Origin: Halobacillus salinarum
GTDB taxonomy: Bacteria > Bacillota > Bacilli > Bacillales > Halobacillaceae
Assembly: GCF_022919095.1 (NCBI RefSeq)
Contig: NZ_CP095073.1
Coordinates: 620,001-684,000 of the forward strand
Direction of reading: 5' to 3'
Length of the DNA stretch: 64,000 nt
Of the stretch, positions 1-64,000 are shown in pieces (position 1 is the first letter of the stretch; every line of letters begins with the position of its first letter). Made by a program: the position numbers and the translations under genes. Under the pieces are notes generated by a model. It worked only from the letters and a program-made list of their open reading frames with translations, made no database searches and was not told the DNA's origin.

Positions 1-156
1 GTGCGTTTTTCTCGAGGGAGCTGTTTTATTAAAGCTGTTCGATTAAATTCGGCACGCCCTTGTGTCGTGAAAGGCTGTGGAAAACGAAGGGATATTTGCC
101 CGAGGGGCATAAAAGACCAACTTATTGAAAAAACTTGAGGTCTCTCTACAAGCTGA

Positions 157-190
157 GGGCTTGCTTTTAATAAGCAAGCCCTTTCGTTTA
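157..190 (+). terminator. Rho-independent terminator-like hairpin
   Basis: A perfect 10-bp stem (GGGCTTGCTT with AAGCAAGCCC, loop of 5) is followed by a T-rich tail TTTCGTTT on the + strand. It sits 9 bases beyond the stop of the minus-strand AIM24 gene and probably ends a + strand transcript entering from outside the window. Bases 1-138 are open in one + frame, but I recognise nothing in that short peptide. Confidence 0.5.
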
Positions 191-198
191 TGGTCATA

Positions 199-996
199 TT
201 ATCGGCGGTCGCCTCCGAGTAAATCAAACAGCCCTCCGGCAATACTGCCTTCACCTTTTGAGCCGCCTTCCTTCGGCATGGCAGCAAACACACGGCTGGC
301 CAGTCGGCTGAATGGAAGAGACTGAATCCAAACCGTTCCCGGTCCTCGTAAAGTGGCATAGAAAAGTCCTTCTCCGCCAAATAAAGCGGTTTTAACTTTT
401 CCTACATATTCAATGTTATAGTCTACACCGCCGGTCATTGCGACGAGGCAGCCCGTGTCGACCCGGAGCATTTCCCCAGGGGATAATACACGTTTGTGCA
501 TCGTGCCTCCCGCATGGACAAACCCCATGCCGTCACCCTCCAGCTTTTGCATAATGAAGCCTTCTCCTCCGAAGAATCCCGTGCCGATTTTGCGTTGAAA
601 CTCTATGCCAATGGAAACGCCTTTAGCGGCAGCCAGGAAAGCATCCTTTTGGCAGATCAATTTCCCATCGAGTTCACTTAAATCCATAGGGATAATTTTC
701 CCTGGGTACGGAGAAGCAAAAGCTACATGTTTCTTTCCTTGCCCAACGTTTGTAAATGCTGTCATGAACAGACTTTCTCCAGTAATCACGCGTCGCCCTG
801 CTCCGAATAATTTCCCCATGAGTCCGTTGCCATCGCTGTCAGATCCATCACCGAATATCGTTTCCATTTCCACCTGGTCATCCATCATCATTAAGCTGCC
901 TGCTTCTGCGATTACGGTTTCTTCAGGATCAAGCTCCACTTCAACGAATTGCATGTCATCCCCATAAAGCTTGTAATCAATCTCGTGATTATTCAT
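199..996 (-). CDS. AIM24 family protein (TIGR00266 type)
   Basis: The product is about 265 residues and looks like a TIGR00266/AIM24-family protein, a beta-rich family of unknown biochemical role that is widespread in bacteria. Near the N-terminus it has the run SLMMMDDQVEMET, followed by repeated glycine-rich turns (KLFGAGRRVITGES, GGEGLFYATLRGPG) typical of the family. The reading frame extends seven codons further to a TTG, but the ATG at 996 has the better-placed purine-rich site (AAAGGA about 10 bases upstream), so I start there. The last 20 or so residues are glycine and glutamate rich. It is a single-gene unit. Family membership is moderately sure; function is unknown. Confidence 0.75.
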   Translation of the reverse strand: MNNHEIDYKLYGDDMQFVEVELDPEETVIAEAGSLMMMDDQVEMETIFGDGSDSDGNGLMGKLFGAGRRVITGESLFMTAFTNVGQGKKHVAFASPYPGKIIPMDLSELDGKLICQKDAFLAAAKGVSIGIEFQRKIGTGFFGGEGFIMQKLEGDGMGFVHAGGTMHKRVLSPGEMLRVDTGCLVAMTGGVDYNIEYVGKVKTALFGGEGLFYATLRGPGTVWIQSLPFSRLASRVFAAMPKEGGSKGEGSIAGGLFDLLGGDRR

Positions 997-1139
997 CTCT
1001 CCAGCTTCCTTTCTCAATTAGGGTTCTTAACTGCCTTTAGCTCTTGACGAGTATGTATTTCGATGTCTTTCAGCATAAGTCCTGCTAATGAGAATGAAAG
1101 AAAATACCGAAGGACAGCTAAATATTGACTTTATCGATC

Positions 1140-1410
1140 GGGCTGAATGGTCGCTCAGGAAATACATTCCGCTTTTCGCGGGCGGCGGGTGAGTCTGCTC
1201 GTGCTTTTGCACCGGGGTCTCACCGACCCTTCCTCCCGTAGAAGACTCCGGGTATTTCCTACGCTGGAATGGTTAATCCACTTCTATAACACTCTTCGTT
1301 TTTATCAACGTGGACAGCTGCACACACAAGCGAGGACCACACGTCCTGGGCCAACATCGAAATGGCCGGCGTTCTGAAGACCTGAGGGAAGTGAAACAAG
1401 CTGTCGGAAC
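1140..1410. repeat. Dispersed Bacillaceae-type palindromic repeat
   Basis: Between the AIM24 gene and the next operon the sequence forms a long imperfect inverted repeat. CAGGAAATAC near 1157 pairs with GTATTTCCT at 1252-1260, and GGTGAG at 1188-1193 pairs with CTCACC at 1219-1224. It continues in GC-rich sequence to about 1410. The composition (GGCGGCGGGTGAG ... GGGGTCTCACC) resembles a non-coding repeat I recall as common in genomes of halophilic Bacillus relatives. Short reading frames across it on both strands lack ribosome binding sites. That it is a multi-copy element is from memory and needs a genome search. Confidence 0.55.
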
Positions 1411-1477
1411 GGATATTCTTCCATTTTCTAAATCAATTGTCGAAAGGAATGAATAGGAACTGAATAAGAATAACCAT

Positions 1478-1532
1478 AAAAAACCCGAACGATGGGGAAA
1501 TCTTATCTTGAAAAATTTCCCCATCGTTCGGG
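1478..1532 (-). terminator. Rho-independent terminator of the stress-type operon
   Basis: An 18-bp perfect stem (1484-1501 with 1515-1532), read on the minus strand, is followed by TTTTTTATGG. It lies 44 bases after the stop of the YtxH-like gene and ends the operon running from 3226 to 1576. Confidence 0.9.
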
Positions 1533-1575
1533 TAATAGGATGGCTGAGCCATTTTTGTGCCCGCCACTATAATAA

Positions 1576-2049
1576 TTAACGACGAATCGTTCCTGGCTCG
1601 TGGGCTTCTTCTTTTTCTTCAGAAGAAGTCGTCAGTTCTTCTTTAGCTTCTGCTGTTTTATCTCCTACTTCTTTTAGATCTTCTTTCACATCCTGAGCAG
1701 TGGACAGCATATCTTGGGAGTCGTCTTTAATGGTTTGTGCCTGCTGCTTTAATTCTTTGCCTTCATTATCTATGATTTCCTGAACCGTGGAGAATACATC
1801 TTTAATCACAGTTGCTGTGCGGCGCACGCGGTCAAGAACTTCATCTTTCTTACCGGAAGGGTCTTCCTTTACCTCTGACGTATACTGGGAGACCGTGTCT
1901 TTCGTTTGCGAAGTTTTCTGTTTTAACCTTCTGCGTTCTTGAGGGTCTTTAATTAGAATAAAAGCGCCTCCGATGACTGCACCTGCAAGAATGGCTAACG
2001 GCAGTTTTTTCTTTCCTTTTTTTGTTTGTGCGGTTTGATTTTGTGTCAT
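1576..2049 (-). CDS. YtxH-like general stress protein
   Basis: The 157-residue product has a lysine-rich N-terminus, one membrane segment with small residues (LPLAILAGAVIGGAFILI, about residues 17-34) and the motif KDPQERRR just after it, then a long polar coiled-coil-like tail rich in K, E, D and T. This is the layout of YtxH-family proteins. In Bacillus subtilis YtxH sits beside the DUF948 protein YtxG in a sigma-B-controlled operon; here two DUF948 genes lie upstream in the same operon. The ATG at 2049 is chosen because AAAGGAG lies 7 bases upstream; ten more codons are open upstream. The C-terminus is strongly acidic. The role is unknown beyond the link to general stress. Confidence 0.75.
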   Translation of the reverse strand: MTQNQTAQTKKGKKKLPLAILAGAVIGGAFILIKDPQERRRLKQKTSQTKDTVSQYTSEVKEDPSGKKDEVLDRVRRTATVIKDVFSTVQEIIDNEGKELKQQAQTIKDDSQDMLSTAQDVKEDLKEVGDKTAEAKEELTTSSEEKEEAHEPGTIRR

Positions 2050-2092
2050 TTTCCTGCTCCTTTCATGACCAGCCTGCATTACTTTGCAGCCG

Positions 2093-2302
2093 TCACGTAT
2101 TTTTTTTTATTTCTGCTTGTAGTTTTTTCTTCATTAAGTCCCACTTCTCGTAGTTTGCTTTTCCAGCTTCGTAAAGACGGTTCCTCTTGTGGTGCAGGAC
2201 TTGCGTGCCTTTCATTACAGACTTTCGAGCGGGTTGCCAAACCATGCTTGTCAAAATTCCAGAGGTAAATCCCAGAAAGGATTCACGGTTGAATCTACTC
2301 AT
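2093..2302 (-). CDS. Small conserved-operon protein, unknown function
   Basis: This 69-residue basic protein is translationally coupled: its ATG overlaps the last 8 bases of the preceding DUF948 gene. It has a glycine/serine-rich, mildly hydrophobic N-terminal stretch (SFLGFTSGILTSMVW) followed by a K/R-rich helix (KLQAEIKKN at the end). I do not recognise a family. Its place between a DUF948 gene and a YtxH-like gene suggests a role in the same stress-linked membrane system. A second, membrane-associated small protein is the simplest description. Confidence 0.6.
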   Translation of the reverse strand: MSRFNRESFLGFTSGILTSMVWQPARKSVMKGTQVLHHKRNRLYEAGKANYEKWDLMKKKLQAEIKKNT

Positions 2303-2795
2303 GATTGTTACTTCCTGATGCTGCTTCCTGGAAAGCTGGTTCAGCAGGAGTTTTTTCTATCGGCTTTCCTGCTTCTTTCAAGGCCTTTTTCTTCTGGGAA
2401 AGATAATACGTAAGCGCAATCGCTCCATAAATTCCGCGCCAGCCTTCTTCGTTGATTTTCCTTTCTCCTTCATGGGTACTCTTCTTCACAGATTTGCTCA
2501 TGTCAAGCATGGAAGACGTAAGCTTTCTTGAAGATTCTCCAATATCACCAACAATATAGAAAAGCGGGCTCAATGTGCTGATTTTTTCATTTAGATCAGC
2601 GAGCGTGTCATTACTCGTATGGAGAATGTTCGTCGTTTGGCTCATAATGCCATCCATCTGGTCAGGAAGGCGCTGAACCGTCTTGTTTACTCCACCTAAA
2701 ACGCCGGCTAAATTGTTTAGGGCGCGGATAAGAAAAATAGAGACAATGGCAAAAGCTATTCCGATGATGAGTACTCCAATACCTAAATAGTCCAT
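2295..2795 (-). CDS. DUF948 domain protein
   Basis: The 166-residue protein has one N-terminal membrane segment (about residues 2-25, IGVLIIGIAFAIVSIFLI) and then a long helical region with heptad-like spacing (VNKTVQRLPDQMDGIMSQTTN), the pattern of DUF948 proteins such as YtxG of B. subtilis. Near residue 120 it carries RGIYGAIALTYYLSQKKKAL, a second weakly hydrophobic helix. The ATG at 2795 has AAAGGAG 9 bases upstream; the TTG three codons earlier is too close to that site. It is the second DUF948 gene of the operon, 14 bases downstream of the first. The domain call is fairly sure; the molecular role is unknown. Confidence 0.75.
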   Translation of the reverse strand: MDYLGIGVLIIGIAFAIVSIFLIRALNNLAGVLGGVNKTVQRLPDQMDGIMSQTTNILHTSNDTLADLNEKISTLSPLFYIVGDIGESSRKLTSSMLDMSKSVKKSTHEGERKINEEGWRGIYGAIALTYYLSQKKKALKEAGKPIEKTPAEPAFQEAASGSNNHE

Positions 2796-2809
2796 AGGTT
2801 CCAACTCCT

Positions 2810-3226
2810 TTACTGTTTATTTTTACGTGATTTGAATTTTAAGTAGAGTTCCATAGCGGCGTCTCCCCAACGAATGGCCTTGGCTACTTGATCATCCGTT
2901 TTGCCGGAAGCGGCTGCTACGCTTTCTGCCATTCCTTGAAGGGAATGATTCACGTTTCCCATCGAGGTGCCCATGGTCTGAAGAGATTCAAATAGGGGGT
3001 TAAGAGCGTCGCTTTTGTGCTGGACATCCTCTGCTAAAGCGTTGGTTTTTTTCATTAATTGTTCAGATTCCGTTGTAATTCCGTCTACTTTACTTTCCAT
3101 TTTTTCTAATGTTGTTGAAACACTTGCAAGCGTATTAGAGGCTGCTTTTAATGTGATGGCAACAAATATGGCAATGAAAGCAAAAGCAAGAGCAATGATG
3201 AGTAAGCTGATCGATACTAATGACAT
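2810..3226 (-). CDS. DUF948 domain protein, first gene of the operon
   Basis: The product (about 138 residues) starts with one membrane helix (SLLIIALAFAFIAIFVAITL) followed by a long amphipathic helix region (ASVSTTLEKMESKVDGI, QLMKKTNALAEDV) typical of DUF948. Two ATGs lie two codons apart at 3232 and 3226; AGGAGG is 3 bases from the first and 9 from the second, so I favour 3226. The gene is a shorter paralogue of the next one and heads the operon. A sigma-B-like promoter lies at 3260-3285, which fits a general stress role like that of ytxG-ytxH in B. subtilis. Confidence 0.75.
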   Translation of the reverse strand: MSLVSISLLIIALAFAFIAIFVAITLKAASNTLASVSTTLEKMESKVDGITTESEQLMKKTNALAEDVQHKSDALNPLFESLQTMGTSMGNVNHSLQGMAESVAAASGKTDDQVAKAIRWGDAAMELYLKFKSRKNKQ

Positions 3227-3259
3227 GGCCATAGACCTCCTCTCGTTATTTATTATGGA

Positions 3260-3285
3260 ATACCACAACGCAAGGGGAATGAAAC
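3260..3285 (-). promoter_or_regulatory. Sigma-B-like promoter of the DUF948/YtxH operon
   Basis: On the minus strand the sequence reads GTTTCA, 14 bases, TGGTAT. The sigma-B consensus is GTTTAA, 12-15 bases, GGGTAT, so five of six positions match in each box with correct spacing. It lies about 35 bases upstream of the first gene, whose likely homologues are sigma-B targets in B. subtilis. Confidence 0.5.
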
Positions 3286-3378
3286 TAGGTAACAAGTAAC
3301 CGTGCACATTCGTAAGGTTAAAACCAGCGAAAAAGGGGATATATTACCAAAAAGCTTGCTTAAGTGAGGAGGAGAACG

Positions 3379-4215
3379 ATGAAAAAACTAAAGCAGTATG
3401 CAAAAGAAGTCGGAGCTGAATTTCAGAAAGATAACATTCCTATCTTAGGAGCGGCACAGGCGTACCATTATTTACTTGCGATTGTTCCTTTACTCATTCT
3501 GCTTCTTTCCATTCTGCCTTATTTAAATATCGATCCTGAAACAGCCATGGATTTTATGAAGAAACTGCTTCCAGGTGATACGGCTGAAGTATTCAGGGAA
3601 AATATTTTAAGCATTATTAACAAACCTAAGGGCGGGCTGCTTACGATCGGGATTGTAGGGACGGTCTGGTCGGCTTCCAACGGAATGAACGCGTTTATCC
3701 AGGCGGTCAATGTCACGTATAATGTGGATGAAACAAGGTCGTTTATCCGAGTTCGGTTATTGTCCATCGCGCTCACACTTGGAATGATCATCTCCATAGT
3801 TGTCGCTCTTGTGCTGCCCATATTCGGCGGAGTACTGACGAACTTCCTGGACTCTGCCTTATCGCTTCATGGTAATACGGTTGTGCTGTTTCAAGTGCTT
3901 AGGTGGGTGATTAGTATCGTTGTTATGGCTCTGATACTCATGGCTCTCTATCATTTTGCGCCGAACAAAACCCATCCTTTTTCTCACATTGTTCCTGGTG
4001 CACTGATTACTGCGGCTTTATGGCAGATCATTTCGCTTGCCTTCTCTTTTTACATCGCTAATTTTGCTAATTACTCAGCGACTTACGGAAGTTTGGGGGG
4101 ACTGATCATTTTAATGCTTTGGTTTTTCTTAACCGGTATTATTCTTATGGTTGGAGCAGAGATTAACGTCGTTTATCATCGAAGAAAAACCGAGAGGGAA
4201 AGGGAAGTTGCTTAA
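3379..4215 (+). CDS. YihY/BrkB family inner membrane protein
   Basis: The 278-residue product has about six membrane segments and the family signatures AYHYLLAIVPLLILL near the N-terminus and YATYGSLGGLIILMLWFF-like sequence (YSATYGSLGGLIIL) near the C-terminus. The family is YihY/virulence factor BrkB, sometimes wrongly labelled ribonuclease BN. Its biochemical function is not settled. The ATG at 3379 is preceded by GAGGAGGAG (3366-3374), which excludes the upstream in-frame GTG at 3364. The charged tail (HRRKTEREREVA) would be cytoplasmic. The gene is divergent from the stress-type operon and stands alone before the glycogen operon. Confidence 0.85.
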   Translation: MKKLKQYAKEVGAEFQKDNIPILGAAQAYHYLLAIVPLLILLLSILPYLNIDPETAMDFMKKLLPGDTAEVFRENILSIINKPKGGLLTIGIVGTVWSASNGMNAFIQAVNVTYNVDETRSFIRVRLLSIALTLGMIISIVVALVLPIFGGVLTNFLDSALSLHGNTVVLFQVLRWVISIVVMALILMALYHFAPNKTHPFSHIVPGALITAALWQIISLAFSFYIANFANYSATYGSLGGLIILMLWFFLTGIILMVGAEINVVYHRRKTEREREVA

Positions 4216-4384
4216 CTATCATTTGAAAAAATTATTAATAAATAGAGTTTTAGGGTTAAAAATAGTTTCTTACTCCCACATCCCGTCAATAAATTATAAA
4301 AGGGTAAATCATTCGATTCACAAACTACGGAAACATACAAGATATGGTTTTTAGGTAAAAAACGGGTTTTGGCGATTGAAAATC

Positions 4385-4421
4385 GGGGGACTTTCTTTAT
4401 AGAGAATCTCCTGTTTTTTTT
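4385..4421 (+). terminator. Rho-independent terminator after the BrkB-family gene
   Basis: A 10-bp stem with one mismatch and two G-U pairs (GGGGACTTTC with GAGAATCTCC, loop TTTATA) is followed by TGTTTTTTTT. The 430 bases between the stop at 4215 and the glgB start hold this hairpin, a cre-like site and a sigma-A-like promoter; the rest is AT-rich with no gene. Confidence 0.6.
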
Positions 4422-4430
4422 ATTTAATTT

Positions 4431-4444
4431 TGTAAGCGCTTTAT
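4431..4444. promoter_or_regulatory. Candidate cre (CcpA) site upstream of glg operon
   Basis: TGTAAGCGCTTTAT matches the Bacillus catabolite-responsive element TGWAANCGNTNWCA at 12 of 14 positions; the final CA is replaced by AT. It lies about 100 bases upstream of the predicted -35 box of glgB, a position more often linked to activation than repression. Only sequence similarity supports it. Confidence 0.4.
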
Positions 4445-4540
4445 TAAAATGCTATATGTAAAGTTACACTTTTTTTAGCAATATTAACAAAACTTTCTAT
4501 AAATCGACAAAAATTTCAGAAAAATAATTGTAAAACTCAA

Positions 4541-4569
4541 TTGTCAAAGGTTACAGAAAAATTTATGAT
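4541..4569 (+). promoter_or_regulatory. Sigma-A-like promoter of the glycogen operon
   Basis: TTGTCA (4541-4546), 17 bases, TATGAT (4564-4569): five of six matches in each box at the ideal spacing. Transcription would start near 4576, leaving a leader of about 70 bases before glgB. In B. subtilis the glg operon is mainly sporulation controlled (sigma-E); I see no clear sigma-E promoter here. Confidence 0.6.
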
Positions 4570-4647
4570 AGTTGTAAGCAGTGATAAATAAGGTTTTTTA
4601 TAGTTTTTAATAAAGTGAAACTATTAGTGAAGAGGAGGATTGGATTC

Positions 4648-6564
4648 ATGTTGGAGCATACGTCTTTAGAAGAGCATGACGTTTATTTATTTCATCAAGG
4701 TAACCTTCGATACAGCTACCAGCTTTTAGGTTCTCATTTGGAAACGTATGATGGCCAGTCAGGCGTACGCTTTGCCGTTTGGGCACCAAATGCTGTCCAA
4801 GTTAGTGTAGTAGGTGATTTCAATCAATGGGACGGCCGTGAAAATCCGATGACCAAAATGAATGATAATGGGATCTGGCACGCGTTTATTCCAGATTTGG
4901 AAAGAGGTACGATTTATAAATATGAAATTTTAACTCCCCATGGCCACTTGCAGTTGAAGGCGGATCCGTATGCATTCTCCAGCGAGCTTCGCCCCAATAC
5001 AGCTTCGGTTGTCTATCCTCTCCGTGAATATAAGTGGAATGATGAAGAATGGATGAAAAAACGCCAGGCAACCAACATCTATGAATCTCCCATGTCGATT
5101 TATGAAATTCATTTAGGATCATGGAAATACATTGAACCGGAAGTCTTCTATACATATCGTGAATATGCCGATATGGTCATTCCTTATGTGAAGGAGCTTG
5201 GCTATACGCATATCGAACTTCTTCCTTTAACGGAGCACCCCTTCGACCGTTCCTGGGGGTATCAGGCTACAGGCTACTTCTCCGTTACTTCCCGGTATGG
5301 TACACCTGATGACTTCCGGTATTTTGTAGACCAATGCCACCAAAACGGTCTCGGAGTCATTCTGGACTGGGTGCCGGGACATTTCTGTAAAGATTCCCAC
5401 GGCTTAAGACGGTTTGATGGCGAACCTGTCTATGAATATGCGAATCCAAGCAAAGCGGAAAAAACCCAATGGGGAACGCTGACCTTTGATTTTGATAGAA
5501 ATGAGGTTCAAAGTTTTCTTATTTCCAACGCCATTTACTGGCTGAAAGAATACCACTTGGATGGTCTCCGCGTAGACGCTGTAGCCAGTATGCTCTATTT
5601 AGATTTTGGTAAGGAAGAAGGAGCATGGGAATTAAATGAATACGGCGGAAGAGAAAATATTGAAGCTGTTTCTTTTATTAAAAGAATGAACGAAGCGATT
5701 TTCGAAGAAGCTCCTAACGTCCTCATGATGGCAGAAGAATCCACGTCATGGCCACTGGTCAGTGCTCCAACGTACATTGGCGGTCTTGGCTTTAATTATA
5801 AATGGAATATGGGCTGGATGAACGACATGCTGAAGTACATGGAAATGGATCCAATCCATAGAAAATACCACCATAATTTGATTACTTTTTCTTTAATGTA
5901 TGCCTACTCTGAAAATTTTGTATTACCGATTTCCCATGATGAAGTCGTTCATGGCAAGAAATCGTTACTCAATAAGATGCCGGGCGATTACTGGCAGAAA
6001 TTTGCTAATCTTCGGTTATTTTTAGCTTATATGTATGCTCATCCGGGCAAAAAACTTCTATTTATGGGAGGTGAATTTGGACAATTCGATGAATGGAAGG
6101 ACTTGGAGGATTTGGACTGGGAATTGCTAGAGTATGAGTCTCATGCCTCAACTTTATCCTACGTAAAACAGCTTCACCAAGTATATCAAGACTTACCAGC
6201 CTTATGGGAGCTTGATCATAAAGAGGAAGGCTTTTTCTGGATAGATGCCAATAACTTTGAGCAGAGCATTATATCCTTTGTGCGAAACAGCCGATCATCC
6301 AACGATCAGATTGTGGTCGTATGTAATTTCACTCCAGTTGTCTATCACGATTACAAGATAGGCGTTCCCAGGCATGGGTGCTATCAGGAGATTTTTTCAA
6401 GTGATGCTGAAGACTTCGGAGGTTCAGGGCAGACCAATGGGTTACCGCTCCAAACGACACCTGAACCGTGGCAGGGCCAGGACCAACATATAACAATGAC
6501 CATTCCCCCATTAGCTGTAAGCTTCTTAAAGAGATCATCATCAACAAAGGAGGATAAATCATGA
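4648..6564 (+). CDS. glgB: 1,4-alpha-glucan branching enzyme
   Basis: GlgB (638 residues) cuts alpha-1,4-glucan chains and rejoins them as alpha-1,6 branches. It has an N-terminal CBM48 module (around residues 30-110, [20 protein letters not shown]) and a GH13 barrel. The four conserved regions are visible: DWVPGHF (about 240), DGLRVDA with nucleophile Asp310, MMAEES with acid/base Glu near 363, and ISHDEVVHG near 429. The start is the ATG at 4648, with AGGAGG 9 bases upstream; an earlier GTG at 4615 has no such site. It is the first gene of glgBCDAP, the B. subtilis order, and overlaps glgC by 4 bases (ATGA). Confidence 0.97.
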
Positions 6565-7721
6565 AAAATAAAGAATGCGTTGCCATGCTGCTAGCAGGCG
6601 GCCAAGGAACAAGGTTGAAGTCGCTGACAAAAAGAATTGCCAAGCCTGCCGTCTTTTTTGGCGGGAAGTATCGGATCATTGATTTTCCCCTGAGTAATTG
6701 TACAAATTCTGGAATTGATACGGTAGGGGTTTTAACACAATATGAACCCCTTATCCTTAATAATTATATAGGTATCGGATCCTCCTGGGATCTGGATCGT
6801 AAATATGGCGGAGTTTCTGTTCTCCCGCCGCATATGCAGTCTGAAGGCGGCGGGTGGTACACAGGAACCGCTAACGCTATTTATAGGAACATTAAGTTTT
6901 TAACTCAGTTTGAGCCGGAGCATGTGCTCGTGCTTTCTGGCGACCATATTTATAAAATGGATTACAGTGCGATGCTTGACTACCATAAAGGCAGTGGAGC
7001 CGATGCCACGATCTCCGTTATAGAAGTACCTTGGGAAGAAGCAAGCCGCTTTGGCATTATGAATACAGACGATACAGGGCGGATTAATGAGTTTGACGAA
7101 AAACCTGCGGAACCGAAAAGTAACCTTGCTTCCATGGGGGTTTATATATTCAAGTGGGATGTACTTAAACAATATCTTATCGAAGATAATGAAAATGAAG
7201 AGTCTTCTCATGACTTTGGTAAAGATATTATTCCAGCTCTTCTCTATGATTATAAGAAGCTGATGGCTTACACATTTGAAGGCTACTGGAAGGATGTCGG
7301 TACAGTAGACAGCCTGTGGGCAGCCAATATGGATCTATTAAAAGACGAACCGGAATTAAATCTGAACGACCATTCCTGGAGGATTTATTCAAAGAATCCC
7401 AACCAGCCGGCCCAGTATATTTCTTCATGCGCTACCGTGAAAAACGCATTAATTAACGAAGGATGCAGAATATATGGAACCGTCGATACGTCGATCATCT
7501 TCTATGGAGTACAGGCAGGGGAGGGCAGTGTCGTCAAAGATTCAGTGATTATGCCGGAAGTGAAAATCGGCAGGAATGTAAAAATCAACCGGGCAATAAT
7601 TGCGAAAGGAAGCGTCATTGAAGACAATGCTGTCATCGGAGATCCTTCTCCTGGCAGTGAAATCACTCTGGTTGCGGATGAAGGAAGCGTAATGGCTTCC
7701 AGTTATGCTACTAATAGATAG
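6561..7721 (+). CDS. glgC: Glucose-1-phosphate adenylyltransferase, catalytic subunit
   Basis: GlgC (386 residues) makes ADP-glucose from glucose-1-phosphate and ATP, the committed step of glycogen synthesis. The N-terminal nucleotidyltransferase domain opens with [20 protein letters not shown] and the effector/substrate motif [12 protein letters not shown]. The second half is a left-handed beta-helix ([20 protein letters not shown]). In Bacillus-type bacteria GlgC works with GlgD, encoded next. The ATG overlaps the glgB stop, with GGAGG a few bases upstream, so translation is probably coupled. Confidence 0.97.
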
Positions 7722-7731
7722 GAGGGATCCC

Positions 7732-8838
7732 ATGGACAGACTGGCGGGAATTATTAATTTAGATCACGAGCAGGACGTGTTGGATGAACTGACTTATTTC
7801 AGATGCGGTGCTGCTGTCCCATTTGCTGCACGCTACCGGATGATTGACTTTGCCATTTCCAACTTGACTAATTCAAGAATCGAATCGATCGCAGTGTTTG
7901 CGCGCAGGAAGTATCGTTCCCTTATGGATCATCTTGAGCAAGGAAAAGCGTGGGATTTAGACCGTAAACGAGGGGGGCTGTTTATCCTTCCTCCAGACTG
8001 GAATGATCCAACGGACATCTCCAGAGGGGACCTTCAGCATTTCCACAATAATATTGACTTTATAAATCGAACACTGGCTGATTATATCGTAATTTGTGGT
8101 TCTCAAAATATTTATAACATCGATTATCGAGATGCTCTAGAAGCACACAAGCAGTCGAAAGCGGATGTTACTTTGATTTACAAAAATGTGGAAGAGCTTT
8201 ATCCGGAATATGCAAGATCCCACAAACTTGATGTCGATGAAAACGGAAGGGTCACAGGCATTCATAACGATTTGCAAAACCAGAATGTTTATATGGATGC
8301 TTATATCGTGGAAAAGAACCTGCTGTATGAGTTGATTGAGCAATGCATTGCCCATGGATGCTCACACTTTTTCTTCGATGGAATCAAAGGAAAATTAAAT
8401 GAATTAAATATATGCGCTTATGAGTATAAGGGACAGCTTTCGCTCATAAACTCGATTGAAAGCTATTACCGAAACAGTACCAACCTGCTTAATGAACAGT
8501 TTCATGATGAAATTTTCCAGGAGGCTTCTCCTGTTTTTACGAAGATAAAAGACGAAGCACCATCAAAATATTCACTTGATTCCAACGTCACGAATTCTCT
8601 TGTTGCCAATGGGTGTGATATTGAAGGACACGTAGAAGACAGCATCCTCTTTCGTGGGGTAAAGATTGGCAAAGGGGCCGTTGTTAAGAATTCGATTATT
8701 ATGCAGCGCTGCGAAGTAGAAGGCAATGCCGTTCTCGAAAACGTCATTTTGGACAAGAATTGCACGATCTCTTATGGCCGCACGTTAATTGGTGCTCCAG
8801 AGAAGCCGTTTGTCGTAGCAAAACAGAAGACCATGTAA
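7732..8838 (+). CDS. glgD: Glucose-1-phosphate adenylyltransferase, regulatory subunit
   Basis: GlgD (368 residues) is a diverged GlgC paralogue that stimulates the catalytic subunit. It keeps the fold (YRMIDFAISNLTNSRI near the N-terminus; beta-helix with VKIGKGAVVKNSIIM near the C-terminus), but the glycine-rich nucleotide loop of GlgC is degenerate (RCGAAVPFAARY), as expected for a non-catalytic subunit. The ATG at 7732 follows GGAGGG at 7721-7726; the in-frame ATG at 7705 lies inside glgC and lacks a site. A terminator-like hairpin follows, separating glgBCD from glgAP. Confidence 0.95.
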   Translation: MDRLAGIINLDHEQDVLDELTYFRCGAAVPFAARYRMIDFAISNLTNSRIESIAVFARRKYRSLMDHLEQGKAWDLDRKRGGLFILPPDWNDPTDISRGDLQHFHNNIDFINRTLADYIVICGSQNIYNIDYRDALEAHKQSKADVTLIYKNVEELYPEYARSHKLDVDENGRVTGIHNDLQNQNVYMDAYIVEKNLLYELIEQCIAHGCSHFFFDGIKGKLNELNICAYEYKGQLSLINSIESYYRNSTNLLNEQFHDEIFQEASPVFTKIKDEAPSKYSLDSNVTNSLVANGCDIEGHVEDSILFRGVKIGKGAVVKNSIIMQRCEVEGNAVLENVILDKNCTISYGRTLIGAPEKPFVVAKQKTM

Positions 8839-8853
8839 AACAAACACGAAGAG

Positions 8854-8891
8854 GACTGTCTGAAGACATCATTCTGGCAGTCTTTTTCTTT
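8854..8891 (+). terminator. Terminator-like hairpin inside the glg operon
   Basis: GACTGTC (8854-8860) pairs with GGCAGTC (8876-8882) with one G-U pair, followed by TTTTTCTTTT. It lies in the 98-base gap between glgD and glgA, so it could reduce transcription of glgA, glgP and the GH13 gene relative to glgBCD. Confidence 0.6.
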
Positions 8892-8936
8892 TAATAAATC
8901 GTGATCGTTTGAACAATTAATAAGGAGTGGAGATGA

Positions 8937-10367
8937 ATGAACGTTCTAATGATAGGATCAGAGTGCTCGCCTTTTATTAAAACAGGAGGATTGGCCGATG
9001 TTCTGGGATCGCTTCCTCAAGCCTTGCAGGAACAGGGGCAGGAGGTAAGAGTAGTCCTTCCCAAATATCAGGAGATGAAAGAAGAATGGAAACAGCAGCT
9101 GACCCTGTTGACGACGTTGAACGTTCAGCTTAACTGGCGGAACCAATATGCCGGGGTTGAATATATAGAATATGACGGTATAACCTATTATTTCATTGAT
9201 AACGAATATTATTTTAAACGGTCGAATCTTTATGGATATGGAGATGAAGCAGAAAGGTTCATATTCTTTAACCGTGCGGTTCTGGAAATGGTCAAGGAGC
9301 TTGATTGGAAGCCTGACGTACTGCACTGCCACGACTGGCATGCGGCTCTCGTCCCTTTATACTTAAAAACTCATTATAAAGATGTGGAAGAACTCGCAGG
9401 TATGAAAACGGTCTTTACGATTCATAATTTAAAATATCAAGGCGTATTTCCTGATTCTGTGCTTCATGATTTAATGGATTTCGATGAAACTATGAAAACA
9501 GAAGAAAGTTTAGAGTTCTTTGGAAACATTAATTTTATGAAAGCAGCTTTGAATTATTCAGATTTTATTACAACGGTTAGTGAAACCTATGCAAATGAGA
9601 TTCAAACCCCCTATTATGGGGAAAACCTAGATGGAGTGCTGCGAAGGCGTACGGATGAACTAGTTGGGATAGTGAATGGAATTAACGACAAAGAGTATGA
9701 TCCGATGAAAGACGAGGCGCTTGCTTTCCCTTACCGCAGCTCTTTAATTAAAAAGCGTCAAAACAAAATGTGGCTCCAGCAAGAACTGGGATTGCCTATT
9801 AATAAGGACATCCCGGTCATCGGTATCGTTTCAAGACTCGTAGAACAAAAAGGATTTGACTTAATCGGACGAATCATCGATGAGCTTTTATATCATGAGG
9901 ATTTGCAAATCGTCCTGCTAGGCACCGGCGAGTACCATTATGAACAAATGCTGCAGTGGGCACAGGACCGCCATCCTGAGAAGATGTCGACCAACATCAC
10001 TTTTTCTGATCGGCTTTCCAGACAAATTTATGCGGGCAGTGATCTATTCCTTATGCCTTCCCGTTTTGAGCCTTGTGGAATCGGCCAGCTGATTGCGCTT
10101 CGCTATCTATCAGCACCGATTGTCCGCGAAACAGGCGGCCTTGCGGATACGGTTCATTCCTATGATTTAGAGACGGGAGAAGGAAATGGATTCACGTTTA
10201 CGAATTATAACGCTCACGATATGCTGTTTACGATTAGAAGAGCACTGGAAATCTATCAGGACAAAGCGGCATGGCAGCAGCTCGTTAAAAACATGGTGAA
10301 GAGTCAATTTTCCTGGAAGCTTTCTGCCGCCCAGTACTTGGAGTTGTATGAAACGATGTTTGAGTAG
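8937..10367 (+). CDS. glgA: Glycogen synthase (ADP-glucose)
   Basis: GlgA (476 residues, a GT5 glycosyltransferase of GT-B fold) adds glucose from ADP-glucose to growing alpha-1,4 chains. The ADP-glucose binding motif KTGGL is at residues 15-19, followed by ADVLGSLP. The C-terminal signature PSRFEPCGIGQLIALRY and RETGGLADTV are present. The start ATG follows AAGGAG by 9 bases. It lies 98 bases after glgD, behind a terminator-like hairpin, and 24 bases before glgP. Confidence 0.97.
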   Translation: MNVLMIGSECSPFIKTGGLADVLGSLPQALQEQGQEVRVVLPKYQEMKEEWKQQLTLLTTLNVQLNWRNQYAGVEYIEYDGITYYFIDNEYYFKRSNLYGYGDEAERFIFFNRAVLEMVKELDWKPDVLHCHDWHAALVPLYLKTHYKDVEELAGMKTVFTIHNLKYQGVFPDSVLHDLMDFDETMKTEESLEFFGNINFMKAALNYSDFITTVSETYANEIQTPYYGENLDGVLRRRTDELVGIVNGINDKEYDPMKDEALAFPYRSSLIKKRQNKMWLQQELGLPINKDIPVIGIVSRLVEQKGFDLIGRIIDELLYHEDLQIVLLGTGEYHYEQMLQWAQDRHPEKMSTNITFSDRLSRQIYAGSDLFLMPSRFEPCGIGQLIALRYLSAPIVRETGGLADTVHSYDLETGEGNGFTFTNYNAHDMLFTIRRALEIYQDKAAWQQLVKNMVKSQFSWKLSAAQYLELYETMFE

Positions 10368-10391
10368 AGGAGCCTGATTGGAGGAAGCTGT

Positions 10392-12833
10392 ATGTTCAGC
10401 GATAAAGAAGATTTTAAACAGGCGTTTTGTGAGAAGCTCGAAACAGAGCTTGGTAAAAAAGTAGACATAGCGACCGATCTCGATGCTTTTAGAGCTTTAG
10501 GATCGCTGTTACGGGATAAACTCAGTAAAGAATGGCTTCAAACGAATCTCCGTTATGAGAAGGCTCAGGAAAAACAAGTCTACTACTTTTCTATGGAATT
10601 TCTCATGGGTCGTTTATTAGGGAATAATCTTCTGAATATGCAAATTCTATCCATCGTAAAGGAAGGTCTCTTCGATTTAGGACTTGAGCTTAAGAGTCTT
10701 GAAGAAAAAGAGGAAGATCCAGGACTTGGCAATGGCGGCCTCGGCCGTCTGGCTGCCTGTTTTCTTGATTCTTTAGCTTCTCTCGGTTATGCAGGCCACG
10801 GATTTGGTATGCGCTACCGCTATGGGATGTTTGACCAGCACTTCATCGACGGCTATCAAGTAGAGCTTCCTGATCACTGGCTGTCAAAGGGATTCGTCTG
10901 GGAAGTGAAGCGGCCGGAGGAAGCTGTAGAAGTAAGGTACGGGGGTCAGGTTCAAGCAGTAAAAGATGAAGAAGGGAATTTGAGTTTCAAACATACGGAT
11001 TATGAAAAAGTGAACGCCGTCCCTTATGACGTGCCTGTTGTCGGTTATAACAATGAGACAGTGAATACGTTAAGGCTTTGGTCGGCTGAAGCCACTGAAG
11101 AAGACACGCTGCTCAGGGCGTTCAACCATCAGCAAAAACCAAGCAATTTTCTGGCTCACAAACGATCTTTGGAAGCCATCAGTGAGTTCCTATATCCCGA
11201 TGATTCCACTGAGGAAGGGAAAAGACTCCGGTTAAAGCAGGAATACTTCCTCGTTTCAGCTGGAGTTCAAAGCGCAGTGAAAAACTTTGAACGGTTAAAC
11301 CTGCCATGGTCCTCATTTTCTGACCAAGTCGCCCTGCACATTAATGACACGCACCCTGCCCTGGTCATCCCGGAGTTAATGAGAATCTTAATGGATGATA
11401 AACAGCTGGGGTGGGAGGAAGCGTGGGAGATCACCCAATCTTCTGTTTCCTACACCAACCATACCACTTTAAGTGAAGCACTGGAAACATGGCCGGTTAA
11501 CCTTGTACGATCCCTTCTGCCTAGAATCTTTATGATCATTGATGAAATCAACGAACGGTTTTGCAAAATGCTTTGGAAACAGGACCCTGGCAATTTTGAC
11601 AGGATTGCAAGCCTTGCAATCGTTGCGGATGGCCAAGTAAAAATGGCTCATTTATCAATTGTAGGCAGCTATAGTGTGAATGGGGTGGCGAAGCTTCACA
11701 CGGAAATTTTAAAGAAACGGGAAATGAAGATTTATTATGATACATTTCCAGAGAAGTTCAACAACAAGACAAATGGCATTACGCATCGCCGCTGGCTCAT
11801 GCACGCGAATCCGGCTTTAGCTGATTTAATTACTGAAACGATTGGAGAACAGTGGGTGGATGATCCCGCCAGGCTGTCTGAATTACTCAAAGAAAAAGAG
11901 GATCCGGCTTTGCTGACGGAGTTAGGGAAAATTAAGCAGCAGAACAAAATGAACCTTGCCCACTATGTAAATGAAAGAGCCGGCATCACAATTGATCCGA
12001 ATTCCATTTTTGATGTCCATATCAAACGACTACATGGGTATAAACGCCAGTTGTTAAATGCACTTCATATTATGTATCTCTATACTAAGCTTAAGGCGGA
12101 ACCAGCGTTTGATATGGTGCCGAGGACCTTTATCTTTGGAGCAAAGGCGGCTCCAAGCTATTACTTCGCCAAAAAAGTGATCAAACTGATTAACACGATT
12201 GCGAATGTTGTCAATCATGATCCGGACGTGAAGGACAAAATAAAAGTCGTTTTTCTTGAAAACTACTCCGTTTCATTAGCTGAGAAGATCATTCCCGCAA
12301 CGAATGTAAGTGAACAAATTTCGACAGCCAGCAAAGAGGCTTCGGGAACAGGAAATATGAAACTGATGATGAATGGAGCAGTAACCATAGGTACGCTGGA
12401 TGGTGCCAATGTCGAAATTTACGAACGTGTTGGTAACGATAACATTTATTTGTTCGGTCTCGAATCGGAAGAAGTGCTTGAATATTACCGGAATGGTGCC
12501 TACTCTTCCAAGGAAATTTATGAATCCGATGAACGTGTGAGAAATACTCTTGATCAGCTTGTCCGCTACAGCCCGTTTTCACGAGGAGAAACAGAGTTTC
12601 AGGATATCTTTGACTCGCTCGTTCACTATAATGACGAATACTTTGTTTTGAAGGATTTTGTAAGCTATATGAAAGCCCAGCAGCTCGTCAGCCAGGACTT
12701 CCGGCTCCAAAAACTTTGGAATAAAAAAAGCTTAGTCAACATTGCTCAATCCGGCCATTTTTCAAGCGATCGGACCATTCAGGAGTATGCTTCCGATATT
12801 TGGGAGATCGCGCCGGTCCATACGTTGCTGTAA
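10392..12833 (+). CDS. glgP: Glycogen/starch phosphorylase
   Basis: GlgP (813 residues, GT35) removes glucose units from glycogen with phosphate, releasing glucose-1-phosphate. The pyridoxal phosphate site EASGTGNMKLMMNG is clear, with the cofactor lysine at about residue 657, and the N-terminal region YYFSMEFLMGRLL and GNGGLGRLAACFLDS are canonical. GGAGG precedes the ATG. Having synthesis and degradation genes in one operon is normal in Bacillus. Confidence 0.97.
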   Translation: MFSDKEDFKQAFCEKLETELGKKVDIATDLDAFRALGSLLRDKLSKEWLQTNLRYEKAQEKQVYYFSMEFLMGRLLGNNLLNMQILSIVKEGLFDLGLELKSLEEKEEDPGLGNGGLGRLAACFLDSLASLGYAGHGFGMRYRYGMFDQHFIDGYQVELPDHWLSKGFVWEVKRPEEAVEVRYGGQVQAVKDEEGNLSFKHTDYEKVNAVPYDVPVVGYNNETVNTLRLWSAEATEEDTLLRAFNHQQKPSNFLAHKRSLEAISEFLYPDDSTEEGKRLRLKQEYFLVSAGVQSAVKNFERLNLPWSSFSDQVALHINDTHPALVIPELMRILMDDKQLGWEEAWEITQSSVSYTNHTTLSEALETWPVNLVRSLLPRIFMIIDEINERFCKMLWKQDPGNFDRIASLAIVADGQVKMAHLSIVGSYSVNGVAKLHTEILKKREMKIYYDTFPEKFNNKTNGITHRRWLMHANPALADLITETIGEQWVDDPARLSELLKEKEDPALLTELGKIKQQNKMNLAHYVNERAGITIDPNSIFDVHIKRLHGYKRQLLNALHIMYLYTKLKAEPAFDMVPRTFIFGAKAAPSYYFAKKVIKLINTIANVVNHDPDVKDKIKVVFLENYSVSLAEKIIPATNVSEQISTASKEASGTGNMKLMMNGAVTIGTLDGANVEIYERVGNDNIYLFGLESEEVLEYYRNGAYSSKEIYESDERVRNTLDQLVRYSPFSRGETEFQDIFDSLVHYNDEYFVLKDFVSYMKAQQLVSQDFRLQKLWNKKSLVNIAQSGHFSSDRTIQEYASDIWEIAPVHTLL

Positions 12834-12857
12834 CTGCTTGGAAAGGGAGGAGTTAAT

Positions 12858-14774
12858 GTGAAACAGCAGGATATTTACCACAATAGTTTTGACCTTAAAT
12901 ATAGAGAGCCTTTCGGTGCGGCACCGAAGGGCTCAAACGTCTTCCTAACGATTGACATTCATCATCAATACCAAGTTTCACGTGTCGTTCTCCACTATAT
13001 TTTCGATTCTGTAGATGAAGAGCATACAAAAGAAATGGATTTATACAGTGAGGAACACCAGCATCACTCTTTTGAAACGACCATTACCGTCCCGGAAGAA
13101 CCTCAGCTCGTCTGGTACTATTTTGAAATTAACACAGAAGAAGCTACTTATTATTATGGTAGGGAAAATATTGAAGAAAGCGGAGAGGGACTGATTTACT
13201 CCCAGGTTCCGCCTTCCTGGCAGATCACCGTGTACGACGATGAGTATAAAACGCCCAAGTGGTGGAAGCACGCGACGATGTACCAGATTTTTCCCGACCG
13301 CTTCCACGTTTCTGGAGAACCTGATTTGGAAAAAGCCCCAAAAACAAGCTTAATGCATACCCACTGGGAAAATGATCCTGTCTACGTGCGAAATGCACGA
13401 GGAGAGGTGATCCGCTGGGATTTCTTTGGCGGAACACTGCAGGGGATCATTGATAAATTGGATTATATCGAGTCTCTCGGGACGACCGTTATTTACTTAA
13501 ATCCAATTTTTGAAGCGGAAAGCAATCACCGGTATGATACTGGTGATTATCATAAAATTGACTGCCTGCTTGGAACGAAAGAGGATTTTGAAAAACTGAT
13601 CGAGGAGGCAGAAAGCAGGGGCATGGAAATCATGCTTGACGGTGTATTCAGCCATACAGGAAGTAACAGCATTTACTTCAACCAAAAAGGGGAATACGAT
13701 TCCTTAGGGGCATACCAGTCCAAAGAATCTCCGTATTACCCATGGTACACCTTTTACAACTATCCTGATGATTATGAAGCGTGGTGGGGCGTAGGTACGC
13801 TTCCGACTTTAAATAAATCCGAACAAAGCTACCTCGATTTTCTCATTCATGAAGAGAACAGTGTGATTAAGTATTGGCAAAAAGCTGGAATGAAACATTG
13901 GCGGCTTGATGTAGCGGATGAATTGACTGATGATTTAATCAGCCAGTTAAATCAGCAGTTAAAGAAAGTCGACGAATCCAGTGTCCTGCTCGGGGAAGTG
14001 TGGGAGGATGCTTCCAACAAAAGTGCCTATGGGACGAGGAGAAAATACTTTCTTGGCGGCGTATTGGATTCAGTCATGAATTATCCATTGCGTCAGCTCA
14101 TGCTTGGTTTTATTAAGAATGAACTCGATGCCTATTATATTGAGCGCCGGCTTTTGACCTTAAGTGAACATTATCCTGCCCAGTACTTTTATGCCCTTAT
14201 GAATATGCTTTCCAGCCACGATGTGGAGCGGGTGAAAACACTGCTGAACGATTATCTGCCTGATGATCTATCTCTTGAAGAACGGGAAGAAATCGTCAAA
14301 GAACAGATGAAAGGATTGAGTTTGTGGCTGTACACGTTCCCAGGAATTCCTTCTTTATACTATGGGGATGAGGCAGGGGTGACAGGGGGAGCAGATCCTG
14401 ATAACCGCAAGCCTTATCCTTGGGGAAAGGAAGATAAGGAGCTTTTATCGTGGTATAAAAAACTGGGAAAATGGAGGAAAAAGCATCCTGCATTACGAAC
14501 GGGAGCTTGGAAATCCCACGCTCTGCATAAAGATGTGTATGGATTTGAAAGGTCGATCGAAAACGAGGCGGATGAGTTTGGCGAGAAAATGAAAGATGAC
14601 CATCTGTTGTTTTTGATTAATCGGAACTATAGAGAAAAAAGAGAGGTTTCTTTACCGCTCCGCCAAGGAAAATGGCAGCATATGCGCAGTAAAGAAATCA
14701 TCAAGGTGACCGAAGGAACTTTTTCACTGACGCTTCAGCCAGGGGAAAGTTTACTGCTTCGCCACATGCACTGA
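12858..14774 (+). CDS. Neopullulanase/maltogenic amylase-type GH13 enzyme
   Basis: This 638-residue protein has an N-terminal beta domain resembling CBM34 (residues 1-125) and a GH13 barrel beginning YQIFPDRFHVSGEP. Conserved regions: DGVFSHTG (about 261), WRLDVADEL with nucleophile near 351, LLGEVWED with acid/base near 380, SSHDVERV near 453. No signal peptide is visible, so it acts in the cytoplasm, probably on linear or branched maltodextrins left by GlgP. The layout fits GH13_20 (neopullulanase, cyclomaltodextrinase, maltogenic amylase). It starts with GTG after GGGAGGAG, 24 bases from glgP, as last gene of the operon. B. subtilis glg does not end with this gene. Confidence 0.88.
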   Translation: MKQQDIYHNSFDLKYREPFGAAPKGSNVFLTIDIHHQYQVSRVVLHYIFDSVDEEHTKEMDLYSEEHQHHSFETTITVPEEPQLVWYYFEINTEEATYYYGRENIEESGEGLIYSQVPPSWQITVYDDEYKTPKWWKHATMYQIFPDRFHVSGEPDLEKAPKTSLMHTHWENDPVYVRNARGEVIRWDFFGGTLQGIIDKLDYIESLGTTVIYLNPIFEAESNHRYDTGDYHKIDCLLGTKEDFEKLIEEAESRGMEIMLDGVFSHTGSNSIYFNQKGEYDSLGAYQSKESPYYPWYTFYNYPDDYEAWWGVGTLPTLNKSEQSYLDFLIHEENSVIKYWQKAGMKHWRLDVADELTDDLISQLNQQLKKVDESSVLLGEVWEDASNKSAYGTRRKYFLGGVLDSVMNYPLRQLMLGFIKNELDAYYIERRLLTLSEHYPAQYFYALMNMLSSHDVERVKTLLNDYLPDDLSLEEREEIVKEQMKGLSLWLYTFPGIPSLYYGDEAGVTGGADPDNRKPYPWGKEDKELLSWYKKLGKWRKKHPALRTGAWKSHALHKDVYGFERSIENEADEFGEKMKDDHLLFLINRNYREKREVSLPLRQGKWQHMRSKEIIKVTEGTFSLTLQPGESLLLRHMH

Positions 14775-14803
14775 CCAGCCAGCTCACTTAGGCTGGTTTT
14801 TCC
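14774..14803 (+). terminator. Rho-independent terminator of the glycogen operon
   Basis: ACCAGCC (14774-14780) pairs with GGCTGGT (14791-14797), then TTTT. It starts at the stop codon of the GH13 gene. Confidence 0.85.
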
Positions 14804-14829
14804 TTTAGAGAGGATCGTTGATAAAATGG

Positions 14830-14858
14830 TTTAAATGGCTGCTTTAGTGCTCTATAAT
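14830..14858 (+). promoter_or_regulatory. Candidate sigma-A promoter of purU
   Basis: TTTAAA (14830-14835), 17 bases, TATAAT (14853-14858). The -10 box is perfect; the -35 box is weak. It lies about 30 bases before the purU start. Confidence 0.45.
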
Positions 14859-14886
14859 GTGAAACAACGAAGTGAAGGAGATGCTT

Positions 14887-15786
14887 ATGAACTCATATAC
14901 TCAGCAGTTTATCGAAGAATTCAAACAGGAAAACCAAAACCAGGGAAGGCTGCTGATCAGCTGTCCTGATCAGCCTGGAATTGTGGCGTCAGTTTCCAAT
15001 TTTCTCTATGAACACGACGCAAATATCATAGAATCCAGCCAGTACACGACAGACCCGGATAAGGGAACCTTCTTCATGCGGATCGAATTCCGAGCGGATC
15101 ACCTGAAAGCTAAGGAAACTCACATCAGCGAGGCGTTTAAAGAAGTGGCCCGAAAATTTTCAATGAAGTGGAAGCTTTCGTGTGTATGTGATTTGAAAAA
15201 AACGGCGATCTTTGTTTCAAAAGAACTGCATTGTTTACGCGAGTTGTTGTGGGAGTGGCAGAGTGGTGATTTAATGACCGATATCGCCCTTGTCATCAGC
15301 AACCACGAAGAGGGCCGGGAGATCGTGGAGTCATTTAATCTCCCTTTTTACTACATTCCTGCAAACAAGGAAATCAGGAAGGAAGTCGAACAGCAGCAGC
15401 TTGACCTATTGGACCAATATGACGTTGATTTAATCATTCTGGCTCGTTATATGCAAATTCTTACACCAGACTTTGTAGCGGCGCATCCGCATCGTATCAT
15501 TAATATTCACCATTCGTTCCTGCCTGCTTTTGTAGGCGCCAGCCCTCATAAACGGGCTTATGAACGCGGTGTGAAATTAATCGGAGCTACTTCTCATTAT
15601 GTAACGAATGACTTGGATGAAGGACCGATTATTGAACAGGATATCATGCGCGTCGACCACAGGGATCATGTGACGGACCTCAAGAAAATTGGCAGGTCGA
15701 TCGAGCGGAGCGTCCTTGCCCGGGCAATGAAATGGGACCTGGAAGACCGGATTATTGTGCATGAAAATAAAACCATTGTATTCTAG
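14887..15786 (+). CDS. purU: Formyltetrahydrofolate deformylase
   Basis: PurU (299 residues) hydrolyses 10-formyl-tetrahydrofolate to tetrahydrofolate and formate, balancing one-carbon pools. It has an N-terminal ACT domain (about residues 18-95, LLISCPDQPGIVASVSNFLY) and a formyltransferase-like C-terminal domain with the catalytic motif INIHHSFLPAF and the aspartate in DLDEGPIIEQD. I use the ATG at 14887, 6 bases after AAGGAG; the upstream GTG (14872) and ATG (14881) are badly placed relative to that site. It is followed by a PH-domain gene 37 bases on. Confidence 0.96.
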   Translation: MNSYTQQFIEEFKQENQNQGRLLISCPDQPGIVASVSNFLYEHDANIIESSQYTTDPDKGTFFMRIEFRADHLKAKETHISEAFKEVARKFSMKWKLSCVCDLKKTAIFVSKELHCLRELLWEWQSGDLMTDIALVISNHEEGREIVESFNLPFYYIPANKEIRKEVEQQQLDLLDQYDVDLIILARYMQILTPDFVAAHPHRIINIHHSFLPAFVGASPHKRAYERGVKLIGATSHYVTNDLDEGPIIEQDIMRVDHRDHVTDLKKIGRSIERSVLARAMKWDLEDRIIVHENKTIVF

Positions 15787-15823
15787 AGAGTGAAGCACGA
15801 TATAAGGAAAAGGAGTGAAGAAA

Positions 15824-16201
15824 ATGGGATTCCTAGACGGATTAATGGGCAATGCAAGTGAAGTGAACCGTGAAAAAGTGGAACGTGAGCTGGAGGATAT
15901 TCTCGTTCCTGGAGAGGATTTTCAAAGCGGCTATAAAGTGCTTAGAGACTTGTTCATTTTTACTAACAAGCGATTGATCTTAATTGATAAGCAGGGGATG
16001 ACAGGAAAAAAGGTCGATTATCATTCCATCCCGTATAAAAGCATCACTCATTTTCGTGTGGAAACAGCAGGAAGCTTTGATCTTGATTCAGAGCTGAAGA
16101 TTTGGATTTCCGGTACGAGTGAACCGATCGGAAAAACGTTCAAAAAAGACAGTCCTATTCATGAGGTGCAGCAGACCTTAGCTGGATATGTTTTATCATA
16201 A
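15824..16201 (+). CDS. PH domain protein (DUF1696/YvbH-like)
   Basis: The 125-residue protein is a bacterial pleckstrin-homology-like domain: FIFTNKRLILIDKQGMTGKK followed by VDYHSIPYKSITHF and a C-terminal helix. It has no membrane segment or signal peptide, so it is cytosolic. Small PH-domain proteins of this type are common in Bacilli and have no agreed function. The ATG at 15824 has AAAGGAG about 8 bases upstream. A strong terminator follows it. Confidence 0.8.
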   Translation: MGFLDGLMGNASEVNREKVERELEDILVPGEDFQSGYKVLRDLFIFTNKRLILIDKQGMTGKKVDYHSIPYKSITHFRVETAGSFDLDSELKIWISGTSEPIGKTFKKDSPIHEVQQTLAGYVLS

Positions 16202-16207
16202 CCGTTC

Positions 16208-16245
16208 AACTTGTAGGAAACCTCTGGGTTTTCTACAAGTTTTTA
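16208..16245 (+). terminator. Rho-independent terminator
   Basis: AACTTGTAG-AAACC with GGTTT-CTACAAGTT forms a long stem with one internal mismatch, followed by TTTTAATTT. It ends the PH-domain gene. Confidence 0.85.
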
Positions 16246-16262
16246 ATTTGTAATGCAAAATG

Positions 16263-16298
16263 AAAAGACTGACGAGTTAACGCCAGTCTTTCTTTTTA
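16263..16298. terminator. Bidirectional terminator between convergent genes
   Basis: AAAAGACTG pairs with CAGTCTTT, with T-rich sequence on the + strand and TTTTCAT on the minus strand. It reaches the stop codon of the minus-strand ATPase gene and could serve both directions. Confidence 0.65.
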
Positions 16299-18095
16299 TC
16301 TGTTCGGCACATGATTTTTTGAGTAGGCGCGGTCGGCCAGTTGATTCAAATACGGTACCAGTCTCGGCCCGCGAACGTCGAGTAAATAGGTGGGAGAAGA
16401 AATGCCATCCTCTTCTTGGAAGGATGCTCCTTCAACCTCTTTGTAACCGAAAAATTTGATTAAATCCTGGAATGCTGAATTGGGTGTAGAAATCAGCATT
16501 CTCCCTCCTGTGAGCAGGAGCGGAAATAGATGATAAAGCAGAAAGTAGCCGGTTTCTGCGTCTTCATGTCTGCTTGAGCTCAGCATTCGAATGTACCAGC
16601 CGGATTGGGAATCCTGAGAAACCGAATATTCCTTTTCGTCCATCATGGACAAATCTTTAAAGTATCCTCTTGACGCCGGCGCAGATTTTAAATGTTGTAT
16701 CGTCTCCCTGTTAATGGGAACGACAATGGAAAGTCCTAAATTCTGGCCATGCTCGTTTTTAACAAATTGAAAGGAAGGCCTGCGCTCATTATTCCAGCCG
16801 GGATTTAGGAAGCCGCTTGGGCTGAAGTCTTCCTCAGTGTTGGATAATTCAAGAATGTTTTCCATGAATGGTTGTTTCTTTTGCACGTATTCTTCCAGTT
16901 CCTCGAGATTATGTTTTCCAATCGGATCTAAATATTTATTCGAATCAGCTGTGCTTGTAAATAGAGAGGAGCGGGTGATTTCTTCTCCTACATGGTAAAG
17001 AAATTCGGCAAGGTTCCTGTCCGTTAATTCATTGGCACTCATTTTATGGAGAAAATGGTATGCGCTTTGTCTTCGAAGCAGATGGTAATTCTGCGGAGCT
17101 CCTTCTTTCAGCAATAGAATAATTTTTGAGCGGACCAGCTCGTGGATCGTCCAGCCGTGATTAGTTTTTTTGACAAACGGCAGGGACGTCAATTCTGCTA
17201 TGGCCGTAGCTGATACACGCTCTTTGAGCACGTTGGAAATCAACGATTGGTTAAAGTGCCTGACAACAGAAGCGGTTTCGATCAGCAGCCGCCAATCCGG
17301 ATCAGATATTCCTTCCAGCCAAGTTTTTATTAAGTAGGATAGACGTTCTTCCAAGGTGGGAGGATACGCACGTGTGTAGGCATCCTCGTAATGGCTGATA
17401 CGGAAAAAGGAAAGGGCTAACGGGTGCCCATCCGTGTAATGCCATATATTCTTGAACGCTTTTTGTCCTTCCACTCCTGCTTCTTGTAAATACGTACAGC
17501 TCTCATCGTAATTAAAGCCTGTAAGCTGCAGCTGGGTAATGGATGCATGTAATGTGGAGGAATCCACCCACCCATCTGCCAGCGGGTGACGGCCGGCAAT
17601 CACGACAAGGGTATTGGAAGGAAGCTGTTCAATGAATCCTTCCCGTAACTGTTGGCCTAAGCTGCCGAATTTTTCGAAATGGTCGATTGCAATGACAATC
17701 TGGTAAATTTTCGCGGCATTTTTAATGATATGCACGCAGTCGTCAAGCCCTAATGACTTAGCCGCATGAGGCGGTCTGATGTGAAGTTTTGTCGAAATCA
17801 AGTGAATCATCTGCTCTGCCAGGCAGGAAGGCGAATGAATGAGGTCATCGCTGTCCAAGTTAAAGTACACCATCTTATCCATAGGCTCTGTGATCTTTTG
17901 AAATGCCTGCAGAAGTGAGGTTTTTCCAATACCGGCTTCTCCGTAAATGTGGAGGAGGTGCTTATTGTGCCTGCTCTTACGCAGGAGGTCTTCAAATACG
18001 CGTAGTTCGTTTTTACGACCAATAAAAGCATCTCCGCCAAGGGTAGCTGACTTACCTTCCATAGCGGGCTTCCCAGCTGAATCTGTTAACCACAC
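16296..18095 (-). CDS. STAND-type ATPase, putative signalling protein
   Basis: This protein (about 599 residues) has a MalT-like NTPase core: a lead-in FIGRKNELRVFEDLL, Walker A GEAGIGKTS (about residues 52-60), Walker B VIAIDHFE (about 134-141) and a winged-helix-like region around ELVRSKIILLLKEG. Its last 200 residues (LSIVVPINRETIQHLK, ... YFLLYHLFPLLLTGGRMLI) contain no helix-turn-helix that I recognise and look like a GNAT-like or unknown sensor domain. I start at GTG 18095 because GAGGAGG lies 8 bases upstream; the ATG at 18122 has no site. It is divergent from gltAB, where B. subtilis has the regulator gltC. A regulatory link to glutamate synthesis is only an inference from position. 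Confidence 0.7.
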   Translation of the reverse strand: MWLTDSAGKPAMEGKSATLGGDAFIGRKNELRVFEDLLRKSRHNKHLLHIYGEAGIGKTSLLQAFQKITEPMDKMVYFNLDSDDLIHSPSCLAEQMIHLISTKLHIRPPHAAKSLGLDDCVHIIKNAAKIYQIVIAIDHFEKFGSLGQQLREGFIEQLPSNTLVVIAGRHPLADGWVDSSTLHASITQLQLTGFNYDESCTYLQEAGVEGQKAFKNIWHYTDGHPLALSFFRISHYEDAYTRAYPPTLEERLSYLIKTWLEGISDPDWRLLIETASVVRHFNQSLISNVLKERVSATAIAELTSLPFVKKTNHGWTIHELVRSKIILLLKEGAPQNYHLLRRQSAYHFLHKMSANELTDRNLAEFLYHVGEEITRSSLFTSTADSNKYLDPIGKHNLEELEEYVQKKQPFMENILELSNTEEDFSPSGFLNPGWNNERRPSFQFVKNEHGQNLGLSIVVPINRETIQHLKSAPASRGYFKDLSMMDEKEYSVSQDSQSGWYIRMLSSSRHEDAETGYFLLYHLFPLLLTGGRMLISTPNSAFQDLIKFFGYKEVEGASFQEEDGISSPTYLLDVRGPRLVPYLNQLADRAYSKNHVPNR

Positions 18096-18405
18096 TAGTA
18101 ATTCCTCCTCTTTCCTATTCATAAATAAAAAACTAGTGATCCTATTTAGGGAAATAAAGTTGAAGGGACAGTCAATTGTACGGCGCAGAGATTGCCAATC
18201 GAGAGAAGGTCAAGGGGAAATATAGTATATAATAACCGAATTTTCAGAAAAATTCAATAGGATTTATGTTAATTTTCCTTAAATTGTCCCTTTATCATAT
18301 CTACTCAATTGTAAAAAAATCATTCCCATTACTAGATACAACTTCCAATTAGGGAGGGAAAACTAAAAAAATTTTAAAAAAATCCGCAAAAATCCGCTCC
18401 AAATA

Positions 18406-18420
18406 TGGTTGCGCTTTCAT
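18406..18420 (-). promoter_or_regulatory. Candidate cre (CcpA) site upstream of gltAB
   Basis: Read on the minus strand, ATGAAAGCGCAACCA fits the relaxed cre consensus WTGNAANCGNWNNCW at all positions and the stricter Bacillus form at 12 of 14. It lies about 200 bases upstream of gltA in the divergent region. Carbon control of gltAB is known in B. subtilis. Confidence 0.45.
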
Positions 18421-18460
18421 TACTATTAAATAAGGTATTTTCAAATCATTATAATTGTAT

Positions 18461-18538
18461 ATCTTTGGAGATTTTCATGGGAAAGGCGCGCTGACAGCGG
18501 TGAGAAGGCGTGATTCCTCTTATTTTTCATGATATACT
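18461..18538 (+). promoter_or_regulatory. gltAB promoter region with ATCT-N4-AGAT dyad
   Basis: The 500-base gap between the ATPase gene and gltA contains no gene. Near its end, TATACT (18533-18538) is a good -10 box without a recognisable -35 box, as expected for an activator-dependent promoter. A small dyad ATCT-N4-AGAT (18461-18472) lies about 60 bases upstream and could be part of a LysR-type (GltC-like) site. The sequence alone does not prove this. Confidence 0.35.
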
Positions 18539-18621
18539 AGTAAAAAACTGAAAAAGACAGAATTTTAACACTTTTCGTCATGCTGAAACAGCTTTATTGA
18601 TAAACAGAGGAGGAAGACGTC

Positions 18622-21600
18622 ATGGAAAAGCATGGTTATCCTATCGCACAGGGATTGTACAACCCAGAGAATGAACATGAAGCTTGCGGAATAGGGATGA
18701 TTGCCAACATTAATGGATCGAAATCACATAGCATTGTAGAAAATGCGATTACTATTCTTTGTAACTTAGAACACCGCGGCGGTCAGGCAGCAGATGTGAG
18801 TACAGGAGATGGCGCAGGAATCTTGACCCAGATTCCTCATTATTTTTTCAAAAAGCAATGTGAAAAAGAGGACATTGAACTTCCAGACGAAGGATTGTAT
18901 GGAATAGGGATGGTTTTCCTCCCACATGTGCAGGAAATCCGTGTGAAATGCCTGGAGATCTTCGAACGGATCGTAAAGGAGGAAGGCCAGAACTTTCTTG
19001 GCTGGCGTACGGTGCCTGTTAATGATTCTTTTGTCGGGAAAGATGCTAAGAAAACGAAACCATTTATCCGCCAGGCATTTGTTTCGCCGGCCGATGACAT
19101 AAATGATCAATTAACCTTTGAACGAAAACTATACATTATTCGTAAACGTACCGAGATTGAGATAGCGAGGATGGAAGGAAACGATGATTTTTATATCAGC
19201 AGTTTATCCTCCAGTACCATTGTTTATAAAGGAATGCTCATTCCGGAACAATTGGACTCCTTTTATATCGACCTCAATCACCCCGATTTCAAAACAGCTC
19301 TTGCTTTAGTCCATTCACGTTTTAGCACAAACACGTTCCCTAGCTGGAAAAGGTCACATCCTAACCGCTTTACAATCCACAATGGAGAATTCAATACGAT
19401 TCGCGGTAACGTTAACTGGATGAGAGCCCGTGAAGAGCTGTGTAAATCGGGATATTTCAAAGAGGAAGATCTGCAGAAAATTTTACCTGTCATCGATTCA
19501 AGCGGAAGTGACTCTTCCATGTTTGACAACGCTTTTGAATTTTTATATTTGTCCGGACGTTCTCTTGCCCACACTGCTATGATGATGGTTCCAGAGCCAT
19601 GGGCCAATGATAAATCCATGAAGCGGGAGAAGAAAGACTTTTATGAATATCACAGTTGTTTAATGGAACCATGGGACGGTCCGGCTGCGCTCGTCTATAC
19701 AGATGGTAAGCAAATAGGCGCCTGCCTTGATCGTAACGGCTTAAGGCCCGCCCGCTATTACGTCACCAAGGATGGAATGATTGTCTTAGGTTCTGAAGTT
19801 GGCGCTCTTGATATTTTTGCTGATGATATCCTTTATAAGGATCGACTTAACCCAGGTAAAATGCTGCTCGTCGACCTGGAAAAAGGGGAAATTATCCCAG
19901 ATGAACAAATCAAGATGGAAGTTGCCAAGGAACAGCCGTATGATCAATGGCTGGATGAGCATAAGTGGGACCTTGCCGACGTTCCAGCACCGAAAGAAGA
20001 GCCGGCTAAGAATATAGAGAACCTGCTTGAGCACCAGCTTGCTTTTGGCTATACAAAAGAGGAGCTTAATAAAATTCTAATTCCTTTAGTAGCAAGCAAG
20101 AAGGATCCTGTAGGCTCCATGGGCTATGATTCACCGCTGGCCGTTTTATCTAAAAAGCCCCAGCTCCTTTACAGCTATTTCAAGCAGTTGTTTGCCCAGG
20201 TGACCAACCCCCCTATTGATGCGATTCGTGAAAAATTGATCACAATGGTGGAAACGACGATCGGAGCAGAAGGAAACTTAGTCGAGCCAAAGCCTGAAAG
20301 CTGCAGGAAAATCAAACTTGATTCTCCAATTCTGTCAAACTATCAATTAGAGCAGCTCCGTCAGCAGGATTTGGAAGGCTTCCAATCGGAAACCCTTTCT
20401 ATCCTTTTCAAAGCAGAGGAAGGCAGCAACCATATGGAAGCAGCTTTGGAATCGTTGTTTGAAAAAGCTGATCAAGCCATCAACAATGGAGCGACGCTGC
20501 TGATTCTTTCCGACCGTGGAGTAGATTCCAAGCATGCGGCCATTCCTGCATTGCTGGCCGTTTCCGGGCTGCACCACCATTTAATCAGGAAGAGCACGCG
20601 GACGAAAGTCAGTCTGCTCGTGGAATCCGCTGAACCTAGGGAAGTCCATCACTTTGCTTGTCTGCTTGGTTATGGCGCAGAAGGGATTAACCCGTATCTA
20701 ACTTATGAATCACTTAACGATTTACTTCTGAAAGGAGAGATTCCTTTTGAAACGCTTGATGATGCGGTCGACCAGTTTATTCACTCCGTGACAGACGGCG
20801 TTATTAAAGTGCTTTCGAAAATGGGGATTTCCACTATTCAGAGTTACCGCGGCGCCCAAATATTTGAAGCCGTCGGCATTCAAACGGACGTCATCGAAAA
20901 ATACTTTACCCGTACCGCATCAAGACTAGGCGGTATTGGCTTGGATATTATCGAAAAAGAAGTCTTAATGAGGCATGATCGGGCCTTTGCTGAAAAAAGA
21001 ATTACAGAGGATGCTCTTGATTCAGGAGATGAATTCCAGTACAGAAGCAATGGAGAAGATCATCAGTACAATCCAAAAACGATTCATACGCTTCAGCATG
21101 CATGCCGGACCAATAACTATGAGCTGTACAAAGACTATTCCCAAATGCTGACGGATGAAACGAGCAATCTCCAATCCTTACGGGGACTGATCTCCTTTAA
21201 AGAACGACCTTCGATTCCTGTGAGCGAAGTCGAATCCGTTGAGGATATATGCAGACGTTTCAAGACAGGAGCTATGTCCTACGGTTCCATTAGTGAAGAA
21301 GCTCATGAAGCTTTGGCAATTGCGATGAATCGTGTTGGCGGGCGCAGTAATACAGGAGAAGGTGGAGAAAATCCTGATCGTTTTACTCCCGAAGAAAACG
21401 GCGACTCACGCCGAAGCTCCATTAAACAGGTGGCATCTGGACGATTCGGGGTTAATAGTCATTACCTTGTAAACGCTGATGAAATTCAAATCAAGATTGC
21501 CCAGGGTGCTAAGCCTGGGGAAGGCGGACACTTGCCAGGAAAGAAAGTGTACCCGTGGATTGCTGAAGTACGTGGATCCACACCGGGAGTAGAGCTCATC

Positions 21601-23205
21601 TCTCCTCCACCGCACCACGATATTTATTCGATTGAAGACTTAGCGGAATTGATCCACAACCTGAAAAACGCGAATCCGCGTGCCCGCGTCAGTGTTAAAC
21701 TCGTATCAGCAGTAGGGGTAGGAACGATTGCTGCCGGAGTGGCGAAAGGCCGCGCTGATCTCGTGTTAATCAGCGGGTATGATGGAGGTACCGGAGCTGC
21801 GCCTCGCACGAGTATTAAACATGCCGGTCTTCCTTGGGAAATCGGTCTTGCTGAGACTCATCAAACGCTTTTATTAAACCGTCTGCGTGATCGTATTGTT
21901 GTGGAAACGGACGGAAAAATGATGACAGGAAGAGACATAGTGGTAGCCACATTGTTAGGTGCAGAAGAATACGGCTTCTCTACTGCTCCACTTGTTGTCC
22001 TTGGCTGTGTCATGATGCGCGTCTGCCACTTAAATACCTGCCCTGTTGGAGTCGCCACACAGGATCCGGAATTGAGAAAGAAATTTATGGGTGATCCGGA
22101 GCATGTCGCTAACTTTATGCGGTTTATTGCTGAAGAAGCTCGTGAGCTGATGGCTGAGCTTGGTTTTAGAACCATTAATGAAATGGTTGGCCGTACAGAT
22201 GTACTGGAAGCCAACCAGGCCATTGATCATTGGAAAGCCAAAGGTGTCGATTTATCAGCATTGCTTTACCAGCCGGAAGTAAGAGAAGATGTGGGGCGCT
22301 ATGCAATGATCGAACAAGATCACGGCCTTGATAAAACGATCGACATGGAAGAGCTTCTTCCACTTTGTAAGAAAACCCTTGAAAATCGGGAGCCCGTTGA
22401 AGGCACCGGCTCGATTCGGAACATCCACCGAGTTACAGGCACGATCCTCGGAAGTGAGATTACGAGAAGGTACGGGGCTGACGGGTTGGATGAGGATACG
22501 GTCCGTCTGACCTTTAAAGGCTCTGCAGGTCAAAGCTTTGGCGCTTTCATTCCAAAAGGCATGACCTTGAAGCTTGTCGGTGACGCCAATGACTACGTCG
22601 GCAAAGGGCTTTCCGGCGGAAAAATCATCGTCCATCCATCTCCAAGGTCGACGTTTGTTCCTGAAGAGAATACCATCATTGGGAATGTCTCTTTTTACGG
22701 GGCTTCCGGAGGCCAAGCCTACATTAATGGTTTCGCAGGTGAACGCTTCTGTGTAAGAAACAGTGGAGCAGAAGTAGTGGTCGAAGGCGTCGGGGACCAC
22801 GGATGCGAGTATATGACCGGAGGAAAGGTAGTCGTGCTTGGTGCAACCGGCCGTAACTTTGCCGCAGGAATGTCCGGCGGGGTCGCCTATGTACTGGAAG
22901 ATTTGGAAGTTCCCTTTGAAACAAAGGTTAACCGGGAGCTTGTCCTTATTCAGGAACTGACCGAACAGGAGGAAATGGAAGAGGTACGCCAGATGATCCA
23001 AAAACATGTGGATTATACGAACAGTCCTCTTGGACGCCGCATTCTGGATAACTGGACCGACTTCCTGCCAAGGTTTAAACGCGTCATTCCAAAAGCATAC
23101 CTTGAAATTCAAGAACGGATTAAAAACTTAACTCAAAGCGGATTAAATAAATACGATGCTGAAATGACAGCATTTGAAGAAAGCAAAAAACCGGTAGAGG
23201 TCTAA
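18622..23205 (+). CDS. gltA: Glutamate synthase large subunit
   Basis: This 1527-residue protein (GltA in Bacillus naming, GltB in enterics) makes glutamate from glutamine and 2-oxoglutarate with the small subunit. The class II glutaminase domain starts after a 21-residue propeptide: EACGIGM, with the catalytic Cys22. The FMN-binding synthase domain holds [20 protein letters not shown], and the 3Fe-4S cysteines are near 1129, 1135 and 1140 ([12 protein letters not shown]). The C-terminal beta-helix is present ([19 protein letters not shown]). ATG at 18622 follows GAGGAGGAAG. The gene forms an operon with gltB, 18 bases downstream. Glutamate made here can feed the ectoine pathway. Confidence 0.98.
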
Positions 23206-23223
23206 TTCACAAGGAGGGATACG

Positions 23224-24711
23224 ATGGGGAAGTCAACTGGATTTATGGAGTATGAACGCCAAACACAGCGAGAACGTGATCCATCGACTCGTACGAAAGA
23301 TTGGAAGGATTACACTCTCCCTATGTTAGACGAGGAAATTCAAAAGCAGGGAGCACGCTGCATGGACTGTGGTGTGCCTACCTGCCATACAGGAATGGAA
23401 ATCAATGGTTCCACTACAGGATGCCCGGTTAATCACTTGATTCCTGAATGGAATGACCTTGTTTATCGTGGTCAATGGAAAGAAGCCTTAAAGGTGGAAC
23501 ATGAGAAGAATAACTTTCCGGAGTTTACGGGGATCGCCTGTCCGGCACCTTGTGAAGGTGCATGTGTTCTTGGAATCAACGAACCACCGGTAGCTATTCG
23601 GACCGTCGAACGTTCCATTATTGAAAAAGGCTTTGAAGAAGGCTGGGTCGTTCCTGAACCCCCGAAGATGAGGACAGGTAAAAAAGTTGCAGTAGTTGGT
23701 TCAGGTCCTGCCGGGTTAGCATCAGCAGCTCAATTGAACAAAGCCGGGCACACAGTGACCGTATTTGAACGTGCAGATCGTGTAGGAGGCTTGTTAACTT
23801 ACGGTATTCCGGAAATGAAGCTTCCTTATTCCGTAGTGGAGCGCCGTATCACTATTCTCGAACAAGAAGGCATCAAGTTTATTACTAACACCGAAGTAGG
23901 AAAAGATTACCCGGTCTCACGTCTGCGGGACGAGTTTGATTCCATCATCCTTTGCGGAGGTGCCACCATTCCGCGGAATGTGGAAGTTGAAGGCAGAGAC
24001 ATGAAGGGCATCCATTATGCGATGGACTTCTTACATGCGAATACAAAGAGCTTGTTAGATACAGAGCACAGAGATGGAAATTATATTTCTGCAAAAGACA
24101 AAGACGTGATCGTCATTGGAGGAGGAGATACAGGAACAGACTGTATTTCAACTTCTGTACGTCATAACTGCAGAAGCCTCACCCAGTTTGACATTTATGA
24201 TAAAAAGCAGGATGACCGCGATGATCTTACGAATCCTTGGCCGCAATATCCAATCGTTCACCGTGTTGAATACGGCCAAAAAGAAGCGGCGGCTGTCATG
24301 GGAAGAGATCCCAGGGCTTTTGCCGTGATGACGAAAAAATTCGTAGGAGATGAAAACGGCCGTGTAAAAGAGGTTCACACGGTTAACGTCAGACTGAAAT
24401 TTGATGAAGAAGGTAATCGCTATCGTGAAGAAATTCCGGGTACGGAAAAAGTCTGGAAAGCAGACCTCGTGCTGCTCGCGATCGGTTTTACTGGTCCAGA
24501 TCAGGATTTAATCGAAAAAATGGAAATTGAAACAGAAGCGAAATCGACAATCAAAGCAAAATACGGAGAATACAAAACCAATGTAGAAGGCGTATTTGCT
24601 GCAGGAGATATGCGCCGGGGACAAAGCTTGATTGTGTGGGCGATCAATGAAGGACGCGAAGCCGCAAGAGAATGCGACCGTTATTTAATGGGCGCGACCG
24701 ATCTGCCTTAA
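23224..24711 (+). CDS. gltB: Glutamate synthase small subunit
   Basis: GltB (495 residues; GltD in enterics) passes electrons from NAD(P)H through FAD and iron-sulfur clusters to the large subunit. Cluster cysteines are visible near the N-terminus (CMDCGVPTCH, CPVNHLIPEW, CPAPCEGACVLG). The FAD loop is VAVVGSGPAGLASAAQL and the NAD(P)H loop DVIVIGGGDTGTDC. The C-terminal AAGDMRRGQSLIVWAI is canonical. AAGGAGGGAT precedes the ATG. Confidence 0.98.
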   Translation: MGKSTGFMEYERQTQRERDPSTRTKDWKDYTLPMLDEEIQKQGARCMDCGVPTCHTGMEINGSTTGCPVNHLIPEWNDLVYRGQWKEALKVEHEKNNFPEFTGIACPAPCEGACVLGINEPPVAIRTVERSIIEKGFEEGWVVPEPPKMRTGKKVAVVGSGPAGLASAAQLNKAGHTVTVFERADRVGGLLTYGIPEMKLPYSVVERRITILEQEGIKFITNTEVGKDYPVSRLRDEFDSIILCGGATIPRNVEVEGRDMKGIHYAMDFLHANTKSLLDTEHRDGNYISAKDKDVIVIGGGDTGTDCISTSVRHNCRSLTQFDIYDKKQDDRDDLTNPWPQYPIVHRVEYGQKEAAAVMGRDPRAFAVMTKKFVGDENGRVKEVHTVNVRLKFDEEGNRYREEIPGTEKVWKADLVLLAIGFTGPDQDLIEKMEIETEAKSTIKAKYGEYKTNVEGVFAAGDMRRGQSLIVWAINEGREAARECDRYLMGATDLP

Positions 24712-24724
24712 TTAAAGAAGGAGG

Positions 24725-24748
24725 AACCTATCTGAATCTGAATTCAGG
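24725..24748 (+). terminator. Rho-independent terminator of gltAB
   Basis: AACCTATCTGAAT pairs with ATTCAGGTAGGTT (one G-U pair), followed by a run of T. Confidence 0.85.
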
Positions 24749-24822
24749 TAGGTTTTTTGCATGCAAAGCAAAACTTCATTATTTCATAAATTTTAGAAAT
24801 GTTTGTCTAATCTTCATTAATT

Positions 24823-24853
24823 TTGTCAAAATTATCCTGAATAATGATAGAAT
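24823..24853 (+). promoter_or_regulatory. Candidate promoter of the MoxR/DUF58 cluster
   Basis: TTGTCA (24823-24828), 19 bases, TAGAAT (24848-24853). Box quality is good, but the spacing is longer than ideal. It is 47 bases before the first gene of the cluster. Confidence 0.35.
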
Positions 24854-24900
24854 GGTTCATATATGCATGAGTATGGAGATAACAGAAGGAGGAGAAATCA

Positions 24901-25851
24901 ATGGAAAATTTAAAGCCAAAATCGTTTGGGGAAATTCTGGATCAAACCTTTACGATTATTAAGCAGCATTTTACACAATTATTAATCATTTTGCTCGTAC
25001 TCATCGGTCCCATTTATTTAATTAATTATTTATTTCAGCTTGCCAGTGGAGTAAATTTACTGACAGAGACTGGGGAGAAAGCCACTTTTATTCAGTCGAT
25101 CATTTCTGATTTTGGTCAGGACTCGGAGGCCCCATTTGCCCAGGATCTCGATAGCGGGACAGGTGTTGTCGGAGGGGTCATCACATCACTCCTCAGTATT
25201 GTGTTGTACCCAATGGCCCAAGCAGCTATTATGTTCGCGGCAGGGCACAGTCTGCTTAATGAGAACTGGGAATGGCAGGGCACAGTTAAACGAGCATTCT
25301 CCAGGTTCTGGCCGCTTCTAGGAAGCACAATCCTTTTCGGTATAATCATTGGAGGCTTGTTCTTTTCTGGTATTCTAGGTGTAGTATTTAGTTCCTTCGC
25401 CACTTTTGCTTCAAGCAACCCGGGGCCGGGCGGAATTGTCGCAGCTGTTCTATTTATGCTCGCGATGGTTGTCTTGGTCGCTTTTCTAGCAACAAGATGG
25501 AGTATGTTTTTTGCGAGTGTCGCTTATGATAAAGTTGCTCCAGGACTTGGAACCAGCTGGCGGCTGACTAAAGGACGGTTCTGGTTCACATTAGGTATTT
25601 TTATTGTATTTGCCATTTTTTCTTTTATCATTAACTCCATTATTCAAGGGGTTGTTACATTAATTCTCGGCCCAAGTGTGCTTGCGAGCTTACTAACCAA
25701 TATTGTGTCCCTCATCGTTTCACTCATCACTTATGTAGGGTATACGGTATTATTCTTTGATCTGAAGACACGTCACGAAGCGTCTGATGTGAAGCAGATG
25801 ATCTCTACCTTTAAGGAAGACGAAGAAGAAACACCTCCCACTCTTTCCTAA
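24901..25851 (+). CDS. Multi-pass membrane protein of the MoxR cluster
   Basis: The 316-residue protein begins MENLKPKSFGEILDQTFTII, a start typical of a Bacillus membrane protein family often labelled glycerophosphodiester phosphodiesterase membrane domain-like. It has about six membrane segments with glycine-rich helices (FGIIIGGLFFSGILGVVF, GGIVAAVLFMLAMVVLVAFL) and a short acidic tail. No catalytic motif is visible. AGGAGGAG precedes the ATG. It starts a run of five co-directional genes with DUF4129, DUF4350, MoxR and DUF58, so it probably belongs to that membrane system. Confidence 0.75.
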   Translation: MENLKPKSFGEILDQTFTIIKQHFTQLLIILLVLIGPIYLINYLFQLASGVNLLTETGEKATFIQSIISDFGQDSEAPFAQDLDSGTGVVGGVITSLLSIVLYPMAQAAIMFAAGHSLLNENWEWQGTVKRAFSRFWPLLGSTILFGIIIGGLFFSGILGVVFSSFATFASSNPGPGGIVAAVLFMLAMVVLVAFLATRWSMFFASVAYDKVAPGLGTSWRLTKGRFWFTLGIFIVFAIFSFIINSIIQGVVTLILGPSVLASLLTNIVSLIVSLITYVGYTVLFFDLKTRHEASDVKQMISTFKEDEEETPPTLS

Positions 25852-25867
25852 ACACAGGTGATGCAAA

Positions 25868-26506
25868 ATGATAGCACCGGATAAGGCTGAAAAACAATTA
25901 AAAGCAATCTTAAATCAAGATGAATATCAGGCCTATTATGAAGAAAATAAGACCTTTTTTGATCGCATAAAGGAATGGATAGGCGATTGGGTGAAAAGCC
26001 TTTTTGAAAGGCTTTTTCCTAATGCCCATTTTTCCGAGCAGGCCACTGCCTTTTTCGGGTATGCGATAGGGATTATAGGAGTAGTCCTCTTTGTACTGGT
26101 TGTCCTTTATTTACGAAGAGGTTTATCCAAAAATACTTCTATGAAGTCCAGGAATGAACTTTTCCAGCAAAGTAGTAAACTGCAATGGTCTTTTAAAGAG
26201 CATGTCGCGGAAGCGGATCGTTTAGAAAAAGAAAACAATCTGAACGAGGCGGCCAGGCATTTGTTTATGGCCTTGCTTTTATTATTTGAAGAAAAAGAAT
26301 GGGTCGTTCCAAAGGCATGGAAAACAAATCTCGACTACTATGAAGAACTGCAAGCAGTGGATCAACAGGCGGCTGAGAGGTTTTTAGCATTAGCCGTCGT
26401 CTTTGATGAAGTTACATATGGAACCCGAACGGTTACTCCAGTCGAGTACCAGAGGTTTGCAGACCAGGCGATGTCATGGCTGCCCAATCATGAGCAAAGC
26501 GGATAA
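25868..26506 (+). CDS. DUF4129 domain protein
   Basis: The 212-residue protein has one central membrane helix (about residues 64-80, GIIGVVLFVLVVLYL). Its C-terminal cytoplasmic region, LNEAARHLFMALLLLFEEKEW followed by FDEVTYGTRTVTPVEYQRF, fits DUF4129. DUF4129 proteins recur with MoxR ATPases and DUF58 proteins, sometimes fused to transglutaminase-like domains; none is seen here. The upstream site (ACAGGTGAT) is weak. The gene sits 16 bases after the membrane protein gene. Confidence 0.75.
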   Translation: MIAPDKAEKQLKAILNQDEYQAYYEENKTFFDRIKEWIGDWVKSLFERLFPNAHFSEQATAFFGYAIGIIGVVLFVLVVLYLRRGLSKNTSMKSRNELFQQSSKLQWSFKEHVAEADRLEKENNLNEAARHLFMALLLLFEEKEWVVPKAWKTNLDYYEELQAVDQQAAERFLALAVVFDEVTYGTRTVTPVEYQRFADQAMSWLPNHEQSG

Positions 26507-26536
26507 CACTCAGTCTATCGAAATAGGGGGATGGAG

Positions 26537-27655
26537 ATGAGAAGGAATAAGAGAGCCTGGATTGGTTTATCCATTACCTTGATCGCAGTGATCCTGCTTG
26601 GAATGGCGCTTTCTTACTCAAAGCCGAAAGATTATGCCGACTATCTGTCTACTTCCCCTGCTCCATCGGGAGTTAAGGCTTTCTTTACTTATTTGCAGAA
26701 GGAACATGAAACAAGCAGGTGGAGAAGTACTCCTGACAGGCTTCCAAAGGAACGCCAGGATCTGCTGCTGATGATTGAGCCTTCTTATTCCCTGGACGAG
26801 GAGGCGATGGAAGAGTATACCCAGTGGATGGAATCAGGCGGTACAATATGGCTTGCGAGCAACAGCCCCACTGGATTTTTCGGTATCAAGGAGAAACCGG
26901 TCGAAAGCACGAGCTTCCCAGTGATAAAAAATGAAGCAGGGGACACGATGAACGGTGATGTACCAGCCCGGACAAGGCTGGTGACGAACGATCAGGATCA
27001 AGTGCTTTATAAGGATCAAAGCGGAGTCATTGCTCTTAAAAGAAACGTAGGTAAAGGAGCATTAATCGTTTCCTTAAGTCCTGGGTGGCTGACGAACAGA
27101 GAGATCCTGAAAAAGGATCACCTGCAGCTTGCTGGAGGAATGTTGAACGAGACGAACGCTCAAGATTTGTTGTTTGATGAATTCATACATGGAAAGGAAC
27201 GAAAGCTGACGTTTTTAAAGCTATATCCTAAATGGCTGCTCGCTTTAGTGTTTCAGGCATTTTTGCTCGGTTTGTTATGGATTTGGATGAAAGGCAAGCG
27301 GTATGGCCCGGTCTTTAACCCAAGAGAAGAAACGGTTCGATTTGGAGATGAACGTTTGAGAGCGCTGGCCGCCTGGTACGTTAAAGGAGGTTTTTATGAA
27401 GAATCCTTATCTATCCAGGAGGATTACGTTCGTTCACTTATGAAAGATCGATGGGGAATTTCAAAGACTAAGAGCTGGAAGGAAGTTCAGTCGTTAATGG
27501 GAGACAAGCTGCCTGAGCATAAGCTTAAGAAGTGGTCTCATTACACAAAATTCCTGGACGAGCTGAGCGGAGAATCTCGTGTTCGTTCAAAAAGCTACCT
27601 AACCGCATCCAAACAATTAGAAGAAGTTAGGAAAGAGGTGGAAGAGAATGAATGA
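26537..27655 (+). CDS. DUF4350 domain protein
   Basis: This protein of about 372 residues has an N-terminal membrane helix (AWIGLSITLIAVILLGMAL), an extracellular-looking domain with the feature GGTIWLASNSPTGFFG, and a second membrane helix (LLALVFQAFLLGLLWIWM) before a cytoplasmic tail. That is the DUF4350 layout, an unusual periplasm/exterior-facing Rossmann-like domain of unknown function found in MoxR clusters. Two ATGs are six bases apart; AGGGGG suits the second (26537). Its stop overlaps the MoxR start by 8 bases. Confidence 0.72.
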   Translation: MRRNKRAWIGLSITLIAVILLGMALSYSKPKDYADYLSTSPAPSGVKAFFTYLQKEHETSRWRSTPDRLPKERQDLLLMIEPSYSLDEEAMEEYTQWMESGGTIWLASNSPTGFFGIKEKPVESTSFPVIKNEAGDTMNGDVPARTRLVTNDQDQVLYKDQSGVIALKRNVGKGALIVSLSPGWLTNREILKKDHLQLAGGMLNETNAQDLLFDEFIHGKERKLTFLKLYPKWLLALVFQAFLLGLLWIWMKGKRYGPVFNPREETVRFGDERLRALAAWYVKGGFYEESLSIQEDYVRSLMKDRWGISKTKSWKEVQSLMGDKLPEHKLKKWSHYTKFLDELSGESRVRSKSYLTASKQLEEVRKEVEENE

Positions 27656-28577
27656 ACAGCTAAGGGAGCTGCTCCGTAAATACGAGCAGGAAATTATCGG
27701 ACAGAAGCATAATGTCAAACTGCTGGTGGCTTCGATTTTAGTGGGAGGTCACGTGCTTTTGGAAGGCGTCCCTGGGACAGGAAAAACGAAAATGGTAAGA
27801 ACTCTGGCCAAGTTGTTAGGTGGAGAGTTTAAGAGAATTCAATTTACTCCGGATCTGCTTCCTAGTGATATCACTGGAAGCATGATTTACAACATGAAAG
27901 CCGGCACCTTCGAAACATTGAAAGGACCGGTTTTTACGAATGTCCTGCTTGCAGACGAAATCAACCGTACGCCTGCTAAAACACAGGCTGCTCTACTAGA
28001 GGCTATGGAGGAGAAACAGTTAACGATACAAGGGGATACGTACCAGTTACCGGATCCTTTTTTCGTCGTTGCCACACAAAACCCTGTTGAATATGAAGGG
28101 ACATATCCACTCCCGGAGGCTCAGCAGGATCGGTTTATGTTTAAGCTGGATGTCACTTTTCCTGAATTTGAAGACGAATTAACAGTATTAAAGCAAAATA
28201 TGGAAGCCAGGGAAATAACCGAAAATATGGAAGCAGCGATGAGTTTGGAAACAGCTGATCTCTTAAAAAAGGAAATTGAGCAGGTCACGCTTCAGGATTC
28301 CGTTTATCATTATATTATGACGATCGTCCGAAAAACCCGGGAATCCGATTCTCTCAGATATGGCGCGAGTACCCGCGCAAGTATTTCCATAGCAAAGGGG
28401 GCGAGGGCGTGGGCTTATCTTTCAGGCCGTGATTATGTTACCCCTGATGATGTAAAAGTCGTGGCGCTCCCTGCCTTGCGTCACCGAATCGTCTTAGCTC
28501 CGTACATGGAACTGGAGGGAGCAGCTCATGACCAGATCGTTCAAGACATTATGGGCGCGGTTCCTGTTCCGCGATAA
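27648..28577 (+). CDS. MoxR-family AAA ATPase
   Basis: The 309-residue protein is a complete MoxR ATPase. Walker A EGVPGTGKTKM (about residues 38-48), Walker B LLADEINRTPAKTQAALLEAMEE, sensor 1 VVATQNPVEYEGTYPLPEAQQDRF and the C-terminal lid are all clear. MoxR ATPases act as chaperone-like partners of von Willebrand-type proteins and are usually encoded next to DUF58 genes, as here. The DUF58 gene overlaps its end by 50 bases, so the two are tightly coupled. The process served is not known from sequence. Confidence 0.93.
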   Translation: MNEQLRELLRKYEQEIIGQKHNVKLLVASILVGGHVLLEGVPGTGKTKMVRTLAKLLGGEFKRIQFTPDLLPSDITGSMIYNMKAGTFETLKGPVFTNVLLADEINRTPAKTQAALLEAMEEKQLTIQGDTYQLPDPFFVVATQNPVEYEGTYPLPEAQQDRFMFKLDVTFPEFEDELTVLKQNMEAREITENMEAAMSLETADLLKKEIEQVTLQDSVYHYIMTIVRKTRESDSLRYGASTRASISIAKGARAWAYLSGRDYVTPDDVKVVALPALRHRIVLAPYMELEGAAHDQIVQDIMGAVPVPR

Positions 28578-29886
28578 AGGAATTCTCCCCACTCCGAGAC
28601 TACTATTAGGTTTGCTTGCTGTTTCAATTGTGCTTATAGCAGCAGGAGCCATCGGGCTCTCCTGGCTATGGATTGTTGCTGTAGACGGTGCTTACATTCT
28701 AGCAAGCCTTGTTGACCTGCTTTCTTCTCCGAAAAAAAAGCAATTATGGATGGAAAGAATGATCGATGAAGAACTGGAAAGAGGCTTGAGCGTCGAAGGC
28801 AAAATTAAAGTGGGTAACCGCTCTGATAAGGGCGCTGTTTTTAAGCTCGTGGATGATTTTCCGGAAAGCTTTGAACGTCCGTTTCCTTTAAAAGGAATCA
28901 TTGATCCCCACTCAGAGCAAGTGACTTCGTTCACTTTTAAAGCGCATCATCGCGGTGATTATTCACTCGAAGGGATTTATATTCGCTATCGTTCGAAGTT
29001 TGGGCTGTGGGAAAAACAGATGAAAGCCGGGCTGCAGGATCATATCCGTGTGCTTCCGGACATGACAGAGAGCCGGCAGTATTTGCTGGATGCTCAGCAA
29101 TTTCTCTTATATGAAGGGGTCAAACAAAAGAAAAGAAAGCTCGGCTCAGGAGAGTTTTCTAAAATTCGTTCCTACGTAGTGGGGGATGATCTAAGAAAAA
29201 TCAATTGGCGGCAAACCGCTAAATTGCAGGAACTCATGACAAATGAATATGAGCCGGAGCATGGCAAATACGTCACGATTCTGATTGATTGCGGCAGAAT
29301 GATGGGAGTGGAGCTCGATAAGGGAAACCGGCTTGAGCGTTCACTTGAAGCTGCCCTGGCAGTTGCAACCGCTGCTTTGAAAAACGGGGATTACGTCTCC
29401 CTGCTAGCTTTTTCCAAGGAAGTAAAGGCTTTCGTGCCACCTGCAAAAGGCATGGCTCATTTTCAAACCATTATTAAAGAGATGTATAATCTTCAAGTCG
29501 ACGATTACGAATCAAACTATGGAGCGGTATTTCACTATTTACAGACGATGCAGAAGAAAAGAAGTTTTCTTTTATTGTTTACAGACGTGAATTCCTTTAT
29601 TTATGAGGATAGCCCGCTCTTTTATTTACAAAGAATCAGTAAAAAACATGTATTTTTAATGATTGGCGTACTAGACGAAGTTACGTCCTCATTGACGAAA
29701 GAAGAACCTGATACGGTTGAAAAAGCAATGGTCAAAAGCATGGCAGAGCGGCATATTTTGCTGAAGAAAAGGGAAATGGCAAAGTGGGAAAGGCAGGGGC
29801 TGCAGTGGGTGGAAGCTCCGGAAGAGCAGCTTGCCGCCTCCTCCGTAAGCTTATATGTGCAGATGTTAAACCGCGGGCTGATTTAA
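28528..29886 (+). CDS. DUF58 domain protein (MoxR partner)
   Basis: The 452-residue protein has two N-terminal membrane helices (LLLGLLAVSIVLIAAGAIGL; WLWIVAVDGAYILASLVDLL), a beta-rich segment, and the DUF58 signature DLRKINWRQTAKLQELMTNEYE near residue 230, followed by a vWA-like fold (VTILIDCGRMM, SLLAFSKEV). GGAGGGAG precedes the ATG inside the MoxR gene. The 3-prime end overlaps the end of the convergent SpoIIM-like gene by 21 bases, so transcripts of the two strands would be complementary at their tails. Confidence 0.88.
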   Translation: MTRSFKTLWARFLFRDKGILPTPRLLLGLLAVSIVLIAAGAIGLSWLWIVAVDGAYILASLVDLLSSPKKKQLWMERMIDEELERGLSVEGKIKVGNRSDKGAVFKLVDDFPESFERPFPLKGIIDPHSEQVTSFTFKAHHRGDYSLEGIYIRYRSKFGLWEKQMKAGLQDHIRVLPDMTESRQYLLDAQQFLLYEGVKQKKRKLGSGEFSKIRSYVVGDDLRKINWRQTAKLQELMTNEYEPEHGKYVTILIDCGRMMGVELDKGNRLERSLEAALAVATAALKNGDYVSLLAFSKEVKAFVPPAKGMAHFQTIIKEMYNLQVDDYESNYGAVFHYLQTMQKKRSFLLLFTDVNSFIYEDSPLFYLQRISKKHVFLMIGVLDEVTSSLTKEEPDTVEKAMVKSMAERHILLKKREMAKWERQGLQWVEAPEEQLAASSVSLYVQMLNRGLI

Positions 29887-30846
29887 CTTGCGTTTTTTCC
29901 TATACATCCGTTTTCCTACTCCCACATAGACAGCCAGTCCTAATAAGGTGACGATCGAAAACGCGTATTTTCCACTTAGCGGAAGAGGTGAAGGCGTGAT
30001 GAAGCCTTCAATAATCCCTGCGATCACGAATAGTGGCAAGGTTCCAAGCAGAAGCTGCACAGATCGAAAAGCTTGGGATTTTAACTGGTAGATCCTCGAT
30101 GTTTCTCCAGGTACAAAGAGTTTGTAGCCCATCATCAGTCCTGCACCGCCAGCAATGAAAATTGCTGTTAATTCAATGATCCCATGCGGAACGATATAGG
30201 CCCAAAACTCGTAAAATTTTCCGTAGTGCAGGAAAAAAGCTGCGACAGCCCCAATAATAATTCCGTTGTAAAGAAGCAGATAGACCGATAACAGACCAAA
30301 AGTCACTCCGCCCGCAAATGCCAGCAGAGCGACTTGAATATTATTGGTCATAATCGAGGCGGACATGACCGGGGAGTTGACCTGGTCATGGCCTTCTCCA
30401 AGACGGTCCGGGTCAATCGCATTCGCCATGGATTCAGGGAGCACAGCATAAAAATGAAGCGGATCTCCCCACACGGATAAAAAAGCTCCAACCGCACCGA
30501 TTAAGAATAGGAGCATCGCAGCGATTACGAACTTCCACTGCTCCGTAAGCAGTTGAATAAATCTTGAACCGAAAAAAGCTTTTATCTGGCTCAGACTGGA
30601 GATTTGATCTTTATAGAAAAGATTATGAGCTTTTGCAGCTAAATCATTAAGGTAATCGGCTACATCTTCTTCAGGGAAATAGGTCTGCGTATAGGCTAGA
30701 TGCTGGGCAGCCTTCTGGTAAAGCATTTGGAATTCTTCCACTTCATGAGGGGAGAGCCGTTTTGTATTCTTATCCAGCTTGTGGAGGATCTCTTCAAGCC
30801 GTTTCCAGTCTTGACGATGAGATTTAATAAACTGCTGGTAATTCAT
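29866..30846 (-). CDS. SpoIIM-like membrane protein
   Basis: The 326-residue protein has an N-terminal helical cytoplasmic part (YQQFIKSHRQDWKRLEEIL) and about five membrane segments with motifs of the SpoIIM/DUF95 family (FAGGVTFGLLSVYLLLYNG, FYEFWAYIVPHGIIELTAIF, GAGLMMGYKL). In other bacteria this gene is usually co-directional with MoxR and DUF58; here it is inverted inside the cluster. I start at the ATG at 30846 (AAAGGAATG upstream), not at an earlier in-frame codon that would add a false hydrophobic stretch. It is unlikely to be the sporulation SpoIIM itself, which is shorter. Confidence 0.82.
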   Translation of the reverse strand: MNYQQFIKSHRQDWKRLEEILHKLDKNTKRLSPHEVEEFQMLYQKAAQHLAYTQTYFPEEDVADYLNDLAAKAHNLFYKDQISSLSQIKAFFGSRFIQLLTEQWKFVIAAMLLFLIGAVGAFLSVWGDPLHFYAVLPESMANAIDPDRLGEGHDQVNSPVMSASIMTNNIQVALLAFAGGVTFGLLSVYLLLYNGIIIGAVAAFFLHYGKFYEFWAYIVPHGIIELTAIFIAGGAGLMMGYKLFVPGETSRIYQLKSQAFRSVQLLLGTLPLFVIAGIIEGFITPSPLPLSGKYAFSIVTLLGLAVYVGVGKRMYRKKRKLNQPAV

Positions 30847-30960
30847 AGAGCCATTCCTTTCGAATTCTATTTTTTTACAAGTAATTCTATTATAAAAGAT
30901 AATGAATAGGGAAAGAACCCATAAGACATATAAAGCAATAAAATTAGAGAGGGGATTGGA

Positions 30961-31767
30961 ATGAACCAGCCTCAATTGAACATCAAGACTCCTGAGCACG
31001 TTGCTCTTCAATTTAACCTAGCGGGATTAGGAAGCAGAGCCGCTGCACAAATCATTGATTCTGTACTGCTTACCGTTATGTACATCGGTCTGTTTCTAGC
31101 GGCTGTGTTTATCAATTCCCACAGCACATGGTTTTTACTATCAGAAGTAAGTGCCTATGTTACCGCGGTTATTATTGTGGTCACGTTTCTTATATTCTGG
31201 GGATACTTTTTTCTATTTGAATTGTTAACCGGAGGAAAGACACCGGGAAAAATGCTGGTCGGCATTCGTGTCATTCAAGAGAATGGGAGCAGTGCGACGG
31301 CGATATCGCTGCTTATTAGAAATCTATTGCGCATTGTCGATATGCTTCCCACCAATTATTTACTGGGGATGGCATTTGTTTTCTTCCACACTCATCATAA
31401 AAGGATTGGAGATATTGTGGGCGGGACGCTCGTTGTCTATGAAAGAAAAAAGAAAAATGAAGGACGCAGAAAGAAAACGCCATTGGAAAAGGAAATCAGC
31501 CGCCGGGGAATTACGGAAGACAGCTTAGTCCTGGAGGAACAGGTAAGGAGACGGATCACGAATAAAGAATGGAAGCTGCTGCAAACCTACATGCAGCGTT
31601 TCCCGAGATTACGTGGGACAGAAAGAGAAAATATAAGCTTTGAAGTCGGATCCATTCTCCTGCCCCTGGTCGAGATCGATTATGAAGGGAAAACGACGGA
31701 GGAACGAGAAGATTTACTTATAGCTTTATATTTGAATGTAAAAGAAGACTGGGAATTTGAGCTTTAA
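30961..31767 (+). CDS. RDD family membrane protein
   Basis: The 268-residue protein has the RDD domain: LGSRAAAQIIDSVLLTVMYI (residues 20-40, with R and D), then GGKTPGKMLVGIRV and a last helix ending in RIGDIVGGTLVVYERK. The C-terminal 100 residues are charged and probably cytoplasmic. RDD proteins commonly accompany MoxR/SpoIIM clusters, so this gene belongs functionally to the same neighbourhood. It is divergent from the SpoIIM-like gene with 114 bases between them, and 12 bases before the M20 peptidase gene. Confidence 0.87.
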   Translation: MNQPQLNIKTPEHVALQFNLAGLGSRAAAQIIDSVLLTVMYIGLFLAAVFINSHSTWFLLSEVSAYVTAVIIVVTFLIFWGYFFLFELLTGGKTPGKMLVGIRVIQENGSSATAISLLIRNLLRIVDMLPTNYLLGMAFVFFHTHHKRIGDIVGGTLVVYERKKKNEGRRKKTPLEKEISRRGITEDSLVLEEQVRRRITNKEWKLLQTYMQRFPRLRGTERENISFEVGSILLPLVEIDYEGKTTEEREDLLIALYLNVKEDWEFEL

Positions 31768-31779
31768 GGAGGCCGTTTT

Positions 31780-33129
31780 ATGTATAAGGTTGGAGCACAA
31801 AGACAGGAACAATATTTGAAGGAGCTGCAGGAGTTTTTAAAAATCCCAAGTATCTCTTCTCTTTCCAGGCATAAGGAAGATGTTCACAGAGCCGCGGACT
31901 GGTTAGCAAAAGCCTTTGAGGAGATTGGGATGGACAATATTAAAATCGTAGAAACGGAAGGACATCCAATTGTTTATGCAGACTGGCTTCATGCTCGGGA
32001 TAAGCCTACTGTGCTCATTTACGGCCACTATGACGTGCAGCCTTCTGACCCGGATGAGCTCTGGGAAACGCCCCCGTTTGAACCTGTCATCAGGGACGGC
32101 AAACTGTTTGCCAGGGGAGCGACGGATGATAAAGGACAGTTATTCATTCACTTAAAAGCCATTCAAATGCTGATGGAAGAGGATGGCACCCTGCCGGTGA
32201 ATGTGAAATTTGTCATTGAAGGAGAGGAGGAGCTTGCTAGTCCGAACCTTCCTCCATTTATTGAAGATCAAACAGAGAAGCTTGCTTGTGATACCGTCTT
32301 GATCTCTGATACGTCCTTTATCGAGAAGGGACAGCCGGCAATATGTACATCGTTGCGCGGAGCACTTGCGATGGAGCTGACCGTGAAAACGGCAAATACG
32401 GACCTGCATTCGGGATCGTACGGTGGAGGGGTTCCTAACGCGGTTCATTCACTAATTGCCATTCTCGATTCCCTTCATCATAAAGACGGCAAAGTAGCGG
32501 TGGAAGGATTTTACCAAGGAGTTCCGGAACCAACTGAGGCGTTAAGAAAAGAAGTAGCAGAAATTCCTTTTGATGAAGAAAAAGTGAAGAGTGAATTTGG
32601 GCTTACAGCCATGTCAGGAGAACAGAAGTTTACGTTTCAAGAGCGGACGGGAATTCGGCCGACTTTGGAAATCAACGGCATTACAGGCGGCTTCCAGGGA
32701 GAAGGGTTGAAAACGATTGTTCCAGGAGAAGCAAGTGCGAAAATCAGCTGTCGTTTAGTTGGCGAGCAGGATCCCGGGCAGGTTTATGAACGGATACAGA
32801 AGCATATAGATGCTTTTACCCCTGTTGGAGCGACGGTTCAATTACAGCAGTACATCAAGGCAAAACCAGTGTCTTTAGACTCCCGAGATCCTATGATTCA
32901 AAAAGCTTCTCAAGCCTATGAGGCTGTTTATAACACGCCGGCCCTATTTCCTAAAGAAGGCGGCTCCATTCCGATTGTTGAGGTTTTCGCAAGAGTCTTG
33001 GAGGCCCCTGTCGTATTGATGGGATTTGGTCTCCCAACAGAAAATTTACATGCACCGAACGAACATTTCCAATTGGAGAATTTTACAAAAGGGATCGAAA
33101 CCGTCTGTTATTACTTCAAAAGTTTATAA
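31780..33129 (+). CDS. M20 family dipeptidase/peptidase
   Basis: This 449-residue zinc peptidase of family M20 shows the metal-binding and catalytic pattern: YGHYDVQP (His83, Asp85), GATDDKGQ (Asp116), EGEEELASP (Glu149, Glu150), and a late histidine in NLHAPNEHF. The dimerisation domain is present. Proteins of this length and pattern are usually annotated as dipeptidases that hydrolyse small peptides in the cytosol. TAAGGAGG precedes the ATG. It is co-transcribed with the RDD gene by spacing; the association may be chance. Confidence 0.9.
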   Translation: MYKVGAQRQEQYLKELQEFLKIPSISSLSRHKEDVHRAADWLAKAFEEIGMDNIKIVETEGHPIVYADWLHARDKPTVLIYGHYDVQPSDPDELWETPPFEPVIRDGKLFARGATDDKGQLFIHLKAIQMLMEEDGTLPVNVKFVIEGEEELASPNLPPFIEDQTEKLACDTVLISDTSFIEKGQPAICTSLRGALAMELTVKTANTDLHSGSYGGGVPNAVHSLIAILDSLHHKDGKVAVEGFYQGVPEPTEALRKEVAEIPFDEEKVKSEFGLTAMSGEQKFTFQERTGIRPTLEINGITGGFQGEGLKTIVPGEASAKISCRLVGEQDPGQVYERIQKHIDAFTPVGATVQLQQYIKAKPVSLDSRDPMIQKASQAYEAVYNTPALFPKEGGSIPIVEVFARVLEAPVVLMGFGLPTENLHAPNEHFQLENFTKGIETVCYYFKSL

Positions 33130-33136
33130 AAGTAAG

Positions 33137-33168
33137 AAACGCCAGATTTTTTTAAAATCTGGCGTTTA
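33137..33168. terminator. Bidirectional terminator-like hairpin
   Basis: AAACGCCAGATTT pairs with AAATCTGGCGTTT. The T tracts outside the stem are weak on both sides. It overlaps the stop codon of the tiny minus-strand gene 33166-33291. Confidence 0.55.
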
Positions 33169-33291
33169 CTCTTCTTCTGCACAGTCATAACAGCTCAAGA
33201 GCTGATCTTCATCTACTACCCCGTTTAAAAAGCCATCCAGACAATATACCTCTGCACCACAGTATCTACAGTTCCCAACTAAATCCTGCAC
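33166..33291 (-). CDS. 41-residue cysteine-rich peptide, likely zinc binding
   Basis: A GTG-started frame of 41 codons lies convergent to the M20 gene. GAGGTG is 7 bases upstream of the start. The peptide has five cysteines arranged CxxC (NCRYCG), a lone C (VYC) and CxxC (SCYDC), with the hydrophobic middle LDGFLNGVV, a pattern expected of a small zinc ribbon. I do not recognise a named family. Good ribosome binding site, ordered cysteines and a stop at a hairpin argue that it is real; the short length keeps confidence moderate. Confidence 0.6.
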   Translation of the reverse strand: MQDLVGNCRYCGAEVYCLDGFLNGVVDEDQLLSCYDCAEEE

Positions 33292-33424
33292 TCCATTTCA
33301 CCTCAAATCCTTTGTTGTATTCTTCCAGGTAAAAAACAAGATATCCTCTATATCTATAAAATTCAGCTGATAAAGAAGGGATATTGAGAAAAATTAAGAA
33401 AACGAAAGAATTACCCTTAAAATA

Positions 33425-33452
33425 TTTACTTTTACTAAATATCTGGTATTAT
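33425..33452 (+). promoter_or_regulatory. Candidate promoter of the 52-residue membrane peptide
   Basis: TTTACT (33425-33430), 16 bases, TATTAT (33447-33452), about 45 bases before the ATG at 33497. Confidence 0.4.
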
Positions 33453-33496
33453 ATAAAAGGATTTGATGATTTTTGATAAAAGGAGATTAAGAAGAA

Positions 33497-33655
33497 ATGG
33501 TTACCTCATTACTTTTGCTTTCGCTAACAGTATTTCTTATGTTCCTGTTTTTATACGCAGGGGATAAGCTTCTTACTTTAAGCAGGGCCGGCCGGCAGAA
33601 TGTGCCGCAATCTATTCAGCCTGTCCAGCTGGAAATGGATCATAGCCCTGAATAA
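33497..33655 (+). CDS. 52-residue single-pass membrane peptide
   Basis: The frame ATG 33497 to TAA 33655 encodes 52 residues with one N-terminal hydrophobic helix (LLLLSLTVFLMFLFLYA) and a polar tail containing QPVQLEMDH. AGGAG lies 11 bases upstream, a promoter-like pair precedes it, and a strong terminator follows, so it is a complete transcription unit. I recognise no family. It sits head-to-tail before the convergent ectABC operon; nothing further ties it to osmolyte synthesis. Confidence 0.6.
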   Translation: MVTSLLLLSLTVFLMFLFLYAGDKLLTLSRAGRQNVPQSIQPVQLEMDHSPE

Positions 33656-33662
33656 CATATAG

Positions 33663-33700
33663 AAAAAGACTGGCTTCCTATAGGGAAACCAGTCTTTTTA
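33663..33700. terminator. Bidirectional terminator between small gene and ectC
   Basis: AAAAAGACTGG pairs with CCAGTCTTTTT around a TTCC/GGGAA extension. Both strands carry T runs, so it can end the + strand small gene and the minus-strand ectABC transcript. Confidence 0.85.
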
Positions 33701-33706
33701 TTATTA

Positions 33707-34093
33707 TTAATCTTCTGCTACAGGGTATACCCCGTTTTCATCGTGAACTTCTGTGCCTTTGATTGGAGGGTTGAATACGCAAACCATACGCATATCTGTT
33801 TTAGCGCGCAGGTAATGTTCATCATTTTCATTCAGTGCATAAAGCGTATCTTTTTTAATCGGCCACACTTTGTTGTCTTTTAAAGTGACCACTTCGCCCT
33901 CTCCTTCAATGCAATAAACAGATTCTAAGTGGTTCTGGTACCAGATATGAGTTTCCGTTCCAGCTTTAATGACTGTATCGTGGACGGAATATCCCATGTT
34001 GTCGTCTTTAACGATCAATCTGCGGCTGACCCAGTTTCCACCGTCTACATTTTGTTCGCTTTTTTGTACGTCTTTTAAGTTTACTACTTTCAT
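33707..34093 (-). CDS. ectC: L-ectoine synthase
   Basis: EctC (128 residues, cupin fold) closes N-gamma-acetyl-diaminobutyrate into ectoine, the last step of synthesis. The length and sequence ([41 protein letters not shown]) match the family closely, including the cupin metal-binding glutamate, tyrosine and histidine region. AGGAGGAGC lies upstream of the ATG. It is the third gene of ectABC. No ectoine hydroxylase (ectD) is adjacent. Confidence 0.97.
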
Positions 34094-34119
34094 GTCTAGT
34101 GCTCCTCCTGATAAGTGGT

Positions 34120-35403
34120 TTATTTAGAATTTGATACCGGTTGTTTGAGTAACGTTTTAATGGACTCTTCAATAATAACTAAACCTTCTTTTAACGCTTC
34201 AATATCTATATTGATCGCCGGGAACAATTTGAAGACTTCATCGTTAGGTCCGGCAGTCTCAAGAATTAATCCGCGATTGAATGCTTCAGCGGCGATATCT
34301 GAAGAAAGGCCTTCTTTTTCAGACTTGATTCCAATCATTAACCCTCTGCCCATCACTGTACCTTCTAATTCAGGGTATTGTTTTGTAAGAGAAGTAAGGA
34401 ATTCTTCAACAAGCTGTGATCTTTCCTTAATCCCCTTTTCAAAGTCTTCATCTTCCCAGTATTCCAGTGCAGCTGTTGCAGTGGTAAATGCGTGATTAAA
34501 ACCACGGAATGTACCATTGTGCTCTCCTGGACTCCAAATATCAAGATCCGGACGGAAAAGCGTAATCGCAAATGGCAGTCCATACCCGCTTAGAGATTTA
34601 GACAAGCATACAATATCAGGCTGGATTCCTGCAGGTTCAAAGCTGAAGAACGTTCCAGTACGGCCTACACCGGCTTGAACGTCATCAATGATCAGCAGGA
34701 TGCCGAAACGTTTACAGATTTTATCTACGCGCTGCAGCCATTCCATGCGGGCAGTATTGAGGCCGCCTTCTCCTTGCACAGTTTCCAGAATCATGGCTGC
34801 AGGAAGTTCTACACCGCTTCCGCTGCTTTCAAGGAACGTTTCGAGGTATTCAAGAGTATCGCGTTCCTCATCCACAAAATTGTCATATGGCATCGTAACC
34901 GCATGGTTTAATGGAATGCCTGCCCCTTTGCGCTTCATAGAATTCCCTGTTACAGAAAGGGAACCGATTGTCATGCCGTGGAAGCCGTTCGTAAAGCTGA
35001 TGACATTCGTACGTCCGGTTACTTTGCGGGCAAGCTTAAGTGCACTTTCTACGGTATTCGTTCCGGTAGGTCCAGGGAACATGATTTTATAATCCAAATC
35101 CCTTGGTTTAAGAATGACCTCATTAAATTTCTCTAAAAAGGTACGCTTGGATGAAGAAGCCATGTCTAATGAATGGGTAATCCCATCATCCGTAATATAT
35201 TCAATCAGCTTCTGCTTCATTTTCTCGTCATTATGGCCGTAATTCAAAGCGCCGGCCCCAGAGAAAAAGTCGATATATTCTTTTCCGGCTTCATCCCACA
35301 TCTTATGCCCTTTTGCTTTTGTAAAAACGGTAGGAAAGCCGCGGTAGTAACTCCGTACTTCTGATTCTATTTGGGAAAAGACTTGTAAGTCATTTTGATT
35401 CAT
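34120..35403 (-). CDS. ectB: Diaminobutyrate-2-oxoglutarate transaminase
   Basis: EctB (427 residues, class III aminotransferase) makes L-2,4-diaminobutyrate from aspartate-semialdehyde with glutamate as amino donor. The cofactor aspartate is in [13 protein letters not shown] (Asp241) and the pyridoxal phosphate lysine in [10 protein letters not shown] (Lys269). The substrate-side motif [19 protein letters not shown] is canonical. The gene lies 26 bases upstream of ectC. Confidence 0.97.
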
Positions 35404-35441
35404 TTTTAATATCCTCCTTGAAATGGGGGTCGATCGTTTTC

Positions 35442-35963
35442 CTATTTTTTAAAAGGTCCAATTCTAAAGTTCAGTTCTTCTTCATGGTCTTCACTAGGAA
35501 ATAACTCATCTGAGAATCTTTCTGTAATTTTACAATTCGTTTGATGTTCGCGGGCCATCCCTTTAAACAGGGATTGAGAGGCTTCATTCGATGGGGTAAC
35601 AGTGGCCTCAAGATAATGAACATCTGCACAAGCAGGTCTGTTCATTAGTTCGTTTAACAATTTTGATGCTATCCCTTTTCCTCTCTGAGAAGAATCTACA
35701 CCTATTTGCCAAACAAACACCACATCTGGGTGATTGGGAGGAATTAAGGCAGTTACAAATCCTACTAATTTATCTCTCTCTTTAGCTACTACACAAGTCT
35801 CTGCGTAAAACTCACTCATTAACAAGTACTTGTAAACAGAATTCTGATCAAGCGTGGAATTGTCCACTAGTTCCCACATTGCTCTTCCGTCTTCCAGCGT
35901 TGGAATGGAAAATGTAATGGTTTCTGCTTTTCCAGGTAAATCTGTTGCTGTAGAACTAATCAT
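35442..35963 (-). CDS. ectA: Diaminobutyrate acetyltransferase
   Basis: EctA (173 residues, GNAT family) acetylates diaminobutyrate from acetyl-CoA. The acetyl-CoA loop [14 protein letters not shown] and the family features [13 protein letters not shown] and [12 protein letters not shown] are clear. I use the ATG at 35963, with AAAGGAG 6 bases upstream; the frame continues upstream without a site. As first gene of ectABC it marks synthesis of the osmolyte ectoine, typical of halophilic Bacillaceae. A weak promoter candidate lies at 36015-36042. Confidence 0.96.
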
Positions 35964-36014
35964 TGTTTCTCCTTTCGTCACACGTAATGGTAAAACTAAT
36001 GGTACGTCATATAT

Positions 36015-36042
36015 GGTATAAAGCATGGAAAAAATAAGCAAA
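36015..36042 (-). promoter_or_regulatory. Weak candidate promoter of ectABC
   Basis: On the minus strand, TTTGCT, 16 bases, TATACC, about 50 bases upstream of ectA. Both boxes are imperfect; an osmotic or alternative-sigma promoter could lie elsewhere in this AT-rich region. Confidence 0.3.
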
Positions 36043-36173
36043 CCAATTAAATGCGGTTATATCGGGATTTAAGGTTGTGAGACACACTTATTCGAAATAA
36101 GGATAGAATTCCTCAAGTATATTTAGGATTTCTGATAATTATAAACAATTCGGAACATTTTCAGGGGGATTTT

Positions 36174-36251
36174 GTGAAGAAGCAAACAAATGCTGTAAAG
36201 ACCTCCTTTAATTTAGCTGTTTTTTCATTAATTGGAATTGGCTGGGAATAA
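36174..36251 (+). other. Short open frame, possible gene remnant
   Basis: The stretch 35964-36790 (about 830 bases) holds no convincing gene. Within it, a GTG with AGGGGG upstream opens a 25-codon frame (KKQTNAVKTSFNLAVFSLIG ...) that ends at TAA, and the same frame stays open for 19 more codons after the stop. It could be a real small hydrophobic peptide, or the decayed start of a membrane protein gene. At 36365-36380 an interrupted palindrome TTGTAA-AAGC-TTACAA is also present, similar to a cre but lacking the central CG. Confidence 0.3.
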
Positions 36252-36790
36252 CCGGAGCAAGCCGTGATCAGCGGATTTTCGGGATTTTTTCCTGCACAGC
36301 TTAGTCTTTAAATACCCCGTTATCTGGTCCTGAAACCTTTGGTGAGTTTGGTGATGTAAAATGTTTGTAAAAGCTTACAAGAAGTAGAGTGGATAAGATA
36401 AAAAAGAAGAACCTTGACGGAAAATAAGTGTCGATTAAGAAAAATAAGACATTTTGCATTACAAAAGCGGCTATTATTCATTAATCCGCCTATTTCCTCT
36501 CATTCTCCACCTTTCGTTCTTTTAAAATTTATTACATTACATTTAGACTGTTATGAAGTTGAGGGCATGAGTACTGAATATGGTCAGCACATAACTAATT
36601 TTCCCATCACTAAGGATGTAAATGTTTGACAAATCCAGTAAAATTCCAGAGGATTATGTACAGGGTTAATGAATCGAAAATTCGTTAGGAAGGGAAATTG
36701 ATTCATCCATAGCTCTTTGGTTATTACAAAGTAGAGCTGAGCAAAGATAAGAATTCTATTATTCTAAATAACCATCAGGAGGTTTTCAAA

Positions 36791-37369
36791 ATGACAAAAG
36801 CGATGAAATCGATTCTTTTATTGTTTATGCTTTCGATTGTACTGACTGCGTGCAGTTCAAATACAGAAGGGAACAGCAATGATTCCAGCAGTGATGATCC
36901 TTCTTCCAGTGAAGAAAAAGCTGATGGAGAACCAACAGAATCAGAAGGCTCATCAAATTTTGAAGATCTGGGAATGGGAGATACAGTTGATCTTGATACC
37001 AATGTCGGAAGCTTTAAGGTGACGCTGACTGGTGCAGAAATGAAGGATAAGGTGCAAGGAGAACCTACACAGCAAGGGACGTATGTGATCACAAAGCTCA
37101 AGATTGAGAATACAGGCGACGAACCTTTGAAAGTGGAGGATCCCATCAGCTCGATGAGTCTGTATAACGATACGAAAGAATCGGACGTTGCCTGGCTCCT
37201 TTTGGGTGATCAGAAAGAATGGAAAGGGGAACTGCAGCCGGGAGAGTCTTCATCAGGAGAATTAACGTTTGATACGGAGAAAACGCAGAATTATGAATTA
37301 GCGTTAAGGTACGTAGATGGAGAAGGCAAGACGCTTCGCTGGAAATTCTCAGCAAACGAAATGAAATAG
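36791..37369 (+). CDS. DUF4352-type lipoprotein
   Basis: The 192-residue protein has a lipoprotein signal peptide (MTKAMKSILLLFMLSIVLTAC, lipobox LTAC with Cys21), a Ser/Glu/Asp-rich linker to about residue 57, and a beta-sandwich domain whose pattern (GSFKVTLTGAEM ... GTYVITKLKIENTGDEPLKV ... LQPGESSSGELTFD) matches DUF4352. Such proteins are membrane-anchored on the outer face and have no defined activity. CAGGAGG precedes the ATG. A weak hairpin follows the gene. Confidence 0.82.
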   Translation: MTKAMKSILLLFMLSIVLTACSSNTEGNSNDSSSDDPSSSEEKADGEPTESEGSSNFEDLGMGDTVDLDTNVGSFKVTLTGAEMKDKVQGEPTQQGTYVITKLKIENTGDEPLKVEDPISSMSLYNDTKESDVAWLLLGDQKEWKGELQPGESSSGELTFDTEKTQNYELALRYVDGEGKTLRWKFSANEMK

Positions 37370-37401
37370 ATTCTTTATTGTTCATAGAGGAAGAGAGATT
37401 A

Positions 37402-37425
37402 CTTAGGTTAACGTAAGATCTTTTT
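37402..37425 (+). terminator. Weak terminator-like hairpin
   Basis: CTTAGGTTAACGTAAG can fold with one mismatch and is followed by ATCTTTTT. It lies 33 bases after the lipoprotein gene. Confidence 0.35.
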
Positions 37426-37495
37426 AATAAATGGTCATGAAGGTTCTGGATAGGAGGTTACCCATTTTTCTAGTTGAAAGGGTGGTACATAAAGA

Positions 37496-37644
37496 TGGAG
37501 AATTTCATAGAGCAGATCGTCGGTTGGGGCATTGATTTAATTATTTATCATTCGATTATTTCCTTTATCATATTTATTGTACTTATAGCCACTGTGGATT
37601 TTATTTTTAAATATAACCGCAATGACCCCAGAAACATGGACTGA
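37496..37644 (+). pseudogene. Small membrane protein gene with apparent frameshift
   Basis: From an ATG at 37496 (AGGGTGG about 9 bases upstream) a hydrophobic frame runs MENFIEQIVGWGIDLIIYHS and then hits a stop at 37586. From about 37561 the next frame continues naturally as a membrane helix (IIFIVLIATVDFIF) and a polar tail ending NDPRNMD at 37644, but has no start codon of its own. Adding one T in the TT at 37560-37561 would join both parts into a 49-residue single-pass protein. Either the gene is broken or a base was lost in sequencing. A terminator follows at 37727. Confidence 0.5.
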
Positions 37645-37726
37645 TTTGAAAATCAAATTGCAGGAATTTCTTATAAGCAACGGTAATAAGTAAGGAAATT
37701 CCATAAGTGCAGGTCATAAAGGTTAA

Positions 37727-37756
37727 GGCAGACTTTCCGGTAGTCTGTCTTTTTTA
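37727..37756 (+). terminator. Rho-independent terminator
   Basis: GGCAGACT pairs with AGTCTGTC (one G-U pair), followed by TTTTTT. Confidence 0.8.
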
Positions 37757-37794
37757 CTATTTATACATTTGGATTATTCTGAAAAAAGAAACAA

Positions 37795-37803
37795 TGCTAT
37801 AAT
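37795..37803 (+). promoter_or_regulatory. Extended -10 promoter of the subtilisin gene
   Basis: TGCTATAAT combines a perfect TATAAT (37798-37803) with the TGN extension. No strong -35 box is present, which is usual for extended -10 promoters. It lies 57 bases before the start codon. Confidence 0.6.
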
Positions 37804-37860
37804 TATGGAAAGGATTCCCTTTATTGGTCTAAACCATTTATTTATGGAGGAGGAGAAATC

Positions 37861-38865
37861 ATGAGTGAAGTAAAGTTGATTCCTTATCAAGTGGATGAAG
37901 TATTAGATGCAACAGAAGAAGTCCCGGAAGGTATTCAAATGATTGAAGCTCCAGCGTTATGGGATAGGACAGATCAAGGAAAGGGAAGTGTGGTAGCGAT
38001 CATTGATACAGGCTGCCAAATTGATCATCCCGATTTAAAGGGAAGAGTGATCGATGGAAAAAACTTCACCTCAGACTACAGTGGAGACGAATCTAATTAT
38101 AATGATAACAATGGGCATGGCACCCATGTGGCGGGTACGATAGCCGCTGTCGAAAATGGCACAGGGGTGGTAGGGGCAGCACCCCAGGCAAGCTTACTTA
38201 TTTTAAAAGTATTATCCGGCTCTGGAAGCGGTCAATTTGACTGGATCATTAAAGCGATTGATTATGCAGCAAATTGGGAAGGGCCAAACGGAGAGAAGGT
38301 CCGTGTAATCTCTATGTCCTTAGGCGGTCCCACAGATATTCCAGAGCTTCATGAAGCAATTAAAGAAGCGGTCAGTAAAGATATCTCAGTTGTATGTGCA
38401 GCAGGAAATGAAGGAGATGGACGTGCGGATACAGATGAGTATGCTTATCCAGGCGGATATCCAGAGGTAATTGAAGTCGGCGCTATTGATTTAAATCGAA
38501 AAATCGCCGATTTCACTAATACAAATCACGAAATTGACTTAGTGGCTCCGGGTGTAAAAATTTTATCGACTTATAAAGATAGTAAATATGCCCGTTTATC
38601 AGGGACTTCCATGGCAACTCCACACGTGTCCGGTGGCCTGGCTGTGTTGATTCCGTTAGTAGAACAGCAGTTCAACAGGAAATTAACAGAGCCGGAAATT
38701 TATGCTCAATTGATTAAGCGGACGCTGCCACTTGGTAATCCAAAAACGGCTGAAGGTAATGGCCTGTTATCCCTTGCCCTTAATGACAAGGTAGAAGCAT
38801 TACTTACGGTGTATAATGGTTCCTGGAAAAGTGCCGGCAGCCAAACGCAGACGAAGGCCAACTAA
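37861..38865 (+). CDS. Intracellular subtilisin-like serine protease
   Basis: The 334-residue S8 protease has the triad Asp49 (IIDTG), His86 (NGHGTHV) and Ser250 (GTSMATPH), with Asn183 in AAGNEG as oxyanion residue. There is no secretion signal. The N-terminus carries KLIPYQV, the LIPY motif of intracellular subtilisins, in which a short propeptide blocks the active site and is removed by self-cleavage. It is thus a cytoplasmic protease of the IspA type, associated with protein turnover in stationary phase. AGGAGGAG precedes the ATG. Confidence 0.95.
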
Positions 38866-38923
38866 AAATTTGTCGATATTGCCCGGGAAATAATTTTGTT
38901 TAAAAATGAACAATCATAAAGCG

Positions 38924-38963
38924 GAAAAACCAGCTTCTCAACTCAATGAGAAGCTGGTTTTTT
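38924..38963. terminator. Bidirectional terminator
   Basis: AAAACCAGCTTCTCA pairs with TGAGAAGCTGGTTTT, with A and T runs on either side. It separates the subtilisin gene from the convergent oxidoreductase gene and reaches the stop codon of the latter. Confidence 0.9.
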
Positions 38964-39972
38964 ACTTCGTGATATCTGCTAAGATTTTATAGGAATTTAA
39001 TCGATCCTTATGGTTATAGATTTGTGAAATGACCATCATTTCATCTGCTTCTGTCCGGTCTAAAAAGCTTTGTAATTCATCTTTAACTTTTTCTGGACCT
39101 CCAATAATAGAAGAACCTAATTTTTGTTGCAGTAAGGCTTCTTCCTGGTGGGTCCAAATAGTGTCCATGCTTTCTACAGGTGGCTGGAGGGGTAGATTTG
39201 TGTTCCGGATCAGATTGATAAATTGCTGTTTAAGCGACGTCGATAAGAATTCAGCTTGTTCATTATTTTTTGCTGCTACTACATTAACTCCGACCATAGC
39301 ATAAGGTTCTTGTAACACCTCAGAAGGCTCAAAGCTGTCCCGATACAGTTGGAGCGCCGGAAGTGTTTCGTTCGGAGAAAAATGGCTGGCAAAAGCAAAT
39401 GGAAGTCCAAGCTGCCCTGCAAGCTGAGCACTAAAACCACTGGAGCCCAGCAGCCATATCGGGATATCCAGCCCTTCCCCGGGGATCGCTCTTACATGAC
39501 TGTTTCCAGAGCGCAAGCCGTCGTGAAAATACCCTCTAAGCTCATCCAATTGTTGAGGGAAATTGTGACCGCTGCTTCCTGAACCGCGTCTGAGGGCATG
39601 AGCCGTGACCTGGTCAGTTCCGGGAGCTCTTCCTAGTCCTAAATCAATTCTTCCTGGGTAAAGTGTTTCAAGTGTCCCGAATTGTTCAGCTACCATAAGT
39701 GGTGCATGGTTTGGAAGCATAATCCCTCCGGATCCTACACGAATGGTATTCGTATGGGAAGCCACATGACCGATTAATACAGAAGTAGCAGAACTTGCAA
39801 TAAACGGCATGCTGTGGTGTTCCGCAAGCCAGTAACGGGTAAAGCCCAAATCCTCCGCATACCTGGCTAAATCAATTGTGTTCTTATACGATTCGGCAGG
39901 GCCGCCTCCTTCGGTGATAGGAGCTAAATCTAAGACTGAATAGTTGATCTCTGAGAGTTGTTTTTGTGTCAT
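38962..39972 (-). CDS. Luciferase-like (LLM) flavin-dependent oxidoreductase
   Basis: The 336-residue protein belongs to the bacterial luciferase-like monooxygenase superfamily, in the group that includes YceB/YtmO-type proteins of Bacillus. Markers are [13 protein letters not shown] at the start, [35 protein letters not shown] and [13 protein letters not shown]. Such enzymes use FMNH2 and oxygen; the substrate is not known. I start at the ATG at 39972; a GTG three codons earlier is possible. It is divergent from the glutamate dehydrogenase gene. Confidence 0.9.
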
Positions 39973-40150
39973 TCCATCCACTTCTTTCTTTAGCGATTAC
40001 TTAAACTTAGCTTCAGTTTATCAAGGTTATTTCGAGTATCAAAATAATTTGTTCTCCCCGATGATTCTTCTTTCAGCACTTCTTTACATAAAAAATCTTT
40101 CTCAGTGGCAAGTTATACCTATGTATGGCATGTACACTGGAGGGATATCA

Positions 40151-41460
40151 ATGACAAAGGCAGAAGAGCATAAAACAGAAGCAGATATTACAACTCATGA
40201 CCGTAACCCTTATGAAATCGTTCAGGAGCTGCTCAAAGAGTCCGTGGAAACGCTGGGACTTCACGATAACGTCTATCACCTTTTGAAAAAACCGATGAGA
40301 GTATTAGAAGTCTGTATTCCTATTCGCATGGATGATGGGACGATCAAAAATTTCACAGGATTTCGCTCGCAGCATCTCGATATTTTGGGGCCAACAAAAG
40401 GTGGGATTCGATTTCATCCATCTGTAAATGTAGATGAGGTGCGTGCCCTTTCCATCTGGATGTCGCTGAAGTCAGCGATCATAGATCTTCCTTTAGGGGG
40501 AGGTAAGGGGGAGTGATCGTGAACCCTAGAGAGCTCTCAGAACGTGAGTTGGAGGAACTCAGTCGAAGCTATATCCAAAAGATTGCTTCCATTATCGGTC
40601 CTCAAAAGGATATTCCAGCCCCTGATGTAAATACAAGTCCGAAGATTATGGGGTGGATGATTGATGAATTTGATAAATTAAGGGGATTTAACATTCCGGG
40701 AATGTTAACAGGCAAGCCTATTATCATTGGAGGTTCAGAAGGCAGGCTCGAAGCTACCGGCCGGGGTGTCGTGTTTATGATTAGAGAAGCTGCAAAAGTT
40801 CTTGGGATGGAGCTGAAAGAGTGTACCGCAGCCCTTCAAGGGTTTGGAAATGTCGGAAGTATGACAGCTAAATTTCTTCATGAGCAAGGGGTTAAGGTCG
40901 TCGGGGTAACGGATGCTAAAGGCGGGATCTATGATGAGAACGGTCTTGACATTCCTGTCCTGCTTGATTTTATAAAAGAAGGAAAATATGTATCGGATTA
41001 TTCCAAAGCTTCTTCTATAAACAATAACGATTTGTTTGGCTTGGACGTAGATATCTTAATTCCAGCAGCCATTGAAAACCAAATTACGGATGAAACAGCC
41101 CCTATGATCAAAGCGAAAATACTCGCAGAAGCAGCAAACGGACCAACGACGCCAGCCGGGGATAAAATCCTTGAGGAAAAAGAGATCTTCGTCATTCCTG
41201 ATATCCTCTGCAACGCGGGTGGGGTCACTGTATCTTACTTTGAGTGGGTTCAAAATGCGATGAATTATTATTGGAAAGAAGAAGAAGTAAATAAACAATT
41301 GGAAGAGAAGATGGTTACAGGTTTTCAAAACGTTATCAAGATGCGTGAAGATCGCCAATGCAGGATGAGGCAGGCAGCTTATATGGTAGGAATCAAACAT
41401 ATCGTAAAAGCTCTTCATGCACGCGGATGGATTAAAGATGATGATTTATCAGCGGATTAA
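40151..41460 (+). pseudogene. NAD-type glutamate dehydrogenase, frameshifted
   Basis: Two adjacent frames together encode a full RocG/GudB-like glutamate dehydrogenase (about 436 residues). It would interconvert glutamate and 2-oxoglutarate. The first part starts at ATG 40151 (GGAGGG 6 bases upstream) and ends DLPLGGGKG; the second begins VIVNPRELSERELEEL. The break falls in the catalytic lysine motif GGGKGG: the run of five G at 40507-40511 would need one more G to restore the frame. The second half holds the NAD-binding LQGFGNVGSMTAKF and the C-terminal GGVTVSYFEWVQN. Conservation on both sides is intact, so the indel is recent or a sequencing error. A GTG at 40513 could let the C-terminal part be translated alone, but it would be inactive. 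Confidence 0.92.
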
Positions 41461-41486
41461 GCCAGGACTCGAGTCCTGGCTTTTAT
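41459..41486 (+). terminator. Rho-independent terminator of glutamate dehydrogenase gene
   Basis: A perfect 20-base palindrome GCCAGGACTC/GAGTCCTGGC (41461-41480) followed by TTTTATT. Confidence 0.85.
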
Positions 41487-41515
41487 TGTGAACCATATGT
41501 TTTTAAGGTTGACAG
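41486..41515. promoter_or_regulatory. Candidate BirA (biotin repressor) operator at bioY promoter
   Basis: TTGTGAACC, 12 bases, GGTTGACAG forms an imperfect dyad like the Gram-positive BirA box (TTGTTAACC / GGTTAACAA). The right arm contains TTGACA, the likely -35 box, so a bound repressor would block the promoter. The spacer is slightly shorter than I remember for known sites. BirA control of the equivalent yhfUTS genes is known in B. subtilis. Confidence 0.45.
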
Positions 41516-41578
41516 TTAGAAAGAACTCCGATAATGTTTGTTGCAGATGGTTACATAAAAATGAAGTAGGTGGTCATA

Positions 41579-42151
41579 GTGAAACTCAAAACAATGGTGT
41601 ATGCAGCGATGTTTGCAGCAATCGTAGGAGCTTTAGGCTTGCTGCCTCCGATTGTAACGCCGTTTACTCCCGTTCCAATTACTGCTCAGACGTTAGGGGT
41701 GATGCTTGCGGGATCTATATTAGGAGCGAAACGCGGCGGATTAAGCCTGCTCGTCTTTGTCCTTTTAATAGCGGTTGGCGCACCTTTACTAGCTGGAGGA
41801 AGAGGGGGACTTGGAGTCCTTTTAGGTGCTTCTGGTGGCTACGTCCTGAGCTGGCCAATCGCCGCATTTGTCATCGGTTATTTAGTCGAGATGTTTTGGA
41901 ATAAACAGAATATTGCTTTGTTAATCCTGTTTAATTTCCTGGGTGGAATTGTACTTGTGTATGCAGCTGGGATCAGCTACCTTTCATTTGTCACAGAAAC
42001 CCCATGGACAAAAGCAGCTTTTGCAGCCCTCATCTATGTGCCTGGAGATGCTGTGAAAATGGTACTGGCAGCCCTGCTTGCTCGTCAGGTGAATCGCGTT
42101 TACCCTATAATTGAAAAGGATAAGAAATCAAAATTTTCTAAAGCAGCATAG
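41579..42151 (+). CDS. bioY: Biotin transporter substrate-binding component BioY
   Basis: BioY (190 residues) is the biotin-binding S component of ECF-type uptake systems, with six membrane helices and the family motifs VTPFTPVPITAQTLGVMLAG, LGAKRGGLSLLVFVLL and GGRGGLGVLLGASGGYVLSWP. It starts at GTG 41579, five bases after AGGTGG; a GTG three codons upstream is worse. It is the equivalent of B. subtilis YhfU and is followed by acyl-CoA ligase and thiolase genes in the same order as yhfT and yhfS. A terminator-like hairpin separates it from the next gene. Confidence 0.95.
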   Translation: MKLKTMVYAAMFAAIVGALGLLPPIVTPFTPVPITAQTLGVMLAGSILGAKRGGLSLLVFVLLIAVGAPLLAGGRGGLGVLLGASGGYVLSWPIAAFVIGYLVEMFWNKQNIALLILFNFLGGIVLVYAAGISYLSFVTETPWTKAAFAALIYVPGDAVKMVLAALLARQVNRVYPIIEKDKKSKFSKAA

Positions 42152-42152
42152 A

Positions 42153-42181
42153 AGGTTTACCAGCAGGTGAGCCTTTTTTCT
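42153..42181 (+). terminator. Hairpin with T tract between bioY and acyl-CoA ligase gene
   Basis: AGGTTTACC pairs with GGTGAGCCT using two G-U pairs, followed by TTTTTTC. It could allow partial readthrough, so bioY is made at a higher level than the downstream enzymes. Confidence 0.55.
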
Positions 42182-42201
42182 TTGCCGAAAGGAGGATTTG
42201 T

Positions 42202-43665
42202 ATGGCAGTCATTGGTGCCAGATTGGCAGAGTCTGCAGAGTTGTTCCCAGACAAGAAAGCTTTAATTACTGAAAATCACTCTATTACATACTGTGAGCTG
42301 CAGCAACGAGTAGAGAGGCATAAGGGAAGACTGAAGGTTTTAATGTCCAGCATGAAAGGCAAGAAAGTCGGCTTTATGCTTAGTAACGATTCTCCGTTTT
42401 TGGAATTATTTATTGCCATAAGCTCAGCTGGTGCAATCGCAGTCCCTTTTGATCCAAAGTGGACGGAAGAGGAATTTGATCGCGTCACTTCTTATGCAGC
42501 TGTTGATTTTATCGTTTATGAGGAAGGCTTTCTTTCTAGATTTCCTTCCCTAAGGAAAAAAGGGCTATCCTGGAAAGCTTTTATCCAGGTGGCGCCTGGC
42601 AAAATGCACGCAGAAGCAAACAGCGGCGATCTGTTTTACATCGGTTTCACTTCAGGAACTACAGGTCTTCCGAAAGGTTATCAGCGTACTCATTCTTCCT
42701 GGGCGGATTGCTTCTTGTATGGCGGACGGGTTTTTTCTCTCACAAAAGAAGATCACATCCTTGTTCCAGGTCCATTGGTGCATTCCCACTTTCTCTATGC
42801 AGCTTTACAGTCCCTGCATATCGGTGCCACGCTTTCTTTAACGTCTTCCTTCAACAGTGCGCTCGTCATGGACCTTGTTAAAAACAAAAAAGTAAACGTT
42901 GTATATATCGTACCTACGATGTTTGAAGCCCTTAGATCCATTGCATCTTTTCCCTTTTATTTAAAGGCATTGATCTCTTCAGGAGCAAAATGGGAAGCCT
43001 CATCGAAAGCTTCTGCTGCCCGTCTTTTTCCAAACACGGCCATCTATGATTTTTATGGGGCATCAGAATTAAGTTTTGTAAGCTTTCAGAAAGTTGGAGA
43101 TCAGCATGAAGAAGGCAGTATTGGTACTCTTTTCCCGTTAGTTGAACTTCAAGTGAGAAGAAAGAATGGGCAAGCAGCTGCACCGGATGAAGAAGGGTTT
43201 ATTTATGTGAAAAGTCCCTGGATCTTTTCAGGTTATTATCATGATCCTGTTGCTACTTCTCAAGTGTTTAACGACGGCTGGGTCACCACCGGAGACATCG
43301 GCTGCACGACCGACTATGGGGAGACGTTTTTAATCGGCAGAGCCCACAACATGATTATCAGCGGAGGTTTAAACATTTATCCAGAAGAGGTTGAGAAGGT
43401 CATAAAAGATGTTCCTAGGGTAAGTGAAGCGGTGGTTGTGGGTGTCCCTGATGAGTACTGGGGAGAGAAAGTCGTTGCTTTATACAAGAAAAACGGACCG
43501 TTGAACCAGCAGGAATTAGTTTCTCGATGCGAACGTACTCTTTCCTCATATAAACAGCCGAAGCACTGGATTGAAGTAGACCAATTTCCTTACACCTCCA
43601 GCGGGAAAGTCGCACGCAAACAAGTGAAAGAAGCTTATGTCAATCAGTTAGGAGCGTTGTCATGA
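42202..43665 (+). CDS. AMP-forming acyl-CoA synthetase (YhfT-like)
   Basis: The 487-residue enzyme is of the ANL superfamily: P-loop FTSGTTGLPKGYQ (about residue 150), YGASELSFV, TTGDIG, the hinge region and the late lysine in SSGKVARKQVKEAY. It activates a carboxylic acid with ATP and CoA; chain length cannot be read from sequence. Position and order match B. subtilis yhfT in the yhfUTS operon. AAAGGAGG precedes the ATG. It overlaps the thiolase gene by 4 bases. Confidence 0.9.
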   Translation: MAVIGARLAESAELFPDKKALITENHSITYCELQQRVERHKGRLKVLMSSMKGKKVGFMLSNDSPFLELFIAISSAGAIAVPFDPKWTEEEFDRVTSYAAVDFIVYEEGFLSRFPSLRKKGLSWKAFIQVAPGKMHAEANSGDLFYIGFTSGTTGLPKGYQRTHSSWADCFLYGGRVFSLTKEDHILVPGPLVHSHFLYAALQSLHIGATLSLTSSFNSALVMDLVKNKKVNVVYIVPTMFEALRSIASFPFYLKALISSGAKWEASSKASAARLFPNTAIYDFYGASELSFVSFQKVGDQHEEGSIGTLFPLVELQVRRKNGQAAAPDEEGFIYVKSPWIFSGYYHDPVATSQVFNDGWVTTGDIGCTTDYGETFLIGRAHNMIISGGLNIYPEEVEKVIKDVPRVSEAVVVGVPDEYWGEKVVALYKKNGPLNQQELVSRCERTLSSYKQPKHWIEVDQFPYTSSGKVARKQVKEAYVNQLGALS

Positions 43666-44813
43666 CAGTTCCCGTCATAATAGAAGCGGTTCGTACGCCG
43701 ATCGGCAAAATGGGAGGAACATTGAGTTACGTAAGACCTGAGAAGCTTGCCAGTCCGTTAATTCAACATCTTGTAGAAAAATTTCAGCTCGCTAATGAAA
43801 CGATTGATGATGTCCTGCTAGGCAATGTGGTAGGTCCAGGAGGGAACTTAGCCCGTCTTTCTGCGCTGGAGGCCGGGCTTCCTTTTGACGTACCGGGGGT
43901 TACTGTGGATCGCCAATGCGGATCGGGTTTAGAAGCCATACATATGGCAGCGAGATCCATACAGGCTGGTGCCGGCGATATCTATTTAGCCGGTGGAGCG
44001 GAAAGTACAAGTCTTGCCCCATGGAAATTTGAAAAACCAGCTTCCCTGTATGATCAACGAGGTCCCAAGTATTATTCGAGAGCACGTTTTTCACCGGAGT
44101 CCATAGGCGATCCAGATATGGGCGTTTCAGCGGAGAATGTAGCAGAGAAGTATGGCATTACGCGTGAACAACAAGATGAGTATGCCCTTCATAGTCATTT
44201 AAAGGCTGTCCATGCTCAGGATCATCTCCATTTTGAAGAAGAAATTGTACCTATAGAAAACGTAACTCGTGATGAGTGCCCGCGAAGGGGAACATCACTG
44301 AATAAATTAGCAAAACTTAAGCCTGTATTTAACCAGGAAGGCACAGTTACTGCTGGGAATGCATGTCCGCTTAATGACGGGGCGGCACTCGTACTAATGA
44401 TGTCACTGGATAAGTGCCGTGAGTTAGGATTAACACATTTGTGCCGGTTTGTAGATGCTCAGACAGCAGGTGTGGATCCACATCTATTAGGTATTGGACC
44501 GGTTCCGGCTGTCTCAAAGCTTTTAAATCGGTGTAATCTAACTATTCAAGATGTAGACACCGTGGAATTTAATGAGGCGTTTGCTTCACAAGTTCTCGCC
44601 TCTTTAACGGAGCTGGAAATTCCATTGGATAAGGTTAATCTATCAGGAGGTGCGCTGGCTCTAGGACATCCCTATGGTGCATCGGGAGCCATATTAGTTA
44701 CAAGGTTAGTATCAGAAATGAAAAGACACTCATTTACGCGAGGGATCGCTACGATGGGGATAGGCGGAGGTATGGGGATTGCAGGATTATTTGAACGAAT
44801 AGAGGAGGAATAA
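43662..44813 (+). CDS. Thiolase (YhfS-like acetyl-CoA acyltransferase)
   Basis: The 383-residue thiolase has the active-site cysteine in DRQCGSGLEAIHMA, the motif VEFNEAFASQ and GGALALGHPYGASGA, with the second cysteine region replaced by TMGIGGGMGIAG (glycine instead of the usual cysteine of GGGQG or CIGGG types). The first and third signatures are intact, so thiolytic or Claisen activity is likely, but the C-terminal site should be examined. It matches YhfS by position. The start ATG overlaps the ligase stop. Confidence 0.88.
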   Translation: MTVPVIIEAVRTPIGKMGGTLSYVRPEKLASPLIQHLVEKFQLANETIDDVLLGNVVGPGGNLARLSALEAGLPFDVPGVTVDRQCGSGLEAIHMAARSIQAGAGDIYLAGGAESTSLAPWKFEKPASLYDQRGPKYYSRARFSPESIGDPDMGVSAENVAEKYGITREQQDEYALHSHLKAVHAQDHLHFEEEIVPIENVTRDECPRRGTSLNKLAKLKPVFNQEGTVTAGNACPLNDGAALVLMMSLDKCRELGLTHLCRFVDAQTAGVDPHLLGIGPVPAVSKLLNRCNLTIQDVDTVEFNEAFASQVLASLTELEIPLDKVNLSGGALALGHPYGASGAILVTRLVSEMKRHSFTRGIATMGIGGGMGIAGLFERIEEE

Positions 44814-44816
44814 TGA

Positions 44817-45260
44817 TTGAAGACCTGGATTGGTTATAAGACAGAAACGATTCCAATTTCTGTCGATAAAGGCCAGGCAATGGCATTTGCAAAGTCTATT
44901 GAACTGGATCATCCTGTTTATTTTGATGAACTCTCCGCAAGAAAAGAAGGGTATGAAGACATTCCTCTCCCTCCAACTATGATCATTTCATTTTGGCACA
45001 GATTTCATCTGCCTTGGTTGAAGAACGATCAAGGGGTTATTCATGCTGAACAGCATTTTTCCTATTATCACTACCTTTTAGCTGGTCGTACGTATGGATG
45101 TAACGCGAGGGTTGAGGATGTGTTTAGAAAAAAAGGCAGGAAAGGTCCGATGTTGTTTGTCGTACAAACGCTTGATGTTTTTATGGAAAATGAACTCCAT
45201 GCTACAGCTTCATCCACACTACTTTTTCCCGAAGAAGGGGACTGTTATGGAAAACTATAA
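44817..45260 (+). CDS. MaoC-like hotdog protein, N-terminal-type
   Basis: This 147-residue protein resembles the MaoC N-terminal dehydratase half (FAS1-like): LDHPVYFDELSARKEGYEDIPLPPTMIISFW and HAEQHFSYYHYLLAG. Proteins of this type pair with a second hotdog protein to form a heterodimeric (R)-enoyl-CoA or 3-hydroxyacyl hydratase, and the second partner is the next gene. The start is TTG 44817, 8 bases after AGGAGG; no better codon exists. It is not present in B. subtilis yhfUTS. Confidence 0.75.
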   Translation: MKTWIGYKTETIPISVDKGQAMAFAKSIELDHPVYFDELSARKEGYEDIPLPPTMIISFWHRFHLPWLKNDQGVIHAEQHFSYYHYLLAGRTYGCNARVEDVFRKKGRKGPMLFVVQTLDVFMENELHATASSTLLFPEEGDCYGKL

Positions 45261-45654
45261 AGAAGGTTCCGATTTACCAGTACAGTCATTCAGGAATATT
45301 TCAAAAGAACAAGTCCTTACTTATGCCAATGTCTCGGGAGATATGAATACGATCCATCTAAATAGAGAAGCAGCCCGACATTCTGGTTTTGACAGAGAAG
45401 TTGTCCAAGGCATGTGGTCCATGGGAATAGTTACGGCATCTATCCATAGATGGTTTGGTCCACAGTCCTTTATAAAGGAATTCACCTGCCGTTTTACCAG
45501 CCCAATGATAATCGGCGATTCTTTATTGGTTTGCGGAAGTGTCGTCACTGTAACTGCGGTAGATATAGAGATATCGATTGAAGGAGTGAACCAGGAAGGG
45601 AGTACCATTCTTAAGAATAGAGCGATAGTAAGGAGGAAGGTTCATGAAGGATGA
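45247..45654 (+). CDS. MaoC-like (R)-hydratase, catalytic-type subunit
   Basis: The 135-residue protein carries the MaoC catalytic motif YANVSGDMNTIHLNREAARHS (Asp and His of the hydratase 2 motif) and VQGMWSMGIV. It probably hydrates or dehydrates a 2-enoyl/3-hydroxyacyl thioester. ATG 45247 lies 14 bases inside the preceding gene, following GAAGGGGA, so translation is coupled. The SDR gene starts before it ends. Confidence 0.82.
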   Translation: MENYKEGSDLPVQSFRNISKEQVLTYANVSGDMNTIHLNREAARHSGFDREVVQGMWSMGIVTASIHRWFGPQSFIKEFTCRFTSPMIIGDSLLVCGSVVTVTAVDIEISIEGVNQEGSTILKNRAIVRRKVHEG

Positions 45655-46411
45655 AGTCATTATCATTACGGGTTCTACTCGAGGTATTGGGAGAGCAGCA
45701 GCAGAGTATTTTTCGAATCTCGGTGCTGCTGTGGTCATCAATGGCCGTAGTGAGGAGCAGGTAGAGCAAGTCGTCCGTGCGATTCGGCAAAAGGGAGGTC
45801 GAGCCGTTGGTACTGCCGTCTCGGTAACTAACGAGCATGCAGGTGATACATTGGTTGAAACTGCAGTTAACGCATATGGAAAGGTAACGGGACTGATTAA
45901 TAACGCAGGTTTTGTCAGTGATCGGATTTCGTATCGTATGGAACTGGACAGTTTTACAAGTGTTTTGGATGTTCATGTGAAAGGATCCTTTATATGCAGT
46001 AAAGCAGTAACGAATTACTTAAGAAGCAAGAGTAAGCCTGGCTTTATCATTAATATTACCTCACTGGCAGGATTAGCTGGGAATCCTGGGCAAGTCAATT
46101 ATAGTGCTGCTAAAGGGGCGGTAAACGGGATGACCTGGACGTTAGCAAAAGAATTGATGAAGGATAATATTATCGTCTACGCTCTTTCGCCTGCCGCGGT
46201 TACAGATATGACCCGTCCCCACGTTGAACAGATGAATCAGAAACACACAGATGAAGAAGAGAGTTACTGGGATATCGGTTCAGCAGAACAAGTGGCTGCT
46301 TTTTTATCCAAGATGATTATAAACAGACGGCTCTCCGACTCTGGTGCGATTTATTCCATTAATAAAGAAGAAGAAGGATATTGGCTTCCCCCTTCTTATG
46401 TAATGCTCTGA
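45644..46411 (+). CDS. SDR-family 3-oxoacyl reductase (FabG-like)
   Basis: The 255-residue short-chain dehydrogenase has the NAD(P) loop GSTRGIGRAAAEYF, NNAGFVSD, the catalytic Ser in NITSLAG and YSAAKGAVNG (Tyr-x-x-x-Lys). It resembles 3-oxoacyl-ACP/CoA reductases. It overlaps the hydratase gene by 11 bases, completing a ligase-thiolase-hydratase-reductase set with bioY. No enoyl reductase is in this cluster. Confidence 0.88.
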   Translation: MKDEVIIITGSTRGIGRAAAEYFSNLGAAVVINGRSEEQVEQVVRAIRQKGGRAVGTAVSVTNEHAGDTLVETAVNAYGKVTGLINNAGFVSDRISYRMELDSFTSVLDVHVKGSFICSKAVTNYLRSKSKPGFIINITSLAGLAGNPGQVNYSAAKGAVNGMTWTLAKELMKDNIIVYALSPAAVTDMTRPHVEQMNQKHTDEEESYWDIGSAEQVAAFLSKMIINRRLSDSGAIYSINKEEEGYWLPPSYVML

Positions 46412-46485
46412 ATGTATGCTGGACTTCCTTGTTATGATATGGTTAATGGGAGAAACGGAATGTTTAATATAAGGCAGGGAAGATA

Positions 46486-47679
46486 ATGGCGCAGGAATTT
46501 ACCGTAAAACTTCGTTATCCACATGTGAATAAGTATAAAAAAGGGTATCCACTTATCCTCAAGGATGCAATTGACCGACCTGAGTTGCTTAAGCAGGAGG
46601 GGGCGGTGATTAAAGTCCTTGATGACCAAGGGAACTTCGTTGGACGAGGCTTTGCCGGGAAGCAGAACAAAGGTCTCGGCTGGATCGTTACCCATCAAGA
46701 GTCTGATCAGTTGGATGCTTCCTTTTTCGATCAGAAAATCCAACACGCTTTAGAGAAAAGACATGCTTTTTTTCTAGATGAGGACACGGATGCTTTCCGT
46801 ATTTTTAATGGGGAAGGCGACGGGATCGGTGGACTTACAATTGATTACTTTGCTGGGTATTATGTAATCAACTTTTATAGTGAAGGCATTTATGCTTTCC
46901 AGTCTTGGGTTATAGATGCAATCAAGAGAATGACTGATTACAAAGCGATTTACCAGAAGAAACGTTTCGGGAAGCAGGGCACTTATATCGAAGAAGATGA
47001 ATTTGTGGCAGGGGAGAGAGGAGAATTCCCCATAATTGTTAAAGAAAATGGAATCCGCCTGGCTGTTTATCTTAATGAAGGTGCCATGGTAGGAGTTTTC
47101 CTTGATCAGCGGGAGGTACGCAAAACCCTTCGTGATCAATATGCCGAAGGATGCAGTGTACTCAATACGTTCTCTTATACGGGAGCCTTCTCTATCTTTG
47201 CTTCTGCAGGAGGTGCCTCTCATACGACCAGTGTGGACTTGGCAAATAGGAGTTATGCAAAGACGATCGAAAATTTCAGTATGAATGCTCTTGATTTTGA
47301 AGCACAGGACATCATTGTTGAGGATGTCTTTAAGTATTTTAAATACGCGAAACGCAAAGAGAAGTCGTTTGATATCGTTGTATTGGATCCCCCTAGTTTT
47401 GCCCGTTCTAAAAAACACATGTTTCGAGCTGAAAAAGACTATCCTTCTTTATTAAAGCAAACGATCGATATCACTGAAGATCAGGGCATGATCATTGCTT
47501 CTACCAATTGCAGTAAATTTAATATGAATAAATTTAAACAGTTCGTTAAGCAAGCTTTTCAGCAATCAGGCTGTCCATACAGAATTGAAAAAGAGTTTTC
47601 CCTCCCTTCTGATTTTCCTACTCTCCCTCATTTTAAAGAAGGGAATTATTTAAAAGTATTATTCATTAGAAAAGGTTAA
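46486..47679 (+). CDS. Class I SAM-dependent rRNA methyltransferase (RlmI-like)
   Basis: The 397-residue protein combines an N-terminal PUA-like domain (about residues 1-75), a central domain and a Rossmann methyltransferase with VLNTFSYTGAFSIFAS and the catalytic IVVLDPPSFARSK. This is the layout of RlmI/YwbD, which methylates a cytosine of 23S rRNA in enterics. The exact base in Bacillus is not certain from sequence. GGCAGGGAAG precedes the ATG. Confidence 0.88.
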   Translation: MAQEFTVKLRYPHVNKYKKGYPLILKDAIDRPELLKQEGAVIKVLDDQGNFVGRGFAGKQNKGLGWIVTHQESDQLDASFFDQKIQHALEKRHAFFLDEDTDAFRIFNGEGDGIGGLTIDYFAGYYVINFYSEGIYAFQSWVIDAIKRMTDYKAIYQKKRFGKQGTYIEEDEFVAGERGEFPIIVKENGIRLAVYLNEGAMVGVFLDQREVRKTLRDQYAEGCSVLNTFSYTGAFSIFASAGGASHTTSVDLANRSYAKTIENFSMNALDFEAQDIIVEDVFKYFKYAKRKEKSFDIVVLDPPSFARSKKHMFRAEKDYPSLLKQTIDITEDQGMIIASTNCSKFNMNKFKQFVKQAFQQSGCPYRIEKEFSLPSDFPTLPHFKEGNYLKVLFIRKG

Positions 47680-47692
47680 ATTTTCACTTTTG

Positions 47693-47729
47693 GCTACACT
47701 GGTGCACAACCGGTGTAGCTTTTATTTTT
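47693..47729 (+). terminator. Rho-independent terminator
   Basis: GCTACACTGG pairs with CCGGTGTAGC (one G-U pair), followed by TTTTATTTTT. It isolates the methyltransferase gene from the partition cassette. Confidence 0.8.
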
Positions 47730-47745
47730 GTTGTGTTTGCAATAA

Positions 47746-47882
47746 TGTGTACATGTTTACAAAAATGACTGCTTTTGTGTTCAATTTAGTGTACATGTAT
47801 ACAAATATGTGTACAAGTTGTTAAATCAATGTGTGTACGTGTTTGTATGCAAGTACACAAAAATGAAGGCATGTATGCAAAA
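47746..47882. repeat. Centromere-like cluster of TGTACA-type repeats (parC candidate)
   Basis: This AT-rich stretch contains GTGTAC at 47747, 47789, 47809 and 47833, a reversed copy GTACAC at 47853, and a variant CATGTATGCAAA at 47870. The fullest copies read GTGTACATGTTTACAAA and GTGTACATGTATACAAA. Intervals are about 20-24 bases (42 between the first two), about two helical turns. The cluster directly precedes the ParM-like gene and its promoter, where type II partition systems keep their ParR-binding centromere. Confidence 0.65.
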
Positions 47883-47903
47883 AAGAATGCGGAAAAAGAC
47901 ACA

Positions 47904-47932
47904 TTGACTAATAATAGAATATTTAATAGATT
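47904..47932 (+). promoter_or_regulatory. Candidate promoter of the ParM/ParR-like genes
   Basis: TTGACT (47904-47909), 17 bases, TAGATT (47927-47932). It lies just after the repeat cluster, so binding there could repress it. Confidence 0.45.
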
Positions 47933-47986
47933 TAAACTAATGTGAGACAATATCTGTCCTTGCAAAATAAATCCAAAGGGAGTTTG

Positions 47987-49183
47987 ATGATATTGACAAC
48001 TGCTAGAATAGCTGCGATTGACGTAGGAAATGATGCGCTCAAAGCGAATTTCGGGAAACTGGAATCTGATTTATATATTCCAAACGTAATAGCAAGAGAC
48101 TTAGAGGATCGACCAGTGATCGGAATAGAAGAATTAGATGAGAAAGATCCACTCGATAATATACATATTCGAGTGCATTCACCTGCCTTGAAAGAAAATA
48201 ACGCCATTTATCGTGTAGGTACACTGGCAACAAAAACGAGCAATTCGACGGAACTTGACCCAGGAAGCTATAAGTCAGAAGAAGATCAGACTTTAGTTAT
48301 GCTGTTTGCTGCGCTGGCACTTGACGCGGTTTCAGGCAAGAATGCAGCCTCCAGCAAAAACAATGTGATCGATGCGGATTATATTCTTGGCACCGGCCTG
48401 CCTTTGCGGGAAGTCAAGGAAGGCAAAGATGTAGGCTACCGCTCTCAGCTGCTAGGATCTGTCCACCAGGTGGAATTCCTTGTCACGCCTAAGTATCAAG
48501 GAATTAAAGTGAATTTAAAATTTGACGAAGTAAAAGTCTATCCAGAAGGATTTGCAGCCTATGTGAACCTTGTTATGGATAATGAGTTGAATATTATCAA
48601 CAAAGAACTGATTGATAAACAAATCCTCATTCAGGATATTGGTGGATTATCTACAGATATTGCTGTAATCCGCAATCGAAACGTCGATGACGATAAAGCC
48701 CAGGGCTTTAACTTAGGAGTGGCTGAATCGCTTGAAGCTATTCGAGATGAAATCTTAACGAAGCATGGAGTGGAATTGGACAGCCGCCGTGACGTAGTGG
48801 ATATTATCACGCGTAATAACGACCGCCACCATATTATGGTGAAAGGCAGCCGCACGAATGTGCACGATATAACAGATCGTATTCTGCTTGAACTCGCTAA
48901 GAAACAGTACCGTTACCTGCGGAATGTTTGGCAGAAAAATTCTCAATCAGAGATCTGCTATTTTGTTGGTGGAGGTTCTGCAGTCTTAAAAGACTATATT
49001 AAAACCTTGAATAATAAGCTGGACGGATTCAATATTGAGTTTTTTGAAGATGAGAATGAAAGCATTTGGATGATGGCTAATGCTTACTATAAATTGATCT
49101 CTGATTTCATTCGCAAAAATTACAAGACAACAGAAAAAGACAGCAAAAAAGATTCAAAAGAGAAAACGGCTTCATCGAAGTAA
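47987..49183 (+). CDS. ParM/StbA-family actin-like ATPase
   Basis: The product (398 residues) is an actin-fold ATPase: phosphate 1 loop AAIDVGNDALKANFG near residue 10, phosphate 2 QDIGGLSTDIAVI, and adenosine loop YFVGGGSAVLKDYI. The length, late K-rich tail (KDSKKDSKEKTASSK) and order with the next gene match plasmid segregation filament proteins (ParM, AlfA, Alp types) rather than MreB. ATG 47987 follows AAGGGAG by 4 bases; a GTG at 47942 and a TTG at 47993 are alternatives. It lies among housekeeping genes, not plasmid genes. A role in moving DNA is inferred; it may serve another filament function. Confidence 0.85.
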   Translation: MILTTARIAAIDVGNDALKANFGKLESDLYIPNVIARDLEDRPVIGIEELDEKDPLDNIHIRVHSPALKENNAIYRVGTLATKTSNSTELDPGSYKSEEDQTLVMLFAALALDAVSGKNAASSKNNVIDADYILGTGLPLREVKEGKDVGYRSQLLGSVHQVEFLVTPKYQGIKVNLKFDEVKVYPEGFAAYVNLVMDNELNIINKELIDKQILIQDIGGLSTDIAVIRNRNVDDDKAQGFNLGVAESLEAIRDEILTKHGVELDSRRDVVDIITRNNDRHHIMVKGSRTNVHDITDRILLELAKKQYRYLRNVWQKNSQSEICYFVGGGSAVLKDYIKTLNNKLDGFNIEFFEDENESIWMMANAYYKLISDFIRKNYKTTEKDSKKDSKEKTASSK

Positions 49184-49192
49184 GGTGATAAG

Positions 49193-49801
49193 ATGCCAAA
49201 TTCAAAAAAGAGTGTGGAACGGGGACAATCGATTACCTTTCGTGTCCCCTCAGACACACCAGATCATCTATTAAGGCAGCTTTCTGAGTTAAAAGATAAG
49301 GAACGGCGGAATTTTTCCAGTAAAATCGCTCAATTTGTCCTGCAAGGGGTAAATGACTCACTGGCGAGAGAAAAAGAAACCATTACAGTCCCTCTCCCCC
49401 GTAAGCTGACAAAAGAGCAGCGGAACTGGATCAAGCATGAACACTCAGAGGCACTTATCGGCAGTATATTGTATCAGCTCATGCTCGATCCTATGAGAGC
49501 CACTTCATTACTCGCTTCACTCAACAGCAATGCCTATGATATCGATGAAGCATTATACTTACAGGAAGAAATGGCTGCGTCTCACGAGCCCTCCCCTTCC
49601 CCTGTCAGTCATAACGAATCAACTTCCTCCCTTCCTGAAGAAAAGGATGAAGCTGATTGGGGCGATATTGATGATAAGCTGGACGATTTAAACTTGGACA
49701 GCCTGCAAAATGATTTGCATACACAGCAAGAGAAGAACGAAGAAAAAGAAGAGAACGACGATGATTTATTAGGGGACTTTCTTTCCAGTATGAATAAGTA
49801 A
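49193..49801 (+). CDS. ParR-like ribbon-helix-helix DNA-binding adaptor
   Basis: The 202-residue protein has an N-terminal part like a ribbon-helix-helix domain (SITFRVPSDTPDHLLRQLSE, then KERRNFSSKIAQFVLQG), a middle helical region, and an acidic, disordered tail from about residue 130 that ends LLGDFLSSMNK. In type II partition systems ParR binds centromere repeats by such a domain and touches the end of the ParM filament with a C-terminal motif. It lies 9 bases after the ParM-like gene and is followed by a terminator. I recognise no close named family, so the ParR assignment rests on architecture and context. Confidence 0.72.
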   Translation: MPNSKKSVERGQSITFRVPSDTPDHLLRQLSELKDKERRNFSSKIAQFVLQGVNDSLAREKETITVPLPRKLTKEQRNWIKHEHSEALIGSILYQLMLDPMRATSLLASLNSNAYDIDEALYLQEEMAASHEPSPSPVSHNESTSSLPEEKDEADWGDIDDKLDDLNLDSLQNDLHTQQEKNEEKEENDDDLLGDFLSSMNK

Positions 49802-49834
49802 AAAGCCGAGTAGAGTATTCACTCGGCTTTTTTA
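49800..49834 (+). terminator. Rho-independent terminator of the partition cassette
   Basis: AAAAAGCCGAGT pairs with ACTCGGCTTTTTT around a short loop. Confidence 0.85.
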
Positions 49835-49849
49835 TGGACAAAATTTTGA

Positions 49850-49910
49850 ACAAAATTACGGACTTAGTAGTACAAAAACACGGACTAATAAAAACAAAAT
49901 CATGGACTGG
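49850..49910. repeat. Three 22-bp-period direct repeats
   Basis: ACAAAATTACGGACTTA (49850), ACAAAAACACGGACTAA (49872) and ACAAAATCATGGACTGG (49894) start exactly 22 bases apart; on the minus strand the core is AGTCCGTG-TTTTGT. Two turns of the helix per unit would place proteins on one face. It follows the ParR-like gene immediately, but its sequence differs from the upstream TGTACA repeats. It could equally be a dispersed intergenic repeat. Confidence 0.6.
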
Positions 49911-49996
49911 GTTTTCTGGATAAGTTGGCTTCGGCTTTCTGAAAGGCTTCTTCTGTGCCTATGAATCCGAGCATCGTAGTAATGGCATCGCCGTCT
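49900..49996 (-). pseudogene. C-terminal remnant of an oxidoreductase-like gene
   Basis: A minus-strand frame of about 31 codons ends at 49900 and includes MLGFIGTEEAFQKAEANL. The wording LGFIG ... EAxxKAE resembles the C-terminus of FMN-dependent NADH-azoreductases, with a deletion between. It has no start and is preceded by a stop in frame. It is at best a relic. Confidence 0.25.
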
Positions 49997-50392
49997 TAAG
50001 AAATACAAGAACTTAAATAAACCAATGGTCCGCGCTTTTCAATGTATTTACAAGAAAAATTACCCTGTGGTGCCCCTTTGTATCCATTGTATGTATTATG
50101 AAATTCGAATAACCCGTCTTGATAAGCAATAGTATTTTGATAATGGGAACCATCGTGGTCAAAGATATCAATGGTGATGGGATCTTCGTGTCTCTGTTGA
50201 CTAAGCAGGTCTACGATTGGATCAATGTGACTAACCTTTAAAACTCCTTGAGCAATTTGATCAAATGACTGAGCCTTGTGTTCTACCACCACACTCTGTT
50301 TTAGCCTCTTTTATCGTCATTTCCTTATGAGGTTCGTTCTGACATCCGGTGGATATAAAAATTACAGCCAATACGAACAGCAATCGTTTCAT
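49996..50392 (-). pseudogene. Lipoprotein gene (DUF4362-like) with apparent frameshift
   Basis: On the minus strand an ATG at 50392, preceded by AGGGGGGG 8 bases upstream, opens a lipoprotein signal (MKRLLFVLAVIFISTGCQ, lipobox STGC) that runs about 43 codons before a stop. The neighbouring frame then supplies 98 codons (VVVEHKAQSFDQIAQGVLK ... CKYIEKRGPLVYLSSC) with no site of its own. Removing one base, for example from the A run at 50299-50302, would join them. The body resembles the small DUF4362 family of Bacillus lipoproteins, a weak match. Treat as frameshifted or as a sequencing error. Confidence 0.5.
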
Positions 50393-50449
50393 GTCCAAAC
50401 CCCCCCTAATTATCTAAGGGCATTTTAACTTAAAACTTACATAATATTC

Positions 50450-50484
50450 TAAAAAAAATACAGGCGGTCTTAGATAGACCGCCT
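50450..50484 (-). terminator. Rho-independent terminator (minus strand)
   Basis: AGGCGGTCT pairs with AGACCGCCT (50462-50484), with TTTTTTTT following on the minus strand. It ends the zinc-ribbon gene. Confidence 0.8.
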
Positions 50485-50497
50485 TACCATAGATGTA

Positions 50498-50746
50498 CTA
50501 ACGTGAGGAATCATATTCAGCAAACTTAACAAAAGTATTTTCATCCTCTACTAGTCCACAGGCTCCGCACTGAATCTTTTTCGCAGGCCCCTGATAGCTA
50601 ATATGAAACGCATCCAATTGACCATTCTCGTATTCATTAACGATGTTCCCAGACTGCGGGTCTAATTTCACCGCTTTTGGCACTTGCTCAATGATATTAA
50701 AGCGGGAGCGGTTTGTCTTACAATTGGGACATAAATAGGGTTTCAT
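50498..50746 (-). CDS. Small zinc-ribbon protein, unknown function
   Basis: The 82-residue protein has CPNC at residues 5-8 and CGAC near residue 60, which together would hold one zinc ion. Between them is a conserved-looking beta segment ([19 protein letters not shown]). It has no other domain. The ATG at 50746 has GGAGGTG 6 bases upstream. Similar small proteins occur in Bacillus genomes under various labels; I cannot assign a function. It is divergent from the AbrB-CHAD gene, 121 bases away, and could be regulated with it. Confidence 0.72.
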
Positions 50747-50867
50747 ATTTAACACCTCCACACGTTATTCTTACCAATACCTTGTGAAACATGTAATATG
50801 AAGTTAGGAACGGAGCGAGAAAGGGAAGTGAAGATATTAAGAAGAAAGAATGAAGGTGGTGACGTGA

Positions 50868-51950
50868 TTGGGCGACGTATTTACCAGACAGGTGGATAAA
50901 ATGGGAAGAATCGTTATTCCTAAGGAAATACGCGATCAGCTTGATTTTATGAATCAAGTGTTATCAATTGAAGTTTTCAAAGACAGCCGGGGAATTAGTG
51001 TCGCAAAGACCGGTAACAAGACTGAGGATACGAAATCCCTCGATAACTATGGCCGTCTCCTTATACCAATAGAACTAAGACAAAAGCTTGGATGGGAGCA
51101 GGGAAAAGAACTTGAAATAACACTTGAAAAAAATAAAGCTGTTCTGCAGGATCAGATGGCCCAGTGCCAGATTTGTGGATCAACAGATGCCCTGCTTGCT
51201 GTAAAGCAAGCATTTATATGCGAGGGGTGCTTACAGGAAGGATTGGAAAAGAACACTAATGAATGGACAAGCTTCGTGGACGAGCTGGTCTATGAATACC
51301 AAGAGGAATGCCTTGCTTCCTTAAATTTTGAAAACACTGAAGACGTTCATCAGGCGAGAGTGAAAGGGCGTAGGCTCAGCGCTTTGTTAGGATTTATTGG
51401 GCTGACAAGCGATCACGGTCTCATGGACAAAATACACCGTGCCCATGGAATTTTAGGCAAGGTCAGAGAAAGAGACGTGCTGATCGAAGAATTTGAAAAA
51501 CGTGCAGACAATGAAGAAGATGAGGACAAAGCAAAGGTGTATCAACAAGTTGCAGAAAAAGTAGCTAAAAAAAGAGAGAAGCACCGAAAACGTATGCAAC
51601 AAGAATTACCTGAAGTGATTGATCAGGAGTTTCTCGATTTATGGAGTGAATTTAAAAACCGTACATTCAGAAAATACGTGTTTATTGTCGACGTCACAAA
51701 AAGGCTGGAAGAATATGAAGAGGCATTTAATCAAAAAGTAGAAGACTATCAACAGTCTGCCGCTAACGAAGGCGTAGATTCCGAAGATGCTCTTGATGAG
51801 CTGCATCGTGTGAGAATTGAATCCAAATATTTGCGATATATTTACCGTTATCTTCACGATATTTATAACGAGGATTATAAAGAACAAGCTGACCATTATA
51901 AAAGTTTCCAAAGACAATTCGGGACATTAACGATTTGCGTAATTGGATAG
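50868..51950 (+). CDS. AbrB-AbrB-zinc ribbon-CHAD fusion, C-terminus frameshifted
   Basis: The protein has two SpoVT/AbrB swapped-hairpin DNA-binding motifs (about residues 6-28, RQVDKMGRIVIPKEIR, and 55-76, KSLDNYGRLLIPIELRQ), a zinc ribbon with Cys100, Cys103, Cys118 and Cys121, then a CHAD domain (from about 135) with VHQARVKGRRL and LHRVRIESKYLRYIYRYL. CHAD domains bind polyphosphate in characterised cases. The frame stops at 51950 after QRQFG; one extra G at 51921-51923 would continue it as DINDLRNWIEEVRKHRKK to 52087, completing the last CHAD helices. Start is TTG 50868 after AAGGTGGTGA. A polyphosphate-responsive regulator is inference. Confidence 0.8.
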   Translation: MGDVFTRQVDKMGRIVIPKEIRDQLDFMNQVLSIEVFKDSRGISVAKTGNKTEDTKSLDNYGRLLIPIELRQKLGWEQGKELEITLEKNKAVLQDQMAQCQICGSTDALLAVKQAFICEGCLQEGLEKNTNEWTSFVDELVYEYQEECLASLNFENTEDVHQARVKGRRLSALLGFIGLTSDHGLMDKIHRAHGILGKVRERDVLIEEFEKRADNEEDEDKAKVYQQVAEKVAKKREKHRKRMQQELPEVIDQEFLDLWSEFKNRTFRKYVFIVDVTKRLEEYEEAFNQKVEDYQQSAANEGVDSEDALDELHRVRIESKYLRYIYRYLHDIYNEDYKEQADHYKSFQRQFGTLTICVIG

Positions 51951-52089
51951 AAGAAGTACGAAAGCATCGTAAAAAAATTGATGAAGATAAGAGTGTAGTG
52001 AAAAAAGTTAGAAAAGAGTTAGAGAAAGAGTTGGCAGAGCACTTAGAACAGGTTACTATTCGTCCAGATAGAGCTGAAAAAGTATAAGA

Positions 52090-52134
52090 GAAAATCCACG
52101 CGTTTCCTGCAAGCAGGAGCAGCGTGGATTTTAT
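52090..52134. terminator. Bidirectional terminator
   Basis: AAAATCCACGC pairs with GCGTGGATTTTA around a loop that itself folds (CCTGCAAGCAGG). It separates the AbrB-CHAD gene from the convergent glycerate kinase operon. Confidence 0.85.
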
Positions 52135-53265
52135 TTATCGGGATAAAAAAGTACGTAAAACCTGTTCGGAAGTGTGGGTTAAAGCTTTTTTACTATGTGA
52201 AGGCTCCAAAGCTTTTTTTAGATCCAAGGGTTCCGATTGAATGGAAAAAACTGCAGTCAACATTTTGTAATCTCCATTGAGATCTACCTTTCCAGCTAGC
52301 GCAAATACAGGCTTTTTGTACTTTTCGGCTAATAAACCAATGGAAACAGGAACCTTTCCGTTGGCAGATTGAGCATCAAGACTGCCTTCTCCTGTAAAGA
52401 CAAGATCCGAGTCATCTATGAACTTTTCCAATTCGACAAGTTCAGCTATTACATCGAATCCGGACTGCATCTTTGCATTAAGTACTCCGGTAAGAGCACC
52501 GCCAAGGCCACCGGCAGCACCTGCGCCTTCTATTTCCTGTACATTTCTACCGTTAAATTTTTCAATGGCTTTTGAAAACCGAACAAGACCTTCATCCAAG
52601 AGTTGGACTTGTTCGTTTGATGCTCCTTTTTGAGGTCCATAAATATAAGCAGCGCCGTTAGTTCCATGGAAAGGGTTTGTGACGTCAGAAGCAATCGTGA
52701 TCTGGCAGTTACTCAACTTCTCCGCCAAATCAGTATCTTCGATTTTATCTGCCTCAAGAAGAATATTCCTATCCCACTCGAGCTCTTTATCATCTGCATT
52801 GTAGAGCTTGTAGCCTAAAGCCTGCAATAACCCGGTTCCACCGTCAGTCGTTGCACTGCCTCCCAGAGATACGACTATGTCGCGATATCCCTTTTCTACT
52901 GCGGACCGGATTTGCTCTCCAAGTCCAAATGAGTTATACAAGAGCGGATCACGCCCTTCGTCAGGTATAAGGTCAAGCCCTGTACTGCGGGCGCATTCGA
53001 CAAAAGCCACCTCTTTCCCTTCATGGGAGAGAATGACATAACTCGTATCTACTAAACTCCCGTCTGGTCCGTGTACAGCGATTGGCACTTCTTTATGAAC
53101 CCATTTTGTTAATGCGTCAATTGAACCTTCTCCACCATCAGCCATTGGTATTAAGATTGTTTCGGCTTCTGGGGCGGCTGCTGTGACTCCTTGCTCCATG
53201 GCTTCACAAACCTCCTGGGCTGAGAGGGACCCTTTAAAGGAATCAGGAGCTAAAACTACCTTCAT
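52135..53265 (-). CDS. Glycerate kinase (GlxK/GarK family)
   Basis: The 376-residue kinase phosphorylates glycerate, in this family at the 2-position, giving 2-phosphoglycerate for glycolysis. It begins KVVLAPDSFKGSLSAQEVCEAM and carries PMADGGEGSIDALT, VSLGGSATTDGGTGLLQALGY, GAAGGLGGALTGVL and FTGEGSLDAQS, all family marks. ATG 53265 follows GGAGGTG by about 8 bases; the GTG three codons earlier overlaps that site. It ends an operon with a PTS, GH38 and GH13_18 genes that release glycerate from glycosylglycerates, which explains its presence. Confidence 0.93.
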   Translation of the reverse strand: MKVVLAPDSFKGSLSAQEVCEAMEQGVTAAAPEAETILIPMADGGEGSIDALTKWVHKEVPIAVHGPDGSLVDTSYVILSHEGKEVAFVECARSTGLDLIPDEGRDPLLYNSFGLGEQIRSAVEKGYRDIVVSLGGSATTDGGTGLLQALGYKLYNADDKELEWDRNILLEADKIEDTDLAEKLSNCQITIASDVTNPFHGTNGAAYIYGPQKGASNEQVQLLDEGLVRFSKAIEKFNGRNVQEIEGAGAAGGLGGALTGVLNAKMQSGFDVIAELVELEKFIDDSDLVFTGEGSLDAQSANGKVPVSIGLLAEKYKKPVFALAGKVDLNGDYKMLTAVFSIQSEPLDLKKALEPSHSKKALTHTSEQVLRTFLSR

Positions 53266-53286
53266 CTCAATCACACCTCCAAAAAA

Positions 53287-54974
53287 TTACCGACGTTTTA
53301 CCCATGTAAATCCATAGAGTGGGAGTTTGATTGTTTTCTCTGCCACTTGATCATTGACAAGGTCCTGTCCATTAAAAGGCAGGGGAACAGTCACTTCTTT
53401 CCGTGAAGTATTGACAGCGAAAAACAATTCTTCCCCCGTCTTGTTATTCTTTCGAATCAATGAAAATACACGGTCGTCTAATTCTACGATTTCCTGTTCA
53501 GCATAAGGGGAAAAGGCACTCTCATTCTGACGTAAGAGGATCAATTGTTTCAAGCGGGTAAATATTTCTGCTCGTCGTCCATTCTTATGAAGTTCTGCCT
53601 TCAGTTGGGAATATTCCAGTTTTTCACGATTGATTCTCCTTGGTATGCCGGATTCCTTGTACCCTTGAACGTCGTTAGTAGAACCAAGTAAAGAATGATA
53701 GTAGATGGCAGGTACTCCGATAACTGAAAAAAGAATAGAGTGAGCAGCAATGGTTTTCCTAATTTCATCCTCAAGAGTCACATCTTCCTCGTTATTTACT
53801 AAAGCTTGAGAATAATTGATGTTTAACTCATAGACAGACTGTGAACCATCAGGATTACTTTTGTATGACACTTCTCCGCCGTTGGCTTTCACTTGATCGA
53901 CAAGCTGCTGTTTTTCTTCGTCATTTAAGATCCCTTCAGTAGGGCGCATTCCTATCCCGTCATGGCTGGCAAGGAAATTGAAGAAGGTGGCTTCAGAAGA
54001 CACCTTGTCTATTGATTTCGCCCATTTTGTCAATTTTCCTGCATTATGGTTGATGAAACTAAACAAGACTAATGGCGGCAGCGTAAACTGATAAACCATG
54101 TTGGCTTCATTGAAGCCGTTGCCAAAGTAACTGATATTTTCTTTGTGCGGCACGTTTGTTTCTGTAATGAGTTGAGTATTCGGCTGAAAAGCATTGATAA
54201 TCGTGTGCCAAAGCTGAATGATGGAATGAGCTTCGGGCAGATGAATGCAAGTAGTTCCTGATTCCTTCCAAATAAATCCGATCGCATCAAGGCGGATGCT
54301 TGTTGCTCCTTGATGGGCATATTCCAGCAGAATATCTGTCATTTCTGCTAAGGCAGGAACGTGCTTAAAGTTTATATCGACTTGGTCTTTACTGAAGGTC
54401 GTCCAAGCTGTTTTTGTCCCCCATCTTCTTCATATTCATGAAACAAGGGAGACGTGCGCGGACGTACAACTCGGCTGGCGTCAAAATGATCCTCTTTTGG
54501 GATGAAAAAGTGTTTGTACTTAGAATCGTTGGCTAAATAGCGTTGAAACCATTCACTTTCCTGAGAGATGTGGTTCGCTACAAAATCAAACATCAGCCGG
54601 TAATCCTCTGAAAAGGAACGGATATGGCTCCAATCTCCTAATTTAGGATGGATCGTACGATAATCAGAAACAGAAAATCCGTCATCTGATGTAAAAGGAA
54701 ACATAGGAAGCAGATGGACATCGGTAATCGCGTTTCCAACCTCTTCGGATAAAAATTTGTGAAGAGTTGGTAGCGTCGGAGTGTTTTGTTCGTAAATGCT
54801 GTCACCATAAGCAATTAAATACACGTTTTTTTCAGTTAATACAGCGGGATGCTGCCAATCTTTTTCGGACCACTTATCGACGAGCTGGCTGAACAACTCC
54901 ACATCTTTTTCTTCCACGCGGCCATAAATATCAGTTAAATGTCGCCTGATCTTCTCCATTAATGGTTCGTTCAT
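53287..54974 (-). pseudogene. GH13_18 phosphorylase (glucosylglycerate/sucrose type), frameshifted
   Basis: Two frames on the minus strand together encode a full GH13_18 phosphorylase of about 562 residues. The first (from ATG 54974, overlapping the GH38 stop) runs to GGQK; the second carries the nucleophile motif TSIRLDAIGF, acid/base LITETNVPH and FLASHDGIGMRP. The frames join as QKTAWTTFSKDQVDINF if one T (A on the coding strand) is added to the run at 54411-54415. In this operon the likely substrate is glucosylglycerate, split with phosphate to glucose-1-phosphate and glycerate; sucrose-type activity is the alternative. Sequence conservation on both sides argues for a recent indel or a sequencing error. 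Confidence 0.85.
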
Positions 54975-57634
54975 TTTCCATTCTCCTCTTCAAAATGAAT
55001 ACAGATCGTTTGGTAACCTTTGCTAAGAATTGGTGCTGCGTCTTTTTCTGTCTTTTCTTCCGCCAAGTTTACGGTATCGAACGACAAGGGTTGTTCTGTG
55101 GAAAGCTTTAAGTCTACCGGGCTGGATGTTGGATTAAATACGCGCATGATTCCGGATGGTTTTTCATGGGCTCTTTTCACAGTACTCACAAAAACATCTT
55201 TATTTTCAATTGCCAGCAGAGAATATTCTAAGGGCAGGGAGCTCAGCGGCTGAGGAATCTCGAACCGATCGAGACGTTCTTCAAAAGTATTTAAACTTTG
55301 GTGCTGATAAGTGACGTAACGCTCCAAATAACGGTCTGCCAACTCAAAGTATTCCGTTTCTGTTCCTGTATTCCCGCTGAGCGACAGCGCATATTCAAAG
55401 CTCATCGTCTCCTGCATCTGTGCGTCTGGTGTAGTGACGACTTTATTATTAATTCCTGAAGCCCTGCCAGGACGCCAGAGCAGATCATCTCGTCCGAGCA
55501 AGCCGACACTGCGATACAAAGTTAAAGCAAGCTGCCCTTCATGTTTAAGCACTTCATATTCTTTTAACCCTTTTGTAAAAGCAGCCATCGTTCCTGCTTC
55601 CCCAGAGACACCCGCGAACTGTTCAATAGTGTAAATAGGCACCGGCGCTTCTTTATAACCATTTTCCCTCCAATCCTTTAATCTAGGTTCTTCGGTCGAT
55701 CGGTGAATCAAGCTGTAACCCTGGTCGCCGAACGATTCCTTTGGTTCATGAACAGGGGTTTTCAGAAGTACACGAACTCTATGATCTTTAATTTGATTGT
55801 CCAGCTTGTGTTCGACACGGACAAGTGGCTCATCTTTCCTCAGCTCGACATGTGTTTCAATGCTCAATGTCTCATGTGGACCATTATTCTTCCGGGACTC
55901 AAGGTCTGGGGGAAGTGATAAGTGATGTTTGATCACCATTTTTTCCACATGCTCTGATTTATTTACAAATTCAAGAGAAGCTTTTCCGGATAAAATAGGA
56001 AGATCTCCCGGAAGTGGAGAGTAATCATACGAATCTCCTGCATCAGCTGTATCTTCAAACTGTATAAAATCATTAACGGATAATTCAGCAGCCAATTCTT
56101 TCAGATTAAGCCTGCCATTTTCCAGGCTGATCTCAAAAAATTCATTTTGAATGGAGCTGTCTTCGGACTGTTCCAGCTGGTATGAAGGGTTAGTGTCATT
56201 CACAACTTGAAGAGTCGTGTAACCTAAAGAAGGGATTTTCACTTCAGCGAGAAGGAGTTCAGTACGGTAGTAACCAGGGATTTCTACTTCTTTATCTCCA
56301 TCAGCTGTGACTACGATTTTTTTGCCGCCGCTTAAATATTCCTGCTTTGTTATGGTAAATGGAAGAGTCTCATGAGTGACTGTTTGAATCGAAAATTCTT
56401 TAGACCTCGTAAATAGTACCGTGGAAACGGAAGTCGTATGCGGCTTTGGCAAGGTATTAAAAATTAACAGAATATCCTCCATTTGCTGAGATTCGCTGAC
56501 GGCAGAAGTCATTTGTTTTTTTATGACGTTCATTAAACCGTCTGCCTGGCGATTTACTTTGACGAGCCTCTTTACAATATCTTGATTCGTATCATCTGAA
56601 TTACAGCCTCCAATGCTGTCATGCGCGTGGACGTCGAACAGTTCTTTCCACATAAGATCAAGCCATTCCTGCGGATAGCGCAGCCCGACAGACTGGCCGA
56701 TTAGTGCCAAGGGCTCCAGCTGATTGATAATTTTGTGTTCAGCTATATGGTTTAACTTTTTAATATCGTACCGCTGGGACTTGATTGTACGGTGGATACG
56801 AGAGTTTTCTGTTGCCAATAATTCTCCTTCGATCATGTGGTCGAAGGATTGATCGTTCCATGTTTCATTCATGTACGTTTCATAATCTGATAAGACATAT
56901 TCATATGTGTCGTCTTTTTCGTTCAGCTTATTAATGGTTTCCGGAAAGTGGTCTCTGACCAGCACCTGGTCTCCTCCTGCCGGAAGAAGCAGGTGGTTTG
57001 TATCACGATTGAGCTTAGCTAATTTTTCAAGCATCGGCTGAAGCCGCCCTTTGTGGAATTCCTCATCAGAACTTAGGAATTTCCCCGGTCCATACCCTAA
57101 ATGAATCAGATTGGCTTGTACTTGTGCTCCATCAGGGGATCCCCAGATAAAGTTTAAATTCTCGTCAAGTTCATCCGTATAAAGCCCTCTTTGCAGGATG
57201 GCATAATCCATTCCGAACCCTTTGAAAATGGAAGGCAGATAGCGGTTTTGGCCGAAAATATCCGGCAGATAGCCGATGTTCATCGAATGTCCCAGGCGCT
57301 TGCTGCCCTTCACACCATAAAGGAGGTTACGCACGAGCGATTCTTTGTGGACCAGTAGAGAGTCCGCCTGGGTGTACCATGGTCCCACAAAAATCCTTTT
57401 CGCTTCTACGAGCTGTCTCAGCCTTTGAAATTGAAGCGGGCGGACTTTTAAATATTCCTCGACAATCGATAATTGGGCATCAAACACATATCCGTGATAG
57501 TCTTCGTTATTTTCAAGTAAATGGATGAGATGGTCCATATTTTCTGCAAGCAGAATATTTGAATCTTCGATTGTAAAATACCATTCCCTGTCCCAATGAG
57601 AATGGGGAACCACATAGACACGTTTTTTGGTCAT
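54971..57634 (-). CDS. mngB: GH38 alpha-mannosidase, mannosylglycerate hydrolase type
   Basis: The 887-residue GH38 enzyme shows VVPHSHWDREWYFT (metal-binding His and Asp), the nucleophile region GYLPDIFGQNRYLPSIFKGF and AHDSIGGCNSDDTN. Length and PTS neighbour match E. coli MngB (877 residues), which hydrolyses 2-O-(6-phosphomannosyl)-glycerate to mannose-6-phosphate and glycerate. No signal peptide is present, consistent with cytoplasmic action on PTS-phosphorylated substrate. GGAGGGAG precedes the ATG. Substrate is inferred from context with PTS and glycerate kinase genes. Confidence 0.88.
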   Translation of the reverse strand: MTKKRVYVVPHSHWDREWYFTIEDSNILLAENMDHLIHLLENNEDYHGYVFDAQLSIVEEYLKVRPLQFQRLRQLVEAKRIFVGPWYTQADSLLVHKESLVRNLLYGVKGSKRLGHSMNIGYLPDIFGQNRYLPSIFKGFGMDYAILQRGLYTDELDENLNFIWGSPDGAQVQANLIHLGYGPGKFLSSDEEFHKGRLQPMLEKLAKLNRDTNHLLLPAGGDQVLVRDHFPETINKLNEKDDTYEYVLSDYETYMNETWNDQSFDHMIEGELLATENSRIHRTIKSQRYDIKKLNHIAEHKIINQLEPLALIGQSVGLRYPQEWLDLMWKELFDVHAHDSIGGCNSDDTNQDIVKRLVKVNRQADGLMNVIKKQMTSAVSESQQMEDILLIFNTLPKPHTTSVSTVLFTRSKEFSIQTVTHETLPFTITKQEYLSGGKKIVVTADGDKEVEIPGYYRTELLLAEVKIPSLGYTTLQVVNDTNPSYQLEQSEDSSIQNEFFEISLENGRLNLKELAAELSVNDFIQFEDTADAGDSYDYSPLPGDLPILSGKASLEFVNKSEHVEKMVIKHHLSLPPDLESRKNNGPHETLSIETHVELRKDEPLVRVEHKLDNQIKDHRVRVLLKTPVHEPKESFGDQGYSLIHRSTEEPRLKDWRENGYKEAPVPIYTIEQFAGVSGEAGTMAAFTKGLKEYEVLKHEGQLALTLYRSVGLLGRDDLLWRPGRASGINNKVVTTPDAQMQETMSFEYALSLSGNTGTETEYFELADRYLERYVTYQHQSLNTFEERLDRFEIPQPLSSLPLEYSLLAIENKDVFVSTVKRAHEKPSGIMRVFNPTSSPVDLKLSTEQPLSFDTVNLAEEKTEKDAAPILSKGYQTICIHFEEENGK

Positions 57635-57660
57635 ACCAAAATCTCCCTCCTAAGGTAACA

Positions 57661-57687
57661 GCCAGTTCGAAGCGGACCCGAACTGGC
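57661..57687. other. Stem-loop between PTS and GH38 genes
   Basis: GCCAGTTCG pairs with CGAACTGGC, loop of 9 bases, in the 65-base gap between the PTS stop and the GH38 start. There is no T tract, so it is more likely an mRNA stabilising or processing element than a terminator. Confidence 0.5.
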
Positions 57688-57699
57688 TCATAAGCTTGT

Positions 57700-59664
57700 T
57701 TATATTTTGATTCGTCCTCGTTTGATCAGCGTAAATCGTATGAAAATATTCGCAAAAGCAATGAATAAAGTACCAGCGAGAAGACCGATGATATAAGCCC
57801 ACAAATTTTCTACGAGCGGCCATCCCCAAAACGCAGGAAGCGGATACCACTGCACAGCTCCTAAAAGAACAGCTGTCACAGATCCAATAATTGCCCCTAA
57901 AATATTGATGGGAATCGTAATAATTGGATTTCTCAACATAAAAGGGATAGCTCCTTCACTAATGGCAATAAGTCCAAGTAAAATGGAAGTGTTCCCTGTA
58001 ATACGCAGGTTTTCATCAAATACACGGCGCCCCACTACAAACCGGTCCAATACTGTAGCCAGCCCTAGTCCAATTGGCGGGATGACGATAGAGAGTACTC
58101 GCGGCGTCAGTGGGAAAATCTGATCACCGGCAAGACCTATAGCAATCGCACCAGCGGCCTTGTTGATCGGTCCGCCTAAGTCAAAGGCTGTAGCTGCTGC
58201 AATGATCGTCGATAATACGATGGCTCCTGACTCCTGTGCGGATTCAATGGTTGTGCGAAGCAGTTCGTTCAGGCCGCCAAACACTGGATCAACGATATAA
58301 AAATTTAATAAGAAAACAGATAATACACTGATGGCTGGAATGATCAGCATCGGTTTCATCGCTTGGAAATTCTTCGAAAGCTTGATTTTTTGATTTAAAA
58401 ATTTGGCGATATACCCGGCTGCCAAACCGAGGATTAAAGCACCAAGGAATCCAGATGGAACACCATCTTCCACTCCCCAGAAACGATAGTGGATCCCGGC
58501 AGCAAACAAGCCTCCAATAAATCCGGATACAATCCCTACACGGTCAGCAAGGGAATAGGCAGTGAAGGCAGCGAAGATCGGGTACATAAACTGAAAAATC
58601 ATAAAACCAAATTTATCTAAGTAGTGTAGAATCTTAAAGAATTCATTATCGGAAGTAGCATAGCTGATATCATTAATCTCATTAACAAGTCCAAATGGAA
58701 TCGCGCCTAGTTTCGCAATTCCCATCATTAAACCGGCGGCTACGATTACGGGGATCATATAAGAAATACCAGTCATGATCGCCTGGCCCATTTCTGCCAA
58801 TACGCCAGTTTTGTTTTGAGAGGGTACAGAAGACTCGTCGCTTCCATTTCCTTCTACAATACCGTCAGGATTGCTCAGCACACGCTCAATCATTTCCTCT
58901 CCATGTTCAAGTGGAGCAGCTACACGGGTTTGAATGAATGGAAGACCTTTAAAGCGTTCTTTCGCTTTAGGAGTGATATCTGTGGCAAAGATTACCGCAT
59001 CGGCTTGTTTAATTCTGTCTGACGTATGCTCATCTTCCAGGCCGTTTGCGCCTTGTTTCTCGGAATAGACTTTCACGCCTAATTTACGTCCTGCTTGTTC
59101 CAATGCTTCGGCAGCCATGTAAGTATGGGCAATTCCTGCTGCACAAGCAGTGACAGCCAGCACAGTTTTTGAATCGGCTTGAATATTTTCTTCTTTCTGT
59201 TCTTTCTCATAATGATCTAAAGCATCGATAAATTGCTTAGGGTTTCGTGCTTTCATCAGACCGTTATAATACTCTTTATCCATCAGTCTCGTGCTTAACT
59301 CAGCAAGCAGGCTTAAGTGGGTCGAACCTGCCTCCCCTTCAGGAATCGCCAAAAGAAATACAAGTTCCACTTGATTATTAGGATCGATGCTTTCCCAGTC
59401 CGTAATCGGCTGTTCCAGTCTTGCTACAGCAAAGCCTGCTTTTTTTACGGCCGTTGATTTTCCGTGGGGAATCGCTAATCCTGCTTCCATGCCAGTTGCA
59501 GAAACTTTCTCTCGTTCGAGAACGGTTTCATAAAATTCCTTAGTGGAAGTCACATGGTCCTGTTCATACAGCTCTTGAGCCAGCTTCCAAATAACTTCTT
59601 CTTTAGTCGTCTCAGTAAGGTCGAACCGGATTAATTCTTGGTTCGTCATTTGTGCTAGTTTCAA
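57700..59664 (-). CDS. PTS EIIABC, fructose family (mannosylglycerate type)
   Basis: This 654-residue permease has EIIA (about residues 1-155, phospho-His67 in AIPHGKS), EIIB (165-265, phospho-Cys174 in VTACAAGIAHTYMAAE) and EIIC (300-640, about nine membrane segments). The order A-B-C and length equal E. coli MngA (658), the 2-O-mannosylglycerate transporter. GH38 and glycerate kinase genes follow in the same operon. Start codon choice is open: TTG 59664 has GGGTG 7 bases upstream, ATG 59649 has no clear site. Fructose remains a possible alternative substrate. Confidence 0.88.
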   Translation of the reverse strand: MKLAQMTNQELIRFDLTETTKEEVIWKLAQELYEQDHVTSTKEFYETVLEREKVSATGMEAGLAIPHGKSTAVKKAGFAVARLEQPITDWESIDPNNQVELVFLLAIPEGEAGSTHLSLLAELSTRLMDKEYYNGLMKARNPKQFIDALDHYEKEQKEENIQADSKTVLAVTACAAGIAHTYMAAEALEQAGRKLGVKVYSEKQGANGLEDEHTSDRIKQADAVIFATDITPKAKERFKGLPFIQTRVAAPLEHGEEMIERVLSNPDGIVEGNGSDESSVPSQNKTGVLAEMGQAIMTGISYMIPVIVAAGLMMGIAKLGAIPFGLVNEINDISYATSDNEFFKILHYLDKFGFMIFQFMYPIFAAFTAYSLADRVGIVSGFIGGLFAAGIHYRFWGVEDGVPSGFLGALILGLAAGYIAKFLNQKIKLSKNFQAMKPMLIIPAISVLSVFLLNFYIVDPVFGGLNELLRTTIESAQESGAIVLSTIIAAATAFDLGGPINKAAGAIAIGLAGDQIFPLTPRVLSIVIPPIGLGLATVLDRFVVGRRVFDENLRITGNTSILLGLIAISEGAIPFMLRNPIITIPINILGAIIGSVTAVLLGAVQWYPLPAFWGWPLVENLWAYIIGLLAGTLFIAFANIFIRFTLIKRGRIKI

Positions 59665-59701
59665 TTCCCTTCACCCTTTCCTGTCTGTAAGTGTTTTCAT
59701 C

Positions 59702-59782
59702 TGCTTAATTTAGTTGTAACATAGGAATGACGCGCGCGGTTGTACAGGAAATGTACATTTGTACATACACTCGTGCTATACT
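59702..59782. promoter_or_regulatory. Divergent promoter region with three TGTACA operators
   Basis: Between the PTS operon and the RpiR gene, TGTACA occurs at 59741, 59752 and 59760. TGCTATACT (extended -10, 59774-59782) serves the RpiR gene. On the minus strand TGTACA, 17 bases, TATGTT (ending about 59718) could serve the PTS operon, its -35 coinciding with one operator. The adjacent RpiR regulator is the natural candidate to bind here. Confidence 0.5.
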
Positions 59783-59813
59783 CAAGCTAGATGGAGACAA
59801 AGGAGTACCTCAT

Positions 59814-60566
59814 ATGGGAAAACTGGTGGATGCATTTTCAACTTCCCTTCCGAATCTGACACATTCAGAAAAGCATGTCCTCTACTATGTGGAACAGCAC
59901 CTGGAAGAATCGAAATCGATGCCATTAACGAAAATGGCAGAAGTAAATAATGTCAGCACAACAACCATTGTCCGTTTGTGCCATAAACTTGGAATGGATG
60001 GTTTTGCTGAATTTAAGTATTTTTTAAGAGGATTGGAAGGCGATGTTCTTCCTGATGATCCTAATCCCATTGAACGCTATCGTAATGATATAAATGAAAG
60101 TTTAAAGCTTTTGCATCCGAAGGACTTAGAAGCGATTGCGGCAAATGTGGAGAAAGCAGATCGTATCGTCATTCTTTCTGTAGGATTAACTAAAATGATC
60201 GGAGAATACTTAAGTAAGCGATTAATGCAGGTCAATCGGTCATCCACTTACATTTATGAATCCCATATGATTGATTTAATCAGCAATTGGATTGGGGAAA
60301 ATGACCTCGTTATTTTTATTTCTTCGAGTGGAGAAACGGATACGCTGTTGAAAGCAGCAGACAAGCTTGACCATCTCAACATTTCAACAGTTGCTGTTAC
60401 CAACGATCCAACAAGCACTCTTTACACCATTGCCAGACAAGCCGTAAGCGCACCGGTGAAAAAGGCATCCTATGAAGGCTATGACGTATCTGCTCGTTCT
60501 TCCCTCGTCATGCTGGCAGACCTAATCTTTGAATACTACCTAAAATATGTAACTGAAAAAGATTAA
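59814..60566 (+). CDS. RpiR/MurR-family transcriptional regulator
   Basis: The 250-residue regulator has an N-terminal helix-turn-helix of RpiR type (LTHSEKHVLYYVEQH, VSTTTIVRLCHKLGMDGFAEFK) and a C-terminal SIS sugar-phosphate-binding domain (RIVILSVGLTKMIGEYLS, FISSSGETDTLLKAAD). It is divergent from the PTS operon, so it probably controls it in response to a phosphosugar such as mannosylglycerate-6-phosphate or mannose-6-phosphate. ATG 59814 follows AAAGGAG by 8 bases; the frame is open further upstream without a site. Confidence 0.9.
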   Translation: MGKLVDAFSTSLPNLTHSEKHVLYYVEQHLEESKSMPLTKMAEVNNVSTTTIVRLCHKLGMDGFAEFKYFLRGLEGDVLPDDPNPIERYRNDINESLKLLHPKDLEAIAANVEKADRIVILSVGLTKMIGEYLSKRLMQVNRSSTYIYESHMIDLISNWIGENDLVIFISSSGETDTLLKAADKLDHLNISTVAVTNDPTSTLYTIARQAVSAPVKKASYEGYDVSARSSLVMLADLIFEYYLKYVTEKD

Positions 60567-60598
60567 AAAAACCCATCGATTACTCGGTGGGTTTTCTT
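60565..60598. terminator. Bidirectional terminator
   Basis: AAAACCCATCGA pairs with TCGGTGGGTTTT (one T-G pair), flanked by A and T runs. It ends the RpiR gene and the convergent gluconate kinase operon. Confidence 0.8.
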
Positions 60599-60601
60599 AA
60601 T

Positions 60602-62098
60602 TTAATCAAGCTGATGCAGTTTGGAGAAAACATCCTGCATCTGCCCGGATGCTGTCTCGTAAATAGGGAAGAGCGCTCTGTACTTCGTATGATTGTCCTT
60701 AATCGGCTGGTAATAATTATCCATTGGAATAGAATTTTTAATATCTTCCAGGCTGTCCACTTCCCCGATCCCGTATAAGGCAAGCCAGGCTGCTCCCCAG
60801 GCAGAACTTTGGTGGCTTTGAGGAATATGAATCGTCTGGTTAAAGATATCAGCGAGCATTTGCACCCAAAGGGAAGATCTGGCAAAGCCTCCGCTCGCAA
60901 AGATTTTCGTGTGCTGATTGCCTAGTCTTTCAAGTGCCTTGGCGATGTGCAAAATTGAAAAGTGAACGCCCTCCATCGCAGCACGAGTCATGTGTTCTTT
61001 TTTGTGGGTAGGTGTAAGACCGATAAAAGAGCCTTTTGCCTCAGCGTTCCAGAACGGTGCTCGTTCTCCATTCAAGTATGGAAGAAACAAAAGGTTGTTG
61101 GCTCCTGGAGCCACTTTATCTGCCAATTCACTCAATTTTTCAATATCCATTTCATGACTGCCGTTCTGCCAAAGCTGCTGAAGCCAGGTAAGTACAAGAC
61201 CTCCATTGTTTGAAGGACCTCCTGTAATCCATAGATCTTCAGTAAAACTGTATGAGAATATCTCCTGACTGTCGTTTAACAGCGGCTCACTTGAAAATTG
61301 GCGGATGGCACCGCTTGTACCTATAGTGATAGCGGTCTCTCCTGGCTGAATCGCCCCGATGCCGAGATTGGCAAGCGGCCCGTCGCTGGCACCGATAATA
61401 AACGGGGTCTCTGGAAGCAGACCTGATTCTAAAGCCTTTTCTCTCGATAAACCGTCTAACCTGTACGTCGGAGGTACCGGAGTAAACAACTGTGTTTGCT
61501 CGATGGAAGCAAGCTTTAATGCCTCCTCATCCCATTCGTGACTATGAATATCAAACAGTCCTGTCGCTGCCGCAATGGAAAAATCGACTACCTTTTCATT
61601 AAACCAGCGGTAGATGAGAAATTCTTTGATTGATACGAAGAAGTCAGCTTTTTCTGCTGGCTCATAGTCATGGTTGTCCATCCAGACAAGCTTAGATAAA
61701 GGGGACATCGGGTGTAATGGAGTCCCTGTTCGTAAATAAATATCACTGCGGTTTTTCTTCAAAGCAGCGGCTTCTTTAGCGCTTCTGGCATCTGCCCATA
61801 TGATGGAAGGGGATAATGGTTTACCGGCTTCATCCATACATATCAAGGAGTGCATGGCTGTTGATATTCCTACGGCGGCAATCTCCTCATTCGAAACCGT
61901 GGATGAAGCAAGGCTTCCTTTTATCGCATCAAGAGCTGCGGATTCAATGACGAGCGGATCTTGTTCTGCGTACCCTACTTCTGGATGATGAAGTGGGTAG
62001 CCGACTTCATGCTCTGCTACTACATTTCCTTTTCGATCAAAAATAATGGATTTAGCACTGGTCGTGCCCAAATCTAATCCGATAACATAGGCCTTCAT
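60602..62098 (-). CDS. gntK: Gluconate kinase (FGGY family)
   Basis: The 498-residue FGGY kinase phosphorylates gluconate to 6-phosphogluconate with ATP. Marks are IGLDLGTTSAKSIIFD at the start, ATGLFDIHSHEWDEEAL, SDGPLANLGIGAIQPGE and SGGFARSSLWVQMLAD. It resembles Bacillus GntK, not the small enteric GntK. ATG 62098 has AAGGAGG upstream. It lies 16 bases downstream of a second RpiR regulator gene. The divergent 6-phosphogluconate dehydrogenase supports gluconate as substrate over other sugar acids or xylulose. Confidence 0.9.
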   Translation of the reverse strand: MKAYVIGLDLGTTSAKSIIFDRKGNVVAEHEVGYPLHHPEVGYAEQDPLVIESAALDAIKGSLASSTVSNEEIAAVGISTAMHSLICMDEAGKPLSPSIIWADARSAKEAAALKKNRSDIYLRTGTPLHPMSPLSKLVWMDNHDYEPAEKADFFVSIKEFLIYRWFNEKVVDFSIAAATGLFDIHSHEWDEEALKLASIEQTQLFTPVPPTYRLDGLSREKALESGLLPETPFIIGASDGPLANLGIGAIQPGETAITIGTSGAIRQFSSEPLLNDSQEIFSYSFTEDLWITGGPSNNGGLVLTWLQQLWQNGSHEMDIEKLSELADKVAPGANNLLFLPYLNGERAPFWNAEAKGSFIGLTPTHKKEHMTRAAMEGVHFSILHIAKALERLGNQHTKIFASGGFARSSLWVQMLADIFNQTIHIPQSHQSSAWGAAWLALYGIGEVDSLEDIKNSIPMDNYYQPIKDNHTKYRALFPIYETASGQMQDVFSKLHQLD

Positions 62099-62114
62099 AA
62101 TTTCCTCCTTATCT

Positions 62115-62972
62115 TCATACACGCTTCCTGGAAATGGCTTTCCTCATTTTCTGAATGGACGTTTGTGATTGGTTTTTTGTTTTCATGCTGTAACTGACAA
62201 ACAAAGAATCGATTAACGATAGTTCTGCAATTCTCGATGTTAACGCTTCAGAGCGAAATTCGGTTTCCTGAGCGACTGTAAACAGGGAAATATCTACGAG
62301 CTTCGTCAGCGGGGACTTAGCGAAATTGGTAATTGCGATCGTCTTGGCCCCGTTTTCTCTAGCTACGTCAACCAGATCAAGTGCATCTTTGTTTGAGCCT
62401 GTATGGGAAATAATAACGGCTAGATCTTTAGGCGTCAGCTGGGAAGCGGACATTAACTGCAGGTGGTTATCTGCAAAAGCGTGAGTTGACATTCCTGTAC
62501 GGATGAACTTGTGCTGAGCATCGAGGGCAACGATCCCAGAGCCACCGCTGCCATAAAAAAACACACGTTCAGCTTCAAGTAAGTAGCTCAACGCACTTTC
62601 AAGGGTATCCTGGTTTTGAATATCCCTTGAGGCTTCGAGCGCCCGTATATTAGCTTGGAAGACTTTTTCTGAGATGTCCAGTTCAGAATCATTTTCAGTA
62701 ATGGTTTCATGGATATCTTTAATAGGGTTCACGGTTTCTGATGCTAAGGCGATTTTCATTGCTTGATAGCCTTTAAAACCAAGACGCTTGCAAAACCTGA
62801 AAACCGTTGCGTCCGCGACCATTAAATCGTCGGCCACTTGATTAATTGTCGAATGAACGATTTCATCTTTATTTTCCAGTATATAATCGGCAATCAATTT
62901 TTCCTTTTCACTAAATTGACTGTAAGAAGACCTTATCCGGTTAATTACGTGTTTTGTCGGAGCATCTGCCAT
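62115..62972 (-). CDS. RpiR-family regulator of gluconate genes
   Basis: The 285-residue protein has an RpiR helix-turn-helix (INRIRSSYSQFSEKEKLIAD, VADATVFRFCKRLGFKGYQAMK) and a SIS domain (ERVFFYGSGGSGIVALDA, VIISHTGSNKDALDL). It is co-directional with gntK and divergent from the 6-phosphogluconate dehydrogenase gene. In B. subtilis gluconate genes are controlled by GntR (GntR family), so use of an RpiR regulator here is a difference. The ligand is probably 6-phosphogluconate or gluconate, by analogy only. Confidence 0.88.
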   Translation of the reverse strand: MADAPTKHVINRIRSSYSQFSEKEKLIADYILENKDEIVHSTINQVADDLMVADATVFRFCKRLGFKGYQAMKIALASETVNPIKDIHETITENDSELDISEKVFQANIRALEASRDIQNQDTLESALSYLLEAERVFFYGSGGSGIVALDAQHKFIRTGMSTHAFADNHLQLMSASQLTPKDLAVIISHTGSNKDALDLVDVARENGAKTIAITNFAKSPLTKLVDISLFTVAQETEFRSEALTSRIAELSLIDSLFVSYSMKTKNQSQTSIQKMRKAISRKRV

Positions 62973-63017
62973 ACATTTTCCTCCTATTTACCTTTAACAA
63001 GTTATCTCTATTGTATA

Positions 63018-63062
63018 TGAAAATAATTTCAATACAAAGCGAAAAAGAGTGAAAATTTTTTC
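63018..63062. promoter_or_regulatory. Candidate RpiR operators TGAAA-N4-TTTCA
   Basis: TGAAAATAATTTCA (63018-63031) is a dyad TGAAA-N4-TTTCA of the kind bound by RpiR-family regulators. A related copy TGAAAATTTTTTC starts at 63050. Both lie between the divergent regulator and dehydrogenase genes. Confidence 0.45.
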
Positions 63063-63077
63063 TTGAAAACGCTTGTA
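63063..63077. promoter_or_regulatory. Candidate cre (CcpA) site at the gnd promoter
   Basis: TTGAAAACGCTTGTA matches WTGNAANCGNWNNCW at 14 of 15 positions. It overlaps the -35 box of the dehydrogenase promoter, a position that would repress in the presence of glucose. Confidence 0.55.
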
Positions 63078-63100
63078 TTAAAAAATAATTCTTGTATAAT
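63073..63100 (+). promoter_or_regulatory. Sigma-A promoter of the 6-phosphogluconate dehydrogenase gene
   Basis: TTGTAT (63073-63078), 16 bases, TATAAT (63095-63100). Transcription would start near 63107, about 50 bases before the ATG. Confidence 0.6.
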
Positions 63101-63158
63101 CGGAAACATAGAAAAAATATTTCAAAGAGTTGCTGAGGCGGAAAAAGGGGGTTGAGAG

Positions 63159-64000
63159 ATGCAAGTAGGGTTAATTGGGCTCGGGAAGATGGGATATAAC
63201 CTGGGATTAAATCTTCTTGACAACGGACACAGCGTCCACGTAAATGACGTGAACATGGAACGGTCAGCCCAGATGACTGCAAAAGGAGCACATCAGGCTC
63301 AAGATTTAGAAGACCTCGTCAATCAGCTGAAAGCGCCGCGGACGATTTGGGTAATGGTCCCAGCAGGTGACATCACTGCTAAAGTTCTGGAGAAGCTTTC
63401 TCGTTTATTAGAAGCGGGAGATCGTGTCATTGATGGAGGCAATTCAAATTACAAGAATAGCCTTCAGCATGCAGAGATGTTTCAAAGAAACGGCATTTAT
63501 TTCTTCGACGTAGGTACGAGTGGAGGCACGGATGGAGCGAGAAATGGAGCCTGTTACATGATCGGCGGAGATGCCGATGAATTTAAGGCCATTGAACAGC
63601 TTTTTTTTGACACAGCGGTTGAAAGCGGTTACCTCTATTCAGGTCCACCCGGCAGCGGCCATTTCTTGAAAATGGTACATAACGGCATTGAGTACGGGAT
63701 GATGCAATCCATTGCAGAAGGCTATGAAATCTTGGATAAGAGTCCTTTTGAATATGATTATGAAGCGGTCTCAAAAGTATGGAACAATGGCTCAGTCATC
63801 CGTTCCTGGCTGATGGAACTGATGGAGCACGCGTTTTCCAAGGATGCGAAGCTTGCGGATATTCGGGGAGTGATGAATTCCTCCGGGGAAGGCAAGTGGA
63901 CTGTTGAAACCGCGGTGGAGCTTGAATTAGCGGCCCCAGTGATCGCAATGTCACTGATGATGCGGTATCGTTCTCAGGAAGATGACACCTTCTCAGGAAA
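63159..64000 (+). CDS. gnd: 6-phosphogluconate dehydrogenase, decarboxylating (3-prime end cut)
   Basis: From ATG 63159, the frame stays open to the window end (280 codons). The product has the NAD(P) loop GLIGLGKMGYNLGLNL, VIDGGNSNYKNS, GTSGGTDGARNGACYMIGG and the catalytic GHFLKMVHNGIEYGMMQ. Enzymes of the short GntZ/YqeC type are about 300 residues, so only about 20 are missing. It oxidises and decarboxylates 6-phosphogluconate to ribulose-5-phosphate. GGGGTTGAGAG upstream is a modest ribosome binding site. It is divergent from the RpiR and gntK genes. Confidence 0.93.
   Translation, partial: MQVGLIGLGKMGYNLGLNLLDNGHSVHVNDVNMERSAQMTAKGAHQAQDLEDLVNQLKAPRTIWVMVPAGDITAKVLEKLSRLLEAGDRVIDGGNSNYKNSLQHAEMFQRNGIYFFDVGTSGGTDGARNGACYMIGGDADEFKAIEQLFFDTAVESGYLYSGPPGSGHFLKMVHNGIEYGMMQSIAEGYEILDKSPFEYDYEAVSKVWNNGSVIRSWLMELMEHAFSKDAKLADIRGVMNSSGEGKWTVETAVELELAAPVIAMSLMMRYRSQEDDTFSG

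Follow-up and report, generated by a model that had tools for sequence, protein, structure and literature searches.

ParM systems are textbook plasmid motors, and Alps were reportedly the subject of a study by Derman and colleagues in 2009. That ParMs also occur on chromosomes was established by Ali et al. (2025; PMC12270681); that article describes Dh-cParM1, Cb-cParM and a putative Bt-cParM of Bacillus tropicus, with polymerisation shown for two chromosomal ParMs and a ParR-bound parC for one of them, Cb. According to the same article, Dh-cParM1 is 84-98% identical within its genus, Bt-cParM is conserved on several Bacillus chromosomes, and, in a figure legend, a putative replication initiation factor lies beside Cb-cParM. 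The accessions of Bt-cParM1/2 are WP_001968526.1 and WP_000025611.1. The authors proposed a function beyond plasmids for chromosomal ParMs and argued that cParCMR does not replace ParABS, while a word search of the main text returned no statement on the nearness of cParMs to the replication origin (PMC12270681). Two further systems invite comparison: the plasmid system of pSK41, whose ParR is quoted as binding 20-bp repeats (excerpt of PMC9426499), and Salactin of Halobacterium, a chromosomal actin homologue with a proposed role in chromosome segregation (abstract of PMC10746226). In our search of openly accessible main texts, Ali et al. was the only report found on chromosomal ParM, and a broader literature search returned no other title naming a chromosomal ParM of the group described here.

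Here we report on a ParM-ParR pair, cParM and cParR, found in a 64-kb stretch of Halobacillus salinarum DNA (hereafter the window, in which all positions are counted). A first-pass annotation had recognised in it the full layout of a ParMRC system, a claim that is supported by the protein families, by homology to plasmid ParM-ParR pairs and by a parC-like array. Wherever its chromosomal position could be checked, the cassette is close to the origin, with neighbours that change from one group to another.

The two-gene operon and its upstream array

The setting is chromosomal, as the annotation had stated: the cassette is carried on one 4.24-Mb contig, where the two genes form an operon between an RlmI-like rRNA methyltransferase gene and ordinary metabolic genes (Table 1). 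A Pfam scan of eleven other window proteins, one of which was matchless, revealed no plasmid or phage family, in line with the earlier statement that such genes are missing from the vicinity.

Table 1. Features of the cassette and of its upstream neighbour
Feature	Position	Strand	Basis
RlmI-like rRNA methyltransferase, upstream neighbour (outside the system; positional control)	46486..47679	+	family searches
parC-like array, 11 sites, consensus wwwTGTATACAtGT, core GTNNAC	47742..47893		site model and shuffles
Candidate promoter TTGACT-17-TAGATT, directly 3' of the array	47904..47932	+	9/12 matches, weak
cParM, ParM-type actin-like ATPase, 398 aa from ATG 47987	47987..49183	+	Pfam, PHROG, orthologues, intact motifs
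cParR, ParR-like adaptor, 202 aa	49193..49801	+	homology to plasmid ParM neighbours, place 3' of cParM
cParR N-terminal domain, ribbon-helix-helix pattern, residues 1-112	49193..49528	+	AlphaFold, sequence comparison
cParR acidic linker, residues 113-190, net charge -22	49529..49762	+	sequence comparison
cParR C-terminal motif DLLGDFLSSMNK, candidate ParM- or host-factor-binding tail	49763..49798	+	motif conservation
Hairpin with T-runs, likely operon terminator	49800..49832		listed on - strand; T-run on + strand too

The product of the first gene is an actin-like ATPase, as annotated. Its best Pfam family was Alp7A_like_C (6.5e-36, 124 bits), accompanied by ALP_N (2.7e-8), PHROG placed it in family 691, "partition protein" (2.3e-38), and the DVGN, QDIGGLSTD and GGGS nucleotide-binding stretches are all intact. 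Membership of the MreB, FtsA or Hsp70 groups was rejected, the Pfam scan having produced a secondary match to archaeal MreB-like_C (43 bits) and none to FtsA or Hsp70. The AlphaFold model of cParM is poor (pLDDT 45.6), probably because the alignment is too uniform; the top five Foldseek hits obtained with it were all ParM/Alp, four of them below 1e-3, and the only entries under that value were B. thuringiensis ParM (two entries), Alp7A and Dh-cParM1 (8x1i). Family and Foldseek searches, which the annotation had named as a check for another actin or Hsp70 placement, both keep the protein in the ParM/Alp group. Alternative in-frame starts exist at GTG 47942 and at TTG 47993, the latter being the start position of the relatives in the alignment and also possible.

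In relatives, ParR lies directly 3' of ParM in 80 of 80 named loci, with gaps of 5-19 bp; taken as the best 80 from 443 relatives, these loci are the most similar ones. The N-terminal half of cParR is homologous to small proteins adjoining plasmid ParMs, at 31-42% for the 15 listed rows out of 22 records; the matches cover at most about half of cParR. Its N-terminus contains ITFRV, followed in a strand-helix-helix order by AlphaFold helices at residues 24-36 and 41-59 of moderate confidence (pLDDT 63.8), and would fit a ribbon-helix-helix domain, a pattern for which profile searches of the PDB and searches of Pfam and with Foldseek gave no match (Foldseek none below 3.8).

The remainder of cParR bears out the description of a small protein with an acidic tail and a C-terminal motif, encoded 3' of the actin gene. 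The tail carries a net charge of -22 over 78 aa and ends in DDLLGDFLSSMNK; the same cut applied to 80 relatives delimits acidic linkers of 47-85 aa with net charges of -14 to -31. The full expression D-x-L-G-D-F-(L/F)-S-x-M-N-K is present in 79 of 81 ParRs (80 relatives and the window), and its L, F, M and N in all 81. The motif is absent in the three plasmid ParRs compared, which are 139-144 aa long, have no long acidic linker and end in FAxxTFLxFDDDD, for instance FAQKTFLDFDDDD. The C-terminus of plasmid ParRs contacts ParM, and the cParR tail is a natural candidate for contact with ParM or with a host partner.

The spaced GTGTAC repeats noted upstream of the operon proved to be part of an array of 11 sites at 47742-47893, compared with a mean of 1.4 and a maximum of 4 in 300 dinucleotide shuffles. 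When the 64-kb window was scanned in 400-bp steps, the stretches overlapping the array scored 11, 7 and 4, and the best elsewhere scored 3. Each of the 79 relatives scanned has an array of 7-17 sites (median 12) upstream of ParM, as counted with a site model trained on these same upstream regions and that of the window; for this reason GTNNAC was recounted model-free, which gave 8.3 per 400 bp versus 1.7 in shuffles among the 79 relatives (minimum 1). Spacing in the window's array is mainly 8 and 12 bp, amounting to units of about 20 bp, and GTNNAC pair spacings peak sharply at 8, 12, 20, 42 and 54 bp; the array unit is thus a stretch of about 20 bp built from two sites. Exact TGTNNACA occurs 4.4 times per 600 bp versus 0.11 in 367 control windows, and zero times in at least one locus. 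Of 26 genomes, 7 have a paired pattern, TGTATACA-N(1-30)-TGTATACA, at the ParM locus and 10 have it elsewhere; it was not found in the window's own genome, and it is too strict to count against remote sites. WTMAAYRTGT was tried as an array-centre motif and dropped, being found in only 8 of 79. Promoter matches near the array are no commoner than in shuffles.

Distribution, conservation and position relative to dnaA

Within the family, 40 of 44 genomes (own included) carry a close cParM orthologue at 85-100% identity. The four exceptions belong to a single genus and either have no orthologue or have one at 40%. A match was obtained in 216 of the 397 genomes of the order, about 203 of these matches being strong (E at most 1.5e-195; the 216 less 13 weak ones, read from the match table), with identities of at least 76% among the matches listed; about half of the sampled order is therefore without an orthologue. 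Among the 398 genomes of the class sample, 51 matches at E 1e-30 or better fell into 24 at 77% or more and 27 at 42% or less, with none between, and eight of the 24 came from outside the order. The Pfam domain of cParM is absent in B. subtilis, one of 14 control genomes. All 28 genomes searched have two ParB-family proteins, encoded near the origin, and by this place they are taken to be Spo0J and Noc.

Relatives on mobile elements are more distant. All 79 plasmid ParM records are below 60% identity, the best listed at 43%; the ParM of pBM69 (B. methanolicus) is 43% identical over 92% and has a ParR gene directly 3'. Bacillaceae plasmids do carry pairs of the same group, and these cousins keep the ParM-ParR order, three of their upstream regions containing 4-5 sites of the same model. 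Phage records yielded one weak partial match to cParM, and IMG/VR two contigs with a 72% identical ParM.

Across 351 pairs among 27 genomes, mean identity is 82.6% for ParM versus 83.0% for DnaA (three of 30 genomes were dropped, their DnaA gene being cut by a contig start), and the two matrices are correlated (Mantel r 0.80, 0/2000 permutations). The median pN/pS in 80 comparisons with the window is 0.13 for ParM and 0.28 for ParR; among the comparisons listed, synonymous sites are near saturation with few amino-acid changes. Judged by these substitution patterns, cParM is under strong purifying selection over long descent. The ParM and DnaA trees are not identical: genome G204 has a ParM closer to the window's family than expected from its DnaA, which makes at least one transfer possible. 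As a side observation, this possible cParM transfer concerns G204 and G408.

The annotation had suggested a comparison of synteny, which gave a divided answer: the ParM-ParR pair is kept in 80 of 80 loci, whereas the surrounding genes vary by genus, the commonest neighbour family besides ParM and ParR occurring in only 28 of 80. Position in the chromosome was examined in 29 genomes, all the single-contig ones with a strong match found in the family, order and class tables (26 genomes of 16 genera, G143, and G583 and G657 of another order). In 29 of 29 it was located to the left of dnaA at a distance of 34-325 kb, never more than 7.7% of the chromosome, with transcription directed away from the origin; the distance is 70 kb in G143, about 51 kb in G583 and about 55 kb in G657. 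Four multi-contig genomes agree (about 39-302 kb). So do all 32 of the 50 named genomes with both genes on one contig (34 rows minus two with differing contigs), at 39-527 kb or up to 9.8% of the genome; in the other 18, dnaA and ParM are on different contigs, as confirmed for ten. These 32 share one genome with the four multi-contig ones, and same-contig counts favour short distances, a bias of which the single-contig set is free.

The upstream methyltransferase served as a positional control. It was found in 19 of 26 genomes, 8 of which have it beyond the 10% left of dnaA, whereas cParM is outside this stretch in none of the same 19 (nominal Fisher p 0.003, the genomes being related). In 11 of the 19 it is still in the segment of cParM, which shows that much of the region stays together by ordinary descent. 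A second control gene, DnaI-like, is on the other arm in 3 of 23 genomes (weak matches of the DnaA model taken as DnaI by frame length, with none listed in 3 of 26). The constant origin-near place can reflect ordinary descent, and the genomes are related and not independent. Random jumping of the cassette was rejected by the constant position, though the flanks differ.

Possible roles of the cassette

A cassette so near the origin and so highly conserved suggests that an actin motor provides an extra way for these bacteria to move their own chromosomes. We consider it somewhat probable that a type II (ParMRC) partition system has been domesticated here and acts on the host chromosome. A domesticated DNA-positioning system was one of three options that the annotation had offered, beside a plasmid relic and a filament doing something else, and it is the best fit of the three. 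The simplest mechanism would be that of plasmids with the chromosome as cargo. We infer that cParM polymerises and that cParR binds the array, its dimers coating the sites phased at about 20 bp upstream of the operon; as the array lies in the origin-proximal left replichore, the complex would constitute a segrosome there, the conserved cParR tail would capture cParM filaments, and these would separate the sister origin regions by pushing or pulling, or else keep them in position. This action would run beside the ParB-type system, and since ParB-family proteins are present, the cassette would supplement the usual segregation machinery. Against such domestication speak the absence of the cassette from about half of the sampled order, the lack of the domain in B. 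subtilis and the availability of a ParB-type alternative in 28 of 28 genomes. The same is true of a position that may stem from ordinary descent, of an array that may be no more than an operator, of the paired site pattern seen elsewhere in 10 of 26 genomes, and of the poor cParM model and the empty fold search with cParR.

The main rival is another job for the filament. The same intact ParB-family proteins would agree with it, as would a cParR tail unlike the plasmid tail and the lower conservation of ParR relative to ParM (pN/pS 0.28 versus 0.13). The filament would then have been recruited elsewhere, with the linker and tail binding a host protein of the pole, division or sporulation machinery; the array may perhaps be only an operator, serving mainly for autoregulation, and the origin-near place would follow from gene dosage or common descent. 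We regard this as rather unlikely, as a phased array of such length (median 12 sites) would exceed what an operator is expected to need, and the position is constant while the neighbours change.

Service to plasmids is a third reading, in which the cassette would partition resident plasmids in trans or use the chromosomal array to destabilise incoming ones by incompatibility. The same-group plasmid pairs in Bacillaceae, with 4-5 model sites in three upstream regions, are consistent with it. We judge it improbable, given that none of the 79 plasmid ParMs reaches 60% (best listed 43%), that ParR matches cover about half of cParR at most, and that the origin-near place would be left unexplained. 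In addition, ParR-parC recognition on C. perfringens plasmids is reported to take place only within a family (excerpt of PMC9426499). Finally, that the cassette is a selfish passenger or was left behind by an integrated plasmid or prophage is highly improbable: patchy presence within the order, the possible transfer involving G204 and G408 and the 72% identical ParM on two IMG/VR contigs would suit it, but the constant place, the lack of mobile gene families among the scanned neighbours, and saturated synonymous change with few amino-acid changes at a DnaA-congruent, DnaA-like level of conservation contradict the annotation's "relic of an integrated plasmid".

Returning to domestication on the host chromosome, we tentatively propose its broader form, for which the case is a little short of even: that a large share of Bacillaceae-type bacteria run a second, actin-driven and mitotic-like chromosome apparatus, made up of a fixed centromere on the origin's left flank, an adaptor with a newly evolved tail for binding the filament or the host, and a ParM filament. 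Working alongside ParABS, this filament would separate or anchor the sister origins, possibly when cells sporulate or have low ploidy. Such a system would have escaped notice because B. subtilis, the standard model, is without the cassette; if true, the proposal would explain why work on that species never met it, and would show a route from a plasmid centromere to a chromosomal one. The question of whether bacteria use actin to segregate chromosomes becomes directly testable in culturable species, with Halobacillus, Oceanobacillus, Virgibacillus and Metabacillus as environmental candidates.

Comparison with known systems

Alp7A of the B. subtilis plasmid pLS20 and related plasmid ParMs have the Alp7A_like_C domain in common with cParM, but they are plasmid-borne. 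The three plasmid ParRs compared are short, with a tail like FAQKTFLDFDDDD, whereas cParR has a long acidic linker and DxLGDF(L/F)SxMNK. The 20-bp repeats of pSK41 ParMRC resemble the phasing of about 20 bp observed here, although pSK41 is a plasmid system (excerpt of PMC9426499) and no pSK41 protein was found among the sequence matches of cParM. ParABS (Soj-Spo0J-parS) is likewise a chromosomal, origin-near centromere system, with a different motor. Salactin is archaeal, and its abstract names no ParR or parC (PMC10746226).

Close in kind are the cParMs of Ali et al., likewise ParM-ParR pairs on chromosomes (PMC12270681). A chromosomal pair conserved across species is a feature shared with them, seen here in 40 of 44 family genomes, while the sequence match between Dh-cParM1 and the window's cParM is marginal (E 0.19). 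Compared with the cParMs described there, the present cassette is conserved across many genera and beyond a single order, has a phased array and carries a different ParR tail (PMC12270681). The annotation's remark that no description of such a cassette was known for this group is to be qualified, since chromosomal ParMs, among them some described as conserved on Bacillus chromosomes, were reported in 2025 (PMC12270681). The kind is already known, and what appears new is its breadth, its DnaA-level conservation, its origin-near place, the 20-bp phased array and the ParR tail.

ParM relatives and possible exchange of the cassette

Among the matches listed, ParM of other members of family f46 stands at 80-81% to that of the window, with higher values in two genomes of the same family, G204 and G408 (see table). 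DnaA of G204 groups differently from its ParM, which is nearer that of the window, and on these sequence comparisons horizontal transfer of the cassette of G204 and G408 is possible. Despite such a possible transfer, the G204 cassette again lies 60 kb left of dnaA.

Two putative viral contigs of IMG/VR, L172 (86 kb) and L173 (116 kb), carry a ParM with 72% identity. The collection of phage records yielded no match. By eye, no ParR-like ORF was seen directly downstream of ParM in L173, where the next large ORF resembles a tail-spike protein. A host cParM may have been acquired by a phage.

Coordinates of ParM relatives, repeat clusters and window genes
Feature	Location	Remark
ParM of G204	G204:C1:3562910-3564097	87-89% to window ParM (range for G204 and G408)
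ParM of G408	G408:C17:82107-83276	87-89% to window ParM (range for G204 and G408)
ParM of L173	2992-4134	72% identical
Distant actin-like gene L002	G000:C1:411263-412249	33% identical, ALP_N domain
TGTATACA cluster	G326:C1:3591441-3591485	far from ParM
TGTATACA cluster	G384:C1:4784794-4784847	far from ParM
ParM match of G339	G339:C1:107677-108879	reads through one TGA and one TAA
Glutamate-dehydrogenase-like gene	window 39944-41460	split, two overlapping or adjacent frames (by eye)
Glycoside-hydrolase-13-like gene	window 53287-54974	split, two overlapping or adjacent frames (by eye)
AbrB/MazE-CHAD gene	window 50868-51950	CHAD domain fused with AbrB/MazE-like DNA-binding domain

Second actin-like genes and remote repeat clusters

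The second actin-like gene, L002, lies on the same chromosome as the window ParM, 69 kb from dnaA, and is followed by a 127-aa ORF. Weak second copies (26-33%) are present in many family members, that of genome G018 being remote from dnaA.

The TGTATACA clusters of G326 and G384, genomes of one genus, occupy roughly equal relative positions, and similar clusters occur in G177 and G248. These clusters may represent either secondary ParR sites or sites of another regulator.

Intactness of ParM copies and window genes

The AbrB/MazE-CHAD gene has an apparent continuation in a different frame (window 51935-52087).

The G339 match is possibly a decaying copy, or possibly extends beyond the gene end. 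The split glutamate-dehydrogenase-like and glycoside-hydrolase-13-like genes reflect either frameshifts or sequencing errors; unlike these two, ParM and ParR of the window are intact.
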